Shown here: positions 1 through 64,000 of the stretch, piece by piece
Layout: each line of letters opens with the position of its first letter
Position numbering within the stretch: the stretch's first letter is position 1
Assembly (NCBI GenBank): GCA_945873625.1
Contig: CAMCDS010000007.1
Location: 1-64,000 of the forward strand
Direction of reading: 5' to 3'
From: an uncultured Porphyromonadaceae bacterium
GTDB taxonomy: Bacteria > Bacteroidota > Bacteroidia > Bacteroidales > Muribaculaceae
DNA: 64,000 bases
Position numbers and translations under genes: made by a program
The notes under the pieces: generated by a model
Told to the model about the DNA's origin: nothing
Seen by the model: the letters and a program-made list of their open reading frames with translations, nothing else
The model's database searches: none

Positions 1-52
1 GAGCACGACCTTGCCAAGGTCGGGGTCGCGGGTTCGAGTCCCGTTTTTCGCT
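1..52 (+). tRNA. tRNA-Gly(GCC), 5'-truncated by window edge
   Basis: This is the 3' part of a glycine tRNA: anticodon stem-loop with TTGCCAA loop (anticodon GCC), T arm GGTTCGAGTCC and acceptor 3' strand TTTTCGC. It is identical to the corresponding part of the complete copy at 1626-1698. No CCA is encoded. The D arm and 5' acceptor strand lie outside the window. Confidence 0.95.
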
Positions 53-82
53 CAATCCCTCGCTTATTTCTATAAGCTGAAT

Positions 83-166
83 GTCCGGGTGGCGGAATTG
101 GTAGACGCGCTACTTTGAGGGGGTAGTGGCCATTAGGCCGTGTGAGTTCGATTCTCATCTCGGACA
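83..166 (+). tRNA. tRNA-Leu(GAG)
   Basis: An 84-nt class II tRNA. Acceptor GTCCGGG pairs with CTCGGAC, the anticodon loop TTGAGGG gives GAG (reads Leu CUC/CUU), and there is a long variable arm (TGGCCATTAGGCCG) before the T arm. It lies 30 bp after the tRNA-Gly and ahead of a terminator, so the two are co-transcribed. A copy identical over its whole length occurs at 1729-1812. Confidence 0.96.
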
Positions 167-171
167 CTCTT

Positions 172-217
172 GAATCCGCAGGCTGTTCTTCACGAACCGT
201 CTGCGGATTCTTTTTTT
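172..217 (+). terminator. Rho-independent terminator of tRNA operon copy 1
   Basis: A perfect 10-bp stem (GAATCCGCAG / CTGCGGATTC) with an inner GTTC/GAAC helix is followed by seven T residues. It ends the tRNA-Gly/tRNA-Leu transcript. Confidence 0.92.
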
Positions 218-360
218 ACCACTCTCTCCTATCCCCTACAGTCAAGAGGGCATACACCCAGCCAACGGCCACGTCAGCAGAAATTCGAGCGTTTGCCGAC
301 TTTCATCTGACATGGCTTGAAATCAGCCAACAACCATATAATTCATCCACGATTCACTCC

Positions 361-1452
361 ATGAAGAAGTTGATTCTACGAGCAATGGCAGCCGCAGCTC
401 TGCTGGCTGCAGCCTCCGTTCCTTCGGCGTGCGGCCCTAAAACCGACACGACCAACTCGGAAGCAACCGACACGACGGTAAAAACGCAGCGCATAGTGGT
501 GGCTTACGTCTCTGCAAACAGCGACATAATGCCCGACCCGAAGGCCATAACCCACATCAACTACGCATTCGGACATGTCAACAAGGAGTTCAACGGCATC
601 GACATCCAAAACCCGGAACGCCTGCATAAGATCGTAACCCTGAAGGAACAGAACCCCGACCTGAAGGTTATTCTGTCGATAGGCGGCTGGGGAAGCGGGC
701 GATTCAGCGAGATGGCAGCCGACTCGGCAAACCGGACACATTTTGCCGCGGACTGCCTGCGCGTCATCAACGAGTTCGGTCTGGATGGCGTCGACATCGA
801 CTGGGAGTACCCGACAAGCTCTGAGGCCGGCATCTCGTCGTCAACCGCCGACACCGACAACTACACGCTGCTGATGCGCGACATCCGCGGCCGGATCGGT
901 AAGGACAAATCGCTGACACTCGCCACTCCCGGCAACGCGAAATACTATGACTTCCCGGCCATTCTCCCGTATGTGGATTTCATAAACATCATGTCGTACG
1001 ACATTGGCCGCGTACCCTTCCACCAGTCGCCCCTCTACGCCTCGCGCCACACCAAGCTGACGGCCGATTCGGCTCTGAAGTGCCACCTCAACGCAGGCAT
1101 CCCCAAAGAGAAACTGACACTCGGAATCCCTTTCTACGGCCGCGGATTCAAGGAGTATCCCGACTATATGGACTACAAGGACCTCAAGGTGCTCGACGGC
1201 TGCAGGATGGTGTGGGACGAAGAGGCTCGGGTGCCCTACATCGAAAACAAAGACGGCGAGCTCGTGCTGGGCTACAACGACCCGAGGTCGATCGACATCA
1301 AGTGCCGCTACATCATCGACAAGGGCCTTCTGGGAGCCATGTACTGGGAATACACCTGCGACAACCCACAGGGCGAGCTGCGCACCATCGTGGCCGACTA
1401 CATGCTCGGCCGGAAAGGGCGCGACTATGAAGCGTCGCGCAAGCAGAAGTAA
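361..1452 (+). CDS. GH18 family glycosidase (chitinase-like), predicted lipoprotein
   Basis: A 363-residue glycoside hydrolase family 18 protein expected to cleave chitin- or peptidoglycan-type N-acetylglucosaminyl glycans at the cell surface or in the periplasm. The N-terminus is a signal peptide ending at Cys24 (VPSAC), suggesting lipidation. The SIGGW strand (about residues 106-110) and the catalytic DGVDIDWEYP motif, with Glu149 as proton donor, are both intact. MSYD and MYWEYTCD further on match the later barrel strands. The ATG at 361 is preferred because the open frame upstream runs through the terminator and tRNA-Leu. The gene is flanked on both sides by tRNA cassettes, so it probably has its own promoter in 218-360. 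Soluble single-domain GH18 proteins of this size occur widely in Bacteroidota; the exact substrate is not visible. Confidence 0.9.
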   Translation: MKKLILRAMAAAALLAAASVPSACGPKTDTTNSEATDTTVKTQRIVVAYVSANSDIMPDPKAITHINYAFGHVNKEFNGIDIQNPERLHKIVTLKEQNPDLKVILSIGGWGSGRFSEMAADSANRTHFAADCLRVINEFGLDGVDIDWEYPTSSEAGISSSTADTDNYTLLMRDIRGRIGKDKSLTLATPGNAKYYDFPAILPYVDFINIMSYDIGRVPFHQSPLYASRHTKLTADSALKCHLNAGIPKEKLTLGIPFYGRGFKEYPDYMDYKDLKVLDGCRMVWDEEARVPYIENKDGELVLGYNDPRSIDIKCRYIIDKGLLGAMYWEYTCDNPQGELRTIVADYMLGRKGRDYEASRKQK

Positions 1453-1541
1453 GACTCCATCCTCCTCACCCAAACAATTATCTGACGCTTAGACCAATAG
1501 CAAATAGCGTAAATATTTTTTAAATAAATATGGGCTAAAAA

Positions 1542-1573
1542 TTTGGAGGTTTCAGAAAATTGATGTAATTTTG
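1542..1573 (+). promoter_or_regulatory. Promoter of second tRNA-Gly/tRNA-Leu operon
   Basis: TTTG at 1542-1545 and TAATTTTG at 1566-1573, separated by 20 nt, match the Bacteroidota sigma-ABfr -33/-7 consensus. The tRNA-Gly begins 52 nt after the -7 element. Confidence 0.8.
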
Positions 1574-1625
1574 CACTCGCAAAACGGAAGCATCCGCTTC
1601 ACGCTGCAAAAGCTTTTTGACAATC

Positions 1626-1698
<73 letters not shown>

Positions 1699-1728
1699 CA
1701 ATCCCTCGCTTATTTCTATAAGCTGAAT

Positions 1729-1812
1729 GTCCGGGTGGCGGAATTGGTAGACGCGCTACTTTGAGGGGGTAGTGGCCATTAGGCCGTGTGAGTTCGATTC
1801 TCATCTCGGACA
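1729..1812 (+). tRNA. tRNA-Leu(GAG), second copy
   Basis: Identical over 84 nt to the tRNA-Leu at 83-166, including the 30-bp spacer from the upstream tRNA-Gly. Spacing between the two copies is exactly 1646 bp for both tRNAs, showing duplication of the whole cassette. Confidence 0.96.
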
Positions 1813-1817
1813 CTCTT

Positions 1818-1863
1818 GAATCCGCAGACTGTTCTTCACGAACTGTCTGCGGATTCTCTTTTT
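1818..1863 (+). terminator. Rho-independent terminator of tRNA operon copy 2
   Basis: A 12-bp stem GAATCCGCAGAC / GTCTGCGGATTC with inner GTTC/GAAC helix and a T-rich tail. It differs from the first copy by two substitutions that leave the hairpin intact. Confidence 0.9.
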
Positions 1864-1916
1864 ATCTTCCACTCCCCTTCCTCTTGATGTCAATAGATTA
1901 TTCACATACCGGCCAC

Positions 1917-3002
1917 ATGAAAGCAACAAACATCAGGCATACAGGCACAAGCCGACGCACGGCGGCCTTAGTCGCGGCCATCGCCCTCGCGGCGCCGTGG
2001 TCGCCGGCAAGGAGAGGGAACGTAGTGTCGCAAACGAGCGCGACAGACACCGTCAGGATCGGCAACACGCCGACGCTCAGCTTCTACGCAATCTCCAACT
2101 CCGACAACCGAACCCGCATATTCGCGACGCTACGCTGCTCAGTAACCCCCTTCACAGTCTATAAGGCGGAATGGGTGAACTGCGAAGATACCATCGAGCC
2201 TACAGAACCTTTCACGCTGATTGCCCGCCCGGAGGCCAAGGCGGTCAGAGACGACGTATGGAACGTGGCAATCGACTTTCCGTTTAAATACAAGTTTGAC
2301 AGCACCGACGTGCTGACGCTGACCACCGATAAGGGCGTACTCCGGTGCCGCACCTCATACGAGGGACTGGCGCGCGAGCGCATGGACGCCATGAAAACCG
2401 ACTTCGAGCAGAAAATCGACTCGTCGGAACGCAAGAGCCACACGGCATGGGCAATACTCGGCACGGTGCTGTGCGCGCTGACTGCCGGCGGAGCGGCCGC
2501 CTTCATCGCCGTCAGGCGGCGGTTCATCCGCAAGCGGCAGGAGATAGAGCAGCTGTCGATGATGATAGCCGAACGCGCCGACAGCAACCTCGACCTCAAG
2601 CGCAAGGTCGACGCACTCTACGGCAGCCGACTCGATACGCTCAATATGCTATGCAACGAATATTTCGACCGCAACGATTCCGACAGACTGAGGATGAAGC
2701 TCTACGACGAAGTGGAGAAGCATATACTCTCGCTGCGCGACGCGAAAAGCATCGCCAGCCTTGAAGAGATAGTCGACACATACCTCGACGGCATACTCTC
2801 GCGCGTAAGGGAGCAGATACCCTCGCTGAGCAAAAACGACCTCACATTCCTGACATACCTCTACGCAGGATTCTCGCCTCGGGCTGTCTGCATCTTCACC
2901 GACATCAAGATAAAGAACTTCTACAACCGCCGCAGCCGCCTCAAAGAGCGCATCCTCGCCTCAGGCGCGGCCGATGCCGACTTTTTCGTGTCTAAAATGT
3001 AG
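1917..3002 (+). CDS. Membrane-anchored LuxR-like HTH regulator, Bacteroidota type
   Basis: A protein of about 361 residues. Reading from the chosen ATG there is an N-terminal hydrophobic segment, a beta-rich extracytoplasmic part (to about residue 165), one strong transmembrane helix (WAILGTVLCALTAGGAAAFI), then a basic coiled-coil and a C-terminal region ending in a helix-turn-helix-like segment (LTFLTYLYAGFSPRAVCIF, then IKNFYNRRSRLKERI). This architecture recurs in Bacteroidota as membrane-bound regulators of unknown signal. An in-frame ATG at 1887 would add 10 residues; the frame upstream of that runs back into tRNA-Leu. No partner gene is adjacent. Target genes are unknown. Confidence 0.7.
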   Translation: MKATNIRHTGTSRRTAALVAAIALAAPWSPARRGNVVSQTSATDTVRIGNTPTLSFYAISNSDNRTRIFATLRCSVTPFTVYKAEWVNCEDTIEPTEPFTLIARPEAKAVRDDVWNVAIDFPFKYKFDSTDVLTLTTDKGVLRCRTSYEGLARERMDAMKTDFEQKIDSSERKSHTAWAILGTVLCALTAGGAAAFIAVRRRFIRKRQEIEQLSMMIAERADSNLDLKRKVDALYGSRLDTLNMLCNEYFDRNDSDRLRMKLYDEVEKHILSLRDAKSIASLEEIVDTYLDGILSRVREQIPSLSKNDLTFLTYLYAGFSPRAVCIFTDIKIKNFYNRRSRLKERILASGAADADFFVSKM

Positions 3003-3013
3003 GGGCTAACGCA

Positions 3014-3063
3014 CTGATAATCACAATGAGGAATCTGCCGGTTTTCCTCTATCTGATTATCAG
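3014..3063. repeat. Interrupted palindrome with TGATAATC half-sites
   Basis: CTGATAATCA (3014-3023) is the exact reverse complement of TGATTATCAG (3054-3063), and GAGGAA/TTCCTC lies inside. No T tract follows, so it is not a classical terminator. The octamer TGATAATC recurs in the palindrome at 4093-4108 between the Crp-like and SMR genes, which makes a shared operator plausible. Confidence 0.5.
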
Positions 3064-3105
3064 ATACTTACCTCAGCGACTGAGGACTAAAAACAGCCTC
3101 GATTT

Positions 3106-3137
3106 CTTGGGGGCGCCGCCGGAAGGCGCTAACTTTG
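3106..3137 (+). promoter_or_regulatory. Promoter of small secreted protein gene
   Basis: TTG at 3107-3109 and TAACTTTG at 3130-3137 with 20-nt spacing fit the Bacteroidota -33/-7 promoter. The ATG at 3168 follows 30 nt later. The palindrome at 3014-3063 lies just upstream. Confidence 0.7.
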
Positions 3138-3167
3138 CAGCGCAAATCTTCTAAAAACACATTCAAG

Positions 3168-3497
3168 ATGAAAAGAAATTTCATTTGCGCAGCCCTTGCG
3201 CTCTGCGCCCTCTGCGCCTCCGCAGAACTTCGATTCCAAAGCCTCGACAACAAACGCGACACCAACATCTCACTGACCGAATCCGACGGTCGCAGCGACA
3301 TCAGAATCACCGATGCCGTGTTCCACAACGGCGGCAAGGCCTTCCCTGTGAAGAACGTGAAATGCGAGACGAAAGACGGGCAGACCCGCTACCAGCTGAA
3401 GTTCAAGCGCCTCACCACATTCAAGAACTGCTACCTCACACTTAAGGCCGACGGCAGAGAGCAGACCATCGACATACAGAGCCGACTGCTGGAATGA
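3168..3497 (+). CDS. Small secreted protein, unknown function
   Basis: A 109-residue protein with a clear signal peptide (MKRNFICAALALCALCASA). The mature part is short, polar and beta-rich with Lys/Arg clusters. No domain is recognised. The start at 3168 is chosen because it begins the signal peptide and follows a good promoter; an upstream in-frame ATG at 3135 overlaps the promoter. It ends 3 bp before the stop of the convergent Crp/Fnr-type gene. Confidence 0.7.
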   Translation: MKRNFICAALALCALCASAELRFQSLDNKRDTNISLTESDGRSDIRITDAVFHNGGKAFPVKNVKCETKDGQTRYQLKFKRLTTFKNCYLTLKADGREQTIDIQSRLLE

Positions 3498-3500
3498 TGC

Positions 3501-4073
3501 TCAGCGCCGCGACACAAGCCGGCCGCGGATGCGGCTGAGACTTACCGGCGTGATTCCCAGATATGAGGCCACGTATTCGAGCGGCAGGCGGTTGAGCAGC
3601 GTGCCGTGGCGGCTGACGAAATCGGCATACCGCTCCGTGGCCGTGGTGTAGAGGTGGGGGATGAGACACTTCTCGGCTCTCAAGATGTCTTTCTCGGCAA
3701 ACTTCCTCCCCCAGTTGGCTATCTCTATGTCTTCGCCGTAGAGGCTCTCAAGACCGCTCTTCCTGATTCTGTAAAGCTCGGTGTCCTCAATGGCCTCTAC
3801 GGTCTCGTAGCCGGGAAGTCCGTTGACGTAGCTCTCCATCGAGACAACTACTGCGCCCTCCTCGCCGAACCAGAATGTAACCTCCCGCCCGGCGGCATCG
3901 ACGTAGGCCCTGACGAGGCCGCGCTTCACGAAATAGACGTTGCGGTCCACAGTCTGCGAATCGATTATCACGGAGCCGCGCCGGAAAGACACCTCGTCGG
4001 CTATCGACAGCATCTTCTCCACCGCTGAATCGGAAATGCGGCATACGCCAAGGAGTATATCGGCCAGTTTCAT
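3501..4073 (-). CDS. Crp/Fnr-family transcriptional regulator
   Basis: A 190-residue regulator. Residues about 10-110 form the cyclic-nucleotide-binding-like beta barrel (RRGSVIIDSQ, VKRGLVRAYV, ETVEAIEDTELYRI). The C-terminus carries a winged-helix HTH with the recognition region LPLEYVASYLGITPVSLSRI. There is no Fnr-type N-terminal cysteine cluster, so oxygen sensing by an Fe-S cluster is unlikely. It is divergent from the SMR exporter, with a palindrome in the 87-bp gap, which suggests it controls the exporter and itself. The ligand is unknown. Confidence 0.88.
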   Translation of the reverse strand: MKLADILLGVCRISDSAVEKMLSIADEVSFRRGSVIIDSQTVDRNVYFVKRGLVRAYVDAAGREVTFWFGEEGAVVVSMESYVNGLPGYETVEAIEDTELYRIRKSGLESLYGEDIEIANWGRKFAEKDILRAEKCLIPHLYTTATERYADFVSRHGTLLNRLPLEYVASYLGITPVSLSRIRGRLVSRR

Positions 4074-4092
4074 TTTGCAAAATTACTTACTT

Positions 4093-4108
4093 ATTATCAA
4101 ATGATAAT
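4093..4108. promoter_or_regulatory. Candidate operator palindrome in divergent gap
   Basis: ATTATC and GATAAT flank a 4-bp centre (AAAT), a 6-bp-arm palindrome centred between the divergent Crp-like and SMR genes. Its right half TGATAATC is identical to the half-site at 3015-3022. Binding by the Crp-like protein is inference. Confidence 0.45.
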
Positions 4109-4129
4109 CGGGAAGCATCGGAAAGTTTG

Positions 4130-4137
4130 TAATTTTG
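4130..4137 (+). promoter_or_regulatory. -7 promoter element of SMR exporter
   Basis: TAATTTTG followed by CA is a standard Bacteroidota -7 box 23 nt ahead of the ATG at 4161. No clear -33 TTTG is present; the palindrome at 4093-4108 lies in its place, consistent with regulated initiation. Confidence 0.65.
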
Positions 4138-4160
4138 CACCACAAAAAGCAAATAATGAA

Positions 4161-4481
4161 ATGAACTGGATCATCCTTATCCTGGCCGGACTGATGGAGG
4201 TGGCGTTCACCTTCTGTCTCGGCAAGACAAAGACCGTCTCCGGCACCATGCAATACTGGTGGTGGGGCGGTTTTCTCGTAGCCCTCGCTCTCAGCATGTA
4301 TCTCATGGCGCGCGCGGCGCGCACCATACCCATCGGCACGGTCTATCCCGTCTGGACGGGCATCGGAGCCGTAGGAGCCGTGCTGGTCGGAATATTCTTC
4401 TTCAACGAGCCTACGGGCTTCTGGCGGATATTCTTCATCACCACACTCATCATCTCGATTGTGGGCCTTAAATGCGTATAG
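4161..4481 (+). CDS. SMR-family efflux protein, Gdx (SugE)-like
   Basis: A 106-residue four-helix small multidrug resistance protein. The essential membrane glutamate is Glu13 (AGLMEV). The IPIGTVYPVWTGIGAVGAV stretch resembles the guanidinium exporter (Gdx/SugE) subgroup more than the EmrE subgroup. Such proteins work as dual-topology dimers in the inner membrane exchanging protons for small cations. The ATG at 4161 is chosen because it starts the first helix; the frame continues upstream into the operator. No guanidine riboswitch is seen; control is more likely by the divergent Crp-like protein. A broken flavin-oxidase-like gene begins 3 bp downstream. Confidence 0.88.
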   Translation: MNWIILILAGLMEVAFTFCLGKTKTVSGTMQYWWWGGFLVALALSMYLMARAARTIPIGTVYPVWTGIGAVGAVLVGIFFFNEPTGFWRIFFITTLIISIVGLKCV

Positions 4482-4484
4482 ACC

Positions 4485-4971
4485 ATGCAACAGCCTGAAA
4501 TGCGGCGGAGCAGGCAGCTGATGCCTGAATCCGAAACTATCGACATACTCCGAAGCGCGTCAAACTGCGTGCTGTCGCTCACTGACCCCGAAGGCGGGCC
4601 TTACGGCGTGCCCCTCAGCTTCGCCTTCGACGGCCGCGGCGCTCTATTTCCACAGCGCCGTGGCCGGCAGGAAAATCGACTGCATCCGGAACGACGGCAG
4701 AGCCTCGGTATGCGTCATAGCAGCCGACGACGTGCGCCCCGAGGAATTCACCACCTATTTCAGGAGTGTCATTGCCTCGGGACGGATTTCTGTGGTCGAT
4801 GATTCGGATGAAGTGCTCAAAGGGTTGCGGCTGCTCTGCGAGAAGTATTCGCCCGGAGTCGACAGCGCGGCGGAGATAGCCTCATCCCTGCCGCGTGTGG
4901 CGGTGCTCAGACTCGATATCGAGGTGCTTTCCGGAAAGGAGGCAATCGAGCTTACCCGCAGCCGGAGCTGA
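4485..4971 (+). pseudogene. Pyridoxamine 5'-phosphate oxidase-like (NimA-type) gene, frameshifted
   Basis: The first part (4485-4643) encodes the start of a split-barrel flavoprotein including GPYGVPLSFAFDGRGA. The expected continuation YFHSAVAGRKIDCIRND is found in another frame from 4645 and runs to the stop at 4971. A single extra C at 4644, or loss of two bases, separates the halves, so as sequenced neither half makes a whole protein. All downstream sequence is otherwise intact (about 160 residues when joined), so the lesion is recent or a sequencing error. It follows the SMR gene by 3 bp and was probably in its operon. Members bind flavin and reduce or detoxify small molecules. Confidence 0.75.
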
Positions 4972-4984
4972 CCGGGCGGCGGCG

Positions 4985-6991
4985 TCAGGCGTCGGCTATC
5001 ATGGCGAGGAACTCGTCTTCGCTCAGGATGTCGATGCCGAGCAAACGGCATTTTTCGAGCTTGGAGGGGCCCATGTTCTCTCCGGCGAGCACGAAACTCG
5101 TCTTCTTCGATATGCTTCCCGAATTTTTCCCTCCGTTGTTTTCTATCAGCTCCTTGTATTCGTCGCGCGAATGTCGGGCGAACGTGCCCGAAATCACTAT
5201 CGTCTTCCCTTCGAGGGCATTCCCCTTCGGAGCCATCTTGTCGGCCGACAGCTCCATTCTCACGCCGGCGGCCGCGAGGCGGTCGATATTGTCGACGGCT
5301 ATGGGGTCGCGCAGATAATCGCAGATACACCGGGCGATGACCGGACCTATGTCGGGCACGGCCGTCAGCTCGGCCTCGCTCATCGCGCGCAGACGCTCCA
5401 TGCTTTTGACGGCCATTGCCAGACGCTTGGCCGTGGTCTCGCCCACATTCGGAATCGAAAGGGCATATACCACGCGCTCGAAAGGCACCTGCTTCGAGGC
5501 CTCGATGCCGTCGAGGATACGCCTTGCGGTCTTCTCCCCCACACGCTCGAGCTTCGACAGTTTCTCTTCAGTGAGGTCGTAGAGGTCGGCTATATGCCTC
5601 ACGAGTCCGCAGGCATAGAGCAGCTCGGCCGTCTCCTCCCCTATCCCGTCGATGTCCATCATGCGGCGGGCGCAGAAATGCTCGATCTTGCCGGTGATCT
5701 GCGGACGGCATCCGTTGGCGTTGGGACAGCGCCAGGCGGCCTCCCCCTCCACGCGCACGAGCGGAGTTCCGCACTCCGGACAGCGGCTCACAAACTCCAC
5801 TCCGGCCGCGCCGGCCTTGCGTTTGGTAAGCTCCACTCCCACTATCTTGGGGATTATCTCTCCCCCTTTCTCCACATAGAGCCAGTCGTCTTCATGAATG
5901 TCAAGCTCGCGTATGATGTCGTCGTTGTGGAGCGAGGCGCGCTTCACAACAGTACCCGACAGGAGCACCGGCTCAAGGTTGGCCACAGGGGTTACGATAC
6001 CCATGCGCCCGGTCTCGAACGAGACGAACCGCAGGGGCGTGCAGGCCCTTTCGGGATTGAACTTATAGGCGATGGCCCAGCGGGGCGACTTGGCCGTATA
6101 GCCGAGATTAAGCTGCTGACGGAGCGAGTCGACCTTGAACACCAGTCCGTCGGTGGCCACAGGGAGCTTCCTGCGCTCCTCGTCCCAGAAACGGATGTAG
6201 CGCTCCACATCCTCGAGAGAGTGAAGCCTCTGCATGGCCGACGACACCTTGAAGCCCCATTCACGCACACATTCCATACACTCGAAATGGCTGTCGGCCG
6301 GCATCTCGTCCGAGAGCAGATAATAGAACCGGGCGTCGAGATGGCGCCGGGCCACTTCGCGCGGATCCTGCATCTTCAGCGTGCCCGACGCGGCATTGCG
6401 CGGATTGGCGAAGAGGGGTTCTTCGTTGTAGGCGCGTTCGGCGTTGAGCTTTTCGAATACGTCCCAGGGCATGAGAATCTCGCCGCGTATCTCGAACTCA
6501 CGCGGCCATGGGCCGGGGGCAAGCTCAAGCGGAATGCTTCTGATGGTCTTCACGTTGGCGGTTACGTCGTCGCCCTGCGTGCCGTCGCCTCGGGTTACGG
6601 CCCTCAGCAGCCGGCCGTCGCGGTAGGTGAGCGAAATCGACGTGCCGTCAAACTTCATCTCCCCCACCACGTCGAAACTCTCGGAGCCGAGTGATTTCCT
6701 GACGCGCGCGAACCATTCGTCGACCTCCTCGGCGGAATAGGAGTTGGAGAGCGACATCATCGGCCGTGCATGCACCACGTGCTCAAACCCCTTGGTGAGG
6801 TCAGAGCCCACGCGCTGCGTAGGCGAAAGCGGGTCGAAGGCTTCGGGATTTGCGGCCTCGAGGGCTTCGAGCTCCTTCATCATCATGTCGAAATCGCGGT
6901 CGGAGATTTCCGGCGCGTTGAGCACGTAGTAATTGTGGTTGTGGCGGTTGAGCTCGGCGCGGAGCTCCTTTATGCGTGAGATGGAATCCAT
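4985..6991 (-). CDS. ligA: NAD-dependent DNA ligase
   Basis: A 668-residue ligase that seals nicks in replication and repair using NAD. Domains in order: Ia, adenylation domain with the nucleotide-accepting Lys113 in the motif KFDG (113-116; usually KIDG or KVDG) and RGDGTQGDDVT, OB fold, a four-cysteine zinc finger (CPECG ... CPN..GC), helix-hairpin-helix repeats (GIGEETAELLYACG, VGEKTARRIL, IGPVIARCI), and a C-terminal BRCT domain (LEGKTIVISGTF). The ATG at 6991 begins the canonical N-terminus (SRIKELRAELNRHNHNYY); the longer open frame upstream is truA read out of frame. It overlaps truA by 22 bp, so the two are co-transcribed. Confidence 0.97.
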   Translation of the reverse strand: MDSISRIKELRAELNRHNHNYYVLNAPEISDRDFDMMMKELEALEAANPEAFDPLSPTQRVGSDLTKGFEHVVHARPMMSLSNSYSAEEVDEWFARVRKSLGSESFDVVGEMKFDGTSISLTYRDGRLLRAVTRGDGTQGDDVTANVKTIRSIPLELAPGPWPREFEIRGEILMPWDVFEKLNAERAYNEEPLFANPRNAASGTLKMQDPREVARRHLDARFYYLLSDEMPADSHFECMECVREWGFKVSSAMQRLHSLEDVERYIRFWDEERRKLPVATDGLVFKVDSLRQQLNLGYTAKSPRWAIAYKFNPERACTPLRFVSFETGRMGIVTPVANLEPVLLSGTVVKRASLHNDDIIRELDIHEDDWLYVEKGGEIIPKIVGVELTKRKAGAAGVEFVSRCPECGTPLVRVEGEAAWRCPNANGCRPQITGKIEHFCARRMMDIDGIGEETAELLYACGLVRHIADLYDLTEEKLSKLERVGEKTARRILDGIEASKQVPFERVVYALSIPNVGETTAKRLAMAVKSMERLRAMSEAELTAVPDIGPVIARCICDYLRDPIAVDNIDRLAAAGVRMELSADKMAPKGNALEGKTIVISGTFARHSRDEYKELIENNGGKNSGSISKKTSFVLAGENMGPSKLEKCRLLGIDILSEDEFLAMIADA

Positions 6992-7785
6992 GATTTTACG
7001 ATTGATTGGGGAATGTAGGGGTAGCTCACATTCCATAAGGTCAACGCCTGGGGAGGCATGGAGGTTCCGGCCAGACAGCGGTCGCGTCCGTCGGCTATGG
7101 CGCGGAACCCGGCCGGAGTGAGCTTGCCGCGCCCCACCTCCACGAGCGTGCCGACAATGGCGCGCACCATATTGCGCAGAAACCTGTCGGCCGAAATGGT
7201 GAACACCAGCAGCGGCTCTCCGGTTACGACGCTCACGCACTCCTCCCAGCGGGCGAGACGCACGTCGCAGATGTCGGTCCTGGCATCGGAATGGAGCTTG
7301 GCGAAAGAGGTGAATTCCTCCATGTCGAGCAGCGAGGCGGCTGCCTCGTTCATGGCCTCGACATCGAGCGGCGAAGTGGCCTGCCACGAAAGCGGATGCA
7401 GGAAGGGGGTCTTGGCCTTCGACACGAAATAGCGGTAGGTGCGTTCCGTGGCGTCGAAACGCGCATGGGCGTCGTCGGCTACGGGTATGATGTCGTGGAT
7501 GGCGATATTTCTGCCGCACAGACGGTTCAGCCCGGTGAGCAGCCTGCGCTTCCCCTCCCCCTCGGTTCTCGACGGGTCGACGCCCTCGGGGAGGTCGAAG
7601 TGGGCATACATGCAGCGGGCGTTGACGCCCGTGTCGGTGCGTCCGGCACCGACCACAGGCACCTCGGCGCGGAGCACGGTGGCCAGCGCCTCTTCAAGCG
7701 TCTGCTGCACGCTCACGGCGTTGGGCTGGCGCTGCCAGCCGTGGAAGGGAGCGCCGTTGTAGGCGAGATGAATGAAAAAACGCAT
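6970..7785 (-). CDS. truA: tRNA pseudouridine(38-40) synthase
   Basis: A 271-residue enzyme that isomerises uridines in the tRNA anticodon arm. The catalytic aspartate is in GAGRTDTGVNA, and FHGWQRQPNAVSVQ and SADRFLRNMVRAIVGTL are typical family motifs. Its ATG shares one base with the stop of speA (TGATG), indicating translational coupling, and its end overlaps the start of ligA. Confidence 0.97.
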   Translation of the reverse strand: MRFFIHLAYNGAPFHGWQRQPNAVSVQQTLEEALATVLRAEVPVVGAGRTDTGVNARCMYAHFDLPEGVDPSRTEGEGKRRLLTGLNRLCGRNIAIHDIIPVADDAHARFDATERTYRYFVSKAKTPFLHPLSWQATSPLDVEAMNEAAASLLDMEEFTSFAKLHSDARTDICDVRLARWEECVSVVTGEPLLVFTISADRFLRNMVRAIVGTLVEVGRGKLTPAGFRAIADGRDRCLAGTSMPPQALTLWNVSYPYIPQSIVKSWIPSHA

Positions 7786-9683
7786 CAGTCGCGCTCAAGA
7801 TAGGTGATTCCGTAGAGTCCCGAGCGGTAGTTGTTGAGAAACTGACGTCCCTCCTCGGGGGTGATGGCCCCCCGCTTCATCGAGGCCGACACCCATGCCT
7901 CAAGGTTGCGCACGAGTTTCTTGGGGCTGTATTCCACGTATTCGAGCACGTCGGCCACCGGCTCGCCGTCTACTATCTGCTCGATTTCATATCCGTTTTT
8001 AGTGAGCGAGATATGCACGGCGGCAGTGTCGCCGAAGAGGTTGTGGAGGTCGCCGAGTATCTCCTGATACGCACCTACGAGGAATACGCCGATGTAGTAG
8101 TGCTCGCCGTTGCGCACGGTGTGCACGGGGAGCGAATGCGACGTGCCCTGGGGCGACACGAAGTTGGAGATCTTGCCGTCGCTGTCGCAGGTTACGTCCT
8201 GGAGCGTGGCATTGCGCGTGGGCTTCTCGTCGAGGCGCGCGATGGGCATGATCGGAAACATCTGGTCGATGGCCCATGAGTCGGGGAGCGACTGGAAGAG
8301 GGAGAAGTTGCAGAAATACTTTTCGGGAAGCATGCGGGCCACCTTGCGGAGCTCTTCGGGCGGATGCTTCATGGAGCGGGTCATGTCGTTGACGTCGCGC
8401 GCCACGCTCCAGAAGAGCTTTTCGATTCGCGCCCTCGTCCTGAGGTCGAGCAGTCCGAGCGAGAAAAGCTCGAGGGCCTCCTCGCGTATCTGCAGGGCAT
8501 CGTGCCAGTCCTCAAACACACGCGAGGGATTGATCTTGTCCCAGATGCTGTAAAGCTCGCGTGCGAGTTCATGGGCGTCGTCGCCTATCTCCTCGTTGTC
8601 GTTCCACTGCGGGAGCTGCGTGGTCTCGAGCACGTCGATGATAAGCACCGAGTGGTGGGCCGTCAGCGAGCGTCCGCTCTCGGTGATGATGTTGGGCTGG
8701 CGCAAGTCATTCTTCTCGCATACATCCACGAGAGCCGACACCGAGTCGTTGACGTACTCTTGAATAGAATAGTTCATCGAGTTCTCGCCCATGGCCGAGC
8801 GTGTGCCGTCGTAGTCCACGCCGAGGCCGCCGCCTATGTCGACAAAGTCGATGCTGAAGCCCATCTTCGAGAGCTGCACGAAAAACTGCATCGCCTCGCG
8901 CAGGGCGTTCTTGATGCGGCGTATCTTGGTAATCTGGCTGCCGATATGGAAATGGATGAAGCGCAGGCAGTCGGTCATCTTGTTGCGCTCCAGATAGTCG
9001 AGGGCGTCGAGGAGCTCAGAAGAGTTGAGTCCGAACTTGCTGACGTCGCCGCCCGACTCCTCCCATTTGCCGCTGCCCGACGACGTGAGCTTGATTCTGA
9101 CGCCGATGTTGGGCCGCAGGTTGAGCCGCTTGCTCACCTTGGCGATTAGCTTGAGCTCGTTGAGCTTCTCCACCACGATGAAGATGCGGCGTCCCATCTT
9201 CTGGGCGAGGAGGGCGAGCTCCACATAGTCCTCGTCCTTGTATCCGTTGCAGACGATGATGGAGTTCTCGTGGGTGTTGACGGCAAGCACGGCGTGGAGT
9301 TCCGGCTTCGAGCCGGCCTCGAGGCCGATGTTGTACTTGTTGCCGTGGCTCACGATTTCCTCCACCACCTGGCGCATCTGGTTGACCTTGATGGGATAGA
9401 CCACGAAGTTCTGGCCCTGGTAGGAATATTCTTCGGCGGCGCGGGCGAAGCATCCCGAAATCTTGCGTATGCGGTCGTCGAGTATGTCGGGGAAACGAAG
9501 CAGAAGAGGCGCCGAGACGTCGCGCAGTTTAAGCTCGGCCATCACTTCGCTGATGTCGATGGGTGTGCATCCCTCGCGGGGCGTAACCTGCACGTGGCCT
9601 GCGTCGTTGATTGAAAAATACTTCAATCCCCAGCCGGGAACATTATAGAGTTCCGACGAGTCTTCAATTCTCCATTTTCTCAT
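7785..9683 (-). CDS. speA: Biosynthetic arginine decarboxylase (PLP-dependent, fold III)
   Basis: A 632-residue enzyme that converts arginine to agmatine, the first step of the agmatine route to putrescine and spermidine. The PLP lysine is in VVYPIKVNQ, followed by GLEAGSKPEL; the barrel continues with HFHIGSQ, VDIGGGLGVDYDG and ITESGRSLTAHHS. The length fits the long SpeA family rather than small decarboxylases. The start at 9683 (MRKWRIEDSSELYNVPGWG) is the family's usual N-terminus. It lies downstream of argR, an ArgC-like gene and ssb on the same strand, and is translationally coupled to truA. Confidence 0.96.
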   Translation of the reverse strand: MRKWRIEDSSELYNVPGWGLKYFSINDAGHVQVTPREGCTPIDISEVMAELKLRDVSAPLLLRFPDILDDRIRKISGCFARAAEEYSYQGQNFVVYPIKVNQMRQVVEEIVSHGNKYNIGLEAGSKPELHAVLAVNTHENSIIVCNGYKDEDYVELALLAQKMGRRIFIVVEKLNELKLIAKVSKRLNLRPNIGVRIKLTSSGSGKWEESGGDVSKFGLNSSELLDALDYLERNKMTDCLRFIHFHIGSQITKIRRIKNALREAMQFFVQLSKMGFSIDFVDIGGGLGVDYDGTRSAMGENSMNYSIQEYVNDSVSALVDVCEKNDLRQPNIITESGRSLTAHHSVLIIDVLETTQLPQWNDNEEIGDDAHELARELYSIWDKINPSRVFEDWHDALQIREEALELFSLGLLDLRTRARIEKLFWSVARDVNDMTRSMKHPPEELRKVARMLPEKYFCNFSLFQSLPDSWAIDQMFPIMPIARLDEKPTRNATLQDVTCDSDGKISNFVSPQGTSHSLPVHTVRNGEHYYIGVFLVGAYQEILGDLHNLFGDTAAVHISLTKNGYEIEQIVDGEPVADVLEYVEYSPKKLVRNLEAWVSASMKRGAITPEEGRQFLNNYRSGLYGITYLERD

Positions 9684-9753
9684 TTCTTTCGTGTGAAGTG
9701 TTTTGATTGTGTGGGTGATGATGTGTAATGGTCGGCGGACGCTGCGCGGAGGG

Positions 9754-10089
9754 TCATCTTGCGGTCTCCTGCGCGCGTCCCACTATCTCCATGAAGTCGG
9801 CGATTATCTCGGTGCGCTTTCTGGCTATCTTGAACCGGTCGGTGTATTCGCGCGTGCGGAGCTTCCCTTCTACGTAAAGTCTTGTGCCTTTGCGGATGTA
9901 GCGCTCGGCGAGACGCGCGTTCTGCCCGGTAACCACGATATAGTGCCACGTCGTAACCTCAGTCTGCGAGGCTCCGTAGCGGTCGTTGGTCGCCAGCGTG
10001 AAGTAGGCCACGGCCATGTCTTTCTCCGGGAAACGGATTTCAGGGTCGCTGCCTACGTATCCGAGCAGTATTACTTTGTTTACCGACAT
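9754..10089 (-). CDS. ssb: Single-stranded DNA-binding protein, short form without acidic tail
   Basis: A 111-residue OB-fold protein (MSVNKVILLGYVGSDPEIRF ... TTWHYIVVTGQNARLAERYI ... RLYVEGKLRTREYTD). The usual glycine-rich linker and acidic C-terminal tip (DDIPF type), which recruits replication and repair partners, are absent; the protein ends in EIVGRAQETAR. It may be a secondary SSB. It starts 3 bp after the stop of the ArgC-like gene and is followed after 70 bp by speA. Confidence 0.92.
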   Translation of the reverse strand: MSVNKVILLGYVGSDPEIRFPEKDMAVAYFTLATNDRYGASQTEVTTWHYIVVTGQNARLAERYIRKGTRLYVEGKLRTREYTDRFKIARKRTEIIADFMEIVGRAQETAR

Positions 10090-10092
10090 TGG

Positions 10093-10992
10093 TCAGAAGT
10101 TTGAGGCCTTGAAGGCGAGTCCGGTCTTTTCATGGAGTGCGAAGAGGAGGTTCATTGCGTGGACGGCATCTCCGGCTCCGCCCCGCAGGCATCCGTCGGC
10201 TATGGCGTCGATCTCGATACTTCCGGGATCGGGCTTCGAGATGTGGAGCAGACACTTCTCGGTGCCTTCCACCTCGCGGATATGGAGCGGGAGCTGCGAG
10301 AGGAAGGTGAAGCGGTGGTCGTCGTAGATTGCCTCGTAGAGAGCCGCTATGTCGGCCGGCTGCATGGCGGAGGCTATGCGGGCGCGCAGCCTCAGTCCGC
10401 GTCCCGGCTCGGGCTCGCCGGCCGTTACCTCCACTCCTCCGGTGAAGCTCTGCTGCACCGACGAGAGTATTCCGGCCACTTCCTCGCCGCATCCCGTGAG
10501 GTCGGCCGAAGCGGGCGCCGACACGCTGATGGCGAGGGGAGCGCTGAGCATGAGGTTGGCTGCGAGGGGATACAGTGCCACGAGGGCCACCACGGCTGCG
10601 GCCGAAGGGACATAGGCGCGGGTGGCGCCCCGCACTAAGCTCTTGCGGAAGAGCTCCGAGACGCCGCAGACGTATCCCTCTCGCCCGGCTGCGCGCCCGG
10701 TCATGTCGACTGCTCGCGGAGCCTTCTCCCCGGCGCTGTCGATGGCGGCGAGGATTGAGTCGGCTTCGGCGCAGTCGTCGATGAAGACCACGTCGAGGCC
10801 TCCGATGTCGAGACGGTCAGAGAATTTCATATCGGTCTCTCCGATCAGCCCGTGGTGCACGCTGTCGACGCTCTCTCCGGTGCGCTCAGGTGCATAGAGG
10901 GTGCGTATCTCCACTTCGGGGTGGTTCACCAGTATTCTTATCAGCTCGCCGGACCGCTGACTCGCGGCGCCGGCAATGCCAGCTTTTATCAT
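10093..10992 (-). CDS. ArgC-like protein lacking catalytic Cys and His (probable pseudoenzyme)
   Basis: A 299-residue homologue of N-acetyl-gamma-glutamyl-phosphate reductase over its full length: MIKAGIAGAASQRSGELIR at the N-terminus, HHGLIGET, YPLAANLML, and GGAGDAVHAMNLLFALHE at the C-terminus all align with ArgC. The catalytic motif NPGC(F/Y)PT is replaced by YVPSAAA (Ala131 where Cys is expected), the HxHxPEI segment with the catalytic histidine is replaced by ADLTGCGEEVAG, and the nucleotide-binding GGxGYTG is GAASQRSG. The frame is clean and the 3' half is well conserved, so it appears to be maintained rather than decaying. It sits between argR and ssb/speA. A structural or regulatory role in arginine metabolism is inference. 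Confidence 0.82.
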   Translation of the reverse strand: MIKAGIAGAASQRSGELIRILVNHPEVEIRTLYAPERTGESVDSVHHGLIGETDMKFSDRLDIGGLDVVFIDDCAEADSILAAIDSAGEKAPRAVDMTGRAAGREGYVCGVSELFRKSLVRGATRAYVPSAAAVVALVALYPLAANLMLSAPLAISVSAPASADLTGCGEEVAGILSSVQQSFTGGVEVTAGEPEPGRGLRLRARIASAMQPADIAALYEAIYDDHRFTFLSQLPLHIREVEGTEKCLLHISKPDPGSIEIDAIADGCLRGGAGDAVHAMNLLFALHEKTGLAFKASNF

Positions 10993-11178
10993 GGTTGTTG
11001 TTTTCGTTGACTGTTACAAGCACACGAAGAGCGCCGTCAAGGCGACTTCAACATGCAAGAGGAGGCTTCAAAGAGCGAAACACAGTTTCCATTCTTTCGA
11101 GACCTCCTTTATATATAACACGTATCTAAGTAAGACTTATTATCCGACCCGTGGTTTAAAAGCAACTGCGAAGTCGTG

Positions 11179-11676
11179 TCAGTAGACCGGTATTTTCCGG
11201 TCGAGGGGCACGAGGCTCGCGAACACTTTGCGTATCTCGTCGTGGGTCATGCCTTCGCGCATCACGCAGAAGATAGTGTCGGATCCGGGGATAGTGCCGA
11301 GTATCTCTGAGCGATTGCTGATGTCCATGTCGTAGGCCAGGCCGGCGGCATATCCGTTGCGGGTCTTGATGACGACCATGTTGCCCGAGATCTGGAGCGA
11401 GATAAACCCGCCCTGACAGTTGGTGTTGAGGTCGACGTCGCCCGATTTCAGAAGGTTGTCTTTCAGCAGATTGCTATCGGGAAGGATATACATGAACTTC
11501 CCTCTTCCCGACGACATTTTGGTGATTTTGAGCAGCTTCAGGTCGCGCGACAGCGTGGCCTGAGTTACGTGGAATCCCCTCTCGGCAATAAGCTTGAGGA
11601 GCTCTACCTGACTGGGAATGCATTTTGTCCTGATAAGGTCTACTATCAGCTCTACCCTCTGTTTTCTATTTTTCAT
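11179..11676 (-). CDS. argR: Arginine repressor
   Basis: A 165-residue ArgR. The N-terminal winged helix contains the recognition region HVTQATLSRDLKLL; the C-terminal hexamerisation and arginine-binding domain includes TRNGYAAGLAYDMD and GTIPGSDTIFCVM, with the aspartate motif GSDT needed for arginine binding. The family represses arginine biosynthesis and activates catabolism when arginine is present. It is 186 bp upstream of the ArgC-like gene on the same strand. Confidence 0.96.
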   Translation of the reverse strand: MKNRKQRVELIVDLIRTKCIPSQVELLKLIAERGFHVTQATLSRDLKLLKITKMSSGRGKFMYILPDSNLLKDNLLKSGDVDLNTNCQGGFISLQISGNMVVIKTRNGYAAGLAYDMDISNRSEILGTIPGSDTIFCVMREGMTHDEIRKVFASLVPLDRKIPVY

Positions 11677-11902
11677 GACTTCTGTTTTATTGCACAGCAG
11701 CAGCCGGAACCTTGCCTCCGACGTGTCGCCGCCCTTGGCGGACCGACATCAGCGAGACAAAAGAATACAACAAGCAATTTGGCTTAAGCCGTAATTCATA
11801 AATCAGTTATGTAAGATATAGAGTAAAAATACTGTGGGGAGAAGCATCGGCGTGCTGTCGACGCATGATTGTTGTGCCTTGCCCAACCTTAATTTTACGG
11901 TG

Positions 11903-11910
11903 CAAAGGTA
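11903..11910 (-). promoter_or_regulatory. Candidate -7 promoter element for argR
   Basis: On the minus strand this reads TACCTTTG followed by CA, a Bacteroidota -7 box in a very AT-rich stretch (11890-11960). The argR ATG is 226 bp downstream, so a long leader would result. The rest of the 292-bp gap (11677-11968) shows no gene. Confidence 0.5.
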
Positions 11911-11968
11911 CTTAAATATTTTTATTTGTAAATAATTTTTCGGCAATAAATTTATCGGCGGGAGCGCA

Positions 11969-12931
11969 TCACTGCTTTTTCCAAATCCAGCAGTCGCCGT
12001 ATTCGGCCTTGAATGATGTGCTGTTCATCTTTCCGATAAGCGATTCCTTGTCGGCGGAGCTACCTGCCGCCACCCTCGACATGCGGCCCGAGGTTACTAT
12101 GCTCAGCGAGCTGTCGCCTTTCTGGTCTACAAACGTCTGCGCGTCGGCCAGGCTGTGGAACGTGGCCACAATCAGATAGTAGATGCCTTCGGGCGCGGGC
12201 TCTTCCGCTTCGGCTTCGCGAGCGGCAGGTGCCGTCTCGGCCGGAAGGATGGTCTCGCGCAGGGCGGCCGACTCCTCGGCAGTCTTCTTCTCGACGGCCG
12301 TTACGGGAACCACCGAGGCATACTGGCGTTCGTTCTGACTGTGAGACGCCCCGATGAAGAGGGATAGCCCTACAGCCACTGCCAGAGCGAAGCAGGCGGC
12401 GGTGCGGGCGAAAATCTTGTTGACGGGGATGTAATAGTTTCTGTCGGTGCGGAAACGTCGGCCTGCGGGAGCCTCCGGCACCTGCACGGCTGCCGGTGCC
12501 TCTGCCGGCTCCTCTTTCGGGAGCACGGGGAGACGGAGCGTCGAGAAGCCGAGGCTTGCCGACGTGGCTTCAGGAGTGCGCAGCGGCGTGAACGTGAGCT
12601 TTCCTTCGGCGCCGGAACGTAGCGTGCCCACTCGTCCGACGGTAACCTCTCCCCCTTCGGCTATCGCGCTGCGGAGCGCCTCGATCTCTTCCGACACACG
12701 GATGCGGGCCTCCTCGTAGGTGAGCGACAGCCGGCGTGCGAACGAGTTGGCCAGAAGGCCGTCGTCGTGCCCTATCGCGGGGTTGAAGCATATCTCGGTG
12801 CAGGCCGCCGCCATCTCGTCATCCGCCAGGCGCGCATTGCGGCGCGTAGCCAGAAACGCTCCGAAACCCGGAAGGGTAACGCAGTCGTGTCTGCCAAGCA
12901 GATACTCTATGTGAAGGATAAGTTCCTGCAT
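11969..12931 (-). CDS. HU-like domain, transmembrane and SPOR domain protein
   Basis: A 320-residue protein. The N-terminal region (about 1-95: HIEYLLGRHDCVTLPGFGAF, ANSFARRLSLTYEEA, VTVGRVGTLRSG) resembles the bacterial CCDC81/HU-type domain. A proline- and glutamate-rich linker follows, then one transmembrane helix (ARTAACFALAVAVGLSLFIG), then an Ala/Glu-rich linker and a C-terminal SPOR-type domain (IYYLIVATFHSLADAQTF ... GDCWIWKK) that in this family binds denuded peptidoglycan at division sites. This places the HU-like part in the cytoplasm and SPOR in the periplasm. The ATG at 12931 begins the HU-like fold; a longer frame to 13003 overlaps the promoter. Confidence 0.85.
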   Translation of the reverse strand: MQELILHIEYLLGRHDCVTLPGFGAFLATRRNARLADDEMAAACTEICFNPAIGHDDGLLANSFARRLSLTYEEARIRVSEEIEALRSAIAEGGEVTVGRVGTLRSGAEGKLTFTPLRTPEATSASLGFSTLRLPVLPKEEPAEAPAAVQVPEAPAGRRFRTDRNYYIPVNKIFARTAACFALAVAVGLSLFIGASHSQNERQYASVVPVTAVEKKTAEESAALRETILPAETAPAAREAEAEEPAPEGIYYLIVATFHSLADAQTFVDQKGDSSLSIVTSGRMSRVAAGSSADKESLIGKMNSTSFKAEYGDCWIWKKQ

Positions 12932-13000
12932 TGATAATGAGATGGTTAAGTTCGTTTTAACTTTTGCTGCCGTCCACACCGGGGCGTTGGGAAGCGAGTG

Positions 13001-13008
13001 CAAAGGTA
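13001..13008 (-). promoter_or_regulatory. -7 promoter element of HU-SPOR gene
   Basis: The minus strand reads TACCTTTG followed by CA, 70 nt ahead of the ATG at 12931. It is the same sequence as the candidate argR box. Confidence 0.6.
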
Positions 13009-13150
13009 GAAATAATTACCGGAACCGACAAACGCCGAAACGAAAAAAACCGGCGTCGTTCCACCCCTCCGAAGCCCGGCCCGGCGGATAAAAGTCTATG
13101 AATAAATCACTAATTGAAAACTGACCGCCACGCATTTTTTATTCAAAAAT

Positions 13151-13184
13151 TTTTGCGTCGCCTGCCGATTTCTGATTAAATTTG
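13151..13184 (+). promoter_or_regulatory. Promoter of metallo-hydrolase gene
   Basis: TTTTG at 13151-13155 and TAAATTTG at 13177-13184, about 21 nt apart, match the -33/-7 consensus. The ATG is at 13222. Confidence 0.75.
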
Positions 13185-13221
13185 CAGCAAGATTCGCGCA
13201 TAGACGAACCGAAAGACTAAG

Positions 13222-14025
13222 ATGACTTCACTCACATTTATATGGCACGACTGCTTCCTGCTCCGCACGGAGCGGCTGGCCGTCGTATTCGACTATTGGA
13301 AAGACGGACGCCGACGCGCTTCTGTCGACGACGCTCCGGCTTTTCTCGACACCATACCGCCCGACGTGCCTCTCTACGTCCTTGTCAGCCACCACCATAA
13401 AGACCATTTCCATAAGTCAATATTTGCCTGGGAGCGCAGACACCCTCTCATCCGCTTCATCATCAGCCGCGACACAGGGAGGTCGGTGCGCTATATGCTT
13501 CGCCCCGACTCGGTCTACGCAGGCTTCAAGCCGTCGCCGGAGAAGGTGAGCGTTCTACGCCCGGGCGAGGAATGGAGCGACGCACTCGTAAAGGTGTCGG
13601 CGTTCGGCTCTACCGACACCGGCAATTCATATCTGCTTACCCTCGCCGACGGCAAACGGGTGTTTCACGCCGGCGACCTTAACGCCTGGACCTGGCGCGA
13701 CGAGTCGACGCAGGCTGAAGTCGACGAAGCGGTCGGGGCCTACCGGAGCATACTCGCCACTATTGCCGAGGCGGCTCCGCATATAGATATGGCGATGTTT
13801 CCCGTTGACTCGCGCATCGGCACGGGCTATGCCGAAGGGGCGGCCATGTTCGTCCGCGCTATCGAGGTAGACCGCTTCTTTCCCATGCACTTCTGTCTGG
13901 CCGACAGCGAGGAGCAGCTGACGGCACGAATGGCCGACGCCTGCCGGCTCGACCTATATGCAAATCCTGAAAGGGGGGAATATATTGCCCTGCAACAACC
14001 CTATTCGGTCTTCGCCAAAGCCTGA
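13222..14025 (+). CDS. MBL-fold metallo-hydrolase (UlaG-like)
   Basis: A 267-residue metallo-beta-lactamase-fold hydrolase. The metal-binding motif is HHHKDH (in LVSHHHKDHFHKSIF); FHAGDLNAWTW supplies the later His/Asp ligands and FPMHFC the last histidine. It is an MBL-like Zn hydrolase of the L-ascorbate-6-phosphate-lactonase (UlaG) broad class, but the substrate is not evident. Its 3' end overlaps the convergent esterase gene by 25 bp. Confidence 0.88.
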   Translation: MTSLTFIWHDCFLLRTERLAVVFDYWKDGRRRASVDDAPAFLDTIPPDVPLYVLVSHHHKDHFHKSIFAWERRHPLIRFIISRDTGRSVRYMLRPDSVYAGFKPSPEKVSVLRPGEEWSDALVKVSAFGSTDTGNSYLLTLADGKRVFHAGDLNAWTWRDESTQAEVDEAVGAYRSILATIAEAAPHIDMAMFPVDSRIGTGYAEGAAMFVRAIEVDRFFPMHFCLADSEEQLTARMADACRLDLYANPERGEYIALQQPYSVFAKA

Positions 14026-14666
14026 AAGGCCCTGCGCAGACGGGGCAGAGGGTCGGAATAATGGTTGCCGGGGTTCCATTGGAATGTTACGTCAAATCCT
14101 TTGCCTCTGAGGATGTCGGCCACTTCTTCCGTTGCCTTGCCGACGGTGGCAAACACGGGCACCGAGGCGTGGGGCTCCTCGACGCCGAGCGAAAGATAGA
14201 CCGCACCTCTCGAACCGGCCGCCGGCGTCGCGCCTCGCAGCCAATCGACAAAACCGGAATACCAGAAAGAGCCTGACACTGATATCATGCTGTGGAAGCA
14301 GTCGGTCCTCATGAAGCACCATAGCGCGAAAAGCCCCGAAAGCGAGATTCCGGCCAGTATGCGGACGGGATTGCCGAGGCGCAGCCTCCTCTCGGTGGAT
14401 GGCACTATGCGTGCGAGCATGAAGTCCATGAACTCCCGGGCATGCCCGGCAAACGGAGGAAGCGAAGCCGGAACGTTTGGCGCGCTCCACGGAGTGAGGT
14501 CGTCGTCCCACACCATACCCTTGACCACGGCGATGTTTACCTTAAACTCGTCGGCCAGCCTCGTCATCCCCTGCGGCTCGAACGGAGCCGGAATCCAGCA
14601 GACTCTCTCCGAGCCGGCCGAAGGATAAAGGTCGATGGTGTATTTTCCTTCCCTGAACGATTGCAT
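14001..14666 (-). CDS. Alpha/beta-hydrolase esterase (enterochelin-esterase-like)
   Basis: A 221-residue serine hydrolase. The nucleophile elbow is GISLSGLFALW, an acidic residue follows near YLSLGVEEPHA, and the catalytic histidine is in NPGNHYSDPL. It resembles small putative esterases of the Fes/D class. The start codon lies in GAGTATG, 5 bp inside a short copy of the window's MITE (14672-14757), so the MITE forms its entire 5' flank up to the next gene. It overlaps the convergent metallo-hydrolase by 25 bp. Confidence 0.85.
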   Translation of the reverse strand: MQSFREGKYTIDLYPSAGSERVCWIPAPFEPQGMTRLADEFKVNIAVVKGMVWDDDLTPWSAPNVPASLPPFAGHAREFMDFMLARIVPSTERRLRLGNPVRILAGISLSGLFALWCFMRTDCFHSMISVSGSFWYSGFVDWLRGATPAAGSRGAVYLSLGVEEPHASVPVFATVGKATEEVADILRGKGFDVTFQWNPGNHYSDPLPRLRRAFQALAKTE

Positions 14667-14671
14667 ACTCA

Positions 14672-14757
14672 GAGTATGTTTGAAGTTAACTTCTATTCAC
14701 TTGAAAAAATTTTTCGGAGTATGTTCAAAGCAATTCGTGTTAAATTCAAACATACTC
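14672..14757 (+). mobile_element. MITE copy 1 (86 bp, internally deleted)
   Basis: Both ends of the family are present (GAGTATGTTTGAAGTTAAC and GTGTTAAATTCAAACATACTC) but about 107 bp of the centre is missing relative to the 193-bp copies. Flanking triplets are TCA (14669-14671) and TTA (14758-14760), one mismatch from a TNA duplication. The right flank TTA is also the stop codon of the small membrane protein gene. Family and orientation are as for the copy at 46854-47046. Confidence 0.85.
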
Positions 14758-14997
14758 TTAGTTTTTCTTGCCTGCGCGTGCCCGGCCCCTGTCGATGAAG
14801 CTGCGGAACACGCTGTGGCGGCCGATTACGTCGCTCCCCTCGCGGATGTCGCTGCGCATCTGGTCGGTCAGGGCGTCATCGGTGTCTTCCGCTGTATGCG
14901 CCACGATTCCGATGCCAAGCAGCAGCATCACCATTCCCGAGAGGATGGCGATCACCAGCAGCACTTTCATTATTCCGATAAAAAACATATTTGTCAT
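14758..14997 (-). CDS. Small single-pass membrane protein, unknown function
   Basis: A 79-residue protein with an N-terminal hydrophobic helix (MKVLLVIAILSGMVMLLLGIGIV) followed by an acidic-then-basic tail (HTAEDTDDALTDQ ... DRGRARAGKKN). The true start may be the Met at 14970. It is upstream of the esterase on the same strand, and MITE copy 1 fills the gap exactly from its stop codon. No domain is recognised. Confidence 0.6.
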   Translation of the reverse strand: MTNMFFIGIMKVLLVIAILSGMVMLLLGIGIVAHTAEDTDDALTDQMRSDIREGSDVIGRHSVFRSFIDRGRARAGKKN

Positions 14998-15012
14998 AAC
15001 CTTACAACAAAC

Positions 15013-15327
15013 CTAATAAGGATAAATCCCGCCCGAAGTTTCATGAATCTCCAAAAATTTAACATACTTTAATACAGCTTCGATATTCCTAACCGAACTT
15101 GAGCTTGCACTTATCAAAATAAATAAATGGTTGAAGTTACGGTAGGTTTTGAAGTGGAAGCGGATCAGAATCGTGATGACCTCCGCGTCTGACATCATGC
15201 GCTTCCGGCGGCGTTTCGGGGCGTCAGGAGAGGACGGAAGGGCGTTTTATGCCATCTCGACTTCAAATTCTTTGCAAAAATCATCCGCAATACAGAAAAT
15301 TTCAGTAACTTTACTCTCGGTAATCAT
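15013..15327 (-). pseudogene. IS982-family transposase remnant (N-terminal part)
   Basis: From the ATG at 15327 the minus strand reads MITESKVTEIFCIADDFCKE, the typical N-terminus of Bacteroidota IS982-type DDE transposases, then an in-frame TAA, then, still in frame, PKRRRKRMMSDAEVITILI and RFHFKTYRNFNHL, which match the next conserved block. After about residue 70 the similarity stops and a different AT-rich sequence follows to the stop at 15013. The DDE catalytic core is absent, so it is dead. Confidence 0.75.
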
Positions 15328-15507
15328 GATATGTATTTTAAAGTTTAGTACCTCTAAATTACTAAATATCAGCGATATTACCAAAAGAATCGGCAACTTT
15401 TCTCAAGCTGCCGATTTAACTTTTTCAGGGTATTTCTTATCCCGAACTCGCGTTATTACAAAATTACATGGGACTATACTACAAAAACGATTAGTTTTAA
15501 TATTCGA

Positions 15508-15651
15508 ATGGACGGAGTTGAGGGCATTGCCGAGGATGAGGGCGAGGCCGAATACTTCACCCTTCAGGGCGTGCGAGTGGATGAACCCGAAGAGGGTATC
15601 TACATCGTTCGCAAAGGAAGCAAACGCAGCAAAGAGCTGATTCGCAAGTAA
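15508..15651 (+). pseudogene. Orphan C-terminal tail of a secreted surface protein
   Basis: Forty-seven codons encode EYFTLQGVRVDEPEEGIYIV plus a basic tail ending KELIRK and TAA. This is the C-terminal signature seen at the ends of the secreted proteins at 25197-25727, 49472-50767 and 50784-54074. No signal peptide or body is attached: upstream is AT-rich sequence next to the IS982 remnant, so the rest of the gene has been lost. A terminator at 15678 still follows. Confidence 0.7.
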
Positions 15652-15677
15652 CTCACGCGCATTCAAAACTTTTTCCG

Positions 15678-15710
15678 GAAGGGCCTGTAAACTTTTCAGG
15701 CCCTTCTGTT
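15678..15710 (+). terminator. Terminator after orphan surface-protein tail
   Basis: GAAGGGCCTG (15678-15687) pairs perfectly with CAGGCCCTTC (15697-15706). It was presumably the terminator of the gene whose last codons remain at 15508-15651. Confidence 0.75.
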
Positions 15711-15776
15711 GTCTTATCTGTAGAAAGGCAATTGTCGCCATCTTCATTGCCGAAATAATAAAACAATGTTTAGCGA

Positions 15777-15815
15777 CAAAATGGAGCCAGGGTCGAGGCC
15801 TTGTCTCCATTTTTC
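15777..15815 (+). terminator. Hairpin with T-rich tail upstream of yaaA
   Basis: AAAATGGAG and CTCCATTTTT form a stem of about 9 bp around a GC-rich loop, followed by TTTTTCATTTT. It lies 13 bp before the yaaA ATG, so it could be a terminator for incoming transcription or a leader hairpin. Confidence 0.55.
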
Positions 15816-15827
15816 ATTTTGCTCAAT

Positions 15828-16601
15828 ATGATTTCACTTATAGCCGAATCGAAAACCATGAGCCGGTGTCTGCGTGCCGTAGACCCCGGCGAGTTTGACG
15901 CCCACCGTCCGGCCGGAGAGGAGCAGGCCGACGAGATAATGTGGCATCTCAGCAGCTGCTCTGAGGAGCAGATAGCCGGGCTTCTCGGAGTCTCCGCTTC
16001 GCTGGCCCGCGAATGCAGAAAGATGATTTATGAATTTCCCGACAAGCTTGCTGGACTTCGCGCCATCGAGGCTTTCACGGGTGTGGTGTTCCGGCAGCTC
16101 GATTATGAGGCATGGACAACCGAAGAGCGTGCGTTTGCCGAGTCGTCGCTGCGCATCGTCTCTTCCCTCTACGGCCTGCTGCGTCCCGCCGACATTGTGA
16201 GGCCTTACCGCCTCGACTACTCTGCGAAGGGGGCTCCGGGCAATATCTCGATGCAGATGTTCTGGAAGAACAGGTGTACCGGCGACCTGCTGTCGCTGAT
16301 TTCCGGGTCGGGTTCCGACTCCATTATAGACCTTATGCCGGGCGATGCCGCCAAGTGTTTCGACTGGAAACGGATACGCCGGGCGGCACAGGTGTATAAA
16401 GTGGATTTCAAAGAGTATGTCCACGACGGCAAGCTACGCACCCCTCCGGCCAACAAGCTCAAAGAGATGCGCGGCCGCCTGCTGCGCACTATCATAACCC
16501 GACGGCTCGCGGACATCGAAGCCCTTAAAAACGCGGAGCACGACGACTTCGTCTTTTTCGACAAGGCCGTCGCGTCCGATACGCTTACCTTTCTCTGCTG
16601 A
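15828..16601 (+). CDS. yaaA: YaaA/UPF0246-family peroxide stress protein
   Basis: A 257-residue protein of the YaaA (DUF328) family. Recognisable blocks are MISLIAESKTM (usually LSPAKTL), RAIEAFTGVVFRQLD, SSLYGLLRPADIVRPYRLDY, and the C-terminal VDFKEYVHDGKLRTPPANKLKEMRG with FFDKAVASDTLTFL. The E. coli homologue lowers free iron and protects DNA during peroxide stress. The start at 15828 fits the family N-terminus; the frame extends 27 nt upstream into the hairpin. It converges with the outer-membrane barrel gene 8 bp downstream. Confidence 0.9.
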   Translation: MISLIAESKTMSRCLRAVDPGEFDAHRPAGEEQADEIMWHLSSCSEEQIAGLLGVSASLARECRKMIYEFPDKLAGLRAIEAFTGVVFRQLDYEAWTTEERAFAESSLRIVSSLYGLLRPADIVRPYRLDYSAKGAPGNISMQMFWKNRCTGDLLSLISGSGSDSIIDLMPGDAAKCFDWKRIRRAAQVYKVDFKEYVHDGKLRTPPANKLKEMRGRLLRTIITRRLADIEALKNAEHDDFVFFDKAVASDTLTFLC

Positions 16602-16609
16602 GAAGCGGG

Positions 16610-18679
16610 TTATTTCAGAATGGCGTTTCCGGCCGAAGCGCCCTGCCCCACCTCGTTGTCGCGGCTCACTTTCTTGCCGTAGCCGATGGTATAGCTCACG
16701 CTGGCCATCACCATGCGTGAGCATTCTGGCCGATATACAGTGCGGCAGGAGTCGAACCAGGGGCCTGCCATCTCCGAAGTCTGTGCACGGTAGTGGTTGC
16801 GGAAGGGATTGCTCAGTATCAGCGAGACATTCCAGTCGGCATTGCCCCACCCCGCTGAAATCTGCAGGTATGAGCGCGAGGTTCTGACGCTGCCGTCGGT
16901 CATCCCCATCGACCTGGAGCGCATCCACCACGAGACCCCGAAGTTGAATCCCCCGACATAGTAGAAGGCCGAGGCGCTGAGGCTGAAGGGCGCGATGCTT
17001 CGGCTGTAGAAGCCGGTAATCTTGTATAGCTCCACCTGCGGGCGAGCCGAAATCTGAAGTTTCCGTTTCAGAAGCGAGAGCTTCATGCTGGCGCCGAAGC
17101 GCATGGTCTGATAGTCGCCGTCGTTCACCCACCGGCGCAGCATCGCTCCGTCGGGTCCGTCAGGCCGGTATTCGGCTATCATCTGCTTGTAGATGCCGAA
17201 ATATTCCGCGTAGGCCGTGGCGCTGAACGCGTCGCATGGCATCCACGTATAGTTGAGGTTGAACGTGATATGGCGTGCGTTTTTCACCCCGGGGTTACCC
17301 TCTATCCACAGCAGCTCGTTCTGCCGCAGCATGTTGGGACTTTTCGACGAGGCGCCGGGCGAGTTGGAGGCGAACTGAAACCACACGCCCAGCGAACCCT
17401 TCGCTCCCGGCGACCATGAGGAATAAAGATGTACGTATGGGTAAGCATCGTTTATCTGGCGGCCGTTGATGCGGTTGTACTCGAAGGCCGCTCCGGCGTC
17501 GGCCGAGAGATACACCTTACCTATAGACGCCGAGTAGGCCGCTCCGACACCCCAGAAGGCGAGCATGAAGCGGTCGGTGGCGTCGCTGCCGCCCGAATAC
17601 ATCACCTTGTCATGATTGGTGCTTCCGTTGGCTTCGAGCGAGAGGGTGTGCTTTCCGCCGAATGTCTTTCCGGCCCTCAGGTTCACGCGCCAGTAGTATG
17701 AATCGTCGAGGGCGTTGTTTCGGATGTCGGCTACATTTTCGGCCAGATAGCTGCTCAGGCTCTTGGTGCGCGTATAGGCGAACGTGGCGTCGGCATTGAG
17801 CGAGTATCCCTTGCCGAGGTTGAAAAAGAAGTCGCCCCGGTAGGAGGGTGAGATGTCGTAGCCACGTGAGCGGGACTCGGAGACACTCGCTCCGAATATC
17901 GGCGGGTCGAAACTCAGCCGTCCTTTCTCATAGTCGTCGGAGGTATGGTTGCGTCCGAAGCTCAGCTGGTTGGAGACCGATACATTGTCGGTCGCATAGC
18001 GGGCACGCAGTGAGTAAGACTGTCCGTCGGTCTTGAGATGCGAGGCCAGTGGGTCGGAATTGCGCACCACAGTCTCGCCGTCGGCGAAGCGGTAGGTCTC
18101 ACTGACCGAGGATCCGTAATGACGCGAGTTGCCATAGTCGGCACCGGCATAAAGGTCGAAAGTCATCCTCCCGGATGCGAGTTTGGAGAAGACGGAGCCG
18201 TTGCCGGAGTTCGTGAAAAAGAACTCCCTGGCCGACAGACGGGTGTAGCCGCCGGCCTTATATTTCACCATCACGAAGTTGACCACGTGCTGCTTGCCCA
18301 TGAAGCGCGGGTCCGACGGGAAGTCGAGCACCTCCACCTTTCTGACATCCTGCATCCGAAGCCCCTGCACGTCGGCCTGCGTGGCGGGCTGCATATCGAT
18401 GAAGAGGGCCACGTCCTGACCCGTGTTGGTCTTTATTGACTCGCCCGAGGGGTCTATGTCGAGCGAGGTGATGCCTATCCAGCGCAAGAGATCGCCGGGC
18501 GAAGAGGCCGCGTCGGTCTGGCTTTTGAGTGGAGTATAGACCGATTTTCCGGGAGCCGTGTGACGGGTGGCGCCTTCCACCACCACTTCCTGAAGCTCGG
18601 CGGGCGCGGGTCCTGCCGTGGTGTCGGCCGGTTCGGTCGCGATTACGGAGTATGCCGCAAGCAGTAGAAACAGATTCAT
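16610..18679 (-). CDS. Outer-membrane beta-barrel protein, TonB-receptor-like plug
   Basis: A 689-residue protein with a signal peptide (MNLFLLLAAYSVIA), a short TonB-box-like segment (ELQEVVVEGATRH), a plug-like region (GDLLRWIGITSLDI ... DVALFIDMQPATQADVQGLR ... VRKVEVLDFPSDPRF) and a long barrel rich in alternating aromatic strands, matching outer-membrane beta-barrel family 3. It lacks the carboxypeptidase-like N-terminal domain of SusC proteins and has no SusD neighbour. The plug is shorter than in classical receptors, so transport is uncertain. The C-terminal segment ends with a basic soluble tail rather than an aromatic residue, which is unusual. Confidence 0.82.
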   Translation of the reverse strand: MNLFLLLAAYSVIATEPADTTAGPAPAELQEVVVEGATRHTAPGKSVYTPLKSQTDAASSPGDLLRWIGITSLDIDPSGESIKTNTGQDVALFIDMQPATQADVQGLRMQDVRKVEVLDFPSDPRFMGKQHVVNFVMVKYKAGGYTRLSAREFFFTNSGNGSVFSKLASGRMTFDLYAGADYGNSRHYGSSVSETYRFADGETVVRNSDPLASHLKTDGQSYSLRARYATDNVSVSNQLSFGRNHTSDDYEKGRLSFDPPIFGASVSESRSRGYDISPSYRGDFFFNLGKGYSLNADATFAYTRTKSLSSYLAENVADIRNNALDDSYYWRVNLRAGKTFGGKHTLSLEANGSTNHDKVMYSGGSDATDRFMLAFWGVGAAYSASIGKVYLSADAGAAFEYNRINGRQINDAYPYVHLYSSWSPGAKGSLGVWFQFASNSPGASSKSPNMLRQNELLWIEGNPGVKNARHITFNLNYTWMPCDAFSATAYAEYFGIYKQMIAEYRPDGPDGAMLRRWVNDGDYQTMRFGASMKLSLLKRKLQISARPQVELYKITGFYSRSIAPFSLSASAFYYVGGFNFGVSWWMRSRSMGMTDGSVRTSRSYLQISAGWGNADWNVSLILSNPFRNHYRAQTSEMAGPWFDSCRTVYRPECSRMVMASVSYTIGYGKKVSRDNEVGQGASAGNAILK

Positions 18680-18778
18680 GCCGGTAAAACGTTTGTTTAG
18701 TTAGTCTGCTCCAAAGACTATTCAACCTCCCGATTGTTACATCATAAAGCCCGATTTTCAGAAATCGCGGATTTTTTG

Positions 18779-18786
18779 TAATTTTG
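18779..18786 (+). promoter_or_regulatory. -7 promoter element of lepA
   Basis: TAATTTTG followed by CACT is the -7 box, 57 nt before the lepA ATG. The 164-bp divergent gap holds no gene. Confidence 0.65.
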
Positions 18787-18843
18787 CACTCTGGCTTTAG
18801 TGCGACCCATAGCAACGGCCGTTTACGACATAGATAATTTAGA

Positions 18844-20631
<1,788 letters not shown>

Positions 20632-20669
20632 ACTATATGCATACATACTCTTAATCACACACTTATACT

Positions 20670-22031
20670 ATGGCAAACGTTTTCTTCACATTCAAGAAGG
20701 TGTTCAAGGAGTATGCCAACGGCGGCAACATGCTGATGCTTGCCACCGTGCTGGCGCTCCTTGTGGTCAACCTTCCTTTCACCACGGATTTCTACAATTC
20801 GCTGTGGACCCACGAGATGGCCCTGCAGATCGGGAGCTTCAACCTCTTCAGCCACCATGGCGAACCGATGAGCGTGATGGCTTTCATCAACGACGCTCTC
20901 ATGGCCATATTCTTCTTCTCGGTGGGACTCGAGATTAAGCGCGAGGTGCTTGTCGGCGAGCTCCACTCGGTGCGCAAGGCCCTGCTCCCCATCATCGGCG
21001 CCTGCGGAGGCATGATAGTGCCCGTGGCTATCTTCTATCTCCTCGCCAAAGGCACTGACTATGTGGGCGGATGCGCCATCCCCATGGCCACCGACATCGC
21101 CTTCTCGCTCGGCGTGCTCGCCATGCTCGGCAACCGCGTGCCCATCGGTCTGAAGGTATTTCTGACCACTCTCGCCGTGGTCGACGACATAGGAGGCATC
21201 CTCGTGATCGCCATCTTCTATTCGTCGCATATCGACTACTGGATGCTTCTCGCCGCCGCCGGCATACTGCTGGTGCTCGCCCTCGGAGGCGCATGGCTCA
21301 AGATTCAGAGCAAACTCTTCTACCTGCTTCTCGGAGCCGTGGTCTGGTTCCTCTTCCTCAACGCCGGCATCCACCCCACCATCGCTGGCGTACTCATAGC
21401 CTTCACCATCCCCGCCAAGCCGGTCTTCGCCCCGAAGAAATACATCCAGACCATCCGCACCAATATCGGATACTTCGCCGAGAAAGATGACGAGACGCTC
21501 AACTCGCGCACCATACTCAGCGACGAGCAGCTCGACCATCTCAAGGAGATAGAGTCGGCCTCCGACAAGGTGATATCGCCGCTGCAGGATATGGAAGACT
21601 CGCTCCACCCCGTGGTCAACTATCTTATCGTGCCCCTCTTCGCCTTCGCCAACGCCGGCATCTTCCTGGGCGACATGAATATCGAGATGGCCTTCTCGGG
21701 TGTGAGCCTCGCCACTATGAGCGGCCTGGTGGCCGGCAAGTTCATCGGCATCTTCATCTTCGCCTTCCTCGCCATCAAATGCGGACTGGCCCCGATGCCC
21801 AAGGGGGGCAACTGGGCGCGCATGGCTTCGATCTCGATGCTCGGCGGCATAGGATTCACCGTGTCGCTCTTCATCGCCAACCTGTCGTTCGGCACCGGCG
21901 ACCCGATGCTCTCGATACTTCTCAACGAATCGAAGCTCGGCATCCTCATAGGCTCGCTCGTGGCCGGAGTGCTCGGATGGCTGATGCTTCACCTCACCCT
22001 GCCGAAAGAGGTGCAGCCCCAGGAGGAATGA
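20670..22031 (+). CDS. nhaA: Na+/H+ antiporter NhaA
   Basis: A 453-residue inner-membrane antiporter with about 12 helices. The ion-binding pair is in GLKVFLTTLAVVDDIGGI (two adjacent aspartates), and the ATDIAFSLGVLAMLG motif of helix 4 is present. A loop of about 60 polar residues (EKDDETLNSRTILSDEQ ...) separates the halves. It begins 38 bp after lepA, probably on the same transcript. Confidence 0.97.
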   Translation: MANVFFTFKKVFKEYANGGNMLMLATVLALLVVNLPFTTDFYNSLWTHEMALQIGSFNLFSHHGEPMSVMAFINDALMAIFFFSVGLEIKREVLVGELHSVRKALLPIIGACGGMIVPVAIFYLLAKGTDYVGGCAIPMATDIAFSLGVLAMLGNRVPIGLKVFLTTLAVVDDIGGILVIAIFYSSHIDYWMLLAAAGILLVLALGGAWLKIQSKLFYLLLGAVVWFLFLNAGIHPTIAGVLIAFTIPAKPVFAPKKYIQTIRTNIGYFAEKDDETLNSRTILSDEQLDHLKEIESASDKVISPLQDMEDSLHPVVNYLIVPLFAFANAGIFLGDMNIEMAFSGVSLATMSGLVAGKFIGIFIFAFLAIKCGLAPMPKGGNWARMASISMLGGIGFTVSLFIANLSFGTGDPMLSILLNESKLGILIGSLVAGVLGWLMLHLTLPKEVQPQEE

Positions 22032-22083
22032 TTCCCCGGGCCCGCACCCTCTTCCGCTTTTTCCGAACACCACTTCATCATCC

Positions 22084-24426
22084 ATGCACCGTATCACCAA
22101 ACGCCTTTTCAGAGTCGCCGCAGCCGTAATGGCAGCGGCGGCTCTCGCCGCATGTTCAAGCTCTCGCCACGTGCCGCAGGGGGAATACCTCCTCGACAAG
22201 GTGCGCGTCTCGGTGGCCGACTCCACCGAAGGAGTGGAGGAATCCGAGATGCAGGCCTACATCCGGCAGCAGCCCAACCACCGGATGCTCTGGAGCGCCA
22301 AGTGGCAGCTCGGCATCTACAACATGAGCGGAAGCGACACCACAAAGTGGATCAACCGCTTCCTGCGCAGAATAGGCGAGGCCCCGGTGATCTACGACTC
22401 TACGCTCACCGCCCAGGGAGTGGCGCAGCTCACACGCGCACTTGAAAACAAGGGCTACCTCTCGGCCCGCGTGGAGGCCGACACCATCGCCGACGCGGCC
22501 CACAGGAAGATGAAGGTAGACTATAAGCTTTATCCCGGACGCCCCCACGTGGTGAAGTCGATCCAATACGCCTTCCCCACCGACTCGCTCAGGGAGCTGA
22601 TTATGGCCGACTCGGCTCACTTCACCGTGCGCCCGGGCGACAACCTCGACCTCGGACTTCTCGAGACGCAGCGCGAGGTGATTACCCGCTATCTGCGCAA
22701 CCGGGGCTACTATGCCTTCTCCAAAGACTATATCGGATTCAACGCCGACACCACAGCCGGAAGCTACGACGTAGACCTCACCATGACCGTCCGCCCCCCA
22801 TACGAACGCCCCGGATCGGTGCGCACGCTCGACGACCACCGTGAATACTACGTCCGCTCAATTAAAGTAATCACCGACTACGACCCCGCCGTGGCAGGCG
22901 AGCTCTCGACGCTTGCCGCCAACGACACGGTGGAGTTCAAAGACCTCACCATCTACTACAACGGAAGCCGGTTTCTGCGCCCGTCGGTAATCTATGAAAA
23001 CTGCTTTCTGCGCACCGGCCGGCCATACCGCGAGGCCGACGTCGACCGCACCTACCAGGCGTTCTCGCGCCTCAACATCCTCAAGTTCATCAACGTCAGG
23101 ATGCTCCCCGCGGGCGACGGCACGGGGCTGCTTGACGCCTACATTCTCCTCACCCGCGGAAAGAGCCAGAGCATGGCCTTCGAGCTCGAAGGCACCAACT
23201 CGGAGGGCGACCTCGGAGTGGCCGCCGCCATCACATACTCCCACCGCAACATAGGCCACGGCTCGGAAACGCTCACTGCGAAGGTGCGCGGTGCCTACGA
23301 GTCGATAAGCGGAAAGCTCGAAGGATTCATCCACGACCGATACATGGAGTATTCGCTCGACGCGACGCTCAATTTCCCTAAGTTCAAGGCGCCATTCCTG
23401 CGCGAGTCGTTCAAACGCAGGATAATGGCCACCACCGAGCTCAACGTCTCGGTCAACTATCAGGAGCGCCCGGAATACACCCGCATCATCGGCACGGCCG
23501 GATGGAGCTACCAGTGGATAGAGCGGATGAACCGCAACCGCCACACCTACACCCCCATCGACATCAACTATGTCTACCTCCCCGAAAGCACCTCCGACTT
23601 CCTCGACCAGATAGCCCCCGACAATCCCCTGCTCCGCTACAGCTACGAAGACCACTTCATCATGCGGATGGGCTACAGCTTCTACCATACGAACAAGCGG
23701 CGCGACCTACCCTGGAACCGACAGCAGCAGCGCGACATCTACACCGTCCGCGTCAACACCGAAATCGCCGGCAACTTCCTCTTCGCACTCAGCAGCATAT
23801 TCCACCACCGGTCGAACTTCCACCAAGACCCCTACAAGGTGTTCGGAATACGCTATTCGCAGTATTTCAAGGTAGAGGCCGACTATGCCGCCCTCCATAT
23901 CTTCGACCGGCGCAACTCGCTGGCATGGCACGTGGGCTTCGGCATAGGCATACCCTACGGCAATTCGTCGATACTCCCGTTTGAAAAGCGCTTCTACGGC
24001 GGCGGTGCCAACGGAGTCAGAGGCTGGGCCGTGCGCACGCTGGGACCCGGCTCTTTCGACGCCACCAACTCCGTCAGCAGCTTCATCAACCAGTGTGGCG
24101 ACATCCGCTTCGACGCCTCGCTCGAATACCGCGCCAAGCTCTTCTGGGTGGTGGAGCTCGGTCTCTTCATCGACGCCGGCAACATCTGGACCATCCACAA
24201 CTACGCCAACCAGCCCGGAGGAATGTTCCGCTTCGATTCGTTCTATAAGCAGATCGCGGCTTCCTACGGAGCCGGAATCCGACTCGACTTCACCTATTTC
24301 CTCCTCAGGCTCGACCTCGGCATGAAGGCCCACAACCCTGCCCGCGGACAGGAACGCTGGCCGCTCATTCATCCCCGCTGGGGACGCGATTCGAGCATAC
24401 ATTTCTCGATAGGTTATCCATTCTGA
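22084..24426 (+). CDS. tamL: TamL-like lipoprotein of the BamA/TamA superfamily
   Basis: A 780-residue protein with a lipoprotein signal (AAALAACSSS, Cys at about residue 23), POTRA-like repeats (about residues 30-330) and a C-terminal 16-strand surface-antigen barrel with the diagnostic YGGGANGVRGWAVRTLGPG lid motif and ending HFSIGYPF with terminal Phe. A lipidated TamA homologue in Bacteroidota is called TamL and works with TamB in outer-membrane biogenesis. No tamB is next to it here. The downstream phosphatase starts 21 bp later. Confidence 0.88.
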   Translation: MHRITKRLFRVAAAVMAAAALAACSSSRHVPQGEYLLDKVRVSVADSTEGVEESEMQAYIRQQPNHRMLWSAKWQLGIYNMSGSDTTKWINRFLRRIGEAPVIYDSTLTAQGVAQLTRALENKGYLSARVEADTIADAAHRKMKVDYKLYPGRPHVVKSIQYAFPTDSLRELIMADSAHFTVRPGDNLDLGLLETQREVITRYLRNRGYYAFSKDYIGFNADTTAGSYDVDLTMTVRPPYERPGSVRTLDDHREYYVRSIKVITDYDPAVAGELSTLAANDTVEFKDLTIYYNGSRFLRPSVIYENCFLRTGRPYREADVDRTYQAFSRLNILKFINVRMLPAGDGTGLLDAYILLTRGKSQSMAFELEGTNSEGDLGVAAAITYSHRNIGHGSETLTAKVRGAYESISGKLEGFIHDRYMEYSLDATLNFPKFKAPFLRESFKRRIMATTELNVSVNYQERPEYTRIIGTAGWSYQWIERMNRNRHTYTPIDINYVYLPESTSDFLDQIAPDNPLLRYSYEDHFIMRMGYSFYHTNKRRDLPWNRQQQRDIYTVRVNTEIAGNFLFALSSIFHHRSNFHQDPYKVFGIRYSQYFKVEADYAALHIFDRRNSLAWHVGFGIGIPYGNSSILPFEKRFYGGGANGVRGWAVRTLGPGSFDATNSVSSFINQCGDIRFDASLEYRAKLFWVVELGLFIDAGNIWTIHNYANQPGGMFRFDSFYKQIAASYGAGIRLDFTYFLLRLDLGMKAHNPARGQERWPLIHPRWGRDSSIHFSIGYPF

Positions 24427-24447
24427 CCATCCCCGACCCATTACGAT

Positions 24448-25101
24448 ATGAAACAACTTGCAATATTCGACCTCGACGGCACCCTCCTCAACACCATCAC
24501 CGACCTCGGAGCATCGACCAACTTCGCTCTCCGCTCGATGGGATTCTCAGAGCATCCGCTCTCGGCCTACAACTACATGGTGGGCAACGGAGTGCGCAAA
24601 CTGATGGAGCGCGCACAGCCCGACGCCTCGCCGCAGGTGATCGACGAACTCCTCACCCACTTCCGCAGCCACTACGACGAGCACTGCACCGACACCACCA
24701 AGCCCTATCCGGGCATCCCGGAGCTACTCGCCGAGCTGAGGGATAAAGGGGTGAAACTCGCCGTAGCCACCAACAAATACCAGGCCGCCGCCGACAAAAT
24801 CATAAACCATTTCTTCCCCGACGTGGAGTTTGAGGCCGTGCTCGGACAGGTGCCCGAAAGGCCGGTGAAGCCCGACCCGTCGGTGGTGTTTGCCATCCTC
24901 AACCTCTGCCCGACGCAGAAGCGCGACGTGCTCTACGTCGGCGACTCGGCCGTCGACATCGAGACAGCCCGCCGCGCCTGCGTGGAGTCGGTCGGAGTAA
25001 CGTGGGGCTTCCGGCCCGTGTCGGAGCTGCGCAAAGCCTGCGCCGACCACGTGGTGAGTCTCCCGGCCGAAATCCTCCGCTTCCTTGAGTCGCGCCCCTG
25101 A
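24448..25101 (+). CDS. gph: HAD-family phosphatase, phosphoglycolate-phosphatase-like
   Basis: A 217-residue HAD hydrolase. Motif I is FDLDGTLLNT, motif II the TNK of VATNKY, the conserved lysine is in KPDPSVV, and motif III is VGDSAVDIETAR. The alpha-helical cap between motifs I and II is that of the Gph/PGMB group. Likely substrates are 2-phosphoglycolate or related sugar phosphates; the exact one is not visible. The gene ends the lepA-nhaA-tamL-gph run before a terminator. Confidence 0.88.
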   Translation: MKQLAIFDLDGTLLNTITDLGASTNFALRSMGFSEHPLSAYNYMVGNGVRKLMERAQPDASPQVIDELLTHFRSHYDEHCTDTTKPYPGIPELLAELRDKGVKLAVATNKYQAAADKIINHFFPDVEFEAVLGQVPERPVKPDPSVVFAILNLCPTQKRDVLYVGDSAVDIETARRACVESVGVTWGFRPVSELRKACADHVVSLPAEILRFLESRP

Positions 25102-25141
25102 CCCGACACAAGGGGATACAACCGAATAATGTATTATTGAA

Positions 25142-25174
25142 AAGGAGACCGTGTCGCAATGACAGGGTCTCCTT
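25142..25174. terminator. Bidirectional terminator between convergent genes
   Basis: AAGGAGACC and GGTCTCCTT form a perfect 9-bp stem with A/T ends on both sides, placed between the phosphatase (plus) and the BspA-like gene (minus). Confidence 0.85.
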
Positions 25175-25196
25175 CGTATGCTTTTTGGGGGCGGGG

Positions 25197-25727
25197 TTAT
25201 CGGGCGATGTAGACGCGGGTGGCGCGGTCGCCTTCGATGCGGATGTAGATGCCGCGCTCCGGACGGCTCACCTCGATGCCCTGCAGGTTGAAGTAGCGTA
25301 CGGGGGCGTCGGAATCCGCGGCTACGCCTTCCACGCCATCATGACCAAGGCTGCCGATGGTCTCTACCGAGTTGGGGAAGACTACGCTTTTAAGCGTGCT
25401 TACGCCGTAGAACACCTCGTCGCCGATGGTCTTGATTGTCTCGGGGAAACTGATGCTTGTGGGCTGGCGGAGATAGAACGCCTCGTTCATCACCGAGGTA
25501 ACGGTATAGGTCTTGCCTCCGTTCTCGATCTGGGCGGGAACCACCACGTTGTCCCAATAGCCGGATTCGTCGTAGTTGGCGAGCGGACAGCGGTAGGGGG
25601 CTGCGAGCTGGGCGGTGTTGTCGGTGTCGTCGATCACGAAGAGCAGCTTATCGTAGTTAACCCACGTCTGGGCCGATGCTCCGAGCCAGAGGAGCGATCC
25701 TGCTGCGGCGAGTAAAAGTTTTTTCAT
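25197..25727 (-). CDS. Short BspA-type leucine-rich-repeat secreted protein
   Basis: A 176-residue protein with a signal peptide (MKKLLLAAAGSLLWLGASAQ) and one to two BspA-like repeats (FPETIKTIGDEVFYGVSTLKSV then FPNSVETIG). It then jumps through GSLGHDGVEGVAADSD into the surface-protein tail RYFNLQGIEVSRPERGIYI. BspA proteins normally carry many repeats, so this one looks internally shortened, though the frame is intact. Its promoter is at 25819-25826. Function beyond surface display is unknown. Confidence 0.75.
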   Translation of the reverse strand: MKKLLLAAAGSLLWLGASAQTWVNYDKLLFVIDDTDNTAQLAAPYRCPLANYDESGYWDNVVVPAQIENGGKTYTVTSVMNEAFYLRQPTSISFPETIKTIGDEVFYGVSTLKSVVFPNSVETIGSLGHDGVEGVAADSDAPVRYFNLQGIEVSRPERGIYIRIEGDRATRVYIAR

Positions 25728-25818
25728 TGTGATGAAAGGTTAAAGTGAATAAAAATTGCCGGACAGCGTAAGTGGAACCGCACAGACATCATTTGTGCAA
25801 CATAATCTGTTCGACGTG

Positions 25819-25826
25819 CAAAATTA
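25819..25826 (-). promoter_or_regulatory. -7 promoter element of BspA-like gene
   Basis: The minus strand reads TAATTTTG followed by CACG, 92 nt ahead of the ATG at 25727. The surrounding 25800-25960 is very AT-rich and has no gene. Confidence 0.6.
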
Positions 25827-26011
25827 ATAATTGCGTAGCAATTTCCCCTCGATTCTATTAATAATTGTTAATTAAATGTTAATAATTATTAATTTTCAGC
25901 ATAGTAAACCTCTATTTATATGGTTATCTGATATTTAAAACTTAAATCCGGGCGACGCCACCGAATGTGGCGGCGATTGGAGGCGCGTTCATGCGATTTT
26001 TCGCTCCCCCC

Positions 26012-26042
26012 TTGCCCATGAGCGGATTTTTTGCTAACTTCG
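26012..26042 (+). promoter_or_regulatory. Promoter of fumarase gene, upstream of a MITE
   Basis: TTG at 26012-26014 and TAACTTCG at 26035-26042 with 20-nt spacing resemble the -33/-7 consensus (same TAACTTCG variant as at 36177). Transcription from here would carry MITE copy 2 in the 5' leader of the fumarase mRNA. Apart from this and the MITE, 25827-26299 holds no gene. Confidence 0.55.
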
Positions 26043-26080
26043 CGCAATGGTTCGGATTTGCGTCCGCGCCTCAACACTAA

Positions 26081-26273
26081 GAGTATGTTTGAATTTAACA
26101 CGAATTGATTTGAACATACTCCGAAAAAAGTCTTTCTATCCCCTTGAAGGTCTTTTTTGGCTGATTTCGCCAAGCCTCATCGGTCTCGATGCCCGCATCG
26201 CTCCCTCTTCGACTTGCGGAATCATCTCAAAAAATCCTCTTCAAGTGAATAGAAGTTAACTTCAAACATACTC
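26081..26273 (-). mobile_element. MITE copy 2 (193 bp)
   Basis: Full-length copy, inverted relative to copies 1, 3 and 4. Ends are GAGTATGTTTGAATTTAAC and GTTAACTTCAAACATACTC. It is flanked by a perfect TAA/TAA target duplication (26078-26080 and 26274-26276). It lies 26 bp before the fumarase ATG, between gene and promoter. Confidence 0.9.
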
Positions 26274-26299
26274 TAAAAATATCTAACACTCTAATATAC

Positions 26300-27946
26300 A
26301 TGGCCACAAAACCTTTTCACTATCAGGAGCCTTTCCCCCTCGGCCCTGACACGACAGAGTATCAGCTCATCACAAAAGATTACGTCAAAGTAGAAAACTG
26401 GAACGGACACGAGATGCTCGTGGTCGATCCCGAGGCTCTCACTGTGCTTGCCAACGTGGCTTCGCACAACTGCTCGTTCATGCTCCGCCGCGAGCACAAC
26501 GAGATGGTAGCGAAGATACTCGGCGACCCCGAGGCTTCGGACAACGACCGCTTCGTGGCTCTCACCATGCTCCGCAACGCCGAAGTGGCCGCCAAGGGCG
26601 TGCTCCCCTTCTGCCAGGACACCGGCACAAGCATCTGCGCTGCCTACAAGGGTCAGCAGGTGTGGACCGGATGCGACGACGAGGAGAAAATCTCGCTCGG
26701 CGTCTACAAGACATACACTGAAAACAACCTCCGCTACTCGCAGAACGCTCCCCTCACCATGTATGAGGAGGTGAACACCGGCTGCAACCTCCCCGCCCAG
26801 ATCGACATCCACGCTACCGAGGGCGACGAGTATAAGTTCCTCTTCGTGGCAAAGGGTGGCGGCTCGGCCAACAAGACTTACCTCTATCAGGAGACAAAGG
26901 CCATCCTCAATCCCAAGACCCTCGTGCCTTTCCTCATCGAGAAGATGAAGACTCTCGGCACTGCCGCCTGTCCTCCCTACCACATCGCATTCGTAATCGG
27001 CGGAACTTCGGCAGAAGCCAACCTCGCTGCCGTGAAGAAGGCTTCGGTGAAATACTACGACAACCTCCCCACTTCGGGCAACGAATACGGTCGCGCTTTC
27101 CGCGACGTGGAGCTTGAGAAGGAACTGCTCGAAGCAGCTCACTGCCTCGGCCTCGGCGCTCAGTTCGGCGGCAAGTATTTCGCTCACGACATCCGCGTGA
27201 TCCGCATGCCTCGCCACGGCGCTTCATGCCCCGTAGGCATGGGCGTAAGCTGCTCGGCCGACCGCAACGTGAAGGCCAAGATCAACCGCGAAGGCCTCTG
27301 GATCGAGAAGCTCGACGAGTTCCCCGGACAGCTCATCCCCGAAGAGATGCGCAATCAGGGTGAAGGCGAGGTTATCAGCATCGACCTCAACCGCCCGATG
27401 CCCGAAATCCTCAAAGACCTCGATAAGTATCCCGTAGGCACCCGCCTCTCGCTCAAGGGCACTATCATCGTAGGCCGCGACATCGCCCACGCCAAGATCA
27501 AAGAGCGTCTCGACGCCGGCGAGGAGATGCCCCAGTATCTCAAAGACCACCCCATCTACTACGCAGGCCCCGCCAAGAAGCCCGAAGGAATGCCCTCCGG
27601 CTCGTTCGGCCCGACCACTGCCGGCCGCATGGACTCGTATGTCGACCAGTTCCAGGCGGCAGGCGGCTCGATGGTGATGATCGCCAAGGGCAACCGCAGC
27701 CAGCAGGTTACCGACGCCTGCCACAAGCACGGCGGCTTCTACCTCGGCTCTATCGGCGGCCCGGCTGCCATCCTCGCCCAGAACTCCATCAAGGACGTGC
27801 AGCTGCTCGAATATCCCGAGCTGGGCATGGAGGCCATCTGGAAAATCGAGGTTGAGGACTTCCCCGCGTTCATCCTCGTAGACAACAAGGGCAACGACTT
27901 CTTCAAGCAGATCAAGCCCCGCTGCCCCATGGACTGCGGCAAATAA
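26300..27946 (+). CDS. fumA: Fumarate hydratase class I (iron-sulfur, single chain)
   Basis: A 548-residue enzyme interconverting fumarate and malate. The three cluster-binding cysteines are visible: Cys105 (PFCQDTGTS), Cys224 (TAACPPYH) and Cys318 (GVSCSADR); the 119- and 94-residue spacings are those of the class I single-chain enzymes. It contains the fused alpha-type and beta-type domains in one chain. A MITE sits in its leader, which may affect expression. ridA follows after 35 bp. Confidence 0.96.
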
Positions 27947-27981
27947 ACCACTTAAACGAAACAATAACACACCTTAATAAT

Positions 27982-28356
27982 ATGAAAAAGGAACTCAACT
28001 CGCCGAAGGCTCCCGGAGCAATCGGCCCCTACAGCCAGGCCATCCAGACCGGCAACCTCATCTTCGTGAGCGGACAGCTCCCCATCAACGCCGAGACCGG
28101 CGAGATGCCCGCCGACATCAAGGCTCAGACCCGCCAGTCGATCGCCAACATCCGCGCCATCCTCGAAGAGGCCGGCGCCACGCTCGACAACGTGGTGAAG
28201 ACCACCGTATTCCTCGCCGACATGGAGCTCTTCGGCCCCATGAACGAAGTATACGGAGAAGAGTTCAAGAAGACCTATCCCGCACGCTGCGCTTTCGCCG
28301 TGAAGGAGCTTCCGAAGAAGGCCCTCGTGGAAATCGAAGTAATCGCCGCTGTCTGA
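27982..28356 (+). CDS. ridA: RidA-family reactive intermediate (enamine/imine) deaminase
   Basis: A 124-residue trimeric YjgF/YER057c/UK114 protein. The substrate-binding arginine is Arg102 (YPARCAF), Glu118 lies in VEIEV, and GAIGPYSQA and VFVSGQLP-like (IFVSGQLP) motifs are present. It hydrolyses 2-aminoacrylate and related imines released by PLP enzymes. It follows the fumarase gene and is closed by the terminator at 28397. Confidence 0.96.
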   Translation: MKKELNSPKAPGAIGPYSQAIQTGNLIFVSGQLPINAETGEMPADIKAQTRQSIANIRAILEEAGATLDNVVKTTVFLADMELFGPMNEVYGEEFKKTYPARCAFAVKELPKKALVEIEVIAAV

Positions 28357-28396
28357 TAAGACCGGCATACATCTTTATATAGAATGACATTCAGAC

Positions 28397-28428
28397 GATG
28401 GCGGAGCGGCCAAGGCCATTCCGCCATC
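28397..28428 (+). terminator. Terminator after ridA
   Basis: GATGGCGGA (28397-28405) pairs perfectly with TCCGCCATC (28420-28428) and is followed by TCTCATTTT. It separates fumA-ridA from the ABC-F gene. Confidence 0.8.
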
Positions 28429-28460
28429 TCTCATTTTCAGTTTCCCGACAATCATACATT

Positions 28461-30254
28461 ATGGTCAGTTATCTTCAGGTAGAAAACCTCACCAAGTCGT
28501 TCGGCGACCGCCTGCTCTTCGCCGACGTTACATTCGGCGTCTACGAAGGCGACAAAATCGGACTCGTGGCGCGCAACGGCGCCGGTAAATCCACACTTCT
28601 GAGTATTCTGGCAGGACATGAGGAGCCCGACTCCGGCTCGGTGGTCTACCGAAACGGCATCCGGGTAGGGTATCTGGAGCAGACTCCTTCGTTTGCCGAC
28701 GGAGCTACCGTGCTCGAAGCCGCATTGCCTTCCCCGACCGGACACGACGACTGGAACCGCGAAGATCTGACCAAATCGATGCTGGGCACTCTCGGCATAC
28801 ATAACTTCGACGCCCCGGCCTCAACGCTTTCAGGCGGACAGCAGAAGCGGGTGGCGATAGCAAAGGTGCTTCTCGAAGAGCCCGACATGCTTCTGCTCGA
28901 CGAGCCTACCAACCATCTCGACATCGCCGTGATCGAATGGCTCGAAGACTATCTCACGCGCAAGCGCACCACGCTGCTGATGGTTACCCACGACCGCTAT
29001 TTCCTCGACCGCGTATGCTCGAAGATCATCGAAATAGACCGCGAGGAGATTTTCACCTACGAGGGTAACTTCAGCTATTACCTGCGCAAGCACGACGAGC
29101 GGATGGAAAACCTTGAGGCCGAAACCGCCAAGGTGAAAAACCTGCTCCGCACCGAGCTCGAATGGATGCGCCGGCAGCCGCAGGCGCGAGGCTCGAAGGC
29201 CAAATACCGCATCGACAATTTCCATGAACTGGAGAAGAAAAGCAAGGTGGACCTCCGGGAGAGAAACGTGCAGCTCGGAGTGAAGTCAGCCTACATCGGC
29301 TCCAAGATTTTCGAGGCTCATTCGGTGAGCAAGGCTTTTGGCGACATCAGAATCCTCAACGACTGGAGCTACGTCTTTGCCCGCTACGAGAGGGTAGGCA
29401 TCATCGGCGACAACGGCGCCGGCAAATCCACGTTCATCAAGCTCCTGCTCGGAGAGCTGCAGCCCGACAGCGGACACTTCGACATAGGCGAGACCGTGCG
29501 CTGGGGGTATTACAGCCAGGAGGGAATGACCGGTTTCGACGAGAAGAAGAAGGTGATCGACGCCGTAAGGGAGATAGCCGAGGAGGTGCAGCTCGACGAG
29601 AAAACACGCCTCTCGGCCTCGCAGTTCCTGTCGCATTTCCTCTTCACACCCGCACAGCAGCAGAAGTATATCTATAAGCTCAGCGGAGGCGAAAGACGAC
29701 GCCTCTACCTCGCCACGGTGCTCATGCGCCGCCCCAACTTCCTTATCCTCGACGAGCCGACCAACGACCTCGACATCATGACGCTCACCGTGCTCGAAGA
29801 CTATCTCGCCAACTTCAAGGGGTGCCTGATAGTGGTGAGCCACGACCGTTTCTTCCTCGACCGCATCACCGACCATCTCTTCGTGTTCAAAGGCAACGGA
29901 GTGGTGCGCGACTTCCCGGGCGACTATACCACCTATCGCGAGACGGCCCGCCGAGAGGAGCGGGAGGCGCGGGAGTCGGAGGCTTTGGCCATGGCCGCAA
30001 AAACTGACACAAAGAAGGAGAAACCGCGCCAGGAGAAGGTGAAGCTTACTTTCAAGGAGAAGCGCGAGATGGAGACCCTCGAAAAGGACATCGAACGCTA
30101 TGCCGAAGAGAAACGTGAACTCGAAGAGAAACTTCAGTCGGGACTCTCCGACCACAACGCAATAGCCGAGGCCGGATCGCGCATGATGGAGCTTGACAAC
30201 CTCATCGACGAGGCAGAAATGCGCCTGCTCGAACTGATGGAAAAGGAAGGATAA
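28461..30254 (+). CDS. ABC-F family ATPase (Uup/EttA-type ribosome-acting protein)
   Basis: A 597-residue soluble protein with two ABC domains: Walker A ARNGAGKST and GDNGAGKST, signatures LSGGQQKRVAIAKVLL and LSGGERRRLYLATVLM, Walker B MLLLDEPTNHLD and FLILDEPTNDLD. The interdomain linker (about residues 210-290) is basic and helical; a C-terminal coiled coil (about 530-597, EKREMETLEKDIERY ...) follows, as in Uup. No transmembrane segment is present. ABC-F proteins act on ribosomes or in DNA stability. The ATG at 28461 begins the first ABC domain; the frame upstream is the ridA terminator. Confidence 0.92.
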   Translation: MVSYLQVENLTKSFGDRLLFADVTFGVYEGDKIGLVARNGAGKSTLLSILAGHEEPDSGSVVYRNGIRVGYLEQTPSFADGATVLEAALPSPTGHDDWNREDLTKSMLGTLGIHNFDAPASTLSGGQQKRVAIAKVLLEEPDMLLLDEPTNHLDIAVIEWLEDYLTRKRTTLLMVTHDRYFLDRVCSKIIEIDREEIFTYEGNFSYYLRKHDERMENLEAETAKVKNLLRTELEWMRRQPQARGSKAKYRIDNFHELEKKSKVDLRERNVQLGVKSAYIGSKIFEAHSVSKAFGDIRILNDWSYVFARYERVGIIGDNGAGKSTFIKLLLGELQPDSGHFDIGETVRWGYYSQEGMTGFDEKKKVIDAVREIAEEVQLDEKTRLSASQFLSHFLFTPAQQQKYIYKLSGGERRRLYLATVLMRRPNFLILDEPTNDLDIMTLTVLEDYLANFKGCLIVVSHDRFFLDRITDHLFVFKGNGVVRDFPGDYTTYRETARREEREARESEALAMAAKTDTKKEKPRQEKVKLTFKEKREMETLEKDIERYAEEKRELEEKLQSGLSDHNAIAEAGSRMMELDNLIDEAEMRLLELMEKEG

Positions 30255-30258
30255 CACA

Positions 30259-31284
30259 ATGAACATCGCCCTTATAGCAATCATGGCGGCCGCGGCCGCA
30301 TCTATGCCGGCCGAAGTGCCCGACACAGCCATATATGAAAGGGAGGCGGACACCTTCCTCGCCTCGCTCCCCGACGGTATGCAAGACCGGCAGACCGTCG
30401 CCGTCAGCCGCGCGATAGCCGGCGACAGCTCGCAACTGAACTCAATACGCGCCTCGCGCAACAAGCCGGCGCCTCTATCCGGCGGATGCAAGGCCGCCGA
30501 CATACTCATCCCCTCGCCCGGATATTCGATGCCGGCAAGGGTCTACACCCCTTCGGCGCCCGAGGCTCTTTCACTCCCTGTGCTCGTCTACTACCACGGC
30601 GGGGGATGGACATTCGGGTCAATCAACAGTTGCGCGGCGCTCTGCGACTCCCTCGCCTCGACAGGCTCGATGATTGTGGTGGCCGTAGACTACCGCCTCG
30701 CTCCCGAACACCCCTACCCCGCCCCCCTCGACGATGCCTCGGCGGCTTTCAGCTACGCGCTCGCCCATGCCGCGGAATGGGGCGGCGACCCGGCGAGAGT
30801 GAGCGTGGGAGGCGACAGCAGCGGCGGCAACCTCGCACTCGCGGTGGCTCTGAAAGCCATCAGCGAAGAGACCGCCGTCCCGGCTTCGATAGCCGCCATC
30901 TATCCGGTTACAAAGGCTTATGCCACACCCGGAGGCTCATGGGACGGATATGCGCGCAGCTACGGACTCGACGCGTCGCTGATGGAGGCTTTCAACCGCG
31001 CATACACGCAGGGCGACGAAGCCACGTCGCGCAATCCCCTCGTCTCCCCCGGCGATGCCGACGACGCATGGCTCGCAAAGATGCCTCCGACGCTTATCGT
31101 CAGTGCCTCGCGCGACATATTGCTCGATCAGGGACGCGAGCTTGCCGGACGTCTGCACGCGGCAGGCGTCGACGTGTCGAACCCGGTCATCCCCGGTGCC
31201 GTCCACCTCTTCGCCACTGTAGCCGGCCAGCCGGCCGCCTTCCGCACGGCCGCCTCCGCCATCACCACCCTGCTCGCACGCTGA
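30259..31284 (+). CDS. Secreted HSL-type alpha/beta-hydrolase (esterase/lipase)
   Basis: A 341-residue hydrolase with a short hydrophobic N-terminus that may be a signal peptide (MNIALIAIMAAAAASMPA). The HSL hallmarks are clear: oxyanion-hole YYHGGGWTFGS, nucleophile elbow GDSSGGNLA, catalytic Asp in SASRDILLDQG and His in GAVHLFATV. It acts on short-chain esters in this family; whether here on acylated glycans is unknown. It begins 4 bp after the ABC-F stop, so they are co-transcribed. Confidence 0.88.
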   Translation: MNIALIAIMAAAAASMPAEVPDTAIYEREADTFLASLPDGMQDRQTVAVSRAIAGDSSQLNSIRASRNKPAPLSGGCKAADILIPSPGYSMPARVYTPSAPEALSLPVLVYYHGGGWTFGSINSCAALCDSLASTGSMIVVAVDYRLAPEHPYPAPLDDASAAFSYALAHAAEWGGDPARVSVGGDSSGGNLALAVALKAISEETAVPASIAAIYPVTKAYATPGGSWDGYARSYGLDASLMEAFNRAYTQGDEATSRNPLVSPGDADDAWLAKMPPTLIVSASRDILLDQGRELAGRLHAAGVDVSNPVIPGAVHLFATVAGQPAAFRTAASAITTLLAR

Positions 31285-31337
31285 CCCCGCCCCCACACCG
31301 GCTTTGTAGCGCCATATTCATTCATTTTTGTCGCTGT

Positions 31338-31357
31338 GGACGCGATTAATCGCGTCC
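31338..31357. repeat. REP-like palindrome, copy 1
   Basis: GGACGCGATTAATCGCGTCC is a perfect 20-bp palindrome. The flanking TTCATTTTTGTCGCTGT on its left is shared with the copies at 44493 and (in part) 46688. It lies in the 113-bp gap between the convergent esterase and thioesterase genes and may also terminate transcription. Confidence 0.85.
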
Positions 31358-31397
31358 CTACAAGCCCGGTCGCGGCCGTACCAGCTCGGAAGTGTCC

Positions 31398-32207
31398 CTA
31401 CCGGTCGCGGCGGGGACGGAAGAAGAGGCGGGCGTAGAGGAGGGTCTCCTCGCGTTCGTCGGCGCGGCGGGCGAGGCTGAGGCTGTAGCCGTCGCCCTCG
31501 GCGCTATCGCCGGTGGAGGCCGTCAGCACCTTCACGCGTTCGCCATACTGCGCTTCGTGGAGGAAGTTGAGCTCCATGCGTGCCACTTCGCAGCGGTCGT
31601 AGAGCGAAAGGGGAAACTGATTGAGAAGCAGCCCGATGTAGCGCACGGTGTTGACGTGGCGGTAATAGTCGAGGTCGCAATAGCGGAATGTGTGCCACGC
31701 GGCCGGAGCCGTGGCCGCAAGGGCTTTAGCCGGAAGCTGCGTACCCTCCCGGGGTTCCACTATCACCTGATGCTTGGCCTGTCGCGCTATGGGACATTCC
31801 AGGTCGGGTATTATCCCTTCGGGGAGTTTAAGATGGCTGAGTCCGGCATTGTCGCGGGTAGAGGTGTCCATCACCATCCATACGGAGCGGGCGTAGCCGA
31901 GGGGCGAGCCGTCGGCGGCGTCGATGCGGAAGCAGCGGAGCGAGAAGTGGCGGTTCCAGTCTTCAATCCATGTTGAGAGGGTGTAGTCTTCATTGGCCTT
32001 GGGCCATCGACGCATCTCGATTGTGAGCCGCGACAGCACCCATCCGAGATTCAGATGCGCCATCGACGGATTGCCTATGCCGAGCGAATTGGCGTGGGCC
32101 GTGGCTATGTCTATTATCTTTGCGGCGAGCAGCGGAATAGCCATTTCCCCCTCAGCGTTCACCTCGCCGGTCGAGAGGAAAAACGACTCGGAAAAGACCT
32201 GTTTCAT
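31398..32207 (-). CDS. Acyl-ACP thioesterase (Fat-type double hot-dog)
   Basis: A 269-residue thioesterase that releases fatty acids from acyl carrier protein. Two hot-dog folds are evident: the N-terminal GNPSMAHLNLGWVLSRLTIEMRRWP region and the C-terminal DLDYYRHVNTVRYIG, which holds the active-site Asp/His/Asn set in slightly altered form (Y instead of N at the usual second position). Such single genes are common in Bacteroidota. It precedes the acyl-CoA dehydrogenase transcript terminator by only a few bases and is read on the same strand. Confidence 0.88.
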   Translation of the reverse strand: MKQVFSESFFLSTGEVNAEGEMAIPLLAAKIIDIATAHANSLGIGNPSMAHLNLGWVLSRLTIEMRRWPKANEDYTLSTWIEDWNRHFSLRCFRIDAADGSPLGYARSVWMVMDTSTRDNAGLSHLKLPEGIIPDLECPIARQAKHQVIVEPREGTQLPAKALAATAPAAWHTFRYCDLDYYRHVNTVRYIGLLLNQFPLSLYDRCEVARMELNFLHEAQYGERVKVLTASTGDSAEGDGYSLSLARRADEREETLLYARLFFRPRRDR

Positions 32208-32225
32208 TTCTTCGGTTTAGTTAAA

Positions 32226-32254
32226 GGGGACGCGCACCCGATGTGCGCGTCCCC
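32226..32254 (-). terminator. Terminator of the acyl-CoA dehydrogenase/etf operon
   Basis: GGGGACGCGCAC and GTGCGCGTCCCC form a perfect 12-bp stem with a 5-nt loop; on the minus strand TTTAA follows. It separates the etfB-etfA-acyl-CoA dehydrogenase operon from the thioesterase. Confidence 0.88.
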
Positions 32255-32292
32255 ATCTGTATACTGTGTCCGGGATGCAGACGCCCTCTCTA

Positions 32293-33993
32293 TCAATAGA
32301 GATAGCTTTCGATCTGCTCGGGACGGAAGTTGGCGATAAAGTCGGCGTGCTTGGCAACCTCTGCCTGACCATACTTCACGTAGACGCGGAGCGAGCGGCG
32401 CACCTCTTCGTCGCGCTGTGCGTCGGCGAGGAGCAGATAGCCCATCACGGTGTGGCCGGCCATCTCCACGAGACGGCGTGCCATGAAGTCGAGATACTTC
32501 TGGTCCTTGATGCCGGTTACGGCCTCGACGGCGGCGGCATACTGCTGGCTCATCATCACGAGGATGCTCTTTGTCTCTTCATCTTCAGCATTCACGGCCA
32601 TAGCCTCCTGCTCCTTCATGAAGTTGAGGTAAGTGCCGGTGGTGACGTGGCGGATAGCAGCCACTACCTGAAGCTGCGTGGTGCCCTCGTAGATCGACGT
32701 GATGCGTGCGTCGCGGTAGAGGCGCTCGCAGGTGTAGTCTTTCATGAAGCCCGAGCCGCCGTGGATCTGGATGCAGTCGTAGGTGTTCTGGTTGCAGAAC
32801 TCCGAAGTCATACCCTTTGCAAGGGGCGTGAAGGCGTCGGCGAGCTTGCTGAAGTACTTCTGCTCGGCCTTCTCTTCGGGATCGAGCTTGCGCTCCTTGG
32901 CGATGTCGTCGTAGATCTTATACATGTCGACGAAGCGCGAGCAGGCGTAGAGCAGCGTGCGCGAGGCGTCGAGCTTGGCTTTCATCACGGAGAGGATTTC
33001 GGCCACTGCGGGGAACTCGATGATGGCCTTGCCAAACTGCATGCGGTCTTTTGCGTAAGCGAGAGCCTCGCGGTAGGCAGCCTCGCTGAGGCCAACCGAC
33101 TGGGCGGCGATGCCGAGGCGGGCGCCGTTCATGAGGGCCATCACATACTTGATGAGGCCGAGGCGGGTGGAGCCTACGAGCTCGCAGGGAGCGTCTTTGT
33201 AGACAAGCTCGCAAGTGGGCGAGCCCTTGATGCCCATCTTGTTCTCGATGCGGCGCACGGTAACTCCGCCGTTGCGCTTGTCGTAGATGAACATCGAGAG
33301 GCCGCGGCCGTCTTTCGAGCCTTCCTCAGAGCGTGCGAGCACCAGATGGATGTCGCTGTCGCCGTTGGTGATGAAGCGCTTTACGCCGTTGAGCACCCAC
33401 GAGCCGTCTTCCTTCTGCGAGGCCTTGAGCATCACCGACTGGAGGTCGGAGCCTGCGTCGGGCTCGGTGAGGTCCATCGACATGGTCTCGCCTGCGCATA
33501 CGCGGGGGATGTATTTCTGCTTCTGCTCTTCCGAAGCGAACTCATATACGGTCTCGGCGCAGTCCTGCAGACCCCAGAGGTTCTCGAATCCCGCATCGGC
33601 GCGGCTGACGATGTCGGCGGCCATGATGTAGGGGGTGATGGGGAAGTTGAGGCCACCGAGGCGGCGGGGCATGGCCATGCCCATGAGGCCGGCCTTGCGG
33701 CAGGCGTCGAGGTTCTTCTTGGTGCCCTCGGCGTAGACTACGCGGCCGTTCTCCACGCGGGGACCGTTGTGGTCCACGTCTTCGGCATTCTCGGCGATGA
33801 TGTCGCCGCAGATTTCGCCGACGATTTCGAGCACCTTGTCGTATGAGTCCATGGCGTCGGCAAAATTCTGGGGAGCATAGTCGAATTTGTCGGCGTCGGC
33901 GAAGTTTCTCTCTTTAAGCTCTACGATTTTCTCCATCATCGGGTGGGTGAGATGAAGTTTCAGAGCGGGGTTGTCGGTATAGAAATTAGCCAT
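32293..33993 (-). CDS. Acyl-CoA dehydrogenase family flavoprotein
   Basis: A 566-residue dehydrogenase. It contains MSMDLTEPDAGSD (FAD-binding), ITNGDSDIHLVLAR, RMQFGKAIIEFPAV and the catalytic glutamate in SIYEGTTQLQ. The extra C-terminal domain (about 470-566) is the long form found in anaerobe acyl-CoA dehydrogenases. It introduces a 2,3-double bond in acyl-CoA, or runs in reverse, with electrons passing through the adjacent EtfA/EtfB. It starts 3 bp after etfA. Confidence 0.95.
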   Translation of the reverse strand: MANFYTDNPALKLHLTHPMMEKIVELKERNFADADKFDYAPQNFADAMDSYDKVLEIVGEICGDIIAENAEDVDHNGPRVENGRVVYAEGTKKNLDACRKAGLMGMAMPRRLGGLNFPITPYIMAADIVSRADAGFENLWGLQDCAETVYEFASEEQKQKYIPRVCAGETMSMDLTEPDAGSDLQSVMLKASQKEDGSWVLNGVKRFITNGDSDIHLVLARSEEGSKDGRGLSMFIYDKRNGGVTVRRIENKMGIKGSPTCELVYKDAPCELVGSTRLGLIKYVMALMNGARLGIAAQSVGLSEAAYREALAYAKDRMQFGKAIIEFPAVAEILSVMKAKLDASRTLLYACSRFVDMYKIYDDIAKERKLDPEEKAEQKYFSKLADAFTPLAKGMTSEFCNQNTYDCIQIHGGSGFMKDYTCERLYRDARITSIYEGTTQLQVVAAIRHVTTGTYLNFMKEQEAMAVNAEDEETKSILVMMSQQYAAAVEAVTGIKDQKYLDFMARRLVEMAGHTVMGYLLLADAQRDEEVRRSLRVYVKYGQAEVAKHADFIANFRPEQIESYLY

Positions 33994-33996
33994 GGC

Positions 33997-35025
33997 TTAC
34001 TTGGAGTTCTTTTTGTAGTATTTGATGAGTTTGGGGAGCACATCCTCGATCTTGCCGGTAATCACATAGTCGGCGATCGTATTGATCGGGGCATTGGGAT
34101 CGGAGTTGACGGAGATGATGATCGAGCTGTCCTGCATGCCGGCGATATGCTGAATCTGGCCTGAGATGCCGCAGGCGATGTAGAGCTTCGGACGCACGGT
34201 AACGCCTGTCTGGCCGATCTGACGGTCGTGGTCGGCCCAGCCGGCGTCGACGGCAGCGCGGCTTGCGCCTACCTCGGCGCCGAGCGTGTCGGCGAGCTGA
34301 TAGAGAAGGTCGAAGTTCTCCTTGCTGCCTACGCCGTAGCCGCCGGCCACAACGATGGGCGAGCCCTTGAGGTTGACTTTCGACTTCTCGACATGGCGGT
34401 CGATGATTTCGACGCAGAAGTCTTCGGGACGGGTGTATTTGTTGACGTCGAGGTCCACCACCTCGCCCTTATAGTTCGAGTCGCGCACCTCGCGCTTCAT
34501 CACGCCCTCGCGCACTGTGGCCATCTGCGGACGGCACTCGGGGTTGACGATGGTGGCCACGATATTGCCGCCGAATGCGGGGCGGATCTGATAGAGCAGG
34601 TCGGCATACTCCTTTCCGCTCTTGGGGTCGGTGTGTTCGCCGATCTCGAGGCTGGTGCAGTCTGCTGTCAGACCCGAGTGGAGGCACGAGCTGACGCGCG
34701 GACCGAGGTCGCGGCCGATAGAAGTGGCGCCCATGAAGGCGATCTGCGGCTTGATTTCGCGGAAGAGGTTGATGAGTATCGAGGAGTGGGGAAGCGACGT
34801 GTAGGGATAGAGACGCTCGTCTTCCACCTTATATACGGTGTCGACACCGTAAGGGAAGATCTGCTCTTCGATACCCTTGAGCTTGTCGCCGGCTACTACG
34901 GCTTCGAGCTTTACGCCGAGCTTGTCGGCAAGCTGACGGCCTTTGGTGAGGAGTTCGAGGCTCACGTCGGCTATCTTACCGTCTTCAAATTCGCAATAAA
35001 CGATGAGGTTATTCTGATTTGCCAT
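33997..35025 (-). CDS. etfA: Electron transfer flavoprotein alpha subunit
   Basis: A 342-residue subunit. The N-terminal Rossmann-like domain has MGATSIGRDLGPRVSS; the C-terminal FAD domain has VVAGGYGVGSKENFDLL, GASRAAVDAGW, GQTGVTVRPKLYIACGISGQIQH and SVNSDPNAPI. It forms a heterodimer with EtfB (28 bp upstream) and shuttles electrons for the neighbouring acyl-CoA dehydrogenase. Confidence 0.97.
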   Translation of the reverse strand: MANQNNLIVYCEFEDGKIADVSLELLTKGRQLADKLGVKLEAVVAGDKLKGIEEQIFPYGVDTVYKVEDERLYPYTSLPHSSILINLFREIKPQIAFMGATSIGRDLGPRVSSCLHSGLTADCTSLEIGEHTDPKSGKEYADLLYQIRPAFGGNIVATIVNPECRPQMATVREGVMKREVRDSNYKGEVVDLDVNKYTRPEDFCVEIIDRHVEKSKVNLKGSPIVVAGGYGVGSKENFDLLYQLADTLGAEVGASRAAVDAGWADHDRQIGQTGVTVRPKLYIACGISGQIQHIAGMQDSSIIISVNSDPNAPINTIADYVITGKIEDVLPKLIKYYKKNSK

Positions 35026-35053
35026 TGTTCTGAGATGTGTTGACGGCCTGTTA

Positions 35054-35923
35054 TCAGCCGATGGTGTGGTTGGCTATGAGTTCCTTGATGAGCTCTTCGA
35101 GCTCTGCGTCGTTGTTGCCTATGTTGCGTGCCTCTTTGGCCGTGAACACGACGTTTTCGATAGTCTTCACCTTTGTGGGTGATCCTGCGAGACCGCACTG
35201 CGAAAGATCGGCCTCCACATCCATTGCGCTCCATTCGCCGATGGCGAGGTAGGGACGCTTGGCTATCATCTCCTTGCGCGGGTCGTCGGCACCGAGCTCG
35301 GAAGCGGCGGCCGCGTATTTGAATTTCTGGAGGGCCTTGGCGTTGCGCGGACGGCAGGGAGCCGCCGAGCCGTTGACCGTAACCACCAGAGGCATGGGAG
35401 CCTTCACGGTCTCGACGCCGCTCTCGATGCGGCGCTTCACCGTTATCTTGCCGTCTTCGGCGCTGATGATGTCCTCGGCGTATGTAACCTGCGGCAGGCC
35501 GAGCTTCTCGGCCACCTGAGGACCTACCTGGGCCGTATCGCCGTCGATGGCCTGGCGGCCGCCGATGATGAGGTCGAAATCGCCTATCTTGCGCACTGCG
35601 GCGCTAAGGGCGTAGGAAGTGGCGAGCGTGTCGGATCCGGCGAAGGCGCGGTCGGACAGAACGATGCCGTCGTCGGCGCCGCGGTAGAGGCCCTCGCGCA
35701 CGATTTCGGCTGCGCGGCCCGGACCCATGGTCAGCAGAGTAACCTTGGTGCCCGGATACATCTCTTTGAGCTTAAGAGCCTGTTCGAGCGCATTGAGGTC
35801 TTCGGGATTGAAGATGGCCGGCAAGACTGCACGGTTGATGGTGCCGTCTTCTTTCATGGCGTCTTTCCCGACGTTTCGGGTATCAGGCACTTGCTTGGCA
35901 AGCACAATGATATTCAAACTCAT
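35054..35923 (-). CDS. etfB: Electron transfer flavoprotein beta subunit
   Basis: A 289-residue subunit with the nucleotide-binding pattern VLAKQVPDT, FNPEDLNALEQALKLKE, VTLLTMGPGRAAEIVREGLYRGADDGIVLSD and the signature GRQAIDGDTAQVGPQVAEKLGLPQVTYA region. It is the first gene of the etfB-etfA-acyl-CoA dehydrogenase operon; a -7 element lies at 36055-36062. Whether this complex bifurcates electrons cannot be decided from the sequence alone. Confidence 0.97.
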   Translation of the reverse strand: MSLNIIVLAKQVPDTRNVGKDAMKEDGTINRAVLPAIFNPEDLNALEQALKLKEMYPGTKVTLLTMGPGRAAEIVREGLYRGADDGIVLSDRAFAGSDTLATSYALSAAVRKIGDFDLIIGGRQAIDGDTAQVGPQVAEKLGLPQVTYAEDIISAEDGKITVKRRIESGVETVKAPMPLVVTVNGSAAPCRPRNAKALQKFKYAAAASELGADDPRKEMIAKRPYLAIGEWSAMDVEADLSQCGLAGSPTKVKTIENVVFTAKEARNIGNNDAELEELIKELIANHTIG

Positions 35924-36054
35924 AACTGTGAAGTTTATGTTGATTAATTATTTGTCTGACAGATAGATGCCGGCTGCTGGCGGCCTCGCCGCGCGCACCC
36001 GTCCCGCCGGGGGACCGACACGCCGTCAAGGCCGGCTTGCATAAATGCCGGCTG

Positions 36055-36062
36055 CAAAGTTA
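36055..36062 (-). promoter_or_regulatory. -7 promoter element of etfB operon
   Basis: The minus strand reads TAACTTTG followed by CAGC, 132 nt ahead of the etfB ATG. ATGCCGGCTGC occurs twice (35967 and 36045), flanking a GC-rich leader segment. The 331-bp divergent gap (35924-36254) holds promoters but no gene. Confidence 0.6.
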
Positions 36063-36176
36063 ACAAATTTTCCTCAATTACAGAAATTTGCCTGTGAAAT
36101 CGACACCGATTCGATTCGCAAAAGGGGTTTTAACGGTTTTTAAGGCGCGGGATTTTTACGGCAGGAAAATAATTGG

Positions 36177-36184
36177 TAACTTCG
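36177..36184 (+). promoter_or_regulatory. -7 promoter element of golvesin-amidase operon
   Basis: TAACTTCG followed by CAGG is a near-consensus -7 box, 71 nt before the ATG at 36255. It would drive the 36.2-44.5 kb operon. Confidence 0.5.
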
Positions 36185-36254
36185 CAGGAATTTTTCTCTG
36201 TCGGAGCAGCTCCCCCTTCGCGAGGGGCTGCCGATTATCCATTATATCCCGCTT

Positions 36255-39200
36255 ATGAAAGCTTTGTTTAAGAAACTCATATATATACTGACCATAGCGG
36301 CCCTCGTGATCGGCGCCGCCGACATGGCGGCTTCGGCGGCTCCCCGCAAGGGGAAGGCGTCGACGTCGCAGACATCAAAGAGCAAGAAAAAGAAAAGCAG
36401 CAAGAAATCGTCCACTTCGAAGAAAAAGAAGAAGAGGAAAAAAAACTCTTCCCGCTCGAAGTCGAAGAAGAAGCGCACCTCGCGCAACCGCAAGTCGACC
36501 AAGAAGCGCACGGCCGCTCGCCGCTATTCCCGTCCCGCTCCTCCGCCCGACCCCGTGCTCTCCGACTCGCTGACCCTGGCGGTCGACGCCGCTATCAAAG
36601 AGTGGATTCCGGCCCGACTCAATCCCGGAGGCCTGCGCGTCAACAGCGTGAAGCTCGACTCCGCGCAGCGCTCCACCAAGGTGAGCCTCAACGAGAACTA
36701 TACGTACCTCCCCGTAACCAACGAGTTCATCAAGGATCTTCAGAAAGAGGTGAAGGCCCATCTGCCTCACCCCTTCGACACCTATCCGGTGTACCTCTCC
36801 GTCGGACGCCATTCGATGGCCTACTATATCACCAAGGTCGACAAACTGCCGGAGCAATACCGCGGCGGCACGCAGTTCGTGGTAGAAAGCGAGCCCTGTG
36901 TACACGCCCGCAAGGGTATGGAGGGCGACATCGTCGGCCTCTGGTCGAGCCACGGACGTTACTTCAAGGGGGGCGCGTGGCAATGGCAGCGCCCGCTCCT
37001 CTTCGAGACCGTTGAGGACTTATATACGATGGGCTACATACTCCCTTTCACAGTGCCGATGCTCGAAAACGCCGGAGCCTACGTGATGCTGCCGCGCGAA
37101 CGCGACACCAATGTCCACGAGGTAATCGTCGACAACGACACCAACCCCGACGGACAGATTTACTCGCAGCCTTACTATAAGGAACAGACCGGCACACAGG
37201 CCTGGCGTACAGGCGATGAAGACGGCTTCATCTACGACCTGCCCGACTTCCGCGACACGGAAAACCCGTTTGAGAACGGCACCTATCGCGAGACCACCAC
37301 TGTGAAGGGCGGCAAGCCTTCGGTGGCCGCATGGTATGCCGACATTCCCGAAGACGGAGAATATGCCGTGTATGTCAGCTATAAGTCGCTCCCCAACTCC
37401 ACCTCCGACGCACGCTATACGGTCAACTATTCGGGGGGCAGCAAGGAATTCAAGGTCAACCAGAAGATGGGCGGCGGCACGTGGATATATCTCGGCACGT
37501 TCCCCCTCGAGGCCGGCTACAGCGACACCGAGCCGGTGGTTACGCTCACCAACCTGAGCTCTGCCGAAGGGAAGACCCTCACGGCCGACGCCGTGAAGAT
37601 AGGTGGCGGCATGGGTAATATCGCACGCTCGTCGAACCGCAGCGACATCTATTACGACCCCTCGACCCCCGACAACTCCACGGCTTCGGAAAGCAGCGAG
37701 GACGATGAAGAAGAGGGCGACGAAGAAGAAGAGACCGACGACGAGGCCCCGACTCCCGACGAGGAAGGCGAGGGCGACGTCGACTCAGAGCCGGCCGACA
37801 CGTCGGTTCCGGCCGAGCCGCTGTCGGCCACCATGGCGGCGCAGTCGAAGGGTCGCGCCCCGGTGTTCCGCACCTCGGGAATGCCCCGCTATGTGGAGGG
37901 CGCACGCTACTGGCTCCACTGGGCCGGAGCTCCCGAAAGCGTCTACTCACCCTATCACGGGTCGAACGACTATAAGGACGACTATACCTCGCGCGGCAAC
38001 TGGATCAACTGGCTGGCCGGAGGGTCGCGTGTGATTCCCGACGGCGAAGGCCTCGGCATCCCGGTCGACGTATGCATGGCTCTCCATTCCGACGCCGGCA
38101 AGCGTTCCGACGACAGCTTTGTCGGAACCCTCGGCATCTATTTCTCAAACGGAGGCGACTCTTACGAAGACGGAACCCCGCGCATCAACTCGCGTATGCT
38201 CACCGACATGCTCATGCGTCAGATCACGGGCGACATACGCAAGACCTACGAGCCCAACTGGACGCGCCGCTCGATGTGGGACAAATCTTACGTCGAGGCC
38301 CGCGTGCCCGAGGTGCCCACGTCGCTCATCGAGCTCATGAGCCATCAGAACTTCGCCGACATGAAGTATGGCCTCGACCCCGGATTCCGCTTCTGGGTTG
38401 GCCGCGCCATCTACAAGGCTCTCGGACGCTTCATGGCCGAGCGCAAGAATCGCGAGTTTGTGGTGCAGCCCCTGCCGGTGAAAGACTTTTCAATCAAGCG
38501 CACCCGCAAGAACCATTACCGTCTGAGCTGGGAGCCGACAGAAGACCCCGTGGAGCCGACCGCCACTCCGAAGAAATACATCGTGCTCGAGCGCAGCGGC
38601 GACGAGCTCGGCTTCCATAAGATAGGGGAGACCCACTCCACCCATTTCGACGTGAAGACGGCCGACAACGAAATCCACAGCTTCCGCATCGTGGCAGCCA
38701 ACGACGGCGGACTCGCCTTCCCTTCCGAGACGCTGGCCATGCGTGAGGCCGAAAACGACTCGGAGCCGGTGCTCATCGTCAACGGATTCACCCGCGTGAG
38801 CGGTCCGGAGAGCTTCTCCGAGGGCGGCTCTGCCGGATTCCGCTCGGAAGACGACTTCGGCGTGCCCTACCTCCGCGACATATCCTTTGCCGGACATCAG
38901 ACCGAGTTCCGCCGCTGTGCAGGCGAGTCGTTCGGTCGCAGCTCGCAGAACTATGCCACGAAAGTGATAGCCGGCAACACGTTCGACTATCCCTATCTGC
39001 ACGGCGAATCATTTGCCCGCGCAGGCTACGGCTTCGTGAGCTCGTCGGCCTCGGCCGTCGAGAAAGGCGACGTGAAGCTCCACGACTATAAGACCGTCGA
39101 CCTCATCCTCGGCAAGCAGAAGCGCACCACCGTCGGCAACGGCAAGAGCGGCACCCGCTACGAAGCCTTCCCCGTCGAGCTTCAGAAGAAGCTGCGTGCG

Positions 39201-39626
39201 TTTGCCCAGAAAGGGGGCGACATCATGGTAAGCGGACAGTATCTCGTGTCTGACGCCTCGCGCACCGGCGAGGGCGCCGACTTCCTCAACGACGTGCTCG
39301 GAGTGGAGGCCGACTCAATCCGCGGACGCAACCGCTCAGGCTCGGCCACTCTTTCAATCGCCGACGGCGACACGCGGCGCATCGACTATTCCAACACGCT
39401 CAACGAAAAGAATTACATAGTGGAGGCTCCCGACGCGTTGCTCTCCACCGACCGCAACGGCCGCACCGTGCTCACCCTCTCCGACACGGGAGCCGCCGCC
39501 GGACTGCTCACCCGCAAGGGGAAGAGCCGCAAGGCAGTCTTCTCCCTACCTCTCGAAGCCATCCCTGACGCGTCCGTGCGCGACCGGATAGTGAAAGGAG
39601 CGATGGATTATTTCAACGAAAGATGA
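36255..39626 (+). CDS. Golvesin-domain N-acetylmuramoyl-L-alanine amidase-like secreted protein
   Basis: A 1123-residue protein. After a signal peptide (ending near residue 28) comes an extreme Lys/Ser-rich stretch (about 31-90). A golvesin-like carbohydrate-binding domain spans roughly 335-455 (VAAWYADIPEDGEYAVYVSY, GGGTWIYLG). A strongly acidic linker (about 478-520) splits off the amidase part, where VDVCMALHSDAGKRSDDSFVG (His near 611) supplies a zinc-ligand histidine and MLMRQITGDI follows. A fibronectin-III-like region (KDFSIKRTRKNHYRLSWEP) and a C-terminal domain of unknown type end it. The family is often mis-named xanthan lyase. The context with SpoIID/LytB and an AmpG-like transporter supports peptidoglycan as target. 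Confidence 0.8.
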   Translation: MKALFKKLIYILTIAALVIGAADMAASAAPRKGKASTSQTSKSKKKKSSKKSSTSKKKKKRKKNSSRSKSKKKRTSRNRKSTKKRTAARRYSRPAPPPDPVLSDSLTLAVDAAIKEWIPARLNPGGLRVNSVKLDSAQRSTKVSLNENYTYLPVTNEFIKDLQKEVKAHLPHPFDTYPVYLSVGRHSMAYYITKVDKLPEQYRGGTQFVVESEPCVHARKGMEGDIVGLWSSHGRYFKGGAWQWQRPLLFETVEDLYTMGYILPFTVPMLENAGAYVMLPRERDTNVHEVIVDNDTNPDGQIYSQPYYKEQTGTQAWRTGDEDGFIYDLPDFRDTENPFENGTYRETTTVKGGKPSVAAWYADIPEDGEYAVYVSYKSLPNSTSDARYTVNYSGGSKEFKVNQKMGGGTWIYLGTFPLEAGYSDTEPVVTLTNLSSAEGKTLTADAVKIGGGMGNIARSSNRSDIYYDPSTPDNSTASESSEDDEEEGDEEEETDDEAPTPDEEGEGDVDSEPADTSVPAEPLSATMAAQSKGRAPVFRTSGMPRYVEGARYWLHWAGAPESVYSPYHGSNDYKDDYTSRGNWINWLAGGSRVIPDGEGLGIPVDVCMALHSDAGKRSDDSFVGTLGIYFSNGGDSYEDGTPRINSRMLTDMLMRQITGDIRKTYEPNWTRRSMWDKSYVEARVPEVPTSLIELMSHQNFADMKYGLDPGFRFWVGRAIYKALGRFMAERKNREFVVQPLPVKDFSIKRTRKNHYRLSWEPTEDPVEPTATPKKYIVLERSGDELGFHKIGETHSTHFDVKTADNEIHSFRIVAANDGGLAFPSETLAMREAENDSEPVLIVNGFTRVSGPESFSEGGSAGFRSEDDFGVPYLRDISFAGHQTEFRRCAGESFGRSSQNYATKVIAGNTFDYPYLHGESFARAGYGFVSSSASAVEKGDVKLHDYKTVDLILGKQKRTTVGNGKSGTRYEAFPVELQKKLRAFAQKGGDIMVSGQYLVSDASRTGEGADFLNDVLGVEADSIRGRNRSGSATLSIADGDTRRIDYSNTLNEKNYIVEAPDALLSTDRNGRTVLTLSDTGAAAGLLTRKGKSRKAVFSLPLEAIPDASVRDRIVKGAMDYFNER

Positions 39627-39694
39627 CCCGTCGGCTCCTATTCCCGCCCCCTCCCCGATTCCCCTTATCCCCAACATCTAACCCCCATCCCTGA

Positions 39695-41089
39695 ATGGAA
39701 ACAGTAAGATTCACCAACGTGCGTCAGCTTTGCGAAGACGTCTGCCGCAACGAGCTGGAGCAGTATGTGCTCCTGCGCCTCGACGACCGCGAGATAGTGC
39801 CCGACGAGTATTGCTTCCACCGCCTGATGGAGACAGCGTCGGAAGTCGACGCCACGCTCACCTACTGCAACTACCGCGAGCGTCTGGCCGACGGATCGCT
39901 CGTCGACCATCCTGTCTGCGACTACCAGTACGGCTCGCTCCGCGACGACTTCGATTTCGGTCCGCTCGTGCTCATCAACGTGGCCGACATACTCTCCGCC
40001 TCCGAAGACTTCGACGACTCGATTTCGGCCATGGCCGACGGCGGCTGGTACGCCCTGCGCCTGCGCCTCTCGTCGACCGGCATCTTCATGAACGTGCCCG
40101 AATACCTCTACATAGCCGAGCGCGTCGACCACCGCAAGAGCGGCGAGAAGCAGCACGACTATGTCAACCCCGCCTGCCGGCAGTATCAGATTGACATGGA
40201 GGAGGCCCTGCTCGAACACCTCTACGAAATCAACGCTCTGGTGAAAAAGGAGAAGATAACGGTGGACGATCAGTTTGACCGGCACGACAGTTTTCCGCGC
40301 GAGGCCACGGTGGTGATTCCCGTGCGCAACCGCGTGAAGACCGTTGGCGACGCCGTGCGTTCGGCCCTCTCGCAGAAGACGACGTTCGACTACAACGTGA
40401 TTGTGGTCGACAACGGCTCTACCGACGGCACGCGCGAACTGCTGCGCGACATCCCCGACCCGAAGCTGCGCGTCATCGAACTGACCGGCAGCGAAGGGCT
40501 GGGCATCGGAGGATGCTGGAACCGGGCCATTCTCCATCCGACATGCGGACGCTTTGCCGTGCAGCTCGACTCCGACGACGTCTATGCCGACGAAAACACG
40601 CTCCAGACCATCGTCGACACTTTCCGCAAGACGGGAGCGGCCATGGTGGTCGGAAGCTATATCATGACCGACTTCGGGATGCGCCCCATACCCCCGGGCC
40701 TCATCGACCATCGCGAATGGACAGACGAGGACGGCCCCGACAACGCCCTGCGCGTAAACGGATTCGGCGCGCCGAGAGCCTTCTACACTCCCGTGGTGCG
40801 CAAGTTCCTCTTCCCCAACGTGAGCTATGGCGAGGACTACGCGATGTGCCTCCGCATAAGCCGTCAGTACAGGGTAGCCCGCATCTACGAGCCTCTCTAC
40901 TTCTGCCGCCGCTGGGAAGGAAACTCCGACGCCGAGCTCTCGATAGCGCAGGTGAACGCCCACAACACCTACAAGGACTTCCTGCGCTCGATGGAGCTGT
41001 ACGCCCGCATCCGCGACAACATGCCGGAGATAAGCCCCATAAGCGGTGAGATAAATCCTGATTCCGATTCCGAAGACCAACCTTTCTGA
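39695..41089 (+). CDS. Glycosyltransferase family 2 with a degenerate second GT-A half
   Basis: A 464-residue cytoplasmic enzyme. Residues about 203-430 form an intact GT-A domain: [31 protein letters not shown], metal-binding DSDD (292-295) and a [11 protein letters not shown] acidic motif. Residues about 20-150 look like a truncated second GT-A half ([14 protein letters not shown] ... [15 protein letters not shown]), which keeps the fold pattern but not the donor-binding start. No signal peptide or transmembrane segment is present. Its TGA overlaps the next ATG (TGATG). The acceptor is unknown. Confidence 0.82.
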
Positions 41090-42039
41090 TGACACTCAAC
41101 CTCGAACAGATCAACGACTTCTACGACGCCCAGTTTCGCGAATGGACGGAACTGAAACCCCGCTACGACGCGCTCATGCAGGCCGAGCGGCGCAACGTCG
41201 GCGTCGGCGACATGACAGTCGCCCTGCAGTTCAACCCCGCGAGGATAAAGTCGACAGGCGCCGCCGTCGATACCTCGTCGCTGGCCCGCCGCCCGTGTTT
41301 CCTCTGCAAGGCCAACCGCCCCAGGGAGCAGCGTTCGCTCGGCATTCTCGACAGCTGGCACTGGCTCATAAACCCATATCCCATTTTCCCGGTGCACTTC
41401 ACCATTGCCAGCAAGGCTCACGAGCCGCAGGAGGAGATTCCGCTCGACATGGTGGCCGCCGCCGAGGCAGCCCCTGAGCTGGCTTTCTTCTACAACGGAG
41501 CGCGCGCCGGAGCATCCGCCCCCGACCATCTCCATTTTCAGGCTACGCTGAAAGAGGAACTGCCGCTCATCGCAATCGCCGAAAAGTATCATCAGGGCGG
41601 CAGATCGTCGGCGATGGATTCCACCGACTTTCCGGTTGACCTGCCGCTCTGCTTCCGGAGCATAACTGTGGTGCCCGACGCGGAGGGGATGCAACTTCTG
41701 AGCCTGCTCCCCACCATGTATGGTTTCGACGCCGTAACCGGCGCGCCCGACCCGGGAATGGTGAACGTCATAGTCTGGATCGACGACAGCCGCACGCTCC
41801 GCGCTATCGTCATCCCGCGCAAACGCCACCGTCCGGCGTGCTACACCTCGGCCGCCGACGGCGAGGGATGCATGGTAAGCCCGGGAGCCGTCGACATGGC
41901 CGGTGTGCTCATCCTTCCGCGAAAGTCGGACTTCGGCACGCTCGACGCCGAGCGCATCGCCTCGATATATGCCGAGTGCGGACTGACAAAGGAGGAATTC
42001 AAGGTGTGGAAGCCGCTCGACGGCATTATGGGGCGCTGA
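41089..42039 (+). CDS. DUF4922 protein, HIT-like phosphorylase/transferase
   Basis: A 316-residue protein of the DUF4922 family. HLHFQ (His147, His149, Gln151) is a HIT-type nucleotide-transfer motif like that of GDP-L-galactose phosphorylase, and RRPCFLCKANRP (Cys70, Cys73) resembles a metal site. The reaction is probably on a nucleotide sugar; this is inference from the motif. It is translationally coupled to the glycosyltransferase before it, and the SpoIID gene begins 2 bp after its stop. Confidence 0.8.
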   Translation: MTLNLEQINDFYDAQFREWTELKPRYDALMQAERRNVGVGDMTVALQFNPARIKSTGAAVDTSSLARRPCFLCKANRPREQRSLGILDSWHWLINPYPIFPVHFTIASKAHEPQEEIPLDMVAAAEAAPELAFFYNGARAGASAPDHLHFQATLKEELPLIAIAEKYHQGGRSSAMDSTDFPVDLPLCFRSITVVPDAEGMQLLSLLPTMYGFDAVTGAPDPGMVNVIVWIDDSRTLRAIVIPRKRHRPACYTSAADGEGCMVSPGAVDMAGVLILPRKSDFGTLDAERIASIYAECGLTKEEFKVWKPLDGIMGR

Positions 42040-42041
42040 CC

Positions 42042-43145
42042 GTGCTGATACGGATAGGAATATACACCGACGGAGAGCCCCGCGTCAGTCGCGGAGCGGC
42101 CGAAGGGGAGTGGCGCGTGGACAATGCCGTGCGCGGCGTCGGTTTCCACTGGCGCGAGGTATACCGGATGCTTCTCTCCGGTGTCAGCTCGGTGGAGGTG
42201 CTTCCTCCCCGTGAGGGAGAGCCTTCGCTGGTGGCGTCAATCGACCTCGAGCGCTATCTCGAAAGCGTCGTGTCGAGCGAGATGAGCCCCGAGGCTCCGG
42301 AAGAGTTCATCAAGGCCCACGCCATCATCTCGCGCTCGTGGGCGGTGAGGATGATTACGTGCCCTCCGTCTGCCGGCCGGCTCACCGAGACCGAAGGCGA
42401 CGACATGACCATAATCTACGACACGGCCGCCCACCGGGGATTCCACCTCTGCAACGACGACCACTGCCAGCGTTTTCAGGGGATGGAGAGGGTCGGCGCC
42501 AAAGCGCGCAAGGCTGTGGCCGACACGGCCGGGACGGTGCTTGCCGACCGCGACGGAAATGTGGCCGACGCACGCTATTCGAAATGCTGCGGCGGGATGA
42601 CCGAGCTATTCTCTACCTGCTGGCAAGACCGCGACTACCACTATCTTCAGCCCGTGGCCGACCCCTGGTGCGACCTTTCGGGCCTCGGACCCGAGGAGCG
42701 CGACAGGATACTCGCGTCGGCGCTGCGCGACTTCGACCGCAGCGCCACCCCCGACTTCTACCGCTGGGAACGCACCGTAGACGCGGCCGGAGTGTCGGAA
42801 CGCCTCCGTGCCCTGACCGGCATTGACATTGGTGAGGCGAAGGGACTCGAAGCTGTACGCCGAGGCCCGTCGGGACGCGTCTCGCGCCTTCGTGTGGATG
42901 GCTCGCGCCGAAGCGTAACCCTCGGCAAGGAGCTGGCCATACGCCGCCTGCTCGCCGCCGACTGCCTTCTCTCATCGGCGTTCACCGTGAGCGACGCGCC
43001 CGGCGGATTCCGCCTCGCCGGAAAGGGGTGGGGCCACGGAGCGGGACTCTGCCAGATAGGCGCGGCTGCCATGGCCGCCGCCGGACACACGGCCGAAGAG
43101 ATACTCGCCTTCTATTATCCCGGTACCAAAACCGTTACAATCTGA
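42042..43145 (+). CDS. SpoIID/LytB-domain protein
   Basis: A 367-residue protein. The SpoIID/LytB core is seen in LERYLESVVSSEMSPEAPEEF, KAHAIISRSWAVRM, RYSKCCGGMTELFSTCW and the C-terminal GKGWGHGAGLCQIGA. Family members are lytic transglycosylases or amidase activators acting on peptidoglycan. A GTG start at 42042 is chosen because it directly follows the DUF4922 stop (TGACCGTG) and begins the conserved VLIRIGIYTDGEP; the longer frame upstream is DUF4922 read out of frame. No signal peptide is visible, which is odd for a wall enzyme. Confidence 0.82.
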   Translation: MLIRIGIYTDGEPRVSRGAAEGEWRVDNAVRGVGFHWREVYRMLLSGVSSVEVLPPREGEPSLVASIDLERYLESVVSSEMSPEAPEEFIKAHAIISRSWAVRMITCPPSAGRLTETEGDDMTIIYDTAAHRGFHLCNDDHCQRFQGMERVGAKARKAVADTAGTVLADRDGNVADARYSKCCGGMTELFSTCWQDRDYHYLQPVADPWCDLSGLGPEERDRILASALRDFDRSATPDFYRWERTVDAAGVSERLRALTGIDIGEAKGLEAVRRGPSGRVSRLRVDGSRRSVTLGKELAIRRLLAADCLLSSAFTVSDAPGGFRLAGKGWGHGAGLCQIGAAAMAAAGHTAEEILAFYYPGTKTVTI

Positions 43146-43149
43146 CCGA

Positions 43150-44532
43150 ATGAGCAAACAATCACCCTGGACCTGGATTCCGACCCTCTACGTGGCCGAA
43201 GGTCTCCCATATTTCGCCGTCAACACCCTCACGGTGCTCATGTACGTGAACCTCGGCGTATCCCTTTCTGAAATGGCCTTCTTCACCGGATGGCTCTATC
43301 TCCCGTGGGTGATAAAGCCCTTCTGGAGTCCGTTTGTCGACCTCATCCGCACCAAACGGTGGTGGATAATCGCGATGCAGGCCATGCTCGCCCTTACCAT
43401 GGCGGCCGTCGGCTTCCTGCTCCCGACGTCGTTTTTCTTCTCGGCCACGCTCGTATGCTTCTGGCTGATGGCCTTCTGCTCGGCCACCAACGACATCGCC
43501 TCCGACGGATACTACATGCTTGAGCTTCAGCCCCACGAACAGGCCGCCTTCGTCGGCATCCGCTCCACGTTCTACCGCATTGCGAGCGTGATAGGCCAGG
43601 GGGGACTTGTGATGCTCGCCGGAGTGCTTGAGGCAGGCATGGGCTCGGTGCCGGCCGCATGGTCTACGGTGTTCATAATCCTCTCGCTCTTCTTCCTCAG
43701 CATCACGCTCTATCACGTCCGCTTCCTCCCCCACGCGCCCCTCGACCGCCCGCGCGCCGATCTGCGGGCCTCGGACATAATGCGCGACTTCGGCCATACG
43801 TTCGTAACCTTCTTCCGCAAGCCTCACGTCGTTTCGGCCCTTGCCTTCATGCTCCTCTACCGCCTCCCCGAAGCGATGTGCATCAAGCTCGTGCAGCCCT
43901 TCCTCGTAGCCTCGCGCGAGTCGGGCGGACTCGGGCTCACCACGGCGCAGGTCGGTTTCGTCAACGGCACGGTAGGCGTTGTGGCCCTTCTTGCCGGCGG
44001 CATCCTCGGCGGCCTCGCCATAGCCCGCAACGGACTTAAACGCTGGCTCTGGCCCATGGCTCTCGCCCTCACCCTCCCCTGCGCCTTCTATTGTCTGCTG
44101 GCCATGACGCAGCCCGAAGATTTCGCATGGATATGCACGGCCGTCGGCATCGAGCAGTTCGGCTACGGATTCGGATTCACCTCTTTCATGCTCTATCTCA
44201 TCTACTTCGCACGCGGCGAGTCGGCCACCTCCCACTATGCCTTCTGCACAGCCTTCATGGCCCTCGGGATGATGCTCCCCGGCATGGCCGCCGGATGGAT
44301 CCACGAGCAGCTGTCCGCGTTCAGCCTCTTCGGCCTCGACGGCCCCCAGGGCTACGTCAACTTCTTCTGGTGGGTGATGGTATGCTGCCTTGCCACCTTT
44401 GCCGTAACCCTCACCGTGAAGGTCGATCCCGCCTTCGGCCGCAAAAACGCCCCCGTCGGGATGGGTAGGGACGCCCCCGTCGGGATGGGTAGGGACGCGA
44501 TTAATCGCGTCCACAGCGACAAAAATGAATGA
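43150..44532 (+). CDS. AmpG-like MFS transporter with repeat-derived C-terminus
   Basis: A 460-residue 12-helix major-facilitator protein. The start WIPTLYVAEGLPYFAVNTLTV and FCSATNDIASDGYYMLEL match AmpG-type muropeptide permeases. It ends the putative cell-wall operon, 4 bp after the SpoIID gene. The last 25 or so residues (APVGMGRD twice, then AINRVHSDKNE) are encoded by a 24-bp tandem repeat and a REP-like palindrome, so the ancestral stop was probably just after PAFGRK. Import of wall fragments is inference from similarity and context. Confidence 0.85.
   Translation: MSKQSPWTWIPTLYVAEGLPYFAVNTLTVLMYVNLGVSLSEMAFFTGWLYLPWVIKPFWSPFVDLIRTKRWWIIAMQAMLALTMAAVGFLLPTSFFFSATLVCFWLMAFCSATNDIASDGYYMLELQPHEQAAFVGIRSTFYRIASVIGQGGLVMLAGVLEAGMGSVPAAWSTVFIILSLFFLSITLYHVRFLPHAPLDRPRADLRASDIMRDFGHTFVTFFRKPHVVSALAFMLLYRLPEAMCIKLVQPFLVASRESGGLGLTTAQVGFVNGTVGVVALLAGGILGGLAIARNGLKRWLWPMALALTLPCAFYCLLAMTQPEDFAWICTAVGIEQFGYGFGFTSFMLYLIYFARGESATSHYAFCTAFMALGMMLPGMAAGWIHEQLSAFSLFGLDGPQGYVNFFWWVMVCCLATFAVTLTVKVDPAFGRKNAPVGMGRDAPVGMGRDAINRVHSDKNE
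44447..44494 (+). repeat. Two tandem 24-bp units inside the MFS 3' end
   Basis: ACGCCCCCGTCGGGATGGGT plus AGGG occurs twice head to tail (44447-44470, 44471-44494) and runs into the REP-like palindrome at 44493. Each unit encodes 8 residues of the MFS tail. Confidence 0.9.
44493..44512. repeat. REP-like palindrome, copy 2
   Basis: GGACGCGATTAATCGCGTCC, identical to 31338-31357; the right flank ACAGCGACAAAAATGAATGA is the reverse complement of the flank of copy 1. It encodes the last residues of the MFS protein. Confidence 0.9.
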
Positions 44533-44556
44533 ATTTGACGCAGGCATCGACGCGGC

Positions 44557-44576
44557 GGACGCGATTAATCGCGACC
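44557..44576. repeat. REP-like palindrome, copy 3 (imperfect)
   Basis: GGACGCGATTAATCGCGACC differs by one base from copies 1 and 2. It lies between the convergent MFS and symporter genes, 45 bp after copy 2's end. Confidence 0.85.
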
Positions 44577-44612
44577 CTACGGCGGCACCGCAGGGTCGCG
44601 GTCGCGGCGACG

Positions 44613-45794
44613 TCAGGCGGCCTCGCGGAGGCGTTTGCGTCCGAATATCCAGTCGACGATGAGGGCGATGAAGCCGTCGCCTGTTACGTTGCAGGCGGTG
44701 CCGAACGAGTCCATCGCAATGTAGAGGGCTATCATCAGCGCCTGGTCGGTTTCGGAGAATCCAAGCATCGAGGCCATGATGCCGAGCGAGGCCATGATGG
44801 CGCCGCCGGGCACGCCGGGAGCGGCGATGATAGAGATGCCTATCATGCAGATGAAGCCGGCAAACATCCCGAAGTCATAGGGCATGCCCTGCATTAGCAT
44901 CAGGGCGATGGAGCAGCACACGATTTTCATCGTGCTTCCCGACATGTGGATGGTGGCGCAGAGAGGCACCACGAATCCTGCCACGTCTTCGCTCACGCCC
45001 ATCTTCTCGGTCTGGCGCAGCGTAACGGGAATGGTGGCTGCCGACGACTGAGTGCCCAGAGCCGTGAAGTAGGCCGGGAGCATGGTTGCAAGGAGCTTAA
45101 AGGGATTCTTGCGCACGAAGAGGGCGGCGATGCAGTATTGGGCCACGAGAAGGAACACGTGGAGGGCGAAGATCACGAGTATGATTTTGGCGAAGGCGCC
45201 GAGCACGGTGGCCACCTGCCCGGAGTAGGTCATGTTGAGGAAGATGCCGAATATGTAGATGGGGAGCAGCGGGATTATGACGCCGCGGATAGCCATCTCC
45301 ACCACCTCACGGAACTCTGAGAAAAACGATTTCAAAGTGCCCCCCTTGATTGAAGCTATGCAGATGCCGAGCAGGAATGCCAGCACGAGGGCGGTCATCA
45401 CGGTCATCAGCGGCGGAATCTCGATGTTGAAGAAGGGCATCAGGTCGGAGCCGCCGGGCAGCTCCTCCGACAACGGACGCTGAGTAATCAGTTTGGGAAA
45501 GATGGTGTCGCCTACGGCAAAGCTGAGGAAACCCGAGCAGATGGTGGCCAGATATGCTATGGCGGCCGTGGTCAAGAGCATCTTTCCGGCGTTGCGGCCG
45601 ATGTCGGCGATGGCCGGAGCTACGAAACCGAGTATGATGAGCGGGATGAGAAAGCCGAGAAACTGGCTGAATATGGCATTGAACGTGGCGAAGAGTCGGC
45701 CGAGCCATTCGGGAAAGAAGTAGCCGCAGCCGATGCCAAGCGCGATAGCAATCAGAATACGGACAAGAAGGTTTACTTTGAATATTCTTTTCAT
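44613..45794 (-). CDS. Dicarboxylate/amino acid:cation symporter (DAACS family)
   Basis: A 393-residue inner-membrane carrier. It has the serine-rich re-entrant loop (GTQSSAATIPVTLRQTEKMG), the conserved TM7 motif in the form HMSGSTMKI (NMDGT-like), the APGVPGGAIMASLGI loop and the C-terminal DSFGTACNVTGDGFIALIVDWI segment with the substrate-binding Asn and Asp. It takes up glutamate, aspartate, serine or C4-dicarboxylates with Na+ or H+; the SstT-like features cannot settle which. An inverted-repeat element lies 32 bp upstream of its start. Confidence 0.92.
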   Translation of the reverse strand: MKRIFKVNLLVRILIAIALGIGCGYFFPEWLGRLFATFNAIFSQFLGFLIPLIILGFVAPAIADIGRNAGKMLLTTAAIAYLATICSGFLSFAVGDTIFPKLITQRPLSEELPGGSDLMPFFNIEIPPLMTVMTALVLAFLLGICIASIKGGTLKSFFSEFREVVEMAIRGVIIPLLPIYIFGIFLNMTYSGQVATVLGAFAKIILVIFALHVFLLVAQYCIAALFVRKNPFKLLATMLPAYFTALGTQSSAATIPVTLRQTEKMGVSEDVAGFVVPLCATIHMSGSTMKIVCCSIALMLMQGMPYDFGMFAGFICMIGISIIAAPGVPGGAIMASLGIMASMLGFSETDQALMIALYIAMDSFGTACNVTGDGFIALIVDWIFGRKRLREAA

Positions 45795-45826
45795 CGTTAT
45801 ATTGGGTTATCTACTTATAAGTAAGT

Positions 45827-46004
45827 GTTCTAATTTAATTTATACTATCCGCGAGGTTGTTTTTGAGGCGATTCCGGTGCGGATTGAAGGAGAGTATATT
45901 AATATTCGACTGAAATCCAAGCCGGAAGCGACCAAAAAGAAGCCGCGGAGAGTATGAAAGATAAAACACTTTCATTATTCGGTTAAATTTGAATACTTAC
46001 TTAT
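45827..46004 (+). mobile_element. Inverted-repeat element carrying a transposase-like tail
   Basis: TAAGTAAGTGTTCTAATTTA at the left (45828-45847) pairs with TAAATTTGAATACTTACTTA at the right (45984-46003), with two mismatches. Inside, an open frame ending at 45957 encodes EVVFEAIPVRIEGEYINI and a basic end (SKPEATKKKPRRV), which looks like the C-terminal end of a larger gene. This is consistent with an insertion sequence reduced to its ends plus the last codons of its gene. No convincing target duplication is seen. It lies just upstream of the symporter gene. Confidence 0.6.
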
Positions 46005-46098
46005 TCTCAACGCTTATACCCCTCGCGAAATTACCTTCGTTGGGATTTAATCACATTTTTTTGATTTTTTTTGTGAGGTCGGCACAATTTTCACGGAA

Positions 46099-46115
46099 TT
46101 GGCACGTTATTTGTA
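46099..46115 (+). promoter_or_regulatory. Sigma-54-like promoter motif
   Basis: TTGGCACGTTATTTGTA matches TGGCACG-N4-TTGC except for T in place of the last C. A weaker TCGGCACAATTTTCA lies 20 bp before. Downstream, 46116-46614 has no convincing gene, but a strong terminator closes the interval at 46615-46651. Confidence 0.4.
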
Positions 46116-46614
46116 GTAGAAAAAGGCAGTGAATGGAGAGACATTCGGACGCCATTTCTTAAAAAATGTAAAAAGCGAGTTTTGCATTAAACCATTCCGA
46201 CTATCCGGAGTCAGACTTATGAATCCGGTCCGGAAGGGCGGAAATCGAAGAAGCGGACGCTTTTTGGATTTTTTGGATTCACACACAATAAACGCGCATA
46301 CGAATGCGTTTATAGATAAAATGCCGGCTGCCGCAGAGGCGACAGGTCAAGGCTCAGTCAGACGGACGGCATCCCGACGCAATGCAAAGGATGCTGAATG
46401 GCAGAAAGGAGAATCCCCCGGAATATCGCGGAGCGGACTAAATTCTCCCCGACGCCGGAAGTCGCCGGATTGCATGGAATATTGAAGATTATTGGTTTAG
46501 TGATTAGTGATATATCAACAAAATGTACACAAGCAGTACAATCGCGGTGTGATACCTTAAACAACCGGTCGTGGCTTCGTGAGAAGGGGCGGTCGGTGGC
46601 ACCGCAAACTACAG

Positions 46615-46651
46615 GCAGTTTTGGATCGTGAGTTCCAAAACTGCTTTTTTT
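46615..46651 (+). terminator. Strong rho-independent terminator in gene-free region
   Basis: GCAGTTTTGGA (46615-46625) pairs perfectly with TCCAAAACTGC (46634-46644), followed by seven T residues. No protein gene ends here on the plus strand, so it implies a non-coding transcript or a lost gene. Confidence 0.88.
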
Positions 46652-46687
46652 GTGCCCCCTTCGTCCGGCTCCGACCGCGACCGGCAG

Positions 46688-46707
46688 GGACGCGATTTTT
46701 CGCGTCC
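46688..46707. repeat. REP-like palindrome, copy 4 (diverged centre)
   Basis: GGACGCGATTTTTCGCGTCC keeps both 9-bp arms of the family but has TT for AA at the centre. The right flank ACAGCGACAAAAACGAA matches copy 2. Confidence 0.85.
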
Positions 46708-46853
46708 ACAGCGACAAAAACGAACGTACACAGCCGCCCGAAAATCCACGCCCGTCTTGCCGTTATGACGCGTGTGAAGCAGATGCATCTAAAGCGAAAA
46801 AACATCTCATCCGTGTGATTCCGACAGAAATATGAAAGATTCGTCTGCTTTTA

Positions 46854-47046
46854 GAGTATGTTTGAGTTTAACTTCTATTCACTTGAAGAGGATTTTTTGA
46901 GATGATTTCGCAAGTCGAAGAGGGAGCGATGCGGGCATCGTGACCGATGAGGCTTGGCGAAATCAGCCAAAAAAGACCTTCAAGGGGATAGAAAGACTTT
47001 TTTCGGAGTATGTTCAAATCAATTCGTGTTAAATTCAAACATACTC
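46854..47046 (+). mobile_element. MITE copy 3 (193 bp)
   Basis: Full-length copy with ends GAGTATGTTTGAGTTTAAC and GTTAAATTCAAACATACTC, flanked by a perfect TTA/TTA duplication (46851-46853 and 47047-47049). It is the reference orientation here (arm with TTCACTTGAAGAGG at the left). It has the same length as copy 2. It lies about 80 bp upstream of the promoter of the B12 operon. No transposase is encoded. Confidence 0.92.
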
Positions 47047-47104
47047 TTAGACCCAGTTCCATCATCGGATTCAGACCTTTACAACGACCCTCCTACATAA
47101 AAAA

Positions 47105-47136
47105 TTTTAGCATCTCGAAAAAAATACATACCTTTG
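47105..47136 (+). promoter_or_regulatory. Promoter of the cobalamin-riboswitch operon
   Basis: TTTTAG at 47105-47110 and TACCTTTG at 47129-47136 with about 18-nt spacing fit the Bacteroidota pattern. Transcription would start near 47143, just before the riboswitch. Confidence 0.65.
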
Positions 47137-47149
47137 CACCGAACTTTTA

Positions 47150-47415
47150 TAAAGTTGGTTTGCCGAAGGGCAATCAAAAGGGAATCGAGTGAGAATCTCG
47201 AGCAGACCCGCTGCTGTAAGTTTTCTTTACGAGTATGTTGAAATTCAACAATACTCCGTCTCATCTTCCGAAGCACTGTCTGCATTCGCAGACAGCTACC
47301 GAACGTCACTGGCCAAGCAAGAGTGCGGAGGCCGGGAAGGCGAAGATGACGGAAAACAAGCCAGAAGACCTGCCAACGTAATTTCGCATCAACGGCGCCC
47401 GGGGATTGGCGCTGC
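47150..47415 (+). promoter_or_regulatory. Cobalamin riboswitch
   Basis: The conserved blocks appear in order: AAAAGGGAATCGAGTGAGAA with TCTCGAGCAGACCCGCTGCTG (47175-47215; GGGAA, GTGAGAATC, CCCGC..CTGT core), a variable stem at 47231-47256, a CACTGG-like block near 47310, GGGAAGGCG near 47335, and the B12-box-like AAGCCAGAAGACCTGCC at 47360-47377. It precedes a BtuB-like receptor, the usual gene under this control; in this class adenosyl- or aquocobalamin binding turns expression off. Exact boundaries are approximate. Confidence 0.88.
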
Positions 47416-47434
47416 GAATAACTAAAATTATTGG

Positions 47435-49432
47435 ATGAAACGTCTTGTGTTCCGACACAAGCGGTGTTTTCCCGCCGCTATGTGCGCAATCTGCGCATCT
47501 ATATGCTCTGCCGAGGTTCCTGCCGAGGTCAGGCCCGACTCTGCAATCACTCTGAAAGAACTGAATGTCAGTGCTTCCAGAAAACCATTGGCCACTGTCC
47601 AGGAGCTGAAGGGGACCGACCTTCAGTCGCTTTCATCCACTTCCATCGCCGACGCCCTCAAGTATTTTGCCGGAGTCCAGATAAAAGACTATGGCGGACT
47701 CGGAGGTCTCAAGACCGTCAATGTCCGCTCGCTCGGAGCGCAGCACGTCGGCGTATATATCGACGGCATACGGATCACCAACGCCCAGAACGGGACTGTG
47801 GATTTAGGGAAATATTCCCTTTCCACTCTCGAATCCGTCTCTCTTTACAACGCCAACAAACTCGACATCTGCCAGTCGGCTTCCGAATTCGCTTCCGGAG
47901 CCACGGTCTACATGCGCACACGCCGCCCCGACCGCGACTCCATCAGTCTGCTCGGCGGATGGAGTTCGTTTCACACCTGGAGAGCCCGCGCCACAGCCGA
48001 GTTCGCCCGCAAGGGATGGTGCGGATTCATCGACGCAGAGTATCTGAACTCACGCGGCGACTATCCATTCCGCTACAAATCGCAATATGAAGATACTGTG
48101 GGACGCCGCCGAAACTCCGACATCGAGTTCACGCGAGTGGAGGGGACTCTCTTCAAGGGAGGATTCTCGTCGCACATGTATGCCTACTTCTCGGAACGCG
48201 GATGCCCCGGAGGAATAGTGCGCCGCCTTTCCGACAAATACAACAATGTAGGCCGAGAATGGGACACCGATATTTTCGTCCAGGCATCTTACGAGCACTC
48301 TTTCGGGCGGCAGCACAGAATCAAGGCAAACGCCAAGTACACATACGAATACCTGCGCTACAACACCGACTACCCCGAAAATCAGAACACGGCACGCGTC
48401 GACAACCATTACTGGCAGAACGACGCCTACGCCTCGATATCGTATTCTTTCAGCCCCTGGCATTTTCTTTCGCTCAACTGCGGCTACGACGCCAGGATAT
48501 CGTGGCTCGACGCAGACCTCAAGAAGTTCTGCCCGGTGCGCCGGCTCGACCAGAAAGCCGTACTTGCAGCACAGTTCGACTGGCGCTCTCTCCGTCTGGC
48601 CGCATCGATACTCTACCAGCACTACAAAGACCATACGGAACTGAAAACAGGAGCGGCCGATCCGCTCTCGCGATTCACTCCGGCCATCACCCTGGGATAC
48701 TCATTTCTCGGAATCTCACTGAGAGGATGGTACAAATGCATATTCCGCGCCCCTACCCTCAACGACCTTTACTATACCCAGGCGGGAAACCGGAACCTGA
48801 AACCTGAATACACGCGCCAATGGAACGTCGGCGTCGAGTATCAGTATGGACGCGGACCGTGGAGCGTCTCCGCACAGGCCGACGCCTATCTCAATTATAT
48901 CGACAACAGAATCGTGTGCCTGCCCCTGAAAGGCACCTATACATGGTCGATGATGAACTATGGAAAAACTTTCTGCCGGGGGCTTAACGCCACGCTATCC
49001 GGAGTGGCCGCCACCCGGGGATGGCGTTTCTCGCTGACTGCCTCGCTCACATGGCAGAAAGACCTCAACCGCACGAATCCCGACGACCCTGACACTTACG
49101 ACAAGCCGATATGCTATTCCCCTACCCTGTCATACGGCATCACCGGGATAATAGCATGGAGAATGATATCGCTCACCGTCTCCGACCTGCACGTCTCAAA
49201 GAGGATGTGGTCGTATGCCGATCCGAGAGACATACTCGAACCATACAACAACGTAGACCTCAAGCTCACGGCACGATATCTGGGAATCACAGCCTCGCTT
49301 GAAGTGAACGACCTCCTTGACGTGCAGTATGAACACATCCCGCGCTATCCGATGCCCGGGCGCAGCTTCAGGCTGACACTCTCCTACTCCTTCGACGCCA
49401 TAATCAAATCCGTAAAAACGAGAAAGATCTGA
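47435..49432 (+). CDS. btuB: TonB-dependent outer-membrane receptor, BtuB-like (cobalamin)
   Basis: A 665-residue receptor with a signal peptide (to about residue 26), a TonB-box-like start (ITLKELNVSASR), a plug domain (SLSSTSIADALKYFAGVQIKDYG, VNVRSLGAQHVGVYIDGIR) and a 22-strand barrel ending FRLTLSYSF near the C-terminus. It has no SusC-type N-terminal extension. The riboswitch immediately upstream and the BtuG-like gene 39 bp downstream assign cobalamin as the ligand; this is inference from context and family. The extra 15 residues after the final strand are basic. Confidence 0.9.
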   Translation: MKRLVFRHKRCFPAAMCAICASICSAEVPAEVRPDSAITLKELNVSASRKPLATVQELKGTDLQSLSSTSIADALKYFAGVQIKDYGGLGGLKTVNVRSLGAQHVGVYIDGIRITNAQNGTVDLGKYSLSTLESVSLYNANKLDICQSASEFASGATVYMRTRRPDRDSISLLGGWSSFHTWRARATAEFARKGWCGFIDAEYLNSRGDYPFRYKSQYEDTVGRRRNSDIEFTRVEGTLFKGGFSSHMYAYFSERGCPGGIVRRLSDKYNNVGREWDTDIFVQASYEHSFGRQHRIKANAKYTYEYLRYNTDYPENQNTARVDNHYWQNDAYASISYSFSPWHFLSLNCGYDARISWLDADLKKFCPVRRLDQKAVLAAQFDWRSLRLAASILYQHYKDHTELKTGAADPLSRFTPAITLGYSFLGISLRGWYKCIFRAPTLNDLYYTQAGNRNLKPEYTRQWNVGVEYQYGRGPWSVSAQADAYLNYIDNRIVCLPLKGTYTWSMMNYGKTFCRGLNATLSGVAATRGWRFSLTASLTWQKDLNRTNPDDPDTYDKPICYSPTLSYGITGIIAWRMISLTVSDLHVSKRMWSYADPRDILEPYNNVDLKLTARYLGITASLEVNDLLDVQYEHIPRYPMPGRSFRLTLSYSFDAIIKSVKTRKI

Positions 49433-49471
49433 CAACCGGCATCCTTACGTATGCCCAATATGCCTATTGCG

Positions 49472-50767
49472 ATGAAATACACAAAAATGAAACCTATGGC
49501 AGCGGCGGCATGCCTTGCACTGGCCGCATCGCTGCCCTGCGCCTCGGAAGCCAGGGAACGGATAATCCTGCTAAACGAGGGGAACTGGCAGGCCGACAAC
49601 GGCAGAATCTCGTATTTCGACGACGGCCGTGTCGTGAGCAACGAATGGTTCAGGGAGACTAACGGCTATAAGCTCGGCGACACCCCTAACGACATCATTC
49701 AGGTGAACGAAAGCCTCATTGCCATAGCGGTCAACTGGTCGAACATCGTCCAGTTCATCACCCCCGACGGCAAAGCGGTAGCCGCCACCGAGGATGTGCC
49801 CAACAACCGCAAGCTCGCTTCCGACGGAGGAGACTACGTATATGTGTCCTCCTACGGCCATGAAGTCGGTACAGTCGACGGAATGGCCTATTTCACAAAA
49901 GGCTACGTCGCCAAAATCGACGTCAGGACATTCAAGGTTGTGGATGCCGTGGAGGTCGGCTACGAGCCGGAGGGAATCGCTTTCTATAAAGGCCGACTGT
50001 TCGTGGCCAACACCGGCGGATATGCCTTCAACGAGAACCACGACTACGAGACAACCGTAAGCGTTATCGACGCGAAGACAATGAGCATCGAGAGAAACAT
50101 CGATACAGGACAGATAAACCTCTACGGAAAGATGTCGCAGAGCGGCAGGTACCTGTGCATAAACTCTCCGGGCGACTACTACGACACTCCGGCCGCCACA
50201 ATCATCCTCGACTGCGACGCGGCCCTCGAAGGCAGACCCGACAGGGAATGCTATGTCCCGCTCCCTTACGCCTCCACCTACAACTGCACCGCTTCCGACG
50301 GAACGTTCTATGCCATCGGTTCAAGATACTCATACTACACCGGAGAATACACTTTCAACTATGTCTGCATCGACCCTGCAAAAGTGTTTGAAAGTTCGGG
50401 GGGCGAAGGGGTAAGCGAGAAAATGCCCGGCAGCGTAATCGACGACATAAAGGGGATGGCGATGCCCTACGGCATATACGTGAACCCCTATTCGGGCTAC
50501 ATCTACGCCACCGACGCCGGAGAGTTCGTAGCCGCCGGAGCGCTTTACCAATGGACGCCCGACGGCGAGCTGGCGGGCGTCCACAAGGTCTACATCAACC
50601 CGGCGCATTTCCTGGCCCTGCCCGACGAGAAAAACGAGTCGGCTGAGATTATAGAAGCCGACGCCACCTCAGGCAACATCATATTCAACCTGCAGGGCAT
50701 ACCGGTCAGCAACCCTGTGCCCGGACAAATCTACATCAGCAACGGAAAAAAGTTTATCCATAAATAA
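49472..50767 (+). CDS. BtuG-like beta-propeller, surface cobalamin-binding protein
   Basis: A protein of about 431 residues with a signal peptide and a YncE/DUF5074-type seven-bladed propeller: repeated motifs such as VNESLIAIAVNWSNIVQFI, KGYVAKIDVRTFKVVDAVEVG and GRLFVANTGGYAF. BtuG in Bacteroides is such a propeller, binds B12 very tightly and caps BtuB; position after btuB and under the riboswitch supports this. Unlike classical BtuG there is no clean lipobox, and the C-terminus has the surface tail NIIFNLQGIPVSNPVPGQIY. In-frame ATGs at 49451, 49460 and 49487 are alternatives; 49472 gives the best signal peptide. Confidence 0.78.
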   Translation: MKYTKMKPMAAAACLALAASLPCASEARERIILLNEGNWQADNGRISYFDDGRVVSNEWFRETNGYKLGDTPNDIIQVNESLIAIAVNWSNIVQFITPDGKAVAATEDVPNNRKLASDGGDYVYVSSYGHEVGTVDGMAYFTKGYVAKIDVRTFKVVDAVEVGYEPEGIAFYKGRLFVANTGGYAFNENHDYETTVSVIDAKTMSIERNIDTGQINLYGKMSQSGRYLCINSPGDYYDTPAATIILDCDAALEGRPDRECYVPLPYASTYNCTASDGTFYAIGSRYSYYTGEYTFNYVCIDPAKVFESSGGEGVSEKMPGSVIDDIKGMAMPYGIYVNPYSGYIYATDAGEFVAAGALYQWTPDGELAGVHKVYINPAHFLALPDEKNESAEIIEADATSGNIIFNLQGIPVSNPVPGQIYISNGKKFIHK

Positions 50768-50783
50768 TCTAACTTTAATCACT

Positions 50784-53700
50784 ATGAGACTTAAATCCCT
50801 CGGGATTGTCGCCCTTTCACTGCTCGGGCTGGCTCCTGCATACGCCACCAACGTGCTTGTGAAAATGAACAGGACATCCCAAACGATGACAATGGTGTCG
50901 AAAGACACCAACGAACCCGTAGCGACCGGCGAGCCGAACGGCCTGGAATACACCTTCGACGCCACACCCGGACGCTACATCCTCACGGCATACGCCACCG
51001 ACAAGACAACCGTCAACGGCACCATTGAGGTTACCGTAGCCGCCGACTCCGTACAGCAGCAGCTCACCATCCTCACATGCACCACCTACGTCACCAACAA
51101 GAACAGCGACGGCAGCCAGTGGACCATCGACAAAGGCGACTACGAAATCGACCTCAGGGTCAGCAGTCGCGAAGGCGTATCCCAGACCGTAACCCCGGGC
51201 AAAAGCACTACTGCCGGACGTACCACTTTCATCACCCTAAACGGCAACAGCTATTATCTGGCGTTCATCCCCTCCGAAGCCCATCAGGCAGAGGGCTTCA
51301 CCACCCTCTACCGTTCCGGCACTCTGACCGCGGGCATCAACATCTCCGGGGCCATACCCAAGGGTGAGGACTATTCGCTGACCGTCCCCAAAGACGCCTA
51401 CTTCGAGCTGAACCAGAAATTCTCTCATTTCGTAGACTTCACCCGAATCGAGCCCAAGTCTGTCTCGACCGAAGGCGACCTCAAACGCATCACCTACTAT
51501 CTCGCCCAGGGACAGACCTACAACTTCCGCTCTTCCATACCGGGTAAACTCACCCGTGGCGGCTACTTCACGATGACGGCCGACGCCTCGAAACGCCCCG
51601 ACATCTCTATCAGCGCCTCCGAATATGAACACGACCCCGCCGCCATCAACCATGACGCAAAGGCAAACTCGGGCTTCGAGACCGGCGACATATTTGTCAA
51701 CATCAATGCACGCGGTCATCTCGAGCTCAAGCCGGGCGACATCTACAAGGCCCACGCCATGCGCACATGGGAGCTGACCGATAACTCGACCAACAACTAC
51801 TTCATCGAACCCGACTTCCACTATACCGTAATCGGCCTTGACGGCAAACCATCCGACAACGTTGTCCGCATCAATGAGCGGCAAGGGTCGGCCTGGGCCG
51901 ACATCGAGGCAATAGGCGAAGGCACTGCAATCGTGCTCGTCACCTACGACGGAATCGGACTCAACTGGTACAACAACGGGGTGAAACGAGAATACATGGG
52001 CGGAGAATACTGGGGAGCCATCTGGCCCGAAAACACCGCTGTCTATGTAGTTACCGTCGGCAACGCCACATCTGCGGCTGTCCCCAACATGTTCATAAAC
52101 GAGGACTACAACACAGGCACGCTGAAAACTGCCGGAAATAAAGTGGACGCGGAGCACGACGTGTTCTATTATCTCGACTCGGAAGAAGGCGCCACATATA
52201 CATTCAAACCCGAAGGAGTGGTCGAGACTGAGATAGCCTACCCCGTCATCGGCGAACGCATGGCCACCTACACAGGCTTCGGCAAAGAGGGCGTCACGGC
52301 CAACGCCGACGGCTCATTCTCGGTACTGCTCCGCCACGGGCGCCAGATAGTGAAAATGACCGATTCCGCCGGCAAGTCGGTCTATCAGGTGCTCACGGCA
52401 AAGAAATGCCATCGCGAAATCGTCAACGCCACCCGCGAGGGGAGCCAAATCTTCCAGCCGGGCGACGAAGTCAAAATCAAGTATTCCGGTCTCTTCCATC
52501 CAGCCAACAAGCTCGCCGGCATCTACAATATGTCGGCCTACGTTACCTACAACAACATTCCAAACGGCACGTCGCTCATCCTCAGCCCCAACCAGTACAA
52601 ATTCGGTTCCTCTGAGACCGCCCAGACCGTTACCGTGCGGATTCCTGCCGACCACGACGCGCAGGCCAATCCTCTGCTTGTGATGGACGAAGGCGTGATT
52701 CAGGTGAACGGCTACGGCGACCCTATCGGCAACCACCGCATCATAGACCCTAACAACGGTCGCTCGCCAAACTTCACGGCAGTGGCCCACAAGACCTACT
52801 TCGGGCACATACCTGACGCCGTAATCAACGTCTCGCCGACCCGCACGTTCGACATCCACATCGAGTGCGACCAGCCTGACAGCGAGGTTTCCGTCTCGTT
52901 CGGAGGAACCGTTCTGGCGCCTGACGCAGAAAACGTCTACCACGGCACCTACGGCACTTACCACGTAGTGGCGTCCAAACCCGGTTTCCGGTGCTTCCGC
53001 AAGTCGTATGTCATCGGCGACGACGACGAAGGCACGCAGACTTTCTCCATTACGCTGACCGAAGCCGAAAACGCATGGGACGGCAAGACGACAGCCGAAC
53101 CGGCGTTTGAGAACGACCGTTATGTCATATCGACTCCTGCCGAAATGAAATGGTTTGCCAATACGGTCAACAATGGAAACGCTTCGGCCAACGCCGTCCT
53201 CACGGCCGACATAGACCTCGGCGACTACGACTGGACGCCTGTCGGCACTGCAAGCGCCAAACCATTCAGCGGCAGCTTCGAGGGCAGAGGCCATCGGATT
53301 GACGGTCTTTATGTAGATATGCCCACGGCCCAGTATGCCGGACTCTTCGGCCACGTGAAGGGCTCGGCGGCCGACCGACACGCCTCTATAAGCGGCATCA
53401 CCGTCGACGGCACTGTCAACGCCAAGGGATATGCCGGAGGCATCGCCGGCATAGTCAACGCCTACGCCGACATCGACACCTGCGCCAACTATGCCTCTGT
53501 CAACGTGACCAACGAGTTCTGCGGCGGCATCGCCGGCTGTGTGGCCGTCAATACGTCGTCCATCGCCAACTGCTACAATGCCGGCGCCATAAAAGGTGCG
53601 GGTAAATGCGGTGGCATCGCTGGAAGCGCCGCTAACGCGAAGGTTGAGAATGTGCACAATGTAGGCACAATTGACTTCATCCGTGCTTCGGGAGGATGCG

Positions 53701-54074
53701 TTGGCAACAATAAACTCACCGGACTCAAAAACGCATTCTCTACCGTGGAAGGCGACGTTACCGACGGACAGAAAACCGTATCGGAAGAACAGATGAAATC
53801 TGGCGAGATAGCATTCCTGCTCGGAAAAGCGTTCGGACAGACATTAGGCGAGGACGCCTACCCCGTGTTTGGCGCTCCTGAGGTGAAATATGACCCGGCT
53901 ACCGATACTTACTACAACTTTGACCTGCCTACTTCCGTAGATGAGCTCGGCGAGGAAACGGCTGTGCCAGAACTCTACTTCAATCCGGAAGGAATCGCGT
54001 CGACGAAGCCCTATAAGGGATTCAATATCATACGTATGAGCGACGGCAGCATCCGCAAGGTCTTCATCCGATAG
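50784..54074 (+). CDS. Large secreted GLUG-motif protein of the B12 operon
   Basis: A 1096-residue protein with a signal peptide (MRLKSLGIVALSLLGLAPAYA). The middle (about 25-760) is a chain of beta-rich segments with no family I recognise, including several NNYF, HDVFYYLDSEEGATYTF and GTQTF blocks. GLUG-like repeats occupy about 850-970 (YAGGIAGIVNAYADIDTC, CGGIAGCVAVNTSSIANCYN, CGGIAGSAANAKVENVHN). The C-terminus is the surface tail ELYFNPEGIASTKPYKGFNI. It begins 16 bp after the BtuG-like gene and is followed by a terminator, so it is the last gene of the riboswitch operon. A role in B12 capture is inference from position only. Confidence 0.8.
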   Translation: MRLKSLGIVALSLLGLAPAYATNVLVKMNRTSQTMTMVSKDTNEPVATGEPNGLEYTFDATPGRYILTAYATDKTTVNGTIEVTVAADSVQQQLTILTCTTYVTNKNSDGSQWTIDKGDYEIDLRVSSREGVSQTVTPGKSTTAGRTTFITLNGNSYYLAFIPSEAHQAEGFTTLYRSGTLTAGINISGAIPKGEDYSLTVPKDAYFELNQKFSHFVDFTRIEPKSVSTEGDLKRITYYLAQGQTYNFRSSIPGKLTRGGYFTMTADASKRPDISISASEYEHDPAAINHDAKANSGFETGDIFVNINARGHLELKPGDIYKAHAMRTWELTDNSTNNYFIEPDFHYTVIGLDGKPSDNVVRINERQGSAWADIEAIGEGTAIVLVTYDGIGLNWYNNGVKREYMGGEYWGAIWPENTAVYVVTVGNATSAAVPNMFINEDYNTGTLKTAGNKVDAEHDVFYYLDSEEGATYTFKPEGVVETEIAYPVIGERMATYTGFGKEGVTANADGSFSVLLRHGRQIVKMTDSAGKSVYQVLTAKKCHREIVNATREGSQIFQPGDEVKIKYSGLFHPANKLAGIYNMSAYVTYNNIPNGTSLILSPNQYKFGSSETAQTVTVRIPADHDAQANPLLVMDEGVIQVNGYGDPIGNHRIIDPNNGRSPNFTAVAHKTYFGHIPDAVINVSPTRTFDIHIECDQPDSEVSVSFGGTVLAPDAENVYHGTYGTYHVVASKPGFRCFRKSYVIGDDDEGTQTFSITLTEAENAWDGKTTAEPAFENDRYVISTPAEMKWFANTVNNGNASANAVLTADIDLGDYDWTPVGTASAKPFSGSFEGRGHRIDGLYVDMPTAQYAGLFGHVKGSAADRHASISGITVDGTVNAKGYAGGIAGIVNAYADIDTCANYASVNVTNEFCGGIAGCVAVNTSSIANCYNAGAIKGAGKCGGIAGSAANAKVENVHNVGTIDFIRASGGCVGNNKLTGLKNAFSTVEGDVTDGQKTVSEEQMKSGEIAFLLGKAFGQTLGEDAYPVFGAPEVKYDPATDTYYNFDLPTSVDELGEETAVPELYFNPEGIASTKPYKGFNIIRMSDGSIRKVFIR

Positions 54075-54102
54075 GCATATATACCCTACCTTGATAATGA
54101 CG

Positions 54103-54135
54103 GGAGGCAATCTGTGATTAAACATGATTGCCTCC
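54103..54135 (+). terminator. Terminator of the B12 operon
   Basis: GGAGGCAATC (54103-54112) pairs perfectly with GATTGCCTCC (54126-54135). It lies 29 bp after the GLUG gene and 28 bp before the convergent glycosyltransferase's stop. Confidence 0.85.
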
Positions 54136-54162
54136 TGCATTGCGTTTATTAAACCCGGGCTT

Positions 54163-55281
54163 TCAGCCGGCCGAGGGGATGATGCCGGCCGATGCGGCGG
54201 CGCGCAGCAGCGCGGCGGCGGTGCCGGAGTTGGTGAGCGAGGGACGCTCACGAAGGCAGGCGGCAAAGTGATTGGCATAATTGTCGGCCATGGCCTCCAT
54301 CTCTGCCACGCCCCAGTCTTCGCGCGCTATGCCGGTGCCGCTCGCGTTGATATAGCCGGCGGTGGCGGGAACTGTGTTCATCAACACAGGCGTGCCGTTG
54401 ACTATCGATTCCGACACGGTAACCATATTAAGGTCCTGTTCCGTGTCGATGAGCATGGCCACTGCTCCGGCGGCTATCGGAGCCCACTCTGAGTGGAAAC
54501 GGAAGCCATGGAAGCGCACCGAACCGGATATGCCAAGGTCGGCGGCAAGCTTCTCAAGATTATTTCGTTCGGGACCGTCGCCCACTATGTCGAGGGTGAA
54601 CGCCTCGCGACCGGGCCTCTTCACAAAGTCGGCGAAGCGGCGGATGATGCGGTCTATCCTCTTGCGAGTGATGAGCTGCGAGACGGAGACAAAGGTGTCT
54701 TTGCGCTCCTCCGACGGGACGAAAATCCGCTCGTCGGCGCCGTGGCTCACTATCTCGGACGACACACGCTTCATGAACCGCGATATGAACCTGCGGGCCT
54801 CTTCGGAACGGGCCGCCACCGGGATGCGGCTCATGAACAGGCGAGCCGGCACATTGTACCAGAAGCGGGCCGGAAGTTCGCGCATCATCTTCTGAAACAC
54901 CGACATCTCATGCCATATAAGCATCTTGCGTGGCACTGTCAGCGCTGCGGTCAGAGTGGACATCGAAAACACCTCGGAACTGATTATGAGGTCGAAACGG
55001 CTTTCGTTTCGACGGAGCCATCCGCGCAACCCTTTGGCCATCGGTATCAGAACCGGACTGAACACGCGCTTCATGACCGACGGAAACCATACAACCTCGA
55101 ATCCGGGCGATTCCGGCTCCAGCGGACGATACTCCTCCGAGGCAAGCAGCGTTACCTCATGGCCGAGACTCACAAAGCCGCGGGCGAGGGTGTAGATCAT
55201 GGTATGGCCGTTGGTGCGGCGGCGCGTGATGAGGCCGTGCTCCGACGAATGGAGCATGAGATTCACAATCAGTATTCTCAT
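54163..55281 (-). CDS. Glycosyltransferase family 4 (GT-B)
   Basis: A 372-residue GT-B enzyme. The N-terminal domain begins MRILIVNLMLHSSEHGLI and has GHTMIYTLARGFVSLGHEV; the C-terminal GT1-type domain has FVSVSQLITRKRIDRII, LDIVGDGPERNNLEKLA and a modified donor-binding ESIVNGTPVLMN. The start at 55281 overlaps the stop of the upstream GT2 gene by ATGA. Sugar specificity is unknown; the paired glycosyltransferases suggest surface-glycan assembly. Confidence 0.88.
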   Translation of the reverse strand: MRILIVNLMLHSSEHGLITRRRTNGHTMIYTLARGFVSLGHEVTLLASEEYRPLEPESPGFEVVWFPSVMKRVFSPVLIPMAKGLRGWLRRNESRFDLIISSEVFSMSTLTAALTVPRKMLIWHEMSVFQKMMRELPARFWYNVPARLFMSRIPVAARSEEARRFISRFMKRVSSEIVSHGADERIFVPSEERKDTFVSVSQLITRKRIDRIIRRFADFVKRPGREAFTLDIVGDGPERNNLEKLAADLGISGSVRFHGFRFHSEWAPIAAGAVAMLIDTEQDLNMVTVSESIVNGTPVLMNTVPATAGYINASGTGIAREDWGVAEMEAMADNYANHFAACLRERPSLTNSGTAAALLRAAASAGIIPSAG

Positions 55282-56342
55282 TTCTTCAGAATGCGTAGAA
55301 GTTCGCGTGCGTAAGTCAGCATCAGCAGCCGCATGAAGTGGCCGCCGGCAAAGGACTTGAAGGCCGCACGATGCATCGCAGAGAGCGACTCCATCGGATA
55401 GTCGCGCCGGCATTGCGCTATCATCGGGTCGGCGAGCTGGGCGCGATACCATCGGCGCTTCTCACCGAGACTCATGCCGGAAAGCAGGAAATTTTTGGAA
55501 AACGACCTTATTATGTCGATGCCATAGCGCAGGGCATAGAGCGCATCTTTGGGGGGCAGGCCGTCAGCGAGGATGAGGCCGTGAAGCGTTCGCGCGGCAT
55601 CAAGTCCGCGGGTCATCAGGTCGGGAGCCGGATAATGCGACCTCGACATCGGGTTCTGACGATAGAGATAGACCACCTGCGTGCATACCCCGGCTCTTGC
55701 CGAGGCCCGCAAAGCCTGATAGCAATAGATTATGTCTTCGCTTATGGCGTGAGGCACCTCGGAAAACACCACTCCGGCCCGAATCAGCATATCCCGCCGG
55801 AATATGGCCGAGCCGGCGGATGCCCCGTAATTGAGGTTGCGCTCCGAGGCATCCGCCGGGGGAGCCATAGTGGAAAGAGCCATGAGCCGCAGATCGTCGG
55901 GCGAGGAAAACACCTCCTCGGAAGGGATCACCGGATGGATCGGAACGGTCAGTTCGTCGGGGCCGCCGAGCTTGCCCATGTTGCCTCTCGATATGTCGAG
56001 GTCATGCTCATCCGCAAACGAGAGAAGCCGGCTGTAAGCTCCGGGAGCCACACGGTCGTCGGCGTCGAGAAAAGTAACATACTCTCCACGCGCATGTTCA
56101 AAACCTCGGTTGCGAGCTATGCCGGGGCCTCCGTTGCGCTCCATCCTCAACACCTTCACTCGCCCGTCGGCAGCGGCTATCTCCTCACAGATACGTGCGG
56201 TGTCGTCGGTCGACTTGTCGTCGACCACGATTACCTCAAGATCCACCGAAGGGTCGGAAAGCGCGGATCCGATGGCTTCCCTGATGAAATCGGAAGCGTT
56301 CCAGGCGGCTATTATCACACTCAGTCGCGGGCTGGCGTTCAT
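55278..56342 (-). CDS. Glycosyltransferase family 2
   Basis: A 354-residue GT-A enzyme: LSVIIAAWNASDFIREAI, VIVVDDKSTDDTA, the metal-binding LDADDRVAP (DxD) and a SEDIIYCYQALRAS acidic motif. The C-terminal part (residues 240-354) is helical and basic, probably membrane-associated. It overlaps the GT4 gene by 4 bp and follows bcp by 13 bp, so all are in one operon. Confidence 0.9.
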   Translation of the reverse strand: MNASPRLSVIIAAWNASDFIREAIGSALSDPSVDLEVIVVDDKSTDDTARICEEIAAADGRVKVLRMERNGGPGIARNRGFEHARGEYVTFLDADDRVAPGAYSRLLSFADEHDLDISRGNMGKLGGPDELTVPIHPVIPSEEVFSSPDDLRLMALSTMAPPADASERNLNYGASAGSAIFRRDMLIRAGVVFSEVPHAISEDIIYCYQALRASARAGVCTQVVYLYRQNPMSRSHYPAPDLMTRGLDAARTLHGLILADGLPPKDALYALRYGIDIIRSFSKNFLLSGMSLGEKRRWYRAQLADPMIAQCRRDYPMESLSAMHRAAFKSFAGGHFMRLLMLTYARELLRILKK

Positions 56343-56355
56343 CTCTGCTCGGCGA

Positions 56356-56811
56356 TTATTCCTTTACTGCTTCGAGCAGCTGACCGGCTGCGTCTTTGGT
56401 GTTAACTTTCGAGATGATGTGGCTCACCTTATGGTCGGCGTCGAGCACGAAGGTAGTGCGCACTATACCCATATATTCGCGTCCGGCCATCTTCTTCATC
56501 TGCCATACGCCGGCCTCCTCGCAGAGCTTATGGTCGGTATCGGCGATGAGGATGAAGGGGAGCGAATGTTTGGCGGCGAACTTCTGATGGCTCGCCGCGC
56601 TGTCTTTGCTCACGCCGATCACCACATATCCCTGCGCCGTGAGGCTCTCATAGCCGTCGCGGAAGCTGCAGGCCTCGGCCGTGCAGCCGGGAGTGTTGTC
56701 TTTGGGATAGAAATAGACCACGAAACGCTTTCCCGGAAAGTCGGAAAGCTTCACTTCCTTCCCTTCGGCATCGATGCCGAGAAGGTCGGGGAAAATATCA
56801 CCTGTATTCAT
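56356..56811 (-). CDS. bcp: Thioredoxin-dependent thiol peroxidase (BCP/PrxQ)
   Basis: A 151-residue peroxiredoxin. The peroxidatic Cys43 and resolving Cys48 are in NTPGCTAEACSFRD, and FYPKDNTPGC is the family motif. It reduces hydrogen and organic peroxides with thioredoxin. Its start overlaps the PHP gene's stop by 4 bp. Confidence 0.96.
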   Translation of the reverse strand: MNTGDIFPDLLGIDAEGKEVKLSDFPGKRFVVYFYPKDNTPGCTAEACSFRDGYESLTAQGYVVIGVSKDSAASHQKFAAKHSLPFILIADTDHKLCEEAGVWQMKKMAGREYMGIVRTTFVLDADHKVSHIISKVNTKDAAGQLLEAVKE

Positions 56812-57626
56812 TTTGATTTCAGTTTTTCAAGTTTATCGAAAGCCATTCTCCTACCCTCCTCTATCTTGTCGGGATAGTGCGCGTCGCTGTTCACGGCTAT
56901 AGGCACACCTGCGGCAAGGAGCTTCGGCCACCACATTTCGTGGGGGAAGAAACGGTCTTTCGTATTGATGTATTTCGTATTTATTTCAACCACTACCCCG
57001 GCCGAGACGGCATGGCTCACCACGTCGTCGATCAAAGCCTCATACCACTGATACTGCTCCAGCTCCGGATCGACGGTAACGGCATTCTGGGCAATCTTGT
57101 CGAAATGGCCGAGCATGTCGAAGCCGCCGCGCTCAAGCATGGTGAGCACCTGCTCATAGAACTTCTCCACCACATAGCGCAGGTCGCCCGAATAAGCCTC
57201 CTTGAGGTAACGGCGGAAACGTTCGGCACTGCCGTCGCAGTCTACCGGGATGCCGTCCTGGTTAGGCACGAAGTGTACCGACCCTATGCGATAGTCGAGC
57301 GGCAGACGCTGGAAATAGTCGATGTGCGGACCGAAGTCGGGCGATATGAAGTCTATCTCCATAGCCGCATACAGCCTCGGCATGATGTCGGGAGATTCCG
57401 ACAGGCGGCGCACCTCGTCGATAAACAGAGGCACGGATTCCCGGCTCATGTTGCAGGGCGAGTCTACGCATATCGGCGAATGGGGCGAGAAACCGTAATG
57501 AAGCATACCGCACTCGCCGGCGCTCCGAGCCATCTCCTCCATCGTGGCACGGCCGTCGCAGAACTGCGTGTGCGAATGAAGGTTATACCTGTCCGTAGCC
57601 GCCGTTATGTCAGTTATAAGGCTCAT
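56808..57626 (-). CDS. PHP-domain phosphatase, histidinol-phosphatase-like (HisJ type)
   Basis: A 272-residue PHP hydrolase. Metal-binding motifs: NLHSHTQFCDG, GFSPHSP, MEIDFI, GSVHFV, MLGHFDKI and the C-terminal NSDAHYPDKI. These are the HisK/HisJ features, but no his genes are adjacent, so the substrate could be another phosphate ester. It is in the packed operon between bcp and cstA. Confidence 0.85.
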   Translation of the reverse strand: MSLITDITAATDRYNLHSHTQFCDGRATMEEMARSAGECGMLHYGFSPHSPICVDSPCNMSRESVPLFIDEVRRLSESPDIMPRLYAAMEIDFISPDFGPHIDYFQRLPLDYRIGSVHFVPNQDGIPVDCDGSAERFRRYLKEAYSGDLRYVVEKFYEQVLTMLERGGFDMLGHFDKIAQNAVTVDPELEQYQWYEALIDDVVSHAVSAGVVVEINTKYINTKDRFFPHEMWWPKLLAAGVPIAVNSDAHYPDKIEEGRRMAFDKLEKLKSK

Positions 57627-57628
57627 AG

Positions 57629-59095
57629 TCAGTTGTTGGAAAGAGCGGGTTGAGCATTTCTCAGGCGGAGGAAGCGGGAGAAGAGGAGGAGCATCACGCA
57701 GGAGGTGGCAAGGCCGATGCCGAGCGAGAACTCATATCCGATTCCGATGCCCCAGATAGCCTCGGTGAGCGCGCCAAAACCTTCAGGTGCGAAGAAGATA
57801 TAAGTAACCGTTACGCACGTCATGAATAGGGCGGGCACAAGAGTGATGATATAGGGCTTCGCCTCCTTGGCAAGATAGACGGTGATGGCCCAGAGGGTGA
57901 AGACGGAGAGCACCTGGTTGCACCATGCGAAGTAGCGCCAGAGGGCGTCGTAGGGCAGCAGCATGATGAGGAAGCAGAGGGCGAAGATTGGCACCGAGAC
58001 AGCAAGGCGCTTTGCTATCTTCTTCTGCTTTATTCCCATGAAGTCGGCGGCTATGAGGCGTGCCGAGCGGAGTGCGGTGTCGCCCGAGGTAATCGGGGCG
58101 GCTATCACGCCGAGGATGGCGAGGATGCCGCCGAATGTGCCAAGCCATGAGCGCGAGAGGCTGTCTACGAGCAAAGCAGGCGAACCATTGCCAAGGAACT
58201 CCTGCAGACCTCCGTAGCCGCCCGTGAAGGCCACGGCTGCCGCAGCCCATATAAGGGCCACGATACCCTCGGCCACCATGGCGCCGTAGAACACGGGACG
58301 GGCATATTTCTCATTGCTGAGGCAGCGGGCCATCATGGGGCTCTGCGTGGCGTGGAAGCCGGAGATGGCTCCGCAGGCTATCGAGACGAACATCATCGGG
58401 AAGATGGGATTGGCCTCGGGGTCGGGCTTATGGTTATAGAACTGTTGCCATATCTCCGGCACGCTTCCGGCATGGACGAAAAGCATCACCATGATGCCGA
58501 CGGCCATGAAGAGGAGCGCCACTCCGAAGAGGGGATAGAGCTTTCCGATAAGTTTGTCGACGGGGAGAAGCGTGGCCGCCATGTAGTAGCAGAAGATGAC
58601 GATGATCCAGAAGAGGCGGTCGAGGCTCGACGGGGTAAGCATCGCAAGCAGGTCGGCGGGATTGTAGACAAACACCGCGCCCACGAGAATCATCAGCAGC
58701 AGGGCAAAGACACGCATCACGTTCTTCACCTTGCCTCCGAGCTGTCCGCCCACTATCTCGGGAAGCGATGCGCCACCCTGACGGATAGAGAGCATACCCG
58801 ACAGATAATCATGGACGGCGCCGGCGAAGATGGTTCCGAACACAATCCAGAGAAAAGCTGCCGGGCCATACATGATGCCCATTATAGCACCGAAGATGGG
58901 GCCGAGGCCGGCGATGTTGAGAAACTGAATTAGAAAGATCTTCCACGTGGGCAGAGCCACATAGTCGACGCCGTCGCCCATGGTGTGGACCGGAGTCTTG
59001 CGCGCCGGATCGGCGCCAAACACGCGCGCGACGAACTTTCCGTATGTGAAATATCCGGCTACGAGTATGGCCAGAGCGATTACAAACGATATCAT
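57629..59095 (-). CDS. cstA: CstA-type pyruvate/peptide transporter (short form)
   Basis: A 488-residue multi-helix membrane protein of the carbon-starvation CstA family. It has the N-terminal KTPVHTMGDGVDYVALPTWK, FLIQFLNIAGLGPIFGAI, GAVHDYLSGMLSIRQGG, and CGAISGFHATQSPMMARC motifs. It is shorter than the enterobacterial protein (about 700), like other Gram-negative anaerobe homologues. It starts 4 bp inside the TPR-PD40 gene and ends 2 bp before the PHP gene start. Confidence 0.93.
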   Translation of the reverse strand: MISFVIALAILVAGYFTYGKFVARVFGADPARKTPVHTMGDGVDYVALPTWKIFLIQFLNIAGLGPIFGAIMGIMYGPAAFLWIVFGTIFAGAVHDYLSGMLSIRQGGASLPEIVGGQLGGKVKNVMRVFALLLMILVGAVFVYNPADLLAMLTPSSLDRLFWIIVIFCYYMAATLLPVDKLIGKLYPLFGVALLFMAVGIMVMLFVHAGSVPEIWQQFYNHKPDPEANPIFPMMFVSIACGAISGFHATQSPMMARCLSNEKYARPVFYGAMVAEGIVALIWAAAAVAFTGGYGGLQEFLGNGSPALLVDSLSRSWLGTFGGILAILGVIAAPITSGDTALRSARLIAADFMGIKQKKIAKRLAVSVPIFALCFLIMLLPYDALWRYFAWCNQVLSVFTLWAITVYLAKEAKPYIITLVPALFMTCVTVTYIFFAPEGFGALTEAIWGIGIGYEFSLGIGLATSCVMLLLFSRFLRLRNAQPALSNN

Positions 59096-60516
59096 GATGT
59101 CAGTTTAGTATTCTGTTTCAGAGCGCGGTATACGTCGCTCCTGAGTCTGCGGAGGCGTCCGAGGTCGGTCTCGAGGGCCTTCTCGGCGGCGAGTATCTCC
59201 TCGCCGAGCGGCTTCGACCTGCGCCCGGCATACCGGCGGCGCATATCGCGAAGCTGAGCCTCGTCGGCCTCATACTTCTTCTGCGCGTCGACATACCGCT
59301 TCATGGCCTCCCTCGCCTCGGGAGTTGGCAGGTCAGACAGGTTTCTGTATACCTTTCCCTTCCCCGCCGGGAGATAAAACTCCGCCTTCTTCACCTTCTC
59401 GTCGGGGTCGATGGCGGCCAGCGTGGCGAGGAGTTCGGCGTAGTCTTCATCACCACGGGTGTCGGCGATGCTTTGCAGACGGGCGAAAGCCACCACGTCG
59501 TCCTCGTCCGGGTTATAGTTGGTGCGCAGGTCGTTGACGGCAAACACGTAGACGGTAACCTTCCCGTCGAGGCGGTTGCGGTCGGTGGCCCACCAGCCGA
59601 CGCCGTTCAGCTCGTCGATGGCGAGCATGAAATCGTCGTAAGGTGAATTATATGGCATTCCGAGATTGCTCGGCTGCAGGTATTCGCCGGTGGCAGCGTC
59701 GCGCGAGGCCACGAAAATGTCGTAGCCTCCGATAGACTCCGGGCCGTCGTTGGCGAAATAGAGCGTCAGACCGTCGGGCATCATGAAGGGATAGTCGCTG
59801 TCGCCTTCGAGCAGCCCGTCGCCGGTGAGCACCGGAGCGTGCCACGTGCCGTCGGTGAGCTTCATCGACTCGAAGATGCGCTGGGTGCCGATCGTGTCAG
59901 GCTCAGCCCACATCATGAAATCGCCGGCCTCGTTGACATAAGCCATCGAGGCGAGCTGTTTCCCCTCCTCGAAGGGGAGTACGGAAGGAGCGGCAAGGCG
60001 TCCGGCCGACGAGGGGATTCTGTAAGCCTTGTAGAAATCGGGATAATCGACAGCCAGGCTGTCGATGACGGCTATCTTCTCCACCCGGTCGAGGAAAGCC
60101 GTGGCGTCGGCTATGCGTGCCTCCTCACGCTCGGCCTCCACATCGAGCGGCTTGCGTGCCTTGTTCTTGAGCTGCCGATAGCGGGCATACAGCTGCGAGG
60201 CCTGCGGGAAGTCGTAGTCGAGATATGCGAGCCGGCCGAGGAAACGGTAGGCGTCGGCCACGCCTTTGGCCTTTGCGGCCTCGAAACAGTCGCGGGCAGC
60301 ATCGTAGTCGCCCTCCTCGAGCAGACACTCGCCGAGCATCTCGTTGAGCACACCCGAATGAGCGCCCTTAGGCGCACGCTGCAGCTCCGCCCGGATAATC
60401 TGTGCGGCAGCCGCATAGTCGGCTCCGTCGATGAGCGCACGGGCGTCGGAAGCCACGTCGGCCGAAGCCGAGGCCGCCGCGAGGGAGAGAAATATGGACA
60501 GTAGTGTATATTTCAC
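59092..60516 (-). CDS. Secreted TPR and PD40 (WD40-like) repeat protein
   Basis: A 474-residue protein with a signal peptide (MKYTLLSIFLSLAAASASA). TPR-like helices span about 25-120 (AAAQIIRAELQRAPKG, YDAARDCFEAAKAKGVADAY). A TolB-like propeller with PD40 motifs follows (DSDYPFMMPDGLTLYFANDG, YDIFVASRDAATGEYLQP, SPYDDFMLAIDE), then a helical C-terminus with coiled-coil character. It resembles the N-terminal part of PorE/OmpA-type Bacteroidota proteins without the OmpA domain. It is the first gene of the minus-strand operon; a -7-like element is at 60554. Confidence 0.8.
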   Translation of the reverse strand: MKYTLLSIFLSLAAASASADVASDARALIDGADYAAAAQIIRAELQRAPKGAHSGVLNEMLGECLLEEGDYDAARDCFEAAKAKGVADAYRFLGRLAYLDYDFPQASQLYARYRQLKNKARKPLDVEAEREEARIADATAFLDRVEKIAVIDSLAVDYPDFYKAYRIPSSAGRLAAPSVLPFEEGKQLASMAYVNEAGDFMMWAEPDTIGTQRIFESMKLTDGTWHAPVLTGDGLLEGDSDYPFMMPDGLTLYFANDGPESIGGYDIFVASRDAATGEYLQPSNLGMPYNSPYDDFMLAIDELNGVGWWATDRNRLDGKVTVYVFAVNDLRTNYNPDEDDVVAFARLQSIADTRGDEDYAELLATLAAIDPDEKVKKAEFYLPAGKGKVYRNLSDLPTPEAREAMKRYVDAQKKYEADEAQLRDMRRRYAGRRSKPLGEEILAAEKALETDLGRLRRLRSDVYRALKQNTKLTS

Positions 60517-60553
60517 GCTATTGACAGCTGAGATTTGACAATTGTATATGGCG

Positions 60554-60561
60554 CGAATTTA
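60554..60561 (-). promoter_or_regulatory. Candidate -7 promoter element of the 54-60 kb operon
   Basis: The minus strand reads TAAATTCG followed by CGCC, 37 nt ahead of the ATG at 60516. The match to TAnnTTTG is imperfect (C for T). Confidence 0.4.
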
Positions 60562-60704
60562 CAAAATTCCGACCGTCCCGCCAAATTTTCACCCAACAAT
60601 CTTCCCGACCCTCCCCCGAACTCCCCCTCTGTCCTTTTTTATTTAGTTTACCCGACTACCTAATACCAACTCTACCATTTACGACTATTTCAAAACAATT
60701 GAAA

Positions 60705-60944
60705 ATGGATAAACTCAAAGACGCTTACGATTTCATAAATCATTATCGCAAACGCAACAAGCCTGTGCCGGAAGATGTAATCGAGGAAGCACGCAATGCG
60801 GAGGTTGAATGGCTACGACTTGAACTAACGTCGGCTTTTCAGGAACATATACAACCTATTCTCGACAAAATAGAGTCAAATATGGTAGTGTTTCACGGTG
60901 TGTGTCTGAGGCTTGAGTGGACTCGCCTCAGACACACTCTGTGA
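60705..60944 (+). CDS. Orphan small ORF ending in a giant hairpin (possible gene fragment)
   Basis: A 79-residue frame from the ATG at 60705. The first 60 residues are a plausible protein (MDKLKDAYDFINHYRKRNKP, helical, charged), but the last 20 codons are encoded by the hairpin at 60888-60949 (VVFHGVCLRLEWTRLRHTL). No family is recognised. The abrupt change suggests an N-terminal fragment truncated by, or fused into, the hairpin. It is isolated and in the opposite orientation to its neighbours. Confidence 0.5.
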   Translation: MDKLKDAYDFINHYRKRNKPVPEDVIEEARNAEVEWLRLELTSAFQEHIQPILDKIESNMVVFHGVCLRLEWTRLRHTL

Positions 60945-60949
60945 AACAC
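60888..60949. repeat. 62-bp near-perfect hairpin
   Basis: Arms of 25 nt (60888-60912, GTGTTTCAC ... TCTGAGGC; 60925-60949, GCCTCAGA ... GTGAAACAC) pair with only two mismatches around a 12-nt loop (TTGAGTGGACTC). There is no T tract. It stands between the small ORF and the convergent GTPase gene, where it may stop transcription from both sides; its length is more like a mobile palindromic element. Confidence 0.8.
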
Positions 60950-60954
60950 GACCT

Positions 60955-62208
60955 CTACCTCGGGGCGAGACAGTCGTCGAGGGCCTTCTCGATGGCCTCA
61001 CGGTCGATGTCGCGCCCGATTATCACGAGCTTTATCATCCGGTCGCCATATTCTTCGTCCCAGTCGCGTTCGAGTCCAGGCTCCTGCTTCATCAGCTCGC
61101 GAAGCTCGTCTTCGGGAGCTGTGGCAAACCAGAGGCCGGCCTGAGTTAGCTTCTTCTGCGTGCCGGCCTGCTCGAAGAGGTAAGACATGTCGCGGTCTGA
61201 GCTGAAATATATCACCCCCTTGGTGCGGATGATTCCTTTCGGCCAATCGCGCGAGACGAAGCGGTCGAACTTAGTGATTTCAAACGGACGGCGGCGATAG
61301 TAGACGAAAGTACGGATGCCGTATTCCTCGGCCTCGCCCTCGCCGTGATGATGCTTGCAGTGGTGGCATCCGCAGTCCTCGCCATGCTCATGGTGATGGT
61401 CGTGCTCATGCTCATGGTCGTGCTCATGGTGATGATGGTGGTGTTCCTCCTCCTCATCGTGCTCGGCGCCGTGGCTTTCGAGCACCTGCACCCAAGCGGC
61501 CGACGTCGCCACCTTCTCGAAATCGAAGAGCGAGGTAGAGAGCAGCTCGTCGAGAGGCACGTCGCAATAGTCGCAGTCGATGATGCGGGCCTTCGGCTGG
61601 ATGGCGCGGAGCGTGGCCCGGATGCGTCCTGCCTCTTCGGCCGACACCTCGCTTATCTTGTTGAGCAGAATGAGGTTGCAGAACTCCACCTGCTCAATGA
61701 TGAGGTTCTCTATATCCTCCTCGTCGAGATTCTTCGAGGCGAGGGCGTCGCCGCATCCGAACTCATCGCGCAGACGGAGCGCGTCGACCACCGTGCAGAT
61801 GCAGTCGAGGCGCGGCAGGCAGCCGGCGCTGTATTTCGGTTCGAGAGAGGGGATGCTGCAGATGGTGCGGGCTATTGGAGCGGGCTCGCAGATGCCGCTC
61901 GCCTCGATTACTATATAGTCGAAGTCGCCCGAGTTGGAGAGTTCACACAGCTGCTCCACGAGGTCCATCTTCAGCGTGCAGCATATACATCCGTTCTGGA
62001 GGGCGACGAGGTCGGCGTCTTCCTCCTTCTGTCCTACCACTCCACCCTTGCGGATGAGCGACGCGTCGATATTGACCTCGCCTATATCGTTCACTATCAC
62101 AGCGAATCTGATTCCGCTGCGGTTGGCGAGTATGCGGTTGAGGAGAGTGGTCTTTCCGCTGCCGAGGTATCCGGTCAGCAGCAATACGGGTATCTGTTTG
62201 CGAATCAT
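60955..62208 (-). CDS. CobW/ZNG-family metal-chaperone GTPase with His-rich insert
   Basis: A 417-residue G3E GTPase: P-loop GYLGSGKT (13-20), Cys-rich metal motif CICC (Cys74, Cys76, Cys77), NKISE (NKxD-like) and the CobW C-terminal domain (RTFVYYRRRPFEITKF). Residues 246-289 form a striking His/Glu/Asp-rich stretch with an added CxCxxC-like cluster (DCGCHHCK). This insert is far richer than usual and suggests zinc (or nickel/cobalt) binding and transfer. Zinc chaperone activity is inference; no Zur-like site was noted upstream. Confidence 0.9.
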   Translation of the reverse strand: MIRKQIPVLLLTGYLGSGKTTLLNRILANRSGIRFAVIVNDIGEVNIDASLIRKGGVVGQKEEDADLVALQNGCICCTLKMDLVEQLCELSNSGDFDYIVIEASGICEPAPIARTICSIPSLEPKYSAGCLPRLDCICTVVDALRLRDEFGCGDALASKNLDEEDIENLIIEQVEFCNLILLNKISEVSAEEAGRIRATLRAIQPKARIIDCDYCDVPLDELLSTSLFDFEKVATSAAWVQVLESHGAEHDEEEEHHHHHHEHDHEHEHDHHHEHGEDCGCHHCKHHHGEGEAEEYGIRTFVYYRRRPFEITKFDRFVSRDWPKGIIRTKGVIYFSSDRDMSYLFEQAGTQKKLTQAGLWFATAPEDELRELMKQEPGLERDWDEEYGDRMIKLVIIGRDIDREAIEKALDDCLAPR

Positions 62209-62284
62209 TTTAAAGAGAGTTTAGGCAAACTCCCCCGGGATGAACCGAATCATCCTCAGGGGAGCAATTCTGAGATATAAACAA

Positions 62285-62315
62285 GCGCGGAGCCATCAGG
62301 GTTCTGGCTCCGCGC
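62285..62315 (-). terminator. Terminator of ffh
   Basis: GCGCGGAGCC (62285-62294) pairs perfectly with GGCTCCGCGC (62306-62315) with an 11-nt loop. On the minus strand TTGTTTATAT follows. It lies 16 bp after the ffh stop. Confidence 0.85.
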
Positions 62316-62331
62316 GGGGTTCTTGTTACGG

Positions 62332-63675
62332 TCAGCGGCGGAAACCTTTTTGTCCGCGCATCTGCTTCATCATCTTCATGGGGTTCTTCATCGTGGTGGC
62401 CATGTGCATCATCTTGCGGGTCTGGTCAAACTGCTTGAGCAGGCGGTTTACGTCCTGCAGCGACGTGCCGGAGCCCTTTGCTATGCGCTGGCGGCGGCTG
62501 GCGTTGATGATTTCGGGGTTATGTCGCTCGTCGGGCGTCATCGACTGTATGATGGCCTCGATTCCCTTGAAGGAATCGTTGTCGATGTCGATGTCCTTGA
62601 TAGCCTTTCCGAGGCCGGGAATCATCGAGGCGAGATCCTTGATGTTGCCCATCTTCTTTATCTGATGAATCTGCTTGAGGAAGTCGTCGAAGTCAAACTT
62701 ATTCTTGCGGATTTTCTCGTTGAGCTTCTCGGCTTCCTTCTGGTCGTAGATTTCCTGGGCGCGCTTGGCGAGCTCCACGATGTCGCCCATACCGAGGATA
62801 CGGTTGGCCATACCTTCGGGGTTGAACTCCTGGAGGTCTTCGAGCTTCTCGCCGATACCGACAAACTTGATGGGCTTGTCGACCACGGTGCGGATCGAGA
62901 GTGCGGCGCCGCCACGGGTGTCGCCGTCGAGCTTGGTGAGGATAACACCGTCGAAGTCGAGGCGCTGGTTGAACTCGCGCGCCGTGTTGACGGCGTCCTG
63001 ACCGGTCATAGAGTCGACCACGAAGAGGGTCTCCTGCGGGTTGACGGCCTTCTTGATGCGCTCGATCTCGTCCATCATCTGCTCGTCTACGGCAAGGCGG
63101 CCGGCGGTGTCGATGATCACGAGGTCGAGGTGATGCTCCTTGGCGTGGCGGATACCGTTGAGGGCGATTTCCACCGGATTCTTGTTGTCGTCCTCGCTAT
63201 ATACGGGCACGTCGATCTGCGAGGCGAGCACCTTCAGCTGCTCGATGGCGGCGGGACGGTAGACGTCGCCGGCCACCAGCAGGGGACGCTTACCTTTCTG
63301 CGACTTGAGCTTGCGGGCGAGCTTGGCGGTGAAAGTGGTCTTACCCGAACCTTGCAGACCCGACATAAGGATTACGGTCGGATTTCCCGAGAGGTTGAGG
63401 GGGGCCTCCTTTCCGCCCATGAGGGCGGCCAGCTCGTCGTGGACGATCTCGATCATCTTCTCCTTCGGTTTCAGGGCGTTGATGACGTTCTGTCCGATGG
63501 CCTTCTGCTTTACATTGTCGGTAAACTGCTTGGCGACCTTATAGTTGACGTCGGCGTCCATGAGGGCGCGGCGCACATCCTTGAGGGTCTCGGCTATGTT
63601 GATTTCTGTGATTCGGCCTTCGCCTTTCAATATCTTGAACGAGCGTTCGAGACGGTCGGATAGATTCTGAAACAT
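62332..63675 (-). CDS. ffh: Signal recognition particle protein (SRP54)
   Basis: A 447-residue NG+M domain protein. N domain at 1-90; GTPase G1 MSGLQGSGKTT, DTAGRLAVD (G3), TKLDGDTRGGAA (G4) and GVGEK-like GIGEK; the M domain is Met-rich and ends GMRGQKG-like (MKMMKQMRGQKGFRR). It targets nascent membrane and exported proteins with 4.5S RNA. MITE copy 4 fills the gap between its start and the upstream panD, so its promoter must be in the MITE or in or before panD. Confidence 0.98.
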   Translation of the reverse strand: MFQNLSDRLERSFKILKGEGRITEINIAETLKDVRRALMDADVNYKVAKQFTDNVKQKAIGQNVINALKPKEKMIEIVHDELAALMGGKEAPLNLSGNPTVILMSGLQGSGKTTFTAKLARKLKSQKGKRPLLVAGDVYRPAAIEQLKVLASQIDVPVYSEDDNKNPVEIALNGIRHAKEHHLDLVIIDTAGRLAVDEQMMDEIERIKKAVNPQETLFVVDSMTGQDAVNTAREFNQRLDFDGVILTKLDGDTRGGAALSIRTVVDKPIKFVGIGEKLEDLQEFNPEGMANRILGMGDIVELAKRAQEIYDQKEAEKLNEKIRKNKFDFDDFLKQIHQIKKMGNIKDLASMIPGLGKAIKDIDIDNDSFKGIEAIIQSMTPDERHNPEIINASRRQRIAKGSGTSLQDVNRLLKQFDQTRKMMHMATTMKNPMKMMKQMRGQKGFRR

Positions 63676-63691
63676 CTGGTGTCTGCTTTAA

Positions 63692-63886
63692 GAGTATGTT
63701 TGAAGTTAACTTCTATTCACTTGAAGAGGATTTTTTGAGATGATTCCGCAAGTCGAAGAGGGAGCGATGCGGGCATCGAGACCGATGAGGCTTGGCGGAA
63801 TCAGCCAAAAAAGACCTTCAGGGGAATAGAAAGAATTTATTGCAGAAGTATGTTTAAATCAATTCGTGTTAAATTCAAACATACTC
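63692..63886 (+). mobile_element. MITE copy 4 (195 bp)
   Basis: Ends GAGTATGTTTGAAGTTAAC and GTTAAATTCAAACATACTC, flanked by a perfect TAA/TAA duplication (63689-63691 and 63887-63889). The interior matches copy 3 with scattered changes and two extra bases near 63845. The arm with TTCACTTGAAGAGG is nearest ffh, 17 bp from its ATG. It separates panD and ffh, both on the minus strand. Confidence 0.92.
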
Positions 63887-63897
63887 TAAGATGGTGG

Positions 63898-64000
63898 TTA
63901 CTTGGGGAGGAGATTGGTTTCGGAGTCGGGGAAAATCACCTTCGGCCTGTTTTCCTTCGCCTCTTCTGGGGTCATCAGTCCATACGTCATGATGATGATG
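63898..64000 (-). CDS. panD: Aspartate 1-decarboxylase, C-terminal part (truncated by window edge)
   Basis: The minus strand reads IIIMTYGLMTPEEAKENRPK followed by VIFPDSETNLLPK and stop. This matches the C-terminus of PanD, which makes beta-alanine for pantothenate. The active-site Gly-Ser cleavage site lies beyond the window. It ends 11 bp from MITE copy 4 and is directly upstream of ffh. Confidence 0.8.
   Translation of the reverse strand, partial: IIIMTYGLMTPEEAKENRPKVIFPDSETNLLPK

Follow-up and report, generated by a model that had tools for sequence, protein, structure and literature searches.

Pseudoenzymes usually arise after gene duplication. The proteins closest to the one described here are ArgC itself (TIGR01850; PDB 2cvo, 1xyg, and 8afu), LysY, an ArgC-like reductase that acts in lysine synthesis (PDB 5eio and 5ein), and the ArgB-ArgC-type protein Arg5,6 of yeast, which reportedly binds DNA as a moonlighting activity. 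A literature search, judged by titles, found no earlier description of an ArgC pseudoenzyme. We report on an ArgC-derived gene, which we call pArgC, in a 64,000-nucleotide stretch of DNA from an uncultured bacterium of the family Muribaculaceae (the window). Here, within one abundant family of gut bacteria, a single ancestral gene appears to have itself lost catalysis in several lineages, each time at about the time of pathway loss.

pArgC and its genome

The gene and the sites within it that differ from intact ArgC are as follows.

10093..10992, minus strand: pArgC, putative ArgC-derived pseudoenzyme of 299 aa (ORF, family scans, and fold)
10954..10971, minus strand: codons 8 to 13, the former NADP loop, with the third Gly of GxxGxxG lost (alignment)
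10627..10650, minus strand: FRKSLVRG, residues 115 to 122, the window form of NRKxxVRG (sequence motif comparison)
10600..10602, minus strand: codon 131, Ala where the catalytic Cys sat, YVPSAAA for xNPGCFA (alignment with intact ArgC)

The reading frame starts with ATG and is uninterrupted by stops. Its product matched the semialdehyde-dehydrogenase NAD-binding domain (Pfam PF01118, 36.2 bits against a cut-off of 26), while the match to the dimerization domain PF22698 remained below threshold (18.9 versus 27), and the NCBIfam model TIGR01850 for argC gave 73.5 bits, short of the equivalog cut-off of 233.6. The nearest solved structures were ArgC proteins. An AlphaFold2 model built with 58 aligned relatives had a mean pLDDT of 95.7 and a pTM of 0.93, and with Foldseek and VIA-align it was superimposed on the rice ArgC (2cvo) over 293/299 residues, with a Z score of 36.4 and an rmsd of 1.8. 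By this model, pArgC is predicted to have the ArgC fold and to be ArgC minus its active-site loop, not a fragment.

All 20 intact ArgC proteins in the alignment (20/20) had Cys at the column of Ala131 in pArgC. Neither active-site His of the HQH motif remained, and Ser had replaced the third nucleotide-loop Gly. An earlier note, made from the sequence of the window, had described ArgC homology in a clean frame with the Cys-to-Ala change, a lost histidine motif, and an altered nucleotide loop, with all of which the alignment agrees. It had also called the homology full-length, and this holds end to end, but not for the length itself, since the active-site loop (TGSTGAG...THFSWRNDN) has a deletion of approximately 20 residues and pArgC has 299 aa versus approximately 322 aa in intact ArgC.

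The same losses recurred in the orthologues, as the note had proposed to check. Among 36 rows comprising the genus and one further genome (G057), Cys appeared in its column once (L018), and neither the His residues nor the third Gly were kept in any row, whereas all of these positions were invariant in the 20 intact rows. A larger set contained a second copy with a stray Cys (L165), and both this copy and L018 were without the His residues or the loop. Judged by alignment, pArgC is a putative folded derivative of ArgC that lacks the catalytic machinery and in which enzyme activity has presumably been lost, the predicted NADP loop being altered as well. A homologous fold with its catalytic residues lost, yet kept by selection, would make it a pseudoenzyme.

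The genome that carries the window is 99.7% complete (2.33 Mb). No match to the ArgC dimerization-domain family was found in it, indicating that there is no second ArgC, so the search for a catalytic argC that the note had called for came back empty. Neither argG nor argB had a significant match in this genome, and the argH model had a sub-threshold match only (52 bits). Across the 26 genomes searched for argH, all four argG-positive ones exceeded the cut-off, and any match in the argG-negative ones was sub-threshold. pArgC thus lacks argB, argG, and argH as pathway partners in its genome, and we infer that the organism cannot make arginine.

The neighbors of pArgC in the window are as follows.

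11179..11676, minus strand: argR, arginine repressor, directly upstream of pArgC (PF01316/PF02863)
9754..10089, minus strand: ssb, 111-aa single-strand binding protein, directly downstream of pArgC (family scan)
7785..9683, minus strand: speA, biosynthetic arginine decarboxylase (family scan)
6970..7785, minus strand: truA (named from the ORF sequence and conserved block)
4985..7006, minus strand: ligA (named from the ORF sequence and conserved block)

This is the placement, after argR and before ssb-speA-truA-ligA, that the note had described. A promoter and terminator scan of 9600-12000 found no signal above shuffled sequences. Upstream of argR, the minus strand at 11969-13003 encodes a protein of 344 aa that contains two prokaryotic HU domains of the CCDC81-like type.

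Retention in the genus and the family

Full-length, stop-free homologues at 39 to 56% identity were found in 35/37 genomes of the same genus, and the two genomes without pArgC are 79% and 87% complete. The active site was intact in none of the 35 copies (0/35). Where it could be read, the gene order in the genus was argR-pArgC-ssb-speA-truA; of 19 stretches read at length, all 19 had ssb-speA-truA after pArgC, 16 had argR before it, and 16 showed ligA. The dN/dS ratio was 0.03 to 0.14 within the genus, similar to, or a little higher than, the ratio for argR from these stretches, and 0.01 to 0.14 in other Cys-less pairs, with dS being saturated in most pairs, including those with the window copy, and lying between 0.05 and 2 in only 5 listed genus pairs. 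pArgC is under purifying selection, and the genus-wide conservation together with the dN/dS values rules out the decay of a single copy. Hence, the note's proposal of a retained, non-catalytic ArgC, for which it had asked for an estimate of selection, stands with no signs of neutral decay.

A useless relic in slow decay, or a gene kept solely on account of a cis element (for example, coupling of the neighboring genes), might fit the transitional-looking argG-negative genomes that exist (with NPGS, NPGA, or NPGC[IV]) and the overlaps with neighboring genes that occur. However, we regard this as very improbable, as dN/dS is far below 1 across saturated synonymous change, the frames are complete in 35/35 same-genus copies, the gene is kept despite differing neighbors, and the fold is predicted at very high confidence.

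Across the family, a profile built from the genus copies found a homologue in 194/198 Muribaculaceae genomes, and the intact NPGC[FY] motif was present in 121/198 and argG in 123/198. All 121 motif-bearing genomes were argG-positive (121/121), and two argG genomes were without the motif. Among the 75/198 genomes that were argG-negative, 72 kept the ArgC homologue and none of these 72 had NPGC[FY]; the three without a homologue were all less than 90% complete. These counts come from genomes that are not independent and are mostly metagenome assembled. As a control, 291 genomes of the order outside the Muribaculaceae included 181 argG-negative ones, of which 12 kept a homologue, a figure that underestimates retention outside the family, because the genus-built profile detected only 74 of the 110 argG-positive genomes there. 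The order-wide and family-wide samples came from separate searches and were equated by matching genome labels. One genome (G034) with neither intact argC nor intact argB had an argG match (1.1e-75, positions 1 to 358 of 394), possibly a remnant.

The second possibility raised by the note, an ArgC partner, fared poorly against these counts. An intact second ArgC (ArgC-2) occurs together with argB in 13/37 same-genus genomes (argG in 14/37), and the dimerization domain is retained in the predicted fold, so pArgC could in principle be a subunit partner or inhibitor of intact ArgC. Yet no intact ArgC accompanies it in the window genome or in 22/35 of its same-genus holders, and the 72 argG-negative genomes of the family keep the homologue without the intact motif, which leaves this reading barely credible.

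Repeated loss of the cysteine and erosion of the ancestral locus

In trees built without the active-site columns, one Muribaculaceae clade (ArgC-1, SH-aLRT 100) contained all the Cys-less copies plus intact copies, with ArgC-2 lying outside it. The Cys state changed at least five times on the tree, and a single clade of Cys-less rows was rejected (delta lnL of 237), likewise after adding genus g31, the groups in this constraint test having been chosen by trait and some branches being long. Intact and dead copies were neighbors within g50 (L217 and L238) and g49 (L216 and L232). The Cys was therefore lost in several lineages, and one origin is rejected. The alignments excluded proteins shorter than 270 aa, and two rows were dropped (L205, a 20-aa fragment, and L239, in which no ORF was found).

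The Cys-less copies form a graded series, from NPGS or NPGA with a nearly intact remaining site (L213 and L228 to L231), through NPGN (L232), NPGG (L243), and NPGP (L225), to shorter loops and a motif that is gone, as in the window. In genus g31 (L189, L223, L224, L226, L227, and L237), the Cys was kept as NPGC[IV] and the second His of HQH was changed; four genomes of this type (G132, G198, G224, and G231) were argG-negative, and another (G094) had an intact motif and argG elsewhere. The g31 ArgC-1 may represent a transitional state or have an altered activity. The Cys-to-Ser copies L213 (252 bits) and L238 (239 bits) exceeded the NCBIfam ArgC cut-off of 233.6. Since some Cys-less copies pass this threshold, automatic annotation can assign an ArgC step to arginine auxotrophs.

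Several copies differed from these patterns. The dead copies of g47 (L236, L240, L244 to L246, L248, and L249) have 336 to 376 aa, with an insertion at the old active-site loop. In another family of the order, G057 carries a Cys-less ArgC (L036) between argR and proC that forms a long branch inside the Muribaculaceae clade, possibly by transfer or from a wider origin. The ArgC-2 copies (L051 to L063, L186, L191, L196, L204, and L219) are intact and lie in a separate argG-argC-argD cluster, in some genomes beside a dead ArgC-1; they may stem either from replacement by horizontal transfer or from old paralogy.

Intact ArgC-1 genes were found in the order argR-argG-argC-argD-proC-ssb (L187, L197, and L214), with gltX upstream of the cluster in L188 and L216. 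The loci of dead copies are remnants of this cluster (argR-pArgC-ssb, argR-pArgC-proC, or gltX-waaA-pArgC), although in some genera the gene is elsewhere. argC thus outlasted argG and argD, and in many cases also argR and proC, which vanished from around it. The note had named orthologues with an intact motif at this locus as evidence against its proposal, and such orthologues do occur, in genomes of other genera that still have the pathway; they date the loss and leave the retention standing.

We considered gltX, which lies beside pArgC in argR-less genera, as a functional clue and rejected it, because related genera also have gltX-waaA upstream of the cluster and its adjacency is inherited synteny (waaA was checked by family scan in L182 and L199 only). 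In the genera with a relocated gene (g33, g40, and g47), no hallmark neighbor emerged; these positions were occupied by unrelated genes, galactokinase and TPR genes among them. As the neighbors vary between genera, the context singles out no one function.

The same history bears on whether pArgC is an accessory of ArgR, either a co-repressor or a sensor of arginine intermediates, that regulates the local argR-ssb-speA unit. The directly upstream argR in 16/19 same-genus stretches and in several other genera, and the use of arginine as a substrate by speA, are consistent with such a role. However, the argR-pArgC adjacency is ancestral, being a remnant of the argR...argG-argC-argD-proC-ssb cluster, and is by itself weak evidence for a link. 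In addition, argR is not a constant companion: it was found in 128/198 Muribaculaceae genomes and in 40 of the 72 argG-negative holders, leaving 32/72 without a match, and the same-genus genomes G007, G221, and G242 (argG-positive) kept pArgC with no argR match. We consider this role unlikely, and the note's suggestion of a link with ArgR may apply to the window but is not general.

A proposed second function of ArgC and comparison with known proteins

Erosion chiefly affected the columns of the NADP loop, Cys motif, TGSTGAG loop, and HQH motif. Among the positions that stayed conserved were R19, H24, P25, H46, G51, E113, R116-K117, P129, and P142, as well as D225-H226, D266, G271, A276, H278, N281, E288, and G291-L292. 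The strict NRKxxVRG motif occurred in 93/130 Cys-less copies and 6/11 intact ArgC-1 copies, but in 0/18 ArgC-2 and 0/29 other Bacteroidales ArgC proteins. Because it is found in intact ArgC-1 too, the segment predates the Cys loss in the ArgC-1 clade, and, this being one clade, the motif may be a sign of ancestry in addition to, or instead of, function.

A neofunctionalized enzyme, in which the old pocket has taken on another chemistry or a new ligand, could account for the new residues conserved in the genus in place of the ancestral ones (E240, G243, R270, and A273) and for the invariant charged residues (R19, H24, H46, E113, R116, K117, R121, D225, H226, D266, H278, and E288). Nevertheless, the majority of those residues are already conserved in intact ArgC, and variable residues now stand where the NADP loop and catalytic residues were, with no shared new nucleophile. 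We find this possibility improbable, slightly more so than an accessory role for ArgR.

The explanation that we prefer, and to which we give about an even chance of being right, is that ArgC of the Muribaculaceae gained an important catalysis-independent function before the losses of arginine synthesis, and that lineages then independently shed the catalytic residues and kept the protein. The non-catalytic function is probably older than the loss of catalysis. According to this scenario, the ancestral enzyme would have carried a second, non-catalytic function before the pathway was lost, probably the binding of a protein or metabolite via surfaces that are still conserved; candidates are the segments NRKxxVRG, which precedes the former active site, and DDHxF, and the GxAxHxMNL helix at the C terminus. 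With the loss of arginine synthesis in a lineage, catalysis would no longer be selected for, and the second function alone would be kept. Given the fixed argR-pArgC-ssb-speA order in the genus, arginine and polyamine homeostasis is the first place to look for it. If true, nature would have repeatedly uncoupled the second role of an enzyme from its original one, and the intact and dead forms within single genera would constitute a natural experiment on the residues that serve the hidden function; cultured members of the group are among the matches (L115, from Muribaculaceae bacterium Isolate-037, and L124, from Isolate-036).

Compared with known systems, pArgC shares its fold, ancestry, and ancestral locus with ArgC, but has none of the Cys, the His pair, the active-site loop, and the NADP-loop Gly of that enzyme. 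The fold of LysY is also similar (Z score of about 34); unlike pArgC, LysY is an active enzyme, and its C148A form is, by the title of the structure, a laboratory mutant. Like pArgC, Arg5,6 belongs to the ArgC family and has been proposed to have a second role; it differs in being catalytically active. The closest relatives are the intact ArgC-1 proteins of the Muribaculaceae themselves, which have their clade and locus in common with pArgC, and in part the NRKxxVRG motif, but, unlike pArgC, possess NPGCFAT, HQH, and a complete operon.

Follow-up and report, generated by a model that had tools for sequence, protein, structure and literature searches.

Competition for vitamin B12 shapes gut communities. 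The closest described counterparts of the locus reported here are the BtuBG units of Bacteroides (BtuB1-BtuG1 and BtuB2-BtuG2), which have in common with it a cobalamin riboswitch, a BtuB1-like receptor, and an adjoining BtuG-type propeller, and the accessory B12-binding surface lipoproteins BtuH and BtuJ, which, like the protein that we call P1, are riboswitch controlled and encoded beside btuB/btuG. The B12-binding domain of BtuJ is DUF4465. In B. thetaiotaomicron, BtuL and BtuK are likewise products of accessory genes in riboswitch operons, and BtuL is co-regulated yet does not bind B12 (PMC12751083), a precedent for a nonbinding partner. Bacteroidota B12 loci often contain genes with no assigned role (PMC6143338); the P1 family gives one of them a defined domain. 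Our literature search found no paper joining the GLUG motif to vitamin B12 or a cobalamin riboswitch to the Muribaculaceae.

Organization of the locus

The window analyzed is a 64,000-nucleotide stretch of contig CAMCDS010000007.1, from an uncultured member of the Muribaculaceae. An initial annotation had described an operon in it running from a promoter through a riboswitch and three genes to a terminator, and all of these elements were recovered:

47129..47136, + strand, promoter -7 box TACCTTTG (pattern search; Bacteroidetes-type TAnnTTTG, a consensus match only)
47139..47391, + strand, cobalamin riboswitch aptamer (RF00174, full-length model, 82.4 bits)
47435..49432, + strand, BtuB-like TonB-dependent cobamide receptor, 665 amino acids (Pfam barrel and plug)
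49472..50767, + strand, BtuG-like beta-propeller (open reading frame from 49451; PDB matches to the BtuG group)
50784..54074, + strand, P1, a predicted secreted protein of 1,096 amino acids (open reading frame; family analysis)
54093..54143, + strand, intrinsic-terminator-type hairpin between convergent genes (folding energy)

The -7 box stands three bases upstream of the riboswitch, for which the RF00174 gathering cutoff is 31.5 bits, and the terminator hairpin folds with -28.1 kcal/mol (z = -7.5 versus shuffled sequences). Of the two short gaps reported between the genes, the 16 bp separating the BtuG-like gene from P1 was confirmed; the 39 bp holds only if the BtuG-like protein starts at the ATG at 49472, since the first ATG of its reading frame, at 49451, leaves 18 bp after the BtuB-like gene. 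Features of BtuBG loci found here are the cobalamin riboswitch leader, the BtuB-type TonB-dependent receptor, and the BtuG-type beta-propeller. The nearest PDB sequence to the receptor is BtuB1 of B. thetaiotaomicron (8blw_A, E = 1.3e-83), and the propeller matched 13 PDB chains, best 8ptd, 8ptf, and 8blw_B (E of about 1e-17).

A conserved core defines the P1 family

The regions of P1 are as follows:

50847..51353, + strand, N-terminal beta-rich region, residues 22 to 190
51354..52862, + strand, conserved core, residues 191 to 693 (nested HMM bounds, alignment A3)
52863..53078, + strand, Ig/transthyretin-like linker, residues ~694 to 765 (model)
53112..53783, + strand, GLUG region, residues ~777 to 1000 (similarity to Vescimonas H2; optional module)
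53967..54071, + strand, C-terminal sorting-type tail, kept among P1 orthologues (secretion route predicted)

P1 had been introduced as a GLUG protein. P1 itself has no Pfam GLUG match, but a GLUG-type region is clear in orthologues, with PF07581 above cutoff in L039, L049, L050, and L086, and the P1 region is 34.7% identical to Vescimonas H2 (E = 1e-32). C-terminal modules are optional among P1 relatives (GLUG, Big_2, InlB-type, Flg_new, and, in Vescimonas, dockerin), and the N-terminal region, found in Vescimonas H1, is missing from L086 and L087. Because core-only forms exist (L083 and L085) and the genome's other GLUG-type matches (C17 and C3) lie on contigs bearing none of its four riboswitches, we rejected GLUG as the defining feature; by sequence comparison, the family is defined by the core (residues ~190 to 693).

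The core is conserved along its whole 500 residues (48 to 66% between orthologues, alignment A3) and carries invariant Arg, Trp, and Tyr residues and a near-invariant D-x-E-x-D motif across two phyla. It has no match in Pfam, NCBIfam, or PDB sequences; searches of PDB and NCBIfam with whole P1 gave nothing useful, and profile A1 drew a blank in PDB as well. Neither P1 nor profile A1 resembled BtuH or the H-domain of BtuG1 in the PDB sequence search. Pfam placed no DUF4465 in P1, the L078 fusion being the one case in which this domain joins the core, and P1 has no DUF4430 or alpha/alpha toroid, both of which occur in Vescimonas relatives. AlphaFold2 models from a four-sequence alignment were of low confidence (pLDDT of 55 for residues 22 to 773 and 51.5 for the core alone), the linker being the best-modeled part (pLDDT of ~80 to 86); Foldseek comparison of these poor models with PDB returned just generic Ig/S-layer strings (TM of ~0.1), which we leave uninterpreted.

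P1 travels with cobalamin riboswitches and known or likely B12 binders

The initial annotation had named homologues lying mostly outside B12 loci as the result that would count against a cobalamin role. The survey pointed the other way: among the 22 P1-core loci that could be assessed, 21 are downstream of a same-strand cobalamin riboswitch, and the lone exception lies behind btuG. The probability of such linkage by chance is about 1e-43 on a naive calculation and about 1e-17 if only 8 loci are independent. Counted among the 21 is a P1 paralogue in the same genome that begins a second unit, behind a different riboswitch, and is followed by a DUF4465 gene; the pair recurs in L047 and L087, and a P1 relative is the first gene of riboswitch units in L041, L047, and L087. 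Of 111 genomes in the genus, 12 carry P1, which is therefore dispensable. Among cultured strains, Prevotella koreensis KCOM 3155 has a P1 operon. In a 396-genome sample of the phylum it occurred only in its home genome, and the viral and phage collections held no relatives. The large genes of the other type of B12 operon in the genus were considered as possible P1 forms and rejected, since even an unfiltered search found no core in them; both of their proteins scanned by Pfam bear DUF5074 propellers.

Fusions tie the core to known or likely B12-binding domains in two phyla. Transcobalamins are built from DUF4430 and an alpha/alpha toroid, and both parts occur in P1-colinear proteins of Vescimonas (Bacillota): H5, of 2,200 amino acids, joins them to the P1 architecture in a single protein, and H1 has the order DUF4430, P1, toroid. 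Only this domain pair suggests a likeness to transcobalamin, and the nearest solved sequences to the toroid are squalene-hopene cyclases. A further Vescimonas protein, H2, has P1 with GLUG and dockerin and lies downstream of a sub-threshold RF00174 match (E = 1.1e-6). In the Bacteroidales, L078 has the core fused to DUF4465, which binds B12 (PMC12751083, PMC13398666), and adjoins a BtuH-domain gene.

Sorting tails and predicted export

Read by pattern, not by a signal-peptide predictor, the BtuG-like protein has no convincing lipobox and so does not read as a surface lipoprotein; it ends in a type-IX-like sorting tail. An anchor comparison found the same in nearly every BtuG of P1 operons, whereas the BtuG of other operons is a lipoprotein. 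P1 operons thereby point to a second way to hold the BtuG lid at the surface, by a sorting tail instead of a lipid. The distances of BtuG and P1 correlate (r = 0.50, permutation p = 0.001), and co-divergence of BtuB with P1 is weak (r = 0.27). A tail common to P1 and the BtuG-like protein had been noted. It is a general sorting tail: the profile built on the BtuG-like tail matches some 20 other sites in this genome, and we dropped the shared tail as specific evidence of partnership. The tail of P1 is a looser variant that this profile does not match. Neither protein matches Por_Secre_tail (PF18962), although the P1 relatives L041, L076, L077, L078, and L087 do. The genome encodes Por_Secre_tail proteins and the type IX gene SprA/Sov (TIGR04189, 2,678 bits). 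P1 is predicted to be nonlipidated, and its features are consistent with export by type IX secretion and a location at the cell surface.

Proposed role of P1

Near-exclusive residence in B12-switched operons and fusions to known or likely B12 binders indicate that the P1 family, which has no described function, very probably represents a new component of B12 scavenging in bacteria. The proposal of a new cobalamin-capture or surface-adaptor component thus gains support from both the 21 of 22 loci and the DUF4465 and DUF4430-toroid fusions. We consider it likely that P1 itself is exported, repressible by B12, and held at the surface as one component of a cobamide-uptake unit of the BtuBG type. 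In cells short of cobamide, the riboswitch would permit synthesis of the whole operon, with BtuB as the outer-membrane channel, BtuG as its cap, and P1 as an extended chain of beta-sandwich domains held by its type-IX-like tail. P1 would concentrate cobamide at the surface before handing it to BtuG/BtuB. It may do so as a binder in its own right, as a dock that displays other proteins able to bind cobamide, or as both; those partners would be BtuG in this operon and DUF4465, BtuH, or DUF4430 proteins at other loci. Both this role in capture and physical contact between P1 and BtuG are inferred.

Two versions of this explanation differ in what the core does. That the core itself binds cobamide, capturing it as BtuH and BtuJ do but with another fold, and adding a second site in the DUF4430/toroid fusions, is a prospect just short of even: the near-exclusive riboswitch linkage, the P1 relatives that come first in their riboswitch units, and the invariant residues and D-x-E-x-D motif speak for it. 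However, nearly every P1 adjoins, or is fused to, a protein or domain known or likely to bind B12, so P1 may not bind cobamide itself; the core has no sequence resemblance to a solved B12 binder, and the models are too poor for a pocket search. That near-constant company instead favors a scaffold or stalk that binds no ligand, its tandem beta-sandwich domains docking or displaying BtuG, DUF4465, BtuH, or DUF4430 in place of the lipid anchor of other operons. Such a scaffold, plausible at somewhat less than even, would fit the swapping of partners, the fusions to binders, the free exchange of C-terminal modules, and the generic Foldseek matches, but the core is conserved beyond the needs of a spacer.

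Readings outside the proposed uptake role fare worse. The adhesin-like, modular C terminus (GLUG, Big_2, and InlB-type repeats) could mean that P1 binds a cobamide carrier or cell anchor, such as a host glycoprotein, mucin, or the vesicles of another bacterium, and is B12 regulated for bringing the cell to a B12 source; this is unlikely, as B12 loci keep the core and not the adhesin-like modules, which the core-only units lack. Genes of unknown role are frequent enough in Bacteroidota B12 loci (PMC6143338) for an ordinary surface protein to have landed behind a B12 operon by chance, but such hitchhiking is contradicted by the survey (21 of 22 loci, spread over two gene lineages and over operons of different types) and by fusions in two phyla, and is very improbable.

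More broadly than the uptake role, and more tentatively, at somewhat less than even, the P1 core may be an undescribed cobamide-acquisition domain common to gut Bacteroidota and Bacillota. It would form a surface cobamide trap, itself undescribed in the literature searched: in the former it would belong to a BtuBG machine that is apparently type IX anchored, and in the latter it would be fused to transcobalamin-like binding parts or borne on proteins with dockerin.

Comparison with known systems

Compared with the BtuBG units of Bacteroides, the locus has a BtuG with a sorting tail and no convincing lipobox, has no BtuH, and adds the large P1 gene, which is unnamed in the literature searched. 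P1 differs from BtuH and BtuJ in its far larger size, its predicted lack of lipidation, and the absence of any Pfam or PDB sequence match; its tie to BtuJ is through DUF4465 genes, which adjoin P1 and in one case are fused to its core. BtuL and BtuK differ in being reported as lipoproteins (PMC12751083). With GLUG-motif surface proteins (PF07581) P1 has in common, through its scoring orthologues, the motif of its C-terminal region, but the B12-linked part of P1 is the core and not GLUG. P1 follows a strict genomic rule, and gene fusions predict its partners. Both parts of the transcobalamin and intrinsic factor architecture, absent from P1, are joined with the P1 architecture in Vescimonas proteins, pointing to a module that Bacteroidota may have in common with Bacillota, where it stands beside transcobalamin-like parts.

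The window operon

All the elements that the initial annotation had read in this operon (riboswitch, BtuB-like and BtuG-like genes, P1 and closing hairpin) were confirmed.

Features of the window operon
3 bases upstream of the riboswitch: TAnnTTTG box (pattern match)
47139-47391: full-length cobalamin riboswitch (RF00174, 82.4 bits)
47435-49432, same strand as the riboswitch: BtuB-like receptor
49451 or 49472 to 50767, same strand: BtuG-like propeller
50784-54074, same strand: P1, 1096 residues
Operon end: hairpin (-28.1 kcal/mol, z -7.5)

Receptor and propeller are separated by 18 or 39 bp, depending on the start chosen, and propeller and P1 by 16 bp. Among solved sequences, the receptor comes closest to B. 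thetaiotaomicron BtuB1 (8blw_A, E 1.3e-83) and the propeller to BtuG-group entries (E about 1e-17); searches of Pfam, NCBIfam, and PDB with P1 gave no convincing match. Just 5' of the promoter lie inverted ends, AGAGTATGTTTGA and TCAAACATACTCT, about 200 bp apart (46850-47052), which a hairpin within the riboswitch, GAGTATGTT (47231-47256), resembles; together they possibly represent a MITE-like element.

Linkage of the P1 family to cobalamin riboswitches

The family shares a core at P1 residues 191 to 693 (nested HMM bounds). The N-terminal 190 residues are missing at L086 and L087, the proteins at L083 and L085 stop near residue 740, and the C-terminal modules vary among GLUG, Big_2, and Flg_new. 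GLUG does occur as one such module, but the label "GLUG protein" names the family's least informative part, since it is the core that is common. Within the core alignment (core numbering), Arg137, Trp139, and Tyr198 are invariant, as are both Asp residues of the motif D265-x-E-x-D269, its Glu being nearly so.

Core loci were collected by profile and sequence searches, and their neighborhoods were then scanned for RF00174 and gene order. Within the genus, 12 of 111 genomes carry the core, and in the sample from the order 5 of 393 do (home genome included in both); three further records, among them Prevotella koreensis, also have it. A cobalamin riboswitch lay upstream, on the same strand and through contiguous codirectional genes, at 21 of the 22 loci with a judgeable upstream region, the opposite of a distribution mostly outside B12 loci, which the initial annotation had named as contrary to its reading. 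The sole exception, L088, has a short core behind a btuG; a 23rd locus, L078, whose upstream region runs into a contig end, is outside the count. The naive probability of such linkage by chance is about 1e-43, or about 1e-17 with only 8 independent cases, values that take no account of common ancestry and are meant solely to rule out chance. At 35 other cobalamin riboswitch sites of the genus the core was absent (0/35) within the stretch read, some stretches being short.

The home genome (2.33 Mb, four cobalamin riboswitches) encodes a P1 paralogue (37% identical across P1 residues 4-686, E 8e-94) as the first gene behind the riboswitch of contig C5 (G000:C5:78321-83610, L041). This unit lacks btuB; its next gene encodes a lipoprotein-type DUF4988-collagen-DUF4465 protein, DUF4465 being the B12-binding domain of BtuJ (PMC12751083, PMC13398666). 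P1 residues 1-690 are common to the paralogue; GLUG is not, and at its C terminus the paralogue has Big_2 repeats with a Por_Secre_tail.

Unit orders containing P1 (P1', P1 paralogue)
riboswitch-btuB-btuG-P1: most units
riboswitch-btuG-P1: L081, L083, L085
riboswitch-P1'-DUF4465: L041, L047, L087
riboswitch-btuB-P1'-btuG-P1: genome G017, across two contig ends, join inferred
riboswitch-btuB-btuG-DUF4465-P1: L039
seven genes, with BtuH-like, propeller, and DUF4465 genes ahead of P1: L077

The order common at P1-less sites is btuB, lipoprotein btuG, btuH, a small undescribed domain (K), and another large protein. Cobalamin riboswitch operons repeatedly contain a small domain without a Pfam model (motif like ALVIQWxxxxxxYAxxFGYRW), in most cases encoded after btuB-btuG-btuH and sometimes fused into larger proteins (L076:4897-5766; equivalents at L097, L105, L107, L109, L111, L112, L115, L116, L117, L120, and L126). 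Single giant genes follow the riboswitch at L043 (G000:C46:51-7006, 2233 residues) and L124 (G017:C6, 2251 residues); both products have a DUF4465-type domain, and that of L043 also has BNR_assoc_N and PKD domains. At L106 (G021:C20) and L108 (G015:C2), a cobalamin riboswitch lies 335 to 497 bp 5' of putative aspartokinase/homoserine dehydrogenase, phosphoglycerate mutase, and threonine synthase genes (assigned by eye), possibly placing the threonine/methionine branch under B12 control.

Export and possible function of P1

With the exception of the one at L077, all BtuG-like proteins adjoining P1 lack a convincing lipobox and carry a short C-terminal tail (consensus IYNLQGIRVxxPxxGxIYIxNGKK). 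Those of P1-less units are mostly tailless lipoproteins, the exceptions at L083 and L085 being a second, tailed btuBG unit directly behind a P1 unit. SprA/Sov (2678 bits) and Por_Secre_tail proteins are encoded in the home genome, and we infer that P1 and the window BtuG would be exported by the type IX route. The short-tail profile matches 23 places in this genome, the window BtuG among them; the tail is thus general and does not by itself tie P1 to BtuG.

P1 is most likely a B12-repressible surface component that would capture or display cobamide and hand it over to BtuG and BtuB. Direct cobamide binding by P1 falls slightly short of an even prospect; the strong conservation of the 500-residue core, including its invariant residues and acidic motif, argues for it, as does the position of P1 as first gene in some units. 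A scaffold or display role is about as likely: in nearly every case a known or likely binder lies next to P1 or is fused to it, and there is a precedent in BtuL, which is co-regulated and shows no measurable B12 binding (PMC12751083). AlphaFold2 models of P1, of low confidence because the alignment was limited to four rows, suggest an all-beta protein of several sandwiches.

Fusions and comparison with known systems

At L078, one polypeptide joins DUF4465 (residues 123-327, E 2.7e-26) to a P1 core (498-975), and the product of the preceding gene has a BtuH domain (E 1.2e-82 to the H-domain of 8blw_B). Vescimonas fastidiosa (Bacillota) has three P1 relatives. Colinearity between H2 and P1 extends across the linker and into the GLUG region (E 3.4e-40 for the core; 34.7% identity, E 1e-32, for the GLUG part), and H2 is annotated with a dockerin-type C terminus; the RF00174 match ahead of it scores 28.7 bits, under the 31.5 cutoff (E 1.1e-6 for the record). 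In H5 (2200 residues) the same architecture continues into DUF4430 and then an alpha/alpha toroid, and in H1 the order is DUF4430, P1 N-domain and core, toroid. In one Vescimonas cluster (L091, NZ_AP023417.1 72653-98185), genes for a P1 relative and for cohesin, dockerin, DUF4430, and terpene-cyclase-like proteins follow a subthreshold cobalamin riboswitch; the cluster possibly encodes a cobamide complex assembled by cohesin and dockerin.

Vertebrate transcobalamins have an alpha/alpha barrel ahead of DUF4430. The latter domain forms their C terminus (PMC4350170). The closest PDB sequences to the Vescimonas toroid are squalene-hopene cyclases, not transcobalamins, and therefore the likeness would lie in the pairing of DUF4430 with a toroid.

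BtuBG uptake under riboswitch control, with accessory surface proteins, is an established kind of system, and its loci are known to contain numerous genes without an assigned function (PMC6143338, PMC8941943). No Pfam model covers the P1 core, and the open-access papers searched describe no function for it.
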